IMG/VR virus record: IMGVR_UViG_3300018421_000195
Span: 1-24,772 of that record
Length of the DNA: 24,772 nt
Strand: one strand, 5' to 3'
Source of the DNA: a virus
Shown: in pieces, positions 1-24,772 of the stretch
How positions within the stretch are numbered: position 1 is the first letter of the stretch
How the letters are laid out: the number at the start of each line of letters is the position of its first letter
Notes under the pieces: generated by a model
What the model was told of the DNA's origin: nothing
The model's database searches: none
Seen by the model: the letters and a program-made list of their open reading frames with translations, nothing else
Position numbers and translations under genes: made by a program

Positions 1-3000
1 AAGTTTCTAGATCTGTTGTATCTGAATGGAGACTTGGATCTAATCTCCTTAAGTTAGAGAATATTCGTGGAACTCTGAGAGAAGACGTAGTTATTGAAGG
101 ACTGGTATCGAGAGCATCTGGTACTGTAAAGGGAATCTATGCTAGCACATTTACAAATAATGTAACAGCGTTTTTTGATAATGTTGGATACTTCAAATCC
201 GACAAAGGAAAATTAGGAGTATCCAATCAAAAATTAATTGATAGTTATTTCTATCAAGATTACTCATATGTTATTAAATCAAAAACTCCAATTGACCAGT
301 GGAGAGATTTAATCAAATCAACTACACACCCCGCAGGATTTAAACTGTTTGGTCAAGTTGACATTGAAACAAATGCTCCCGTTGAGATGCCAGCAGAAAT
401 GCCAAAGGCGTCGCATTTTAGTGTCATTCAACTTTGGGATCCAGATAAAAACAAAATTACAGTTGAAAACACAAGAAGAACTGTAACTCAAATTATTCAG
501 AAGACAGAGAATCAAAGAATTCGTAAGGGAGTAGGTTCTGCTGCTACTTCTGAGTTTAATTTCAATGAATCTCGTGCATTTACATTTACACTAAATGGGT
601 CTTTTGATGGATATTATGATTCTAATGGTATTTTGCAAGGTACAAAAACATTCCAATTATTGGATGATCAGGGTCAACCATTTACTCCATCTAGTGCTAA
701 AAATTTAATCGTAACACTTGACGGAATTATTCAAGAACCAGAAGTAGCATACACTGTTTCTGGTGATAACATAGTCTTTTCACAACCACCCTTAGGTGCT
801 AATCAAAAACTCACTGGAAACAATTTAAATGAATTAACTGATTATGCTGGAGTAACATTTTACGGAAGATATTTTAACTTTAAAGATAATCAATATAATA
901 CGAGATACTTTAAAAAAATTAGAAATATCTTCCAAAGAAATGGAAGGTGGTTAGACTCTGCCAATCAAATAGAAAGAAACAAAACTTTCATTATTGAAGA
1001 GTGTATTGGTTACGGAAGATCTAAGTATCCATCTCTGGATTGGAGCACTAAGCAAGATGACTATGAGAGAGATCTTGGTTACATCTTGGATGCGTATCAG
1101 CATGACATTAGATTTGGTGGTAACGTAAAAACAGTTGATTATGTCTCATATTTTAACCAAGATGATGACTATGATTATATCACAAACAATAAAACAGAAT
1201 CTTTAGGAATAATCAAGTATGCTACAAACTTGGCAAAACTTTCTGTTAGAAATTGGGATGTTGTAGAAGCGAGTGTATCTTATATACAAGGTTCAAATAT
1301 AGTAACAGTCCAAGATACAAATAGACTAGCTGTTGGTATGCATATTAGTTCTGGAAGAGCATTTGCGTCTGGAACTAAAATTGCATCAATTGATAGTGAT
1401 ACTCAAATTACACTATCGTCATATGCTTTAGCAAACTCAGGTGGTCTTGGTGGTGCTCCAAGTGGCATCACGGATTTAAGTGGATCTACTGGCGGAAGTG
1501 ACTTTGTTATGCCAACCAGCACTGGGGAAGTTACCCCTGGAAATCAATTTGCTGTTGATCCAGGAGATATTTTACAAGCTCCAATTTCGTTCTCTTCATC
1601 GGATAGCGCATTTTTCTTCTTTAGTGGTTTGAACAATGGTACATTCTATGATGCTTCAAATCTCATTCAAGGAAACAAACTGTACTTGCAAGAAGAAATT
1701 AGTGAATACATTTATGATACATACAATCTTCCTCAGGGAGATAAAACAAAATGCAAGAGAGATCTTGGATATTTAATTGACGCTATAGTTTATCATCTGA
1801 GACTTGGTGGAAATGAAAGGGTTGTAGAATTTGCTAGACTATATTATACGAATGCTGGATACCCATATGGAGAAACTTTAACATACATCAATAGATCTAC
1901 AGAAGAAACTAACGCAGCAATTGATGCATGGACAAAACTTGGTGAAAAAATGATTCTTGCAATGAGAAATAATCTTGGGGCGGGAACTTATACCACTATC
2001 GCTCCATATGTAGATCTCACTGTTTCCACTGATACTCAAGTTCCATATTGTGCCGAAGTTGCATCTGCAATAACAACATATATTGATGTTGTCAAAAATA
2101 TTCTTGCAAATGGAACTGGTGCGGTTGATTCTGTAGGAATTAATCCATCAAAACCTGGATATTGGACGGATACAAAACCAACAATTGATTACAATTTAAT
2201 TCCAGATCCACAACTTCCATATAATGGAGAATGCGATGATGTAGTTTCTGCTATCGACTCCTTATATGAAAATGTCGATGATGTTCTCGACAGTCAATTA
2301 GTTTCAAAGACTCTTCCAGACTATGTGGATGGCGAGAATAAGATTTTTGAATTATATTGGGAAGATGGTTCTGAAGTCTACACAGAAGAAGATGAAGATT
2401 TATTCTTAACTATCAACGCAGTTCTTCAGAGACCAAAGTACAATGCAGATTATCCAGGTGGAGATGCATATTATATTGATAGAAATACTATTCCAAATAA
2501 GTTGATCTTTGATGTTGCCCCAATTTGGGATCAAGATTTTGGTGCTAAAAGTATTGGAGAACCAACTGCCGTTGAAAAAGTTGTAGGTATTGGTGTTGGA
2601 AACTATAAGAGATTGACCATTGATTACAACTTGGTTAATGGTGTTAAGAGTGGTCCTTTCTTAATTTTAGATGTAGAAGATAATACAGTTCAATCTGTTG
2701 AGGAAAAAGAATATCTTTATGTTTTCTTAGATGGCGTTCTTCAAAGAGAAGGATATAGTTATACGGTATCTGGTCCAAATATCTATTTTAATGTTCCCAT
2801 TAAAAAGGAAATGAAAATTGACATGAGATATCTCTACGGAAGAGATGTCGGTCAAATTCTTAATATCTACGATTTTGCTCCAGATACATATTTTGCTACT
2901 GGTACACTTACAATCAACACTACATCATCTCTAATTGATGATTATACAACTTATAGATGGATGGGTGATTTGTCTGGTAATGGTGTTCATTTATGGCAAG

Positions 3001-5168
3001 TAAAACCAGACGGTACGTATAATGTTATTGGTAAAGTAGCAAATCTTTATAGAACTTCAGGAGTCGTGAGGTTTGATATTATTAAATCTCAGAATGGTTC
3101 TATTATTGATGGATTAGATTTTGTATTTGCCGTTGAGGGAAGATATACTAGAACATTTACATTACCATGGTCAGAATTTACCTCCGCATCTCTTCAATAT
3201 AAAGTTGATGATTATGGAAGAAAAATTCTAAGCGATGAAAATTCTCTATGGTCTGGCACTATTGTCAGAAAATACTATAGAAATCCATTTGTAAGTCTGT
3301 CAAATGGTGATAAGATTCGTGTAGAAGGAGAAGAAAAGTTTAGAAATATCAAAGTTCTTCCATCTAATACTACATCAAAAGACGGTAGAGATGGAGAACA
3401 ACTTTCTGATGATATCTACGGGGCAGTTCAAGTTGAAACTTATGCTGGAGTTACTCGTGGAGAAGGTCTAAGTGTTGTAGCAAATATTGAAAATGGAAAA
3501 GTAGTTTCTCTTTCATGGAATCAGAGAAGCTGGAATCCTCTCACCCAACCAACAGCATATCAATATTTTACTCCACCTGTTTTAGAATTCGTACCAGAAA
3601 ATGGAGAAGGTGGCGGAGCAAGGGCTGCTGTTATTGTAAGCAAGGGACAAGTTGTTAGTGTTGATCTTCTTGATGGCGGATCTGGATATACCAAGGCACC
3701 AAAAGTTGTAGTTGCTAGAAGATATGAAATTCTAAATGAAAGAGATATTGGTGTATCTCTAATTAACATTGGAATAAACCCATATGTTGAAAGCAGTGGT
3801 ATGACTGCAGTTTCAACAATTAATGTCCTTGGAAATCAAGTTTCTGGTGTTAACTCTTTCACATCTGTATTCTTCAATAGTCCTATTGACACCGACAGAG
3901 TTATTACTGCCGAGATTCAATTACTAAGAGAATCTGGTGATGAACTTCAAAAAGCAGCATCAGAATTTATTGGTATTAGAGATCAAGATCCAAACGATGT
4001 ACAAATCATTGATGTATTCTATGATGCTACTGTTGTATCTGCCGAAATCCAGGGTGTTCTATCTACAAATTCCATTTCATCTGTAAGTAGAACAATTACA
4101 ACTTCATTTGAGAATTTAATTCCAAATGATGCTATTTCCAATATCAACTTCTTTGAGGTTGGCGCTTATCTCGATGTTGATCTCGATCCTGCTGACACTA
4201 TTATATACATTCCAGATACCACAAAATTCAAGACAAGTGGATATCTTCTAATTGGAAATGAAGTTGTACGCTACATGCGTAAACTATTTGATCGTTTCAT
4301 CAAAGTTGAAAGAGGAGTAAACAACACAACTCCACAATTCTGGGCATCAGGAACTTTCTTAAGACAAATTCCAGATCCTGTATCTGTTGCCTTTGGTGGC
4401 ATTGCTGTTATTGAATCCGATGTTGCTGTTGTCTCCATCGGACTAGAGACTCAAATATCTAGAGAATCTATCATTCCTAGACAAGCAGAATCCCAGATTA
4501 CACAGCAGCATAATACTACAACAGAAGTAGTTATCACCCCACCACCAGGAGGAGCAGTAGATGGATACGAAGAATCACTCTTCTTAGTAGACCCTGTTCC
4601 AGTAAGAGGATCAAATACTACTGGTGGTCATGATGGTGACGTTGACCTTATTGATGTTAATGGTGAATACTATGTTACCTTGAGAGATACTACACAACAA
4701 TTAATCATTAATGAATTATTTGGTTCTGCACAACAATACATTGGTCAATATGCAAAAACAAATGCTGGACCAACTATTGGTAATTTTGATCAAATTTTAG
4801 ATGATGGAACATGTAATGTTTCAGGAATAACATTGTTAGAATTAGACTTCCATTATCCTGCATTGACCATTAGAGATTTTGTTGAAAGATCTGAATCAAG
4901 TTATACTTTATCGGGTGACTATTTCAATTTGACGAATGCTTCTATTCAAAATCCAGTTACGATAACTTCTTCATCTGGAACAATTGGATCTAGTGTTGTT
5001 GTTCAGGATACTACATATTTCCCACCATCTGGATATCTATTTACTTCTGGTGGAACAGTGATTCAATATACTAGTAAAACAGCAACTACATTCGAAGGTT
5101 GTAGTTTCACAAGGGGTGCAAATACTATTAGTAGTGGTGATGAACTCATTCCGTTTGCAATCACCTAA
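1..5168 (+). CDS. 7: gp7-like baseplate wedge protein with very long C-terminal extension (5' end outside window)
   Basis: The frame is open from the first full codon at nt 3 to TAA at 5166-5168, giving 1721 visible residues; the ATG at 387 is internal because the upstream codons are coding and in frame. Nt 260-365 encodes SYVIKSK, then W and HPAGF, which matches the C-terminal part of T4 gp7 as I remember it (SYYVMKIKS, then W and HPVGF). The gene lies directly upstream of gene 8, as in T4. T4 gp7 joins gp8, gp10, gp6, gp53 and gp25 in the baseplate wedge. T4 gp7 ends about 150 residues after this motif; here about 1600 follow. They hold three LDGVLQ-type modules (705-795, 2396-2525, 2711-2800), two RDLGY modules (1035-1260, 1737-2120), one GM-type repeat (1275-1435), a GSGYT repeat (3600-3710) and two DTTxFxxSGYL modules (4183-4365, 4973-5150). 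The gp7 call is good for the N-terminal part shown; the role of the extension is unknown. Confidence 0.8.
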   Translation, partial: VSRSVVSEWRLGSNLLKLENIRGTLREDVVIEGLVSRASGTVKGIYASTFTNNVTAFFDNVGYFKSDKGKLGVSNQKLIDSYFYQDYSYVIKSKTPIDQWRDLIKSTTHPAGFKLFGQVDIETNAPVEMPAEMPKASHFSVIQLWDPDKNKITVENTRRTVTQIIQKTENQRIRKGVGSAATSEFNFNESRAFTFTLNGSFDGYYDSNGILQGTKTFQLLDDQGQPFTPSSAKNLIVTLDGIIQEPEVAYTVSGDNIVFSQPPLGANQKLTGNNLNELTDYAGVTFYGRYFNFKDNQYNTRYFKKIRNIFQRNGRWLDSANQIERNKTFIIEECIGYGRSKYPSLDWSTKQDDYERDLGYILDAYQHDIRFGGNVKTVDYVSYFNQDDDYDYITNNKTESLGIIKYATNLAKLSVRNWDVVEASVSYIQGSNIVTVQDTNRLAVGMHISSGRAFASGTKIASIDSDTQITLSSYALANSGGLGGAPSGITDLSGSTGGSDFVMPTSTGEVTPGNQFAVDPGDILQAPISFSSSDSAFFFFSGLNNGTFYDASNLIQGNKLYLQEEISEYIYDTYNLPQGDKTKCKRDLGYLIDAIVYHLRLGGNERVVEFARLYYTNAGYPYGETLTYINRSTEETNAAIDAWTKLGEKMILAMRNNLGAGTYTTIAPYVDLTVSTDTQVPYCAEVASAITTYIDVVKNILANGTGAVDSVGINPSKPGYWTDTKPTIDYNLIPDPQLPYNGECDDVVSAIDSLYENVDDVLDSQLVSKTLPDYVDGENKIFELYWEDGSEVYTEEDEDLFLTINAVLQRPKYNADYPGGDAYYIDRNTIPNKLIFDVAPIWDQDFGAKSIGEPTAVEKVVGIGVGNYKRLTIDYNLVNGVKSGPFLILDVEDNTVQSVEEKEYLYVFLDGVLQREGYSYTVSGPNIYFNVPIKKEMKIDMRYLYGRDVGQILNIYDFAPDTYFATGTLTINTTSSLIDDYTTYRWMGDLSGNGVHLWQVKPDGTYNVIGKVANLYRTSGVVRFDIIKSQNGSIIDGLDFVFAVEGRYTRTFTLPWSEFTSASLQYKVDDYGRKILSDENSLWSGTIVRKYYRNPFVSLSNGDKIRVEGEEKFRNIKVLPSNTTSKDGRDGEQLSDDIYGAVQVETYAGVTRGEGLSVVANIENGKVVSLSWNQRSWNPLTQPTAYQYFTPPVLEFVPENGEGGGARAAVIVSKGQVVSVDLLDGGSGYTKAPKVVVARRYEILNERDIGVSLINIGINPYVESSGMTAVSTINVLGNQVSGVNSFTSVFFNSPIDTDRVITAEIQLLRESGDELQKAASEFIGIRDQDPNDVQIIDVFYDATVVSAEIQGVLSTNSISSVSRTITTSFENLIPNDAISNINFFEVGAYLDVDLDPADTIIYIPDTTKFKTSGYLLIGNEVVRYMRKLFDRFIKVERGVNNTTPQFWASGTFLRQIPDPVSVAFGGIAVIESDVAVVSIGLETQISRESIIPRQAESQITQQHNTTTEVVITPPPGGAVDGYEESLFLVDPVPVRGSNTTGGHDGDVDLIDVNGEYYVTLRDTTQQLIINELFGSAQQYIGQYAKTNAGPTIGNFDQILDDGTCNVSGITLLELDFHYPALTIRDFVERSESSYTLSGDYFNLTNASIQNPVTITSSSGTIGSSVVVQDTTYFPPSGYLFTSGGTVIQYTSKTATTFEGCSFTRGANTISSGDELIPFAIT

Positions 5169-5189
5169 ATATTGCTATAAATATAAATA
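5164..5189 (+). promoter_or_regulatory. T4-type late promoter motifs upstream of gene 8
   Basis: The 54-base gap after the gp7-like gene holds two overlapping exact copies of TATAAATA (5176-5183 and 5182-5189), the T4 late promoter consensus read by a gp55-type sigma factor. A CTAAATA copy (5165-5171) overlaps the gp7 stop codon. The gene 8 ATG lies about 35-45 bases downstream, a sensible leader length. The start site itself is inferred. Confidence 0.7.
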
Positions 5190-5222
5190 ACACAGGCACA
5201 AACACTACGTCGGAAAAAACCA

Positions 5223-7040
5223 ATGGCTGCTATTATCTCTGATAAATTTAGAATTTTTAACGCGAAGCAATTCCTTGAATCGCTAACTGAAGGTGCTACT
5301 GACACTAGTGCCGAGCGTTCCAGGATGTACTTCTTTGTGGGTCGCCCACAACCCTGGAAAGCATACTTAGAGGTTTACTCTAAGTCACCAACCAACTTCA
5401 CAGTTGGCAACGAAGTGTTCATCGGTACATATGGATCTACAGCGTTCCGTGCTACTGTTTCTGCCGTTTATGATAGTGCCCTTCTTCTTACCGACGTTTT
5501 TGGCAGCAACGGTGTTAACTCTACACCACCCCTTGGTAGCACACTACTAGAAACTGCTGATGGTGGTTCAACCACAACCAACGCAACAGCAACCACTGGT
5601 GTTTATCGCTATGGTACTGAGGACATCCCACCTCTACCTTTAGATAACCAGAGAGAAAAGATTGGTCTGTACGACGAAATTATTGCTGCTAAGCGTATTA
5701 CTGATGCTTTTGCAAGAACTGTTGTTCGTCGTTACAACTGGGACTTAGTTGCTAATCCTAAGTTTGATATGTGGAAGCCTGATTACTCCGCTACCCCAGG
5801 TGGTGGTGGTCAAATTGGCAAACAATCTGCAACTGGTGCATCTTCTATTGCTGATTCCAAGTTCTATGTAATGAACTCAAACTATGAAGTATTCAAGTGT
5901 CTCTATAATGGAGAGAATACTTCAAATGCAACTGGTCAGAATGCAACTGAAGAACCAATCACCACTGGTGCTAATTATGATGCTGGTACTGGTCTTTATA
6001 CTGAGACTACTGGCGCTGGTTACATTTGGAAGCATATGTATACCATCCCAACAGATGATGTTCTGAAGTTCCTTTCTTCAGACTTTATGCCAATTGTTCT
6101 TCCTGCACAACCTTCTAGAGTTGCAGTTGCTGGATTGGCAGTTCCAGGTGCTCTCGATGTTGTTCTAATCGAAGATGGTGGAAATAACCTACCCGCTTTA
6201 CAGACTTTATATGCTGGAGTCAAGGGAGATGGAACTGGTGGAGTTGTCAGGTTTGTTACTGATGGATCTGGAACTATCACATCTGCTTCTGTAGTTTCTC
6301 GTGGTCAAGATTACACATATGCCAATGTTCTTCTTGGTAACGGTAATCTATTCTCTGATCCTGGTCTAGCACCTGGCGATGCAGTCACAACTCCTCCTGG
6401 TGCAACTGGTGCTCTAGAAATTGTTATGCCTCCACAGGGTGGACATGGTTCCGATCACGAAACGGAACTTAACGGCAAGCGCGTAATGACAAACATTCGC
6501 CTAACTTATGCAGAAGGTTCTGGTGACTTCCCAGTTGACAACGACTTCCGCAGAATCGGTATTATCAAAGATCCATATAACTATGGTACAACAACATTCT
6601 CAACATCGGATACATTATCTGGTTTGAGAGCAGTTAAGATTACTGGAGCAACTGCCGATTATCTACCAGACGAAAGAATTAGTCAAACTGTATCTGGTGG
6701 CACTGCATATGGTACTGTTGTTTCATGGACTCTAGACAGTGGTTCTACTACTGATGGTGTTCTTAAGTACATCCAAACTAATGATGCACACACAGATCAG
6801 GGTGTTGTAAGAGCATTCGAAAGCAATGCTGCTAATGCAATTTCTGGTGGTCTATCCGCTGCTTCTGGTAATGTTGCAACTACATATGCGAATACTCTAC
6901 TGGGTGCTACATTTGCTGCTGGTCTAGCAACTCCCGAGATTGAAAACAACTCTGGCGATGTTATCTACATCGAGAACCGTCGTCTAATCACTCGTGCTCC
7001 TGACCAGATTGAAGATATCAAACTAGTTATCGAGTTCTGA
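5223..7040 (+). CDS. 8: gp8-like baseplate wedge protein
   Basis: A 605-residue homologue of T4 gp8 (334 residues), which forms a dimer in each baseplate wedge. Landmarks match remembered T4 gp8 in order: DKFR near residue 7, FFVGRPQPW at 37-45 (T4 ITFGRSEPW), VRRYNWD before the middle of the protein, YIWKHMYTIP from 267 (T4 YVWEYLFEIP), FRRIGIIKDP from 442 (T4 FRQISIITNP), and the C-terminus from 578 with IYIENRRLI and DQIEDI (T4 IYMENRPPI, DQTEEI). The extra length sits in three insertions: after GRPQPW (VGNEVFIG and GSTAFRATV), between the middle motifs (glycine-rich repeat, nt 6158-6350), and between FRRIGI and the C-terminus (another SGGTAYGTV module). The start ATG has only a weak GGA upstream at 5212. 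It is followed by a strong terminator. The identification is strong. Confidence 0.92.
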   Translation: MAAIISDKFRIFNAKQFLESLTEGATDTSAERSRMYFFVGRPQPWKAYLEVYSKSPTNFTVGNEVFIGTYGSTAFRATVSAVYDSALLLTDVFGSNGVNSTPPLGSTLLETADGGSTTTNATATTGVYRYGTEDIPPLPLDNQREKIGLYDEIIAAKRITDAFARTVVRRYNWDLVANPKFDMWKPDYSATPGGGGQIGKQSATGASSIADSKFYVMNSNYEVFKCLYNGENTSNATGQNATEEPITTGANYDAGTGLYTETTGAGYIWKHMYTIPTDDVLKFLSSDFMPIVLPAQPSRVAVAGLAVPGALDVVLIEDGGNNLPALQTLYAGVKGDGTGGVVRFVTDGSGTITSASVVSRGQDYTYANVLLGNGNLFSDPGLAPGDAVTTPPGATGALEIVMPPQGGHGSDHETELNGKRVMTNIRLTYAEGSGDFPVDNDFRRIGIIKDPYNYGTTTFSTSDTLSGLRAVKITGATADYLPDERISQTVSGGTAYGTVVSWTLDSGSTTDGVLKYIQTNDAHTDQGVVRAFESNAANAISGGLSAASGNVATTYANTLLGATFAAGLATPEIENNSGDVIYIENRRLITRAPDQIEDIKLVIEF

Positions 7041-7055
7041 TTTATAAGACTCAAA

Positions 7056-7087
7056 AGAATCCCCCGATTAATCGGGGGATTTTTTTT
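7056..7087 (+). terminator. Intrinsic terminator after gene 8
   Basis: A 22-base perfect palindrome (7059-7080, core CCCCCGA, loop TTAA at 7068-7071, TCGGGGG) is followed by eight T residues (7080-7087). A-rich sequence precedes it, extending the stem by A-T pairs. It starts 15 bases after the gp8 stop and is the only clear hairpin terminator seen in the window. Confidence 0.92.
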
Positions 7088-7093
7088 ATCTCT

Positions 7094-7121
7094 ACTAAAT
7101 ACTAGGGACTAGTGACTAGTA
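7094..7121 (+). promoter_or_regulatory. Late-promoter-like CTAAATA motif with four ACTA-led heptads
   Basis: CTAAATA (7095-7101) matches the motif at 5165-5171 and 21327-21333 and resembles the T4 late TATAAATA element. It sits within four head-to-tail 7-base units, each ACTA followed by AAT, GGG, GTG and GTA. The last two units include palindromic ACTAGT at 7108-7113 and 7115-7120, which could pair as a hairpin. The block lies between the gene 8 terminator and the ribosome site of the next gene, so a promoter is expected here. Confidence 0.5.
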
Positions 7122-7124
7122 TTT

Positions 7125-7131
7125 GGCGGAG
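7125..7131 (+). promoter_or_regulatory. Ribosome binding site that fixes the start at 7136
   Basis: GGCGGAG ends four bases before ATG 7136. The longer possible start, GTG at 7112, lies upstream of this site and would translate through it, so ATG 7136 is preferred. A similar GGCGGGAG (21353-21360) precedes the gene at 21372. Confidence 0.7.
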
Positions 7132-7135
7132 TACG

Positions 7136-10100
7136 ATGCCTCAGAAGACTAACCTAAATGTAAATCCTTATTATGAGGACTTTGACGCGAATAAGAATTT
7201 CTACAAAATTCTTTTCCGTCCTGGATACTCAATTCAAGGTAGAGAATTAACTCAACTTCAATCGATTCTCCAAAATCAGGTTGAAAGTTTTGGTAGATAT
7301 GCATTTAAACAGGGACAATTAGTTATTCCTGGAGAGGTTGCTCTTAATACAAAGTTAGATTTTGTGAAGTTGTCTTCAGTCACTGAAGTTGCTATAAACG
7401 ATGGTAATGATATTGTTTATAGAAAGTACGATATCACTCAACTTGTTGGACAGCAACTCAGAGGTCTTACCTCTGGAGTTAAAGCAACTGTGTTGGAAGC
7501 AAACTTAGCAACTGCAAATTCTTCTGATACATTATATGTAAACTACCTCAATAGTGGCAACTCAAATACGGAAGAAACTTTTAGACAGGGCGAAACTTTA
7601 GAAGTAATCGATGGTGTCAATACACCTTTGATGGTTGTTGGTACTGACGGTAGTGTTCTTCCCACTAGTATTGACGTAACAGATCCAGAATCTGGTTTAA
7701 CTACATCTCTAGATAGTCCCGCAATGGGATATGGTTCTGCCGTTAAGGTAGAAGAAGGCATTTATTTTGTAAATGGATATTTTGTTCGCAACGATGAACA
7801 ACTCCTTGTTATTGATGAATACTACAATAAACCTTCTGCAAAAGTTGGATTCACAATTGTTGAGGAAATTGTAACCCCAGAAGAAGATGCAAGTCTTTAT
7901 GATAATGCAATCGGTTCTTCAAACTATACTGCTCCTGGGGCTCATAGACTTAAGATTAGTCTGTCTCTAAAAGAATTTGCATTAAATGCAATTACAGATA
8001 AGAATTTTATTCAACTCCTAACAGTATCGAAGGGTGTAGTTCAAAGAAAAGTTTCTGCTGCTGATTATACTCTTCTTGAGCAAACTCTTGCTCGTAGGAC
8101 ATTTGATGAAAGTGGTGATTATGTAGTAGATAGTTTTGCTATTGATATAAGAGAATATGCTCAGAAAGAAAGTAACATGGGCATCTACTCAGTAGATGAA
8201 TTTGGATTATATAATGGTTTGACAGATGCCATGGCATCTAAGAAAATGATTGCCAGTGTTGGACCTGGAAAAGCATATATTAAAGGATATGAAATTGTAA
8301 ATAAAGAAACTAAGTATCTTGAGATCAACAAAGCAAGAGAAAGCTTATCATCAGACAACGTAACTCTTAAAACAAAGGGACTTCCAACTTATAGTATTTC
8401 TAATGTTTTTGGAAGTGTTCCTCTAAACAAAGAGGGATCTCAGTTAACTGCATATCCAACTGTATATCTTTACTCATTATTTAATGATGGTTATGTTGGA
8501 TTAAATGGAACAGAGTCCGATTCTAACTATCGACAAACAATTCAAAGAAGAGGTCTTTTCTTTGATTCTAATATCGGAATCAAGACCATAACTTTGGAAA
8601 TCGTTGATGTTAATATTCCCATCACATCTATTATTCCATCCGAATTAGAAACAACATTTGCAAAACTTTGGTATGTTAAAACAAGAGCAGGAACTAATGT
8701 TGTTGGAAGTGTTGATGTTCTTTCTTACACTAAGGTTTTCAAACCACTAAGAAATTCTGGAACTTCTGAAGAGTCTAGATTTTTTGAAGTTACTGTTGCT
8801 GGATTAAAAACAGATTTAGAAAATGTATTTAAAGAATATGATGAAAGTTCTGATAATAAACAGAGAAAATTATTCTTAACTCAGAATGACGCTCTTGGAG
8901 ATGAGAAAGAGGGTCTTTCTTCAACTGTGTTTGCAAACATTATGGATTATAGTGATACTATTACTCCTGTAATTGGAACTGCAAAACCAAGTAATTTTTA
9001 CTTACAACGCAGGGGAGATGGATTTAATCCAGATTCAAGTATTGTAATATCTAAAGGTATTCTTCCCCAAGGAACATCTGCGTACAATGCTACTTTTGGA
9101 TTGTCATATTTCGATCCACAGTTCTTCACAAAAATAAAATTAGAATCTGTTCCACCAGAAAACACATATGATGTTGGTGTATATGTCTATGGTTTAACTA
9201 GTGGTGCCTATGGTGTAGTTGAGGGAGCTCCTGCTGGAGTATATTCAACTGGCAAACTTTTATATGTAAAGACTCTTTCTGGAAAATTTGTCCCTGGAGA
9301 AACCATTAGAGATGAAGAAGGCAATCTTGTAAAAATTGCTCAGGAAAACACACTGTCACACTTTATTGTTCAAAATAGAGGACTAGGATATCCCAATTCT
9401 TCCAGCCTTATTATTGATGGTGTTGAATACGATCAATCAAAAATTGAAATTGGATTCCAAGGTCAAGGAATTTATAAAGTAGAAATTTTAGATAGAACTT
9501 CCGTAAATACTCAATATGCAAGACCACCTGTAGTAACAGTTGATCCTGGAACAACCACTCCAACGGAGGCAGCTGCGGTAGTTCCTGTGTTGAATAAAAA
9601 CACAGTAACAACTTACACACCACAAAACGTAAAATCTTTTGGTTCAACTTACGGATCTGGAGGAGAAAACAAGTTTACATGTGATGTTGTAATTGATGAT
9701 AGAGTATATGCAGATATTTCTCCAGTTACAGACTTTACTTTCTTTGGATCAAAAGGATCTAAATTTTTAGAATCCACTAGTTTTAGTGCTGACGCAAGTT
9801 CTGTGGTTCAACAAGGAGATCTTGTACAATTCTCAGATGCTTCTAATAATACTATTAGAGCAATTGTACAATATGCAACTGTTCAACAAGGATCTTCGAA
9901 GACGAGAATTTATCTCGATGAAACTCTTTATGATGACGTAACTAGCACTACAGTTGTTCGCTTGCGTCCAAAAGTAGCAAATTCCAATTCAGGAACACTA
10001 CTCTTCCCAACTGGTAGTAAGCAAGTATCACAAATTTCTGCTGGAACAGAAGATAGTAAGATTAAATATTTCTTCCGCAGAGATTTTGTAACCACTGGTT

Positions 10101-13100
10101 CAACAGGTGGTGGTCTAATTACTTTTGCTGCACAACTTCCATTTGGAACACAAAGATTTACTGCATTTAATGAGAACAATTACATTATTACGGTACTCAA
10201 TAAGAATAGTGCGGATCTTGTAGAAACTGGCGACATTGTTTACATTGATGCTGATAATGTCACCATCTCATCTTCCACTGATACAGCAAGCGGATTAACT
10301 TCTGGAAGTATTCAATTCAATCTTCCAACATCATACTTCAATACTAATTTTGAAGGAGTATCAAATTATGTTGCTCCAGAACTAAAATTAACCGCAACAC
10401 TAGAAGTATCTAACGCAAAACCAAGACTCAAGACAGCAGTTAGAAATAAGAGAATTGTTGTTGACTCTGCTGGCGATAGAGTAATCCCATTTAGAGGAAC
10501 TGATTATGACACTGATGTTGTAGAAACTCTATCATATTCAGATGCATTCAGATTGAGATATGTTTATGAGGGAACTAGCACCCAACCACCAGAAATTGAT
10601 AGTGCTGGCAACCTAGTATCTGGAACAGATGTTACCAATAGATATACTTTTGATAACGGACAAAGAGATACAATTTACGATGTGTCTAGAATTGTTATTA
10701 GACCTGGATTTGAACCATCTGTAGGTCAACTTGTTATTGCATTTGATTATTTTGAACAATCACAGGGAGACTTCTGTACTATTGATAGTTATCTACACGA
10801 AGCTGGTGTAACGGAAGATGAAATTCCATCGTTTAATTCATCTGTTCTTGGAAATGTAGAACTCAAGAACCTTATAGACTTTAGACCAAAAGTTAATAGT
10901 CAGACAATTGTTCCTGGATTCCAAGACACTGCTTCACTCGAAGTAACTACCAGCAACTTTACTGGTCCTGGTTCTGTGGTAGCAAGCACTCCTGCTCCAG
11001 ACACTACACTTGAATATACATTCTCATTCAGTCAAGTTCAATATCTTGATCGTATTGATGGTATTTTCTTGAATAAGAAGGGAGAATTTATTGTCAAGGA
11101 AGGAAATTCTTCACTCAACCCATCAAAACCAGATCCAGTAAAAGATTCTATTCCTCTATTCTATGCGTACATTCCTGCTTATACAAATACAAGTAAGGAT
11201 GTGAGAATTACTCCTGTTGAGCACAGGCGTTATACAATGAAAGACATTGGTAAACTTGAGAAGCGTATTGAACGTCTTGAGTATTACACAACTCTTAGTA
11301 TTCTTGAGCAGCAAGCACTTAACATGCAGGTCAAGGATAGTATTGGTTTAGACAGATTTAAGTGCGGTTTCTTTGTTGATAATTTTGAAGCACATAAGGT
11401 TGGCAATCTTGTTTCTGCAGACTATAAGTGTTCTATCGACAGTAAGCAATCTGTTCTCCGCCCACAATCAAAAGAAGATTCACTGAAATTAAAAGAAGTT
11501 TACACCAGACAAGATCAAAGATCTGTTGCTGGATATCAAAAGTCTGGTGATATCGTAACTCTTCCATACTCAAAGGTTAAGTTACTTGGTAATGAGTTTG
11601 CCTCTAAGACAATCAATCCAAATCCATTTGTTGTCTTCCAGTATGTTGGTGATGGCAAAATTTCTCCAGAGATTGATCAGTGGTATGACCAATCTATTGA
11701 TCCTCTTGTTGTAGATACTAACACCAGTATCTTTAATATTTTCCTCGCTAAGGATGATTCTAGAGAGAGTTTCTCTAGTTTACACAATTCATTTATTGTA
11801 AACTGGGTTGGCAGTTCTCCATCATTTACTTCTATCAATTCTTTAGGAGAGTCCAATACTTCCAGTGCCAAATCAACAGTAAGCGCCGCTTCGGTTGGAA
11901 GTTCTTCAAATATTAGTCCTCAAAACAACGAAGTTGGAAAAGGAGTTCAGTCAAAAACTGTAGGAGAAAATATTGTTTCCACTTCATTGCAGTTTTTTGC
12001 TAGAACTCAACCAATCAAGTTTGTCATTGGAAGACTGAAACCAAACACAAAAGTTTCCGTATTCCTTGAAGGAAGAAATATTAATCGTTGGGTAAATCCA
12101 GATTTGAGATTTACTGGAATTGCTGGAAACTCATTGTCTGCTTTTAATGGAGACATTGTAACAGATGAGAGTGGTAATGCCAGTGGATTAATTCTTTTAC
12201 CTTCTGGATATCCACCCAGAGAGAATGCTACTTGGACTGGTGATGTTGGAACTGTAGACTATGATACTTCTGCAGAAGAACTGAGATTTACAGTTGGAAC
12301 ACTCACATTTAGATTCACTTCAAGTGCAACAAATGCAGACAAAACAACTGTAGATACATATGCTGAAATGAAATATTATGCTACTGGCATTCTTCCAGAG
12401 AATCCAGTAAGTATTGTTTCCACAAGACCTTCATACTTCAAATCTAATGAAGGTGTTCAGTTTGTTGACAGTAATACTGATAATCCAATCAGACCCAATC
12501 CACTTGCACAGACATTTAAAGTTGAGAACTATCAAGGTGGATTATTTGTTACTGGTGCAGATCTGTTCTTTAAGAGCAAGAGTTCTGAAGTTCCAGTTAA
12601 AGTATACCTAACAAACGTAGATTACGACAAACCTGCTAAGAATATTGTTCCTGGAACTGAAAAAACTTTAACTCCATCAACTTACTTAAAGTGCTATGCT
12701 AATGGAAATTTGAATGTCACTCAAGGGGAATATGTTGTAGGAACTAGTTCTGCTGCTTCTGGTCCTATTTCCTCAATCCTTGATAAGAATGGTGTTGAAT
12801 TGACTCCAACTTCGACTGGAATTTATTCTTTAACCAATGAGCAGGTTTATACTTTAATTCTTAGCAACCACAATGGTCGTTCATTTAGTCAGAACGAGCA
12901 ATTAGAAATTCCTTCAGTAACATTAGCAAATTCTACTGGCGGAACAGATCTTTCATTGACAATTGCTAAGGACAGTGGAAAACTTTCCGATATTAGAATT
13001 ACCAATACTGGTGCGAATTATGATAGTGCGGTTTTGACGATTGAGAGTCCACAACTTCCTGGTGGATCTGTAGCTACAGCAAGAATCAATGTGTCAAACG

Positions 13101-15274
13101 GTCAGATCTATAATGCCGAGGTTTCTATTGCTGGATTTGGTTATACCGAAGCACCATCAGTAGTCATCAAGGGCGTTGGTAATGGCGCTGGAGGATGCAC
13201 AGTAGAGACCTTTATTGATATTGATACCCCAGCAGTTAGAATGGGCGTAGCAACGGATTTTGAGGGTGTTACAGAGTCTACTACTCCTACTAGATTCGAG
13301 TTTGATTATCCAGTGTATCTGCAAAATGATACCGAGTACGCATTGGTTGTAGAAACAGATTCTATTGATTATGAAATGTGGGCATCCAGATTAGGAGAAA
13401 CTGATCTTTCTACAAGTACAGTTATTACATCACAACCATCTCTTGGTTCTGTTTACAAATCACAGAATACAGAAAATTGGACTGAAGATATTTTTGAAGA
13501 TCTCAAGTTCTCTCTATACAGAGCAGAATTCGATATCACAAGACCAGCAGAACTTCTTCTTAAGAACGAAAGTCTTGGTTATGACAAGTTAACTGCTGAT
13601 GCAATTGAAACCAATGCCACATCAGATTCAATTGCCACATCAAAACTGTTCAAGAACAACAACAGTGTTATTAAAGTAAATCATAGAGACAATGGATTTG
13701 AAGACAGTGGAAAATCATATGTTTTCTTCAGAACTGTATCTGACGTTGGTGGAATCACTTCAGAGGTATTGAATACTAATCTATTTGAAGTTACAAACTC
13801 TGGACTAGACTCATATAATATTAGAACTATTACCAAAGCATCTCAAAGTTCATTTGGTGGTGGATCTACGGCATATGCATCATATAACAGAAAGTTTGAA
13901 ACTTTATATCCACAAGTTCATTATCTAACTGTTACTGGAACTAAGTTGGAAACTAAAGTAAAAACCACCAATATTATTCCAGTTGATTCATCTACTCAAA
14001 ATTATACATCATATTCACAGACGGATTTCGAAAAGACTTTCCTCAATGAACCACATTTCTTTGATAATCAGAAGGTCATTGCTTCCGAAATCAACGAGAC
14101 ATTAAACAATGTCGGCAGATCTCTTACTTACAAAATGGATCTCTCATCTACAGTGTCATATCTCTCACCTGTAGTTGATCTTTCAAATGCTTCTGTAAAA
14201 ACTGTTACTAACAGAATTGAAAATGCAAGCGGACAGGAAAACAGATATGGAAGAAGAAATCAAATTTTAGAATTCTATCCAGTTTTCACCTTTGCTTTAT
14301 CAACAACAACTATTGGTGTGACCTATCAAAATAACCAAAGCATTAAAGGTAAGACTTCACAGGCAACTGGATCTATCGCTAAAGTAGATGGTAACAACAT
14401 TTGGGTAAAACTTTCCACAAAACAAGGATTTGTAAATGGCGAGGAGGTTGAATTAACTCAAAGCATCGCCAACCCAGTAACAGTTGGTTCTAACCCATCG
14501 CTAGTAACGCCAGTAATTAATAGTTCAACACAATCTGCTGCTGGAGAATCAATTACTATTGTTGCTCGCAATCCAGTCGAATCTAAGATTCTTGAAACAT
14601 ATGATAATAGGATTACTGGAAAGTCTATTATTTGGAACAAGACCACGAGGCAGTTAACTCTCAGAACTGATATCCAACCAATCAATAATGATTACAATGG
14701 AAGAATTGTTGATAGTAATTTGTATGCCAGAACAAATGAAGTGACTGATCAGATTGCTGATGTTTTCAGAGTTGGTGATATTATTTCATACCCAAATCAA
14801 CCAGATGATGAAGCATTCTTTATGGAAGTTGCTAAGGTAACTTATAGTAATGGTATTGATTTTGTTGCTGAAGATACTTCCAAAAATAGTTCTTCTATTT
14901 CAAAATATGTGACTAAGGAAATTTACATCAATAATCCAGCAACTGCCATTGATGTACATCTGCTTGCAAATATCAAAGACGTCTCAAACATTGAAGTTCT
15001 CTATAAGTATAAGAGAGCATCAAGTCAGGAGAACTTTGAAGATTCTGAGTGGATTTATTTTAATGAGTCTGGAGAACCAGATTCTTTAGAACTTGCTACT
15101 GCAGAAAACAATATTTCAAGTATTGTAGAAAAGCAATCTTCATATCAAGATCTTAAATACAGCGTTTCCGATCTTCCAGAATTCTCTTCTTTTGCAATTA
15201 AGATTGTGATGAAAGGAGTTGATCCAGCATATGTTCCTAAGATCCAAGATATTAGAGCTGTTGCTGCATTCTAA
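7136..15274 (+). CDS. Giant virion structural protein, DUF4815-like, probable outer baseplate or fibre-attachment protein
   Basis: A 2712-residue protein. The N-terminus (MPQKTNLNVNPYYEDFD, then NFYKILFRPGYSIQ and RELTQLQSILQNQ) is the conserved start of a large structural protein family of cyanomyoviruses, resembling DUF4815 phage proteins. Visible parts in order: TSGA-type beta modules (nt 7455-7605 and 9180-9340); a coiled-coil-like helix about residues 1369-1399 (GKLEKRIERLEYYTTL); a conserved region about 1641-1700 (NINRWVNPDLRFTG, then DESGNASGLILLPSG); LAQTFKV and a beta domain from about 1788; glycine-rich repeats about 1942-2018; YLQNDTEYALVVETDS about 2060; another TSQATG module near nt 14330; and a beta-rich end. 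There are no signal peptide or membrane segments. It follows gene 8 where T4 has genes 9-12, so a role on the wedge periphery is inferred. Orthology to a particular T4 gene cannot be shown by eye. Confidence 0.85.
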   Translation: MPQKTNLNVNPYYEDFDANKNFYKILFRPGYSIQGRELTQLQSILQNQVESFGRYAFKQGQLVIPGEVALNTKLDFVKLSSVTEVAINDGNDIVYRKYDITQLVGQQLRGLTSGVKATVLEANLATANSSDTLYVNYLNSGNSNTEETFRQGETLEVIDGVNTPLMVVGTDGSVLPTSIDVTDPESGLTTSLDSPAMGYGSAVKVEEGIYFVNGYFVRNDEQLLVIDEYYNKPSAKVGFTIVEEIVTPEEDASLYDNAIGSSNYTAPGAHRLKISLSLKEFALNAITDKNFIQLLTVSKGVVQRKVSAADYTLLEQTLARRTFDESGDYVVDSFAIDIREYAQKESNMGIYSVDEFGLYNGLTDAMASKKMIASVGPGKAYIKGYEIVNKETKYLEINKARESLSSDNVTLKTKGLPTYSISNVFGSVPLNKEGSQLTAYPTVYLYSLFNDGYVGLNGTESDSNYRQTIQRRGLFFDSNIGIKTITLEIVDVNIPITSIIPSELETTFAKLWYVKTRAGTNVVGSVDVLSYTKVFKPLRNSGTSEESRFFEVTVAGLKTDLENVFKEYDESSDNKQRKLFLTQNDALGDEKEGLSSTVFANIMDYSDTITPVIGTAKPSNFYLQRRGDGFNPDSSIVISKGILPQGTSAYNATFGLSYFDPQFFTKIKLESVPPENTYDVGVYVYGLTSGAYGVVEGAPAGVYSTGKLLYVKTLSGKFVPGETIRDEEGNLVKIAQENTLSHFIVQNRGLGYPNSSSLIIDGVEYDQSKIEIGFQGQGIYKVEILDRTSVNTQYARPPVVTVDPGTTTPTEAAAVVPVLNKNTVTTYTPQNVKSFGSTYGSGGENKFTCDVVIDDRVYADISPVTDFTFFGSKGSKFLESTSFSADASSVVQQGDLVQFSDASNNTIRAIVQYATVQQGSSKTRIYLDETLYDDVTSTTVVRLRPKVANSNSGTLLFPTGSKQVSQISAGTEDSKIKYFFRRDFVTTGSTGGGLITFAAQLPFGTQRFTAFNENNYIITVLNKNSADLVETGDIVYIDADNVTISSSTDTASGLTSGSIQFNLPTSYFNTNFEGVSNYVAPELKLTATLEVSNAKPRLKTAVRNKRIVVDSAGDRVIPFRGTDYDTDVVETLSYSDAFRLRYVYEGTSTQPPEIDSAGNLVSGTDVTNRYTFDNGQRDTIYDVSRIVIRPGFEPSVGQLVIAFDYFEQSQGDFCTIDSYLHEAGVTEDEIPSFNSSVLGNVELKNLIDFRPKVNSQTIVPGFQDTASLEVTTSNFTGPGSVVASTPAPDTTLEYTFSFSQVQYLDRIDGIFLNKKGEFIVKEGNSSLNPSKPDPVKDSIPLFYAYIPAYTNTSKDVRITPVEHRRYTMKDIGKLEKRIERLEYYTTLSILEQQALNMQVKDSIGLDRFKCGFFVDNFEAHKVGNLVSADYKCSIDSKQSVLRPQSKEDSLKLKEVYTRQDQRSVAGYQKSGDIVTLPYSKVKLLGNEFASKTINPNPFVVFQYVGDGKISPEIDQWYDQSIDPLVVDTNTSIFNIFLAKDDSRESFSSLHNSFIVNWVGSSPSFTSINSLGESNTSSAKSTVSAASVGSSSNISPQNNEVGKGVQSKTVGENIVSTSLQFFARTQPIKFVIGRLKPNTKVSVFLEGRNINRWVNPDLRFTGIAGNSLSAFNGDIVTDESGNASGLILLPSGYPPRENATWTGDVGTVDYDTSAEELRFTVGTLTFRFTSSATNADKTTVDTYAEMKYYATGILPENPVSIVSTRPSYFKSNEGVQFVDSNTDNPIRPNPLAQTFKVENYQGGLFVTGADLFFKSKSSEVPVKVYLTNVDYDKPAKNIVPGTEKTLTPSTYLKCYANGNLNVTQGEYVVGTSSAASGPISSILDKNGVELTPTSTGIYSLTNEQVYTLILSNHNGRSFSQNEQLEIPSVTLANSTGGTDLSLTIAKDSGKLSDIRITNTGANYDSAVLTIESPQLPGGSVATARINVSNGQIYNAEVSIAGFGYTEAPSVVIKGVGNGAGGCTVETFIDIDTPAVRMGVATDFEGVTESTTPTRFEFDYPVYLQNDTEYALVVETDSIDYEMWASRLGETDLSTSTVITSQPSLGSVYKSQNTENWTEDIFEDLKFSLYRAEFDITRPAELLLKNESLGYDKLTADAIETNATSDSIATSKLFKNNNSVIKVNHRDNGFEDSGKSYVFFRTVSDVGGITSEVLNTNLFEVTNSGLDSYNIRTITKASQSSFGGGSTAYASYNRKFETLYPQVHYLTVTGTKLETKVKTTNIIPVDSSTQNYTSYSQTDFEKTFLNEPHFFDNQKVIASEINETLNNVGRSLTYKMDLSSTVSYLSPVVDLSNASVKTVTNRIENASGQENRYGRRNQILEFYPVFTFALSTTTIGVTYQNNQSIKGKTSQATGSIAKVDGNNIWVKLSTKQGFVNGEEVELTQSIANPVTVGSNPSLVTPVINSSTQSAAGESITIVARNPVESKILETYDNRITGKSIIWNKTTRQLTLRTDIQPINNDYNGRIVDSNLYARTNEVTDQIADVFRVGDIISYPNQPDDEAFFMEVAKVTYSNGIDFVAEDTSKNSSSISKYVTKEIYINNPATAIDVHLLANIKDVSNIEVLYKYKRASSQENFEDSEWIYFNESGEPDSLELATAENNISSIVEKQSSYQDLKYSVSDLPEFSSFAIKIVMKGVDPAYVPKIQDIRAVAAF

Positions 15275-15283
15275 TTTCCGCGT

Positions 15284-15499
15284 ATGGGTTACCTCAAAGT
15301 TAAAGGGCATGATGGTCTTGTCAGAGACGAGACCACAGGTGCTATCTTGAATTACGACGATTCTGCCATCCAAGCAAGGCGTAAACAAAAACAATTGAAT
15401 TCCGCGTTGGAAGACATAAATATGTTGAAGGATGAAGTCTCTGAAATCAAATCCCTACTTAGAGAGTTAATAAGAAATGCCAGCAATTCAAGTCGCTAG
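15284..15499 (+). CDS. Small coiled-coil protein, possible structural or assembly factor
   Basis: A 71-residue protein starting nine bases after the giant gene. MGYLKVKGHDGLVRD and GAILNYDDSA form the N-terminal half. The rest is charged and helical with hydrophobic spacing typical of a coiled coil (LEDINMLKDEVSEIKSLLREL). Small proteins of this pattern occur among structural genes of T4-like marine phages, but I know no assigned function. Its last 23 bases overlap the next gene in another frame, suggesting translational coupling. It ends in TAG (15497-15499), followed one codon later by an in-frame TGA. No clear Shine-Dalgarno sequence precedes it. Confidence 0.8.
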   Translation: MGYLKVKGHDGLVRDETTGAILNYDDSAIQARRKQKQLNSALEDINMLKDEVSEIKSLLRELIRNASNSSR

Positions 15500-18400
15500 A
15501 ACTGACACTTTTGAAACACAAAGAGTCAAAATTAATCAAATTGGTGCTCAAATATTTGATGTTACCCAAGGTGGTAGTGATCTTGCTACTGGCAATTTAA
15601 AGTTGGGTGATGGTACACGAACTGCTCCATCCCTAGCATTTACTTCCGATGCTTCTCTTGGAATTTATAAACCTCAAGATGGATATTTTGGGTATGTATA
15701 TTCTGGGAGAAAATTATTAGATATTTCACCAGAGACTTTTATTTCATATCAGGATATTGTTTTACAACAAAAAATTATTGATGGATCGACATTATCTTTG
15801 AATAGTGGTGGATCTAACTATGATCCTGGTGTATATTCAAATATCAGTCTTACTGGAGGAACTGGTTTTGGTGCATTATCCAACATTACTGTTGTAGATT
15901 ATTCTGGCACGATTACCAATAGCGGAGCAAATTACACTCCAGGATCTTATGTTCTAGTCCCTCTTGATGGTGGCAATGGAACAGGAGCAGAAGCATCATT
16001 TGTAATTGATGATATTGATGGTGATATTTTAGACGTTGGTAATGGATATATCCCTGGTGTTTATCCTGCTGTTCCTCTAACAGGTGGATCTGGAACTGGT
16101 GCTGAAGCAGAAATAACCATTACAGGTACTGTTAGTATCACGACAACAGTATCTAATGCTGGCACTGGATATACAGATGGTTCTTATCCTGCTGTATTGT
16201 TATTCAACGAACCGACACAAACTTTTACAGTTACTGTTATTGCTAATCCTGGTTCTGCACCACCAGATAATGTATACCAAATTGATGGTAATACTCAAGC
16301 AACTCTATCCCTAACAAAAGGAAATACTTATTGGTTTGATGTTTCCGATGCTAGTAATGCTGAACACCCATTCGTTCTGCAGTTGAGTGATGGATCCCCA
16401 CTTCCAGCAGATCAATATGCCATTTCTCAAAATGGATCTGGTGGAAATAGTGGATCATATATCGAATTAGTAATTAAACCAGATGCTACAGAATCTCAAT
16501 TAAAATATGATTGTGCAGTGCATCCAAATATGGGTGCTGGAATTAATTTATCTACAGGAACTTTAGGAGATTATGGCAATGGTGCCGTAGCACAAATTGA
16601 TGTTTCTAGTGGATCAGTTACAAATTTCACGATTGTTACTGCAGGAGATGATTACAAAACTTCAGATATTTTAAGAATAGGCACAGATATCTTAGGATTT
16701 GGAAATGGATTTTCTGCAACTATCACTAATATTACATATGATGGTATAGTATCTGCTATTACCGTTACAGATCCAGGACAAAATTATGCTATTGATGATG
16801 TACTGTCATTTTCAAACACCAGTATTGGTGGAACAGGTTCTGGATTTAGTTATACTGTAACTACAAATCCAGGTATTTTAACTGAAATCACTTTAAGTCA
16901 ATATGGAACTGGATATCAACTCAATGATGTACTCTTCTTACCAGAAGAAGTAACAAACGTCTCTACTTCATTAAATGGAAGTATTGATGGACTTACTACC
17001 ACTCTATCTACTGGATCCACAAATATAACAGTTACCGACACTGCTGGTATTTCTGCTGGAATGATTGTGTTTACTCAGCAGGGAAGCACAGGAACTTTAG
17101 ACCCAGAAACTGTAGTCCAAAGCGTAGTTAGTTCAACTGTTATCGAATTATCACTAGCTCCAACTGGAGATGGAGCAGCAACTTTATCTTTTAATACACA
17201 AGAACCATCATCTTCCATTACACTACCTTCAACCGCTGGAATATTTGTTGGATATGAAATAGTTAAATTATCTGGTAGTGGAGTTTTAGATGCAAATACT
17301 ACTGTAACTTCGGTAGATACTAACACAAACATCATTGGATTGTCTGCAAACGCACTTGTTCCTGGACCTGTTGTTTTGGAATTTGTTCCACCTTATGGAA
17401 AAGTTACACAAAGAGCAGAATACACTATCCAAGATCTTGGCACCGTTTCTTCAGTAACATTATCAGATGGTGGTATTGGATATTCGGAACTTGATAATTT
17501 ATCTGTAAATCCTTTAGATCTAACACAAGATATCACATATCTTGTTACAAATAAGAATATACAGACACTAACTTTCAATCCACCACTATCTGCAGGAACA
17601 ATTTCTGTAGGTGATGAAGTTAGATTATCGGACAGAGATGTTGTTACATTTACTATAGATACAAGTCCAATACTCAATCCAACAACTGTTGGTCCCCTAT
17701 CGACAACTTTATCAAATTCTTCGGCAACGATCACAGTTTCTAATACCAGTGGTATTTCTGCTGGAATGTTAGTAGCACAAGATTCTAATGACACTGGACT
17801 ATTGGATTTTGCTACTACTGTTCTTAGTGTGGATAGTTCCACTACTTTAACACTTTCATTAACTCCAATTGTATCTGGAGCAGCAAATTTAACTTTTGCC
17901 ACAAATGAATCTGGATCTTATAATAATATAGCATCATCTTCAAGTGGATCTGGAACTGGGGCAACATTTAATGTTGTTAGATCTCCAGACGGAGTAGTTG
18001 CAACAGTTCAATTAAATTCTGGTGGAAAATTTTACTTACAAAATGATACCATAACTATCTCTGGATCTGATGTTGGTGGATCTTCACCAACTCATGATAT
18101 TGTGCTAACAGTTTCTTCTGTATTAGAACTTCAAAATAGCACTGTATATGAAACTATTTTATCAGGGTCGGACATTTCTGGTATTAGAATTGATGCTGGA
18201 ACATATGCTGATAGCGATGAAATTTATATTCCAAGTTCTGGGTTAACAACATATCCTATAGACACTGCCTCAGTAATTCTATATAGATTTTTCTTAGATG
18301 TAGGATCTGGAGAAGAATATAATCCTATTATTACTTTGTACTCTGGAAATACATATAACTTTGATTTTTCCGACAGTAGTAATATTGGTCATGTTTTCTC

Positions 18401-20813
18401 GTTAAGTAAGTATAGAGATGGAATTTGGGGTCCAAGTTACATACAAAACATTTCAACAACATTAGATGTAAACAATGCAACTCTAACAGTTGTAGATAGT
18501 ACAGGCATTTTGCCTGGAATGTCTGTTGAAGTTACTTCTGGTTCTGGAGAATTAGTATCGGAAACTTTTGTTGAGAGTGTTCCCAATTTAACCAGTGTTG
18601 TTCTTACAAAGCAACCACAAACTTCTGGAAATGCAGTTTTAGAGTTTAGAGGAGTTGAATATTCAGAAAGTGTAACAAGATCTTCAACTAATTTAAAAAT
18701 TAGAATTAGTGATAGTACACCAGATTTATACTACTATTGTGCTACATCATCGGCGGATCATGCCAATGAGGGTGGGTTTGATAATGAAGAAAATGTACTA
18801 ACGATTGATACCAATAATCCAAAAACTTTTGGAGCAGGATTATCAGTAACCGTAAATGATATTAGTTCCACTGACGTCATCTCATTAGACATTAATACAG
18901 GAAGACTAATATCATCCTTGTTTGAAACACAAAATGCTACAATTGAAAATGCTACATTTGGCACCAATTTAAGTTCACCTAGTGGAACTATTGATGATTT
19001 AACATGTTCTTCTATTACATCCAGTTCTACTTTAGCGTTAACAGCTAATAATTTTAGTATTGTTTCTGATATTTCAATTGGAACCTCAATTGACACGAAA
19101 ATTACTATTCAGTCATCAACTGGAAATATTACAACTTCTGGAATTTTAAAAACTACTGATTCTATCAATATTAATGACAAAATTGTTATCACAGATAATA
19201 ATATTTCAACCTCCACTGGAAATGATGTTCTACTAACTCCATCAACAGGAAGAGTTGCAAAAGTAAATACAACCTCCGCTCTTACAATTCCTTCAGGAAC
19301 TACAGCACAAAGACCAACTACAGGAATTGTTGAAAATGGATCTATTCGTTTCAATACTGAAAGTGGTCAATATGAAGGATATAGTGCTGCTACTTCTTCG
19401 TGGTCATCTCTTGGCGGAGTAAGAGACCTTGATGGCAATACTTATATCGCAGCAGAATCTTCTGTTGGAGCAAATGACAATACACTATATTTCTTTAATG
19501 ATGGAAACAATACTGTAAGTGTTACTCCAAACTATTTACAGTTTGTTAATGTTAAAAAGATTCGCTCCATTAACACAACCGCTCCAGCATATACAGAGTA
19601 TGCTACAAACACTCAAGTCAATGCTGGTGATTATGTAAAGTATAGAAATAATATTTACGAAGTAACACAATCTGGTCAAACAGGAACTTCTGGTAACGAA
19701 CCAACACATACTAGTGGAGCAGCATTAAACGGAACTGCAGAATTAACTTGGTCAACTACAGCAGTTGCTCCAATTACATTTGAAGAAACCGAAGAAGTTC
19801 GTATCGATCCTCTTGGATTTACTGATCTGGTTGTCAATGCTGAACTAAGATTTAGTAACAATGTAATCTCCACAGATCTTAATGATCTTATTGTCAGACC
19901 AAATACTGGCAAAAAAGTAACCATTGATACCAATACATCTTTGGTTGTCCCAGTTGGCGATAGCAATCAGAGAGGTGTTGCTACACAAGGATCTATTCGT
20001 TTCAACACAACCACATTTACTTATGAGGGTTATGATGGAACAAACTGGGGTTCTCTTGGTGGCGTTAAAGATGTTGACCAGAACACATATATTATTCCAG
20101 AACTATCTCCTGGATCAAATGAAAATGTTTTGTTCTTCTACAATAATGGGACAAATACAATTCGATTGACAGAATCTTCGTTGGAATTTACCAACATTGA
20201 TTCAATTACATCAGTAAACAACAATATTGATATTGAAGCGCAGACTGTTACCTTCAACAATCTTGCCGCTACCATTGATACATCTGGAACATCGTCATTC
20301 ATTCACACAACTAAAGACAATCTAGATCTTGGTCTTGCGGTTGGTATAAATGTTGATCCTCTTCTGAGACTAGATACTAATGGAGATATCTATGTAAACA
20401 AAGCATTTGGAACAGGTTCTTTTGATGGTTTAAAACTAATCAATAGTTCCTTTGATACTTTTGAACTTTCAGATCTAAGAATTAACACCCAGGATATTCA
20501 ACTTATCAAGGGTGGTACTAATTCTGGTGCGGCAGTTCTTTATGATCCATCAGTTGACACTGGTTCCAGAGTAACGGTTTCTGTTTACAATCAGACAACT
20601 GGTGATAAAGAAATGATTGAGTATCATGTAACTGATAAAGGAAGTGATATCTTCCATTCAGATATCAGCAACTTGATTACTGGTGTAAATCTGGTGACAC
20701 CAGTATTTGACTTTGATGCTGGCAATAATGTAAGAGTTACATTTACACTTACAGATTTGACCATTGGCGATGTTGTAAATATTACAGTAGTATCAAACAC
20801 ATTCAAGAAGTAA
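15477..20813 (+). CDS. Multi-module tail or baseplate-attached structural protein with cupredoxin-like domains
   Basis: A 1778-residue protein. The start (MPAIQVARTDTFETQRVKIN) is typical of large cyanomyovirus structural proteins; its KIN and LGDG spacing faintly recalls the N-terminal wedge-binding segments of T4 gp9 and gp10. Then follow glycine-rich GSGYT-type repeats (nt 15780-16210), a cupredoxin-like domain (16215-16560), more glycine repeats, GM-type repeats (16956-17205, 17202-17393, 17682-17907), a second split cupredoxin-like domain (about 18280-18800), a beta-rich stretch, two SIRFN/YEGY/LGG modules (19279-19572, 19939-20217) flanking a CBM-like module (19582-19758), and a beta-rich C-terminus. 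The start overlaps the upstream gene by 23 bases; the stop is one base from the next ATG. It probably forms an elongated appendage on the baseplate. A structural role is likely; the exact function is unknown. Confidence 0.85.
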   Translation: MPAIQVARTDTFETQRVKINQIGAQIFDVTQGGSDLATGNLKLGDGTRTAPSLAFTSDASLGIYKPQDGYFGYVYSGRKLLDISPETFISYQDIVLQQKIIDGSTLSLNSGGSNYDPGVYSNISLTGGTGFGALSNITVVDYSGTITNSGANYTPGSYVLVPLDGGNGTGAEASFVIDDIDGDILDVGNGYIPGVYPAVPLTGGSGTGAEAEITITGTVSITTTVSNAGTGYTDGSYPAVLLFNEPTQTFTVTVIANPGSAPPDNVYQIDGNTQATLSLTKGNTYWFDVSDASNAEHPFVLQLSDGSPLPADQYAISQNGSGGNSGSYIELVIKPDATESQLKYDCAVHPNMGAGINLSTGTLGDYGNGAVAQIDVSSGSVTNFTIVTAGDDYKTSDILRIGTDILGFGNGFSATITNITYDGIVSAITVTDPGQNYAIDDVLSFSNTSIGGTGSGFSYTVTTNPGILTEITLSQYGTGYQLNDVLFLPEEVTNVSTSLNGSIDGLTTTLSTGSTNITVTDTAGISAGMIVFTQQGSTGTLDPETVVQSVVSSTVIELSLAPTGDGAATLSFNTQEPSSSITLPSTAGIFVGYEIVKLSGSGVLDANTTVTSVDTNTNIIGLSANALVPGPVVLEFVPPYGKVTQRAEYTIQDLGTVSSVTLSDGGIGYSELDNLSVNPLDLTQDITYLVTNKNIQTLTFNPPLSAGTISVGDEVRLSDRDVVTFTIDTSPILNPTTVGPLSTTLSNSSATITVSNTSGISAGMLVAQDSNDTGLLDFATTVLSVDSSTTLTLSLTPIVSGAANLTFATNESGSYNNIASSSSGSGTGATFNVVRSPDGVVATVQLNSGGKFYLQNDTITISGSDVGGSSPTHDIVLTVSSVLELQNSTVYETILSGSDISGIRIDAGTYADSDEIYIPSSGLTTYPIDTASVILYRFFLDVGSGEEYNPIITLYSGNTYNFDFSDSSNIGHVFSLSKYRDGIWGPSYIQNISTTLDVNNATLTVVDSTGILPGMSVEVTSGSGELVSETFVESVPNLTSVVLTKQPQTSGNAVLEFRGVEYSESVTRSSTNLKIRISDSTPDLYYYCATSSADHANEGGFDNEENVLTIDTNNPKTFGAGLSVTVNDISSTDVISLDINTGRLISSLFETQNATIENATFGTNLSSPSGTIDDLTCSSITSSSTLALTANNFSIVSDISIGTSIDTKITIQSSTGNITTSGILKTTDSININDKIVITDNNISTSTGNDVLLTPSTGRVAKVNTTSALTIPSGTTAQRPTTGIVENGSIRFNTESGQYEGYSAATSSWSSLGGVRDLDGNTYIAAESSVGANDNTLYFFNDGNNTVSVTPNYLQFVNVKKIRSINTTAPAYTEYATNTQVNAGDYVKYRNNIYEVTQSGQTGTSGNEPTHTSGAALNGTAELTWSTTAVAPITFEETEEVRIDPLGFTDLVVNAELRFSNNVISTDLNDLIVRPNTGKKVTIDTNTSLVVPVGDSNQRGVATQGSIRFNTTTFTYEGYDGTNWGSLGGVKDVDQNTYIIPELSPGSNENVLFFYNNGTNTIRLTESSLEFTNIDSITSVNNNIDIEAQTVTFNNLAATIDTSGTSSFIHTTKDNLDLGLAVGINVDPLLRLDTNGDIYVNKAFGTGSFDGLKLINSSFDTFELSDLRINTQDIQLIKGGTNSGAAVLYDPSVDTGSRVTVSVYNQTTGDKEMIEYHVTDKGSDIFHSDISNLITGVNLVTPVFDFDAGNNVRVTFTLTDLTIGDVVNITVVSNTFKK
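16215..16560 (+). other. Cupredoxin-like domain with complete type 1 copper ligand pattern
   Basis: This lies within the 1778-residue tail protein, about residues 247-361. A beta-strand pattern with GNTYWFDVSD is followed by His297 in AEHPFVL and, 49 residues later, by YDCAVHPNMG with Cys346, His349 and Met352. The C-x2-H-x2-M spacing equals that of amicyanin, and a His about 40-50 residues earlier is the usual first ligand. The fold and copper binding are inferred from this pattern only. Confidence 0.6.
16956..17907 (+). repeat. GM-type protein repeats (three of four copies in this gene)
   Basis: About 60-80-residue units with the pattern: strand, D/NT-x-GI-x-x-GM (or GY), then G-x-L-x-x-x-T-x-V-x-SV, T-x-L-x-LS, and a G-A-x-L-x-F end. 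Copies lie at 16956-17205, 17202-17393 and 17682-17907; a fourth at about 18443-18655 sits inside a cupredoxin-like domain. A weaker relative is in the gp7-like protein (1275-1435). They are diverged at the DNA level. Confidence 0.6.
18280..18800 (+). other. Second cupredoxin-like domain, interrupted by a GM repeat
   Basis: GNTYNFDFSDSSNIGHVFSL parallels the first copy's GNTYWFDVSD and AEHPFVL, with His972 in the first-ligand position. About 70 residues of GM-type repeat (nt 18443-18655) intervene before the LYYYC strand with Cys1088. The expected C-x2-H-x2-M is replaced by C-x6-H-x2-E (His1095, Glu1098), so a normal type 1 copper site is unlikely. Confidence 0.45.
19279..19572 (+). repeat. 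SIRFN/YEGY module, copy 1
   Basis: About 98 residues: a proline-rich lead, NGSIRFNTES, YEGY, SLGGVRDLDGNTYIA, then N-x-LYFFNDG and a strand ending LQFVN. It matches copy 2 (19939-20217) along its whole length at the protein level. The SIRFNT-x-x-x-x-YEGY-x-x-x-W-x-SLGG pattern is common in phage tail fibre shafts. Confidence 0.7.
19582..19758 (+). other. CBM-like module between the two SIRFN modules
   Basis: VNAGDYVKYRNNIYEV, then GQTGTSG, EPTHTSG, LNGTAELTW: the layout of small carbohydrate-binding-type modules in phage fibres (exposed aromatics, G-T-G, P-TH, NG). Related copies are at about 21918-22110 and 22926-23080. Sugar binding is inferred. Confidence 0.5.
19939..20217 (+). repeat. 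SIRFN/YEGY module, copy 2
   Basis: Matches copy 1 (19279-19572): QGSIRFNTTT, YEGYDGTNWGSLGGVKDVD, NTYI, then N-x-LFFYNNG and LEFTNI. The two copies lie in the same order and orientation with one CBM-like module between them, consistent with an internal duplication. Confidence 0.7.
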
Positions 20814-20814
20814 A

Positions 20815-21321
20815 ATGGCAGTAAATCTAAGAACTTACGATTCAGTTGGCGGATTTTCTGTCAACAACACAACTTTGGTTAACGAGCTCAAAGACATCAA
20901 AAACGCAAATACAGTTGAAGTAAAAAATAGTTATTTTAATGATGCTTCTACAACTAAGTATATTTTAAGAGGAACAAATACATCAGTTCTTTCTACAAAT
21001 GATGTTGGAGAGCAAATTATCATTCCATCATCAACAATTAATTTTATTACAGCAAACATTGCTGGTGTGAATGATAGTGGTGGAGGAAGTTATTCCTTGA
21101 AGATCGAAAGCGCAGTAACTTGCTCTGCTGCTGGAGACGTTCAAGTCTTATCATCACTCACAACTATTATTAAAGATAGTATTCCAACAGGAGAAACTTG
21201 GGAAGCAGTTCCATATGATAGTGGGGCAGCAAACAGATTTAGTTATTCTACAACAAGAGCAGGAACTGTGACCGAAATCAACTGGGTCGCATCAGTAGAG
21301 GTAGTCTCTGTTTCTTGGTGA
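20815..21321 (+). CDS. Small tail structural protein of unknown role
   Basis: A 168-residue protein whose ATG follows the previous stop by one base (TAA-A-ATG), so the two are probably co-translated; AGAAG just upstream can serve as ribosome site. It starts MAVNLRTYDSVGGFSVNN and ends in a beta-rich part with SSLTTIIKDSIP, ANRFSYSTTRAGT, INWVASVEVVSVSW. It has no signal peptide, membrane segment or catalytic motif. The beta-rich C-terminal half could be a fibre head or an adaptor. Proteins of this type recur among cyanomyovirus tail genes, but I cannot tie it to a specific T4 gene product. Confidence 0.8.
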   Translation: MAVNLRTYDSVGGFSVNNTTLVNELKDIKNANTVEVKNSYFNDASTTKYILRGTNTSVLSTNDVGEQIIIPSSTINFITANIAGVNDSGGGSYSLKIESAVTCSAAGDVQVLSSLTTIIKDSIPTGETWEAVPYDSGAANRFSYSTTRAGTVTEINWVASVEVVSVSW

Positions 21322-21325
21322 TATA

Positions 21326-21360
21326 ACTAAATAGATAAAGGTTATAAACTAAGGCGGGAG
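21326..21360 (+). promoter_or_regulatory. Late-promoter-like motif and ribosome site before the last gene
   Basis: CTAAATA (21327-21333, within ACTAAATA as at 7094-7101) lies 39 bases upstream of ATG 21372, and GGCGGGAG (21353-21360) lies 11 bases upstream. The 50-base gap has no hairpin terminator. Promoter activity is inferred from position and from the shared motif. Confidence 0.5.
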
Positions 21361-21371
21361 CACCTAGTAAA

Positions 21372-22721
21372 ATGAGTTTTAAGTTCAACTCTGACAGGGA
21401 AAGAATTAGTGGCGTCAATCCACAAATCGTTGGAAGTAACGAAACTACGATTAGGATTGGTTCTGGTTCGGATGAGATTGAAGTCCTAAGGGCTCAAAAA
21501 GATTCTGTTACTGGATTGCCTCGTGTTGGTATCAATAGAACTGGAAGACGAGTAGAAAGTATATCCGTAAATGAGAATCAAGGTGGTTCTGGTTATACCC
21601 TGGTTCCTGATGTAACTCTAAGTGCTCCAGATCTTAGTGACGGTGTTCAGGCTCTCGCTTCAGCAGTTATTAGTAATGGTTCTGTTGTTGCTATTATTGT
21701 TGACAATCCTGGTGATGGTTATCTTACTGCTCCAACAGTAACTATCACTGGAGGTAATGGTTCTGGTGCTGCAGCGACTGCCAATCTAGACACAGTTGAT
21801 TATGAATTGGATATCAATGGTGCTATTAGAACTTCTACATCTATCATTTCAGATACGGCAAGAATTCTAAACCTAGATATTGACAACTTTGTTACTCCAG
21901 ATGCCGATATTAGAGCTCCATATTTAAAAACATGGGCAAACGGAACTGGAATTCTTTGGGTTCCAAACGTCATTCTTCAAGTTGGTGCTTACAGATATTA
22001 TGGTCAAAACATCTATGAAGTTGTAACTGCTGGTCAAACTGGAACAACTCCACCAACACACACTCAAGGCACTGCCACTAACGGTGAAGCTGAGTTAATG
22101 CATATTGGTTATCGTGTAGATGACACTAATGCTGGACATTATGGTATTACTGGCGATAGTGGTGTTTTCCCAAGATCCATTACACCACAATTAGGAGACC
22201 GATCAAATAAAATTGCCACTACAGAATATGTTCTGAACTTGGCAACAAATGATGTTGGTGGTCGTATTTATGTTTCTCAACAAATTGGTAGTGATAACAA
22301 CGATGGTCGCTCTGCTGTAAATCCAGTTAGAACTATTAAGAAGGCAGCGCAGTTAGCTTGGCAAACTCCTGGGGTAAAAGAATCTATTATTATTTCTGGT
22401 GGTGACTATGTAGAAGATAACCCAATTTCTCTGCCACCAGATTGTTCTATTGTTGGTGATAACCTTCGTCTGGTTATTATTAGACCAGCAAACCCACGCA
22501 AACACATGATGAAGTTTGGTGATAAGAACTACGTCATTGGTGTTACTTATAGAGACCAAATTGATAGTGCTGGAGATCCTGTGGCAACATGGGATTATGC
22601 CATGGTCTTTGATGATAAACAAAGAATCTACTACGACTCAACAACTGGTGGAGATTTTGAGAGAGATTTTCCAGTAGGTCATCAAATTTTTGGACCAGAT
22701 AAAATCAGAGTTGCATTCTAG
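21372..22721 (+). CDS. Tail-fibre-like protein, N-terminal part, ended by an in-frame TAG
   Basis: 449 residues up to TAG at 22719-22721, after which the same frame stays open to the window edge. The N-terminus (MSFKFNSDRERISGVNP, then VGINRTGRRVE) is the usual start of a large cyanomyovirus fibre-type protein. Next come two GSGYT/DGYLTAP glycine-rich repeats (nt 21558-21800), a CBM-like module (21918-22110: NIYEVVTAGQTG, PTHTQG, TNGEAEL), the fibre motif GDRSNKIATTEYV (about 22194-22232), and the first coils of a right-handed beta-helix (from about 22260: GSDNNDGRS, RTIKKAAQLA, IIISGGDYVEDNPI, CSIVGDNLR). The stop lies inside the helix region, not at a natural domain end, so the 449-residue product looks truncated. 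A CTAAATA motif and GGCGGGAG precede the start. Confidence 0.75.
   Translation: MSFKFNSDRERISGVNPQIVGSNETTIRIGSGSDEIEVLRAQKDSVTGLPRVGINRTGRRVESISVNENQGGSGYTLVPDVTLSAPDLSDGVQALASAVISNGSVVAIIVDNPGDGYLTAPTVTITGGNGSGAAATANLDTVDYELDINGAIRTSTSIISDTARILNLDIDNFVTPDADIRAPYLKTWANGTGILWVPNVILQVGAYRYYGQNIYEVVTAGQTGTTPPTHTQGTATNGEAELMHIGYRVDDTNAGHYGITGDSGVFPRSITPQLGDRSNKIATTEYVLNLATNDVGGRIYVSQQIGSDNNDGRSAVNPVRTIKKAAQLAWQTPGVKESIIISGGDYVEDNPISLPPDCSIVGDNLRLVIIRPANPRKHMMKFGDKNYVIGVTYRDQIDSAGDPVATWDYAMVFDDKQRIYYDSTTGGDFERDFPVGHQIFGPDKIRVAF
21918..22110 (+). other. CBM-like module upstream of the amber codon
   Basis: Pattern VGAYRYYGQNIYEV, AGQTGTTPPTHTQG, TNGEAELMH. The best match is the module at 22926-23080, downstream of the TAG in the same frame (VVWANDYVYTV, AGTSGSQPPTHSSG, TNGTVDF). 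A third copy is in the neighbouring gene at 19582-19758. Confidence 0.5.
22260..22540 (+). other. Start of a parallel beta-helix (pectin-lyase-like) domain
   Basis: IYVSQQIGSDNNDGRS, PVRTIKKAAQLA, ESIIISGGDYVEDNPI and CSIVGDNLRLVIIRP follow the classic N-terminal cap of right-handed beta-helices: G-x-D-x-x-DG, P-x-x-T-I-x-x-A, I-x-I-x-x-G-x-Y-x-E, S-I-V-GD. Such domains form fibre shafts or bind and cleave polysaccharide. No catalytic residues can be assigned here. Confidence 0.7.
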
Positions 22722-24772
22722 TCAAATACTGGATTGGCAAATCTAATTCCTGGTCTGAGAGTTCGCGGTGTAAACACGGGTTCTGTTGCTGCTCTCACTG
22801 ACGTATCTTTCACCACAACTACAGGGGCAAACGCATATACATCAGGATCTGTAGATGCTGACATTGTAAGTGGTTCTTTCAACACTGGCGAAACTTTCCA
22901 ATACGGCGGAACAGGAACTGTTCCATGGGAAGCTTCTACTGCCTACACACTAGGACAAGTAGTTTGGGCAAATGATTATGTTTATACGGTAACTACCGCT
23001 GGTACTTCTGGATCTCAACCACCAACGCACTCCAGTGGTAGTGCCACAAATGGAACAGTAGATTTTGATTATCTGAGAGATGCTTATGAGTTTGTTTCTA
23101 CAGACATTCGTTCCATTAGAGCAGAAGGTGAAGTTGTATCTGTAAATGAAGATCTAGTAAGCGAACTACCAATTTCCAGAATTGATTTTGCTCTACAGGG
23201 AACAGATGCTGTAGCGACTGGTGGTTATCAATCTGAGCAATTTGGAAATGCTGAAGATCTTGGTGGTATTGTTTTCTATACGAATGCTCTAGTTGGAAGA
23301 CAAAATGTTCACGATTTCAAAGAAGGACAGGAAATTGTAATCTCTGGTCTTCCTACATCAAACCCAGATCTTTCCATGTTGAATGGAAAGCAAAGAATTT
23401 ATAAAGTATTTGAAGATGCTGATGGAAGAGCAAGAAGATTTGTAATTCCAAAGAAACTTCCATCACTGACAGATTCTAACTTTGATCCAGGTCAGTTCGC
23501 CACGGTTTCTTCATACGAGAAGTCAATTACACTAACACTTCTCAACTCTCCAAACAAATTCTCGATGGCAACTCCTACTGAAAGGAGATATCAAGATGCT
23601 TGTTTGCTAATTCGTAATAACATTGACTTTATCACAGATGAAGTTTATTTGCGTTTAGTAGCAGAATTTCCAAACCTCGTAGTTCCTGGTGGTCCTACAA
23701 AATGCCGTAGAGACATTGGACACTTTATCAATTCTGTTGTTAGAGACCTCCAGTTTGGAGGCAACTACAATGTAATTGAAGCAGCAGAATACTATGTCCA
23801 AGGAACACAAATTGGATATGTTGATACTGAAATCATCGAAACCGTAAGAGCATTTGAATATGCTAGAGAATTGATGATCTATGCGATGTGCAATTGGAGA
23901 ACTGGAAATAGAACTACAGTAGATCCAATTTACGTCCCACAGTATTCCTCTGTAACAAGATATTTTGATGACACTGTTATCACAGCAACTGCGGGATCTC
24001 CTGCATGTGATGATGTAAGATCTGCTATTGATACACTCTCATATTTGTTTGTTGATGTTCTTGCAAACAATGCATCTGGAACTGTTTTAGATGCTGCTTA
24101 TCTAATTGCTAGAAACGAGACTTTTATCGCTGAGGAAGCACTTGGATATGCTGAAGCACAATATCCTGCTTTAGGACTATCTGCTGGCGATCAGACGAAG
24201 TGTAAGAGAGATATTGGTTACATTCTAGAAGGACTTATCAGAGACCTTGTATTGGGCGGTAATGCGGGTATTGTAAATGCTGCCGAATTTTATTTCACTG
24301 GAACTGAACTCACAGGTATTCCACAGAGCGAACTTGGACCAACGATCTATGCATTCTCTAAGGTAAAAGAACTTGCCATTTTGGCAATGCGTAACTGGAA
24401 AACTGGAGATGGAACTGGTCCTGTCTATACACCAGTTTATTCTGGCACTTCTTTATTCACAGATGCCACAATTCTTGTAGATGCTGCTACACCCATTTGT
24501 GCTGGTGTTGAAAGTGCTATCACAACAGAAATGGAACTTCTAGAAGACATTCTAGATGGAACAATTTCCCCTGGTGCTACAAGCAGAACTTATGGCACTT
24601 TGCACGATACATCTTCAATTATTTCATATCCAGATTCAACAATCTATGACTCTGAGAATAAGAGAGTAACTCCAAGAGCAGACTATGATGATTATCCAAT
24701 CATTGAAGCATCACCATACACTCAGAACTCTTCTGTTATCTCTTTCCTAGGTGGTGGCGGTGCTCTGGTTGA
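22722..24772 (+). CDS. Continuation of the tail-fibre-like protein after the TAG (3' end outside window)
   Basis: Codon by codon, the frame of the 21372 gene shows no stop from 22722 to the last base, adding about 683 residues. It opens with SNTGLANLIPGLRVRG, a natural continuation of the beta-helix region. Then come a CBM-like module (22926-23080), a mixed region with DFKEGQEIVISGLP, and two RDIGY modules (23697-24090 and 24193-24576), each with paired cysteines. No good independent start is seen: the first in-frame ATG is at 23376, far inside, and the TTG at 22734 has no ribosome site. It may be produced by readthrough, be the dead half of a broken gene, or be one intact gene with a base error at 22719. 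The coding nature is strongly supported; its expression is not. Confidence 0.7.
22926..23080 (+). other. CBM-like module downstream of the amber codon
   Basis: STAYTLGQVVWANDYVYTV, AGTSGSQPPTHSSG, ATNGTVDF. It shares the order of motifs with 21918-22110 and 19582-19758. An intact domain here shows that the sequence after the TAG is still under coding constraint or was so recently. Confidence 0.5.
23697..24576 (+). repeat. Two RDIGY paired-cysteine modules
   Basis: Two units of about 125 residues (23697-24090 and 24193-24576): TKC-R/K-RDIG, hydrophobic helix, DL-x-x-GGN, AAE-x-Y, a second helix ending AM-x-NW-x-TG, Y-x-P-x-Y, then a second Cys just before a V-x-SAI helix. The same module occurs at 1737-2120 (TKCKRDLGY) and, without the first Cys, at 1035-1260 in the gp7-like protein. 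Confidence 0.7.

Follow-up and report, generated by a model that had tools for sequence, protein, structure and literature searches.

The single in-frame TAG codon in the tail-fibre gene described here is, with a probability of about 0.93 on sequence comparisons, an isolated nonsense change, either a base error in the consensus or a recent and probably deleterious mutation; the figure applies to the two jointly, as they are not separable. The gene lies in a linear virus record of 24,772 bases (IMGVR_UViG_3300018421_000195), which was analysed over its whole length and is referred to below as the window. Judged by its gene content, the window covers the part of a T4-like marine cyanophage genome that encodes the baseplate and the tail fibre. 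The genes match virion proteins of T4-like cyanophages, and comprise a large structural protein, a gp8-like baseplate wedge protein, very large structural proteins with a gene of 71 codons between them, a 168-residue virion protein and the tail fibre. The closest named phage by DNA is the Synechococcus phage S-RSM4 (78% identity across half of the window), and the four closest relatives show 79–81% DNA identity, so that even the best stands at only about 81%. A degenerate DNA pattern search over the stop site in the viral_contigs collection, directed at a near-identical strain, returned only three relatives that were already known. The stop itself is most likely ordinary and of little import, and the modules encoded behind it could matter more. 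The features discussed are listed in Table 1.

Table 1. Positions of the features of the window that are discussed in the text.
Feature	Position	Strand	Basis or remark
71-residue virion protein gene ending in TAG	15284..15499	+	phrog_473
Upstream tail-fibre segment, 449 codons	21372..22718	+	phrog_5342 positions 1-446, E 1.3e-256; unbroken in relatives
Beta domain, confidently modelled, beginning at the stop position	22698..23120 (about)	+	model; holds Pam1-tailspike-like module
In-frame TAG, only in this record	22719..22721	+	Gln in 80/88 distinct relatives, stop in 0
Downstream segment of the same gene, 683 codons, cut by window end	22722..24770	+	phrog_5342, E 2.7e-272; dN/dS 0.11-0.135
Predicted phycobiliprotein-fold module 1, C-x-R-D motif	23583..24068	+	model, fold search, profiles
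Predicted phycobiliprotein-fold module 2, C-x-R-D motif	24081..24560	+	model, fold search, profiles

One stop in a conserved fibre gene

The frame that starts at ATG 21372 is closed only once, at codon 450, and then runs open to the end of the window; the initial annotation, made from the letters of the window alone, was right in calling this TAG the only one in the frame. Both halves of the frame match the tail-fibre family phrog_5342, in order, and the frame is unbroken in every relative, so that the two open frames have not come to lie together by chance. Similar modules are visible in the translation on either side of the stop, as had been claimed, and the 683 downstream codons hold no second lesion.

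The sequence around the stop, 110 residues to either side, was aligned with 147 related loci, some of which overlap on one contig; these collapse to 88 distinct sequences. None of the 147 loci has a stop there. Glutamine is encoded in 127 (CAA in 85 and CAG in 42), while the others have Thr, Ser, Asp or Val, and Gln is likewise the residue in 80 of the 88 distinct sequences and in all six isolates. The earlier guess that the codon normally specifies Gln was thus correct, and the alignment to cyanophage homologues that had been proposed as a check showed a stop in none of them. In the six isolates (S-RSM4 and five others) the fibre gene is one coding sequence of 8.8–10.1 kb. Against the four nearest relatives, dN/dS is 0.085–0.148 upstream and 0.110–0.135 downstream, without an abrupt change at the stop, i.e. 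purifying selection is equal on its two sides. The downstream half has therefore not decayed, as judged by dN/dS and by the intact frame, and the change must have arisen recently, be an error or be read through. A chimeric assembly joined at the stop was considered and is not favoured, as there is no break at this position in the identity to the nearest relatives.

Taken together, the uniqueness of the stop, the intact relatives, the conserved Gln, the equal constraint on both sides and the ordinary role of TAG as a terminator among these phages (see below) point to an error or a recent mutation. The fibre gene would normally be one unbroken gene of 8.8–10.1 kb, in which a single-base change at the conserved Gln codon gave rise to TAG. 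The metagenomic consensus may be in error at this base, or the change may be a real and recent mutation in this genome or in a minority of the population. If the stop is real, the fibre would end after 449 residues and would lose the beta domain, the phycobiliprotein-fold modules and all distal parts; such a truncation would probably be deleterious, presumably through loss of function.

A stop in this place could also mark a true split into two genes, or an old pseudogene, and its very presence is what speaks for these. The first in-frame start past the stop is TTG 22734, and inspection by eye found no Shine-Dalgarno-like sequence at the proper distance from it, in keeping with the initial annotation, which had seen neither a ribosome site nor an early start for the second half. 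The lack of a ribosome site and of a good start argues against a second gene, as does the single coding sequence in the isolates; and the downstream dN/dS is not raised, nor is there a frameshift or a further stop. A split or a pseudogene is already at odds with the dN/dS comparison and is hardly credible.

The frequency of such interruptions was assessed by scanning the related loci for pairs of open segments in the same frame that are divided by one stop, with homologues required to span the stop. The long open segments covered came to about 540,000 distinct residues, and in these only the window and one other record (L030, IMGVR_UViG_3300024296_000009) were found. The latter has an isolated TGA at 7282–7284 in the same fibre gene family, and contigs 99.7% and 99.9% identical to it carry a sense codon at that site. 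Distant tblastn matches of the upstream gene with internal stops were also seen (L002, L053, L076 and L084-L086; all TAA, at 20–32% identity), and none of these was kept by the stricter stop-spanning scan. With one other case per about 540,000 distinct residues, such splits are rare and that of the window is somewhat unexpected, but the window had been chosen for having one. In its genes there are 3160 ways of reaching a stop codon by one base change, of which 805 give TAG, so that a lone hit requires no special mechanism. Sporadic single-base stops do occur in such records, and the differing stop codons and positions of the two cases are what errors or private mutations would be expected to give.

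Readthrough and recoding

In programmed amber readthrough, most ribosomes would stop at 22719 to give a short fibre and a few would continue to give a long one. The region was modelled with the stop read as Gln (22227–23231), the model being reliable only for approximately residues 158–298. The stop codon, residue 165 of the model, falls in the first strand (residues 159–165) of a beta domain, part of which resembles the receptor-binding domain of the tailspike of cyanophage Pam1 (7eea; probability 1.00, 33% identity over 58 columns). A similar stretch occurs upstream of the stop, at about codons 190–250 of the fibre gene. The beta-helix that the initial annotation had placed around the stop was not confirmed, as the stretch upstream of the stop was modelled poorly (pLDDT below 50). 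The position in frame and at a domain edge, and the purifying selection on the downstream half, are what readthrough would lead one to expect. However, the selection is accounted for equally well by a recent change, and a programmed signal should be conserved, yet no homologue (0/147) has the stop. Folding of the RNA surrounding the stop is no stronger than that of shuffled sequences (z -0.65), and the short form would be without the distal parts that all relatives have. On this evidence programmed readthrough is highly improbable. Promoter and terminator scans across the fibre gene gave no more candidates than shuffled sequences did, and a literature search for amber readthrough in the fibres of phages, cyanophages included, returned nothing relevant.

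The remaining explanation is a phage that reads TAG as Gln (genetic code 15), or suppression of the stop by a tRNA of the phage or the host. Marine Synechococcus uses code 11, which speaks against it. As the initial annotation had stated, the translations of the other large genes in the window contain no in-frame TAG, and there is thus one such codon in about 24 kb of structural genes, where code 15 would be marked by many in late genes. For Gln the window genes use CAA 199 times and CAG 73 times, against one TAG where Gln is expected. The stops of the window genes are TAA, TGA, TAA, TAG, TAA and TGA. The TAG is that of the 71-residue gene (15497–15499) and is backed up by TGA one codon further on, as previously noted. 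Homologues of this gene stop at the corresponding position, or a few codons from it, with TAA, TAG or TGA; since the three are exchanged, TAG is a working terminator in this phage group. The window contains no tRNA gene, and none of the 29 tRNA matches in S-RSM4 and two near-complete 190-kb relatives has a CUA anticodon, one of the 29 having an anticodon of which only two bases were called. The latter, in one of the 190-kb relatives (L186:1360-1436), is reported by ARAGORN with the anticodon ca. The suggested check for suppressor tRNAs, in the window and in these three near-complete relatives, therefore offered no support for suppression. In favour of recoding it can be said that the usual residue at the site is the one for which TAG stands in code-15 phages (PMC9523058); the balance nevertheless leaves recoding or suppression extremely improbable.

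Four options had thus been offered at the outset. Base error and recent nonsense mutation are supported, whereas amber readthrough and a TAG-suppressing phage or host are not, given a stop shared with no relative, near-complete relatives in which no CUA tRNA was seen, ordinary use of TAG as a stop and RNA of no special structure. The case shows that, when one stop interrupts a frame in a phage contig from a metagenome, a comparison with relatives should come before any proposal of readthrough or recoding.

Phycobiliprotein-like modules behind the stop

The downstream half includes two tandem helical modules (23547–24587; AF2 model with pLDDT 85.6 and pTM 0.83). A phmmer search of this half against the PDB gave matches at chance level only (uridine phosphorylase, E 0.05) and was uninformative, so that profile and fold searches were needed. 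Among the best 21 Foldseek matches in the PDB, 20 bear the name of a phycobiliprotein and one that of a "bacterial fluorescent protein"; the probability is 1.00 and the best E value 1.7e-3, with none below 0.001. VIA-align superposition on phycobiliproteins gave Z values of 15–17, to be read against the approximately Z 13 that helical folds may reach through arrangement alone, and the better-fitting matches lie within 1.8–3.0 A across 131–161 residues. The Pfam family PF00502 scores 23.7 and 26.4 bits for stretches with both modules (cut-off 22.2) and 16.3 bits, under the cut-off, for module 1 alone; at E 0.01 it matches 11 of 26 relatives. A profile built from these 26 relatives hit mostly PDB entries for the alpha chains of phycoerythrin and phycocyanin (best E 3.5e-4), and the C-x-R-D motif of the modules fell opposite that of phycoerythrin alpha chains. 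A joint alignment (A3) of modules that differ widely was of poor quality and was left out. Phycobiliproteins anchor the bilin at this Cys, and their Asp is in contact with it. Across 103 clusters of phage modules (less than 80% identity between clusters), 98 retain the Cys and all 103 the Asp. A phycobiliprotein fold and a distant homology are well supported for the modules by these profiles and predicted structures.

Many cyanophages carry the module family in their virion proteins, and the phage module profile matches four places in the window and 6–10 in each of the six isolates. The further copies in the window lie in the gene ending at 5168 (about 939–1274 and 1632–2114), the first of which (at about 942–1274) is without the Cys of the motif. 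Among 50,697 phage records, 348 contain the module; apart from one marine single-cell virus, all of these are named for Synechococcus, Prochlorococcus or cyanophage. PF00502 was found in one of 14 control genomes, that of Synechococcus elongatus, and in eight of nine cyanophage records at E 0.01, two of them over the cut-off. A plasmid search with module 2 gave no match. An open-access literature search found no account of phycobiliprotein-like domains in phage virions, which is no proof of novelty.

If the tandem C-x-R-D virion domains bound bilins, virions would be pigmented and would supply a phage-encoded substrate for ho1, pebS, pcyA and cpeT. Bilin binding by the modules is speculation from motif and fold, and the full proposal is unlikely. 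The modules may equally be borrowed structural units that share ancestry with phycobiliproteins and hold no pigment, or mimics that dock to parts of the host phycobilisome; each fits the data as well. Published work describes the role of the bilin-synthesis genes of cyanophages as a mystery (PMC3037559) and, in phages that infect Prochlorococcus, a host that lacks standard phycobilisomes, as unclear (PMC2984593). Apart from one podovirus, the phages that carry HO, PcyA, PebS and CpeT are myoviruses (PMC10452541). Bilin binding, if true, would offer a possible answer to this mystery, and the likeness of virion domains to bilin-binding phycobiliproteins raises a simple question that can be tested, namely whether virions or expressed domains carry bilins.

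Comparison with known systems

Code-15 phages, crAss-like and others, share with the window a TAG where Gln is expected (PMC9523058, PMC10607447, PMC11210395). They differ in having many in-frame TAGs, 41 ORFs being affected in phAss-1 (PMC10607447), and in that about half of them, although not all, carry a Sup-CTA tRNA (PMC11210395), whereas here there is one TAG and no such tRNA was seen in the relatives. The parallel case of IMGVR_UViG_3300024296_000009 is likewise one stop in frame, in a gene of the fibre family and in one contig only; in contrast to the window, its stop is TGA, lies at another position and can be compared with nearly identical contigs that have a sense codon. The S-RSM4 tail-fibre protein (CAR63343.1, phrog_5342) is the product of the same gene, with the same gene order and start, and matches both halves of the window gene. 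Unlike the latter, it is encoded by a single unbroken coding sequence of 8766 bp, with a Gln codon at the site of the stop.
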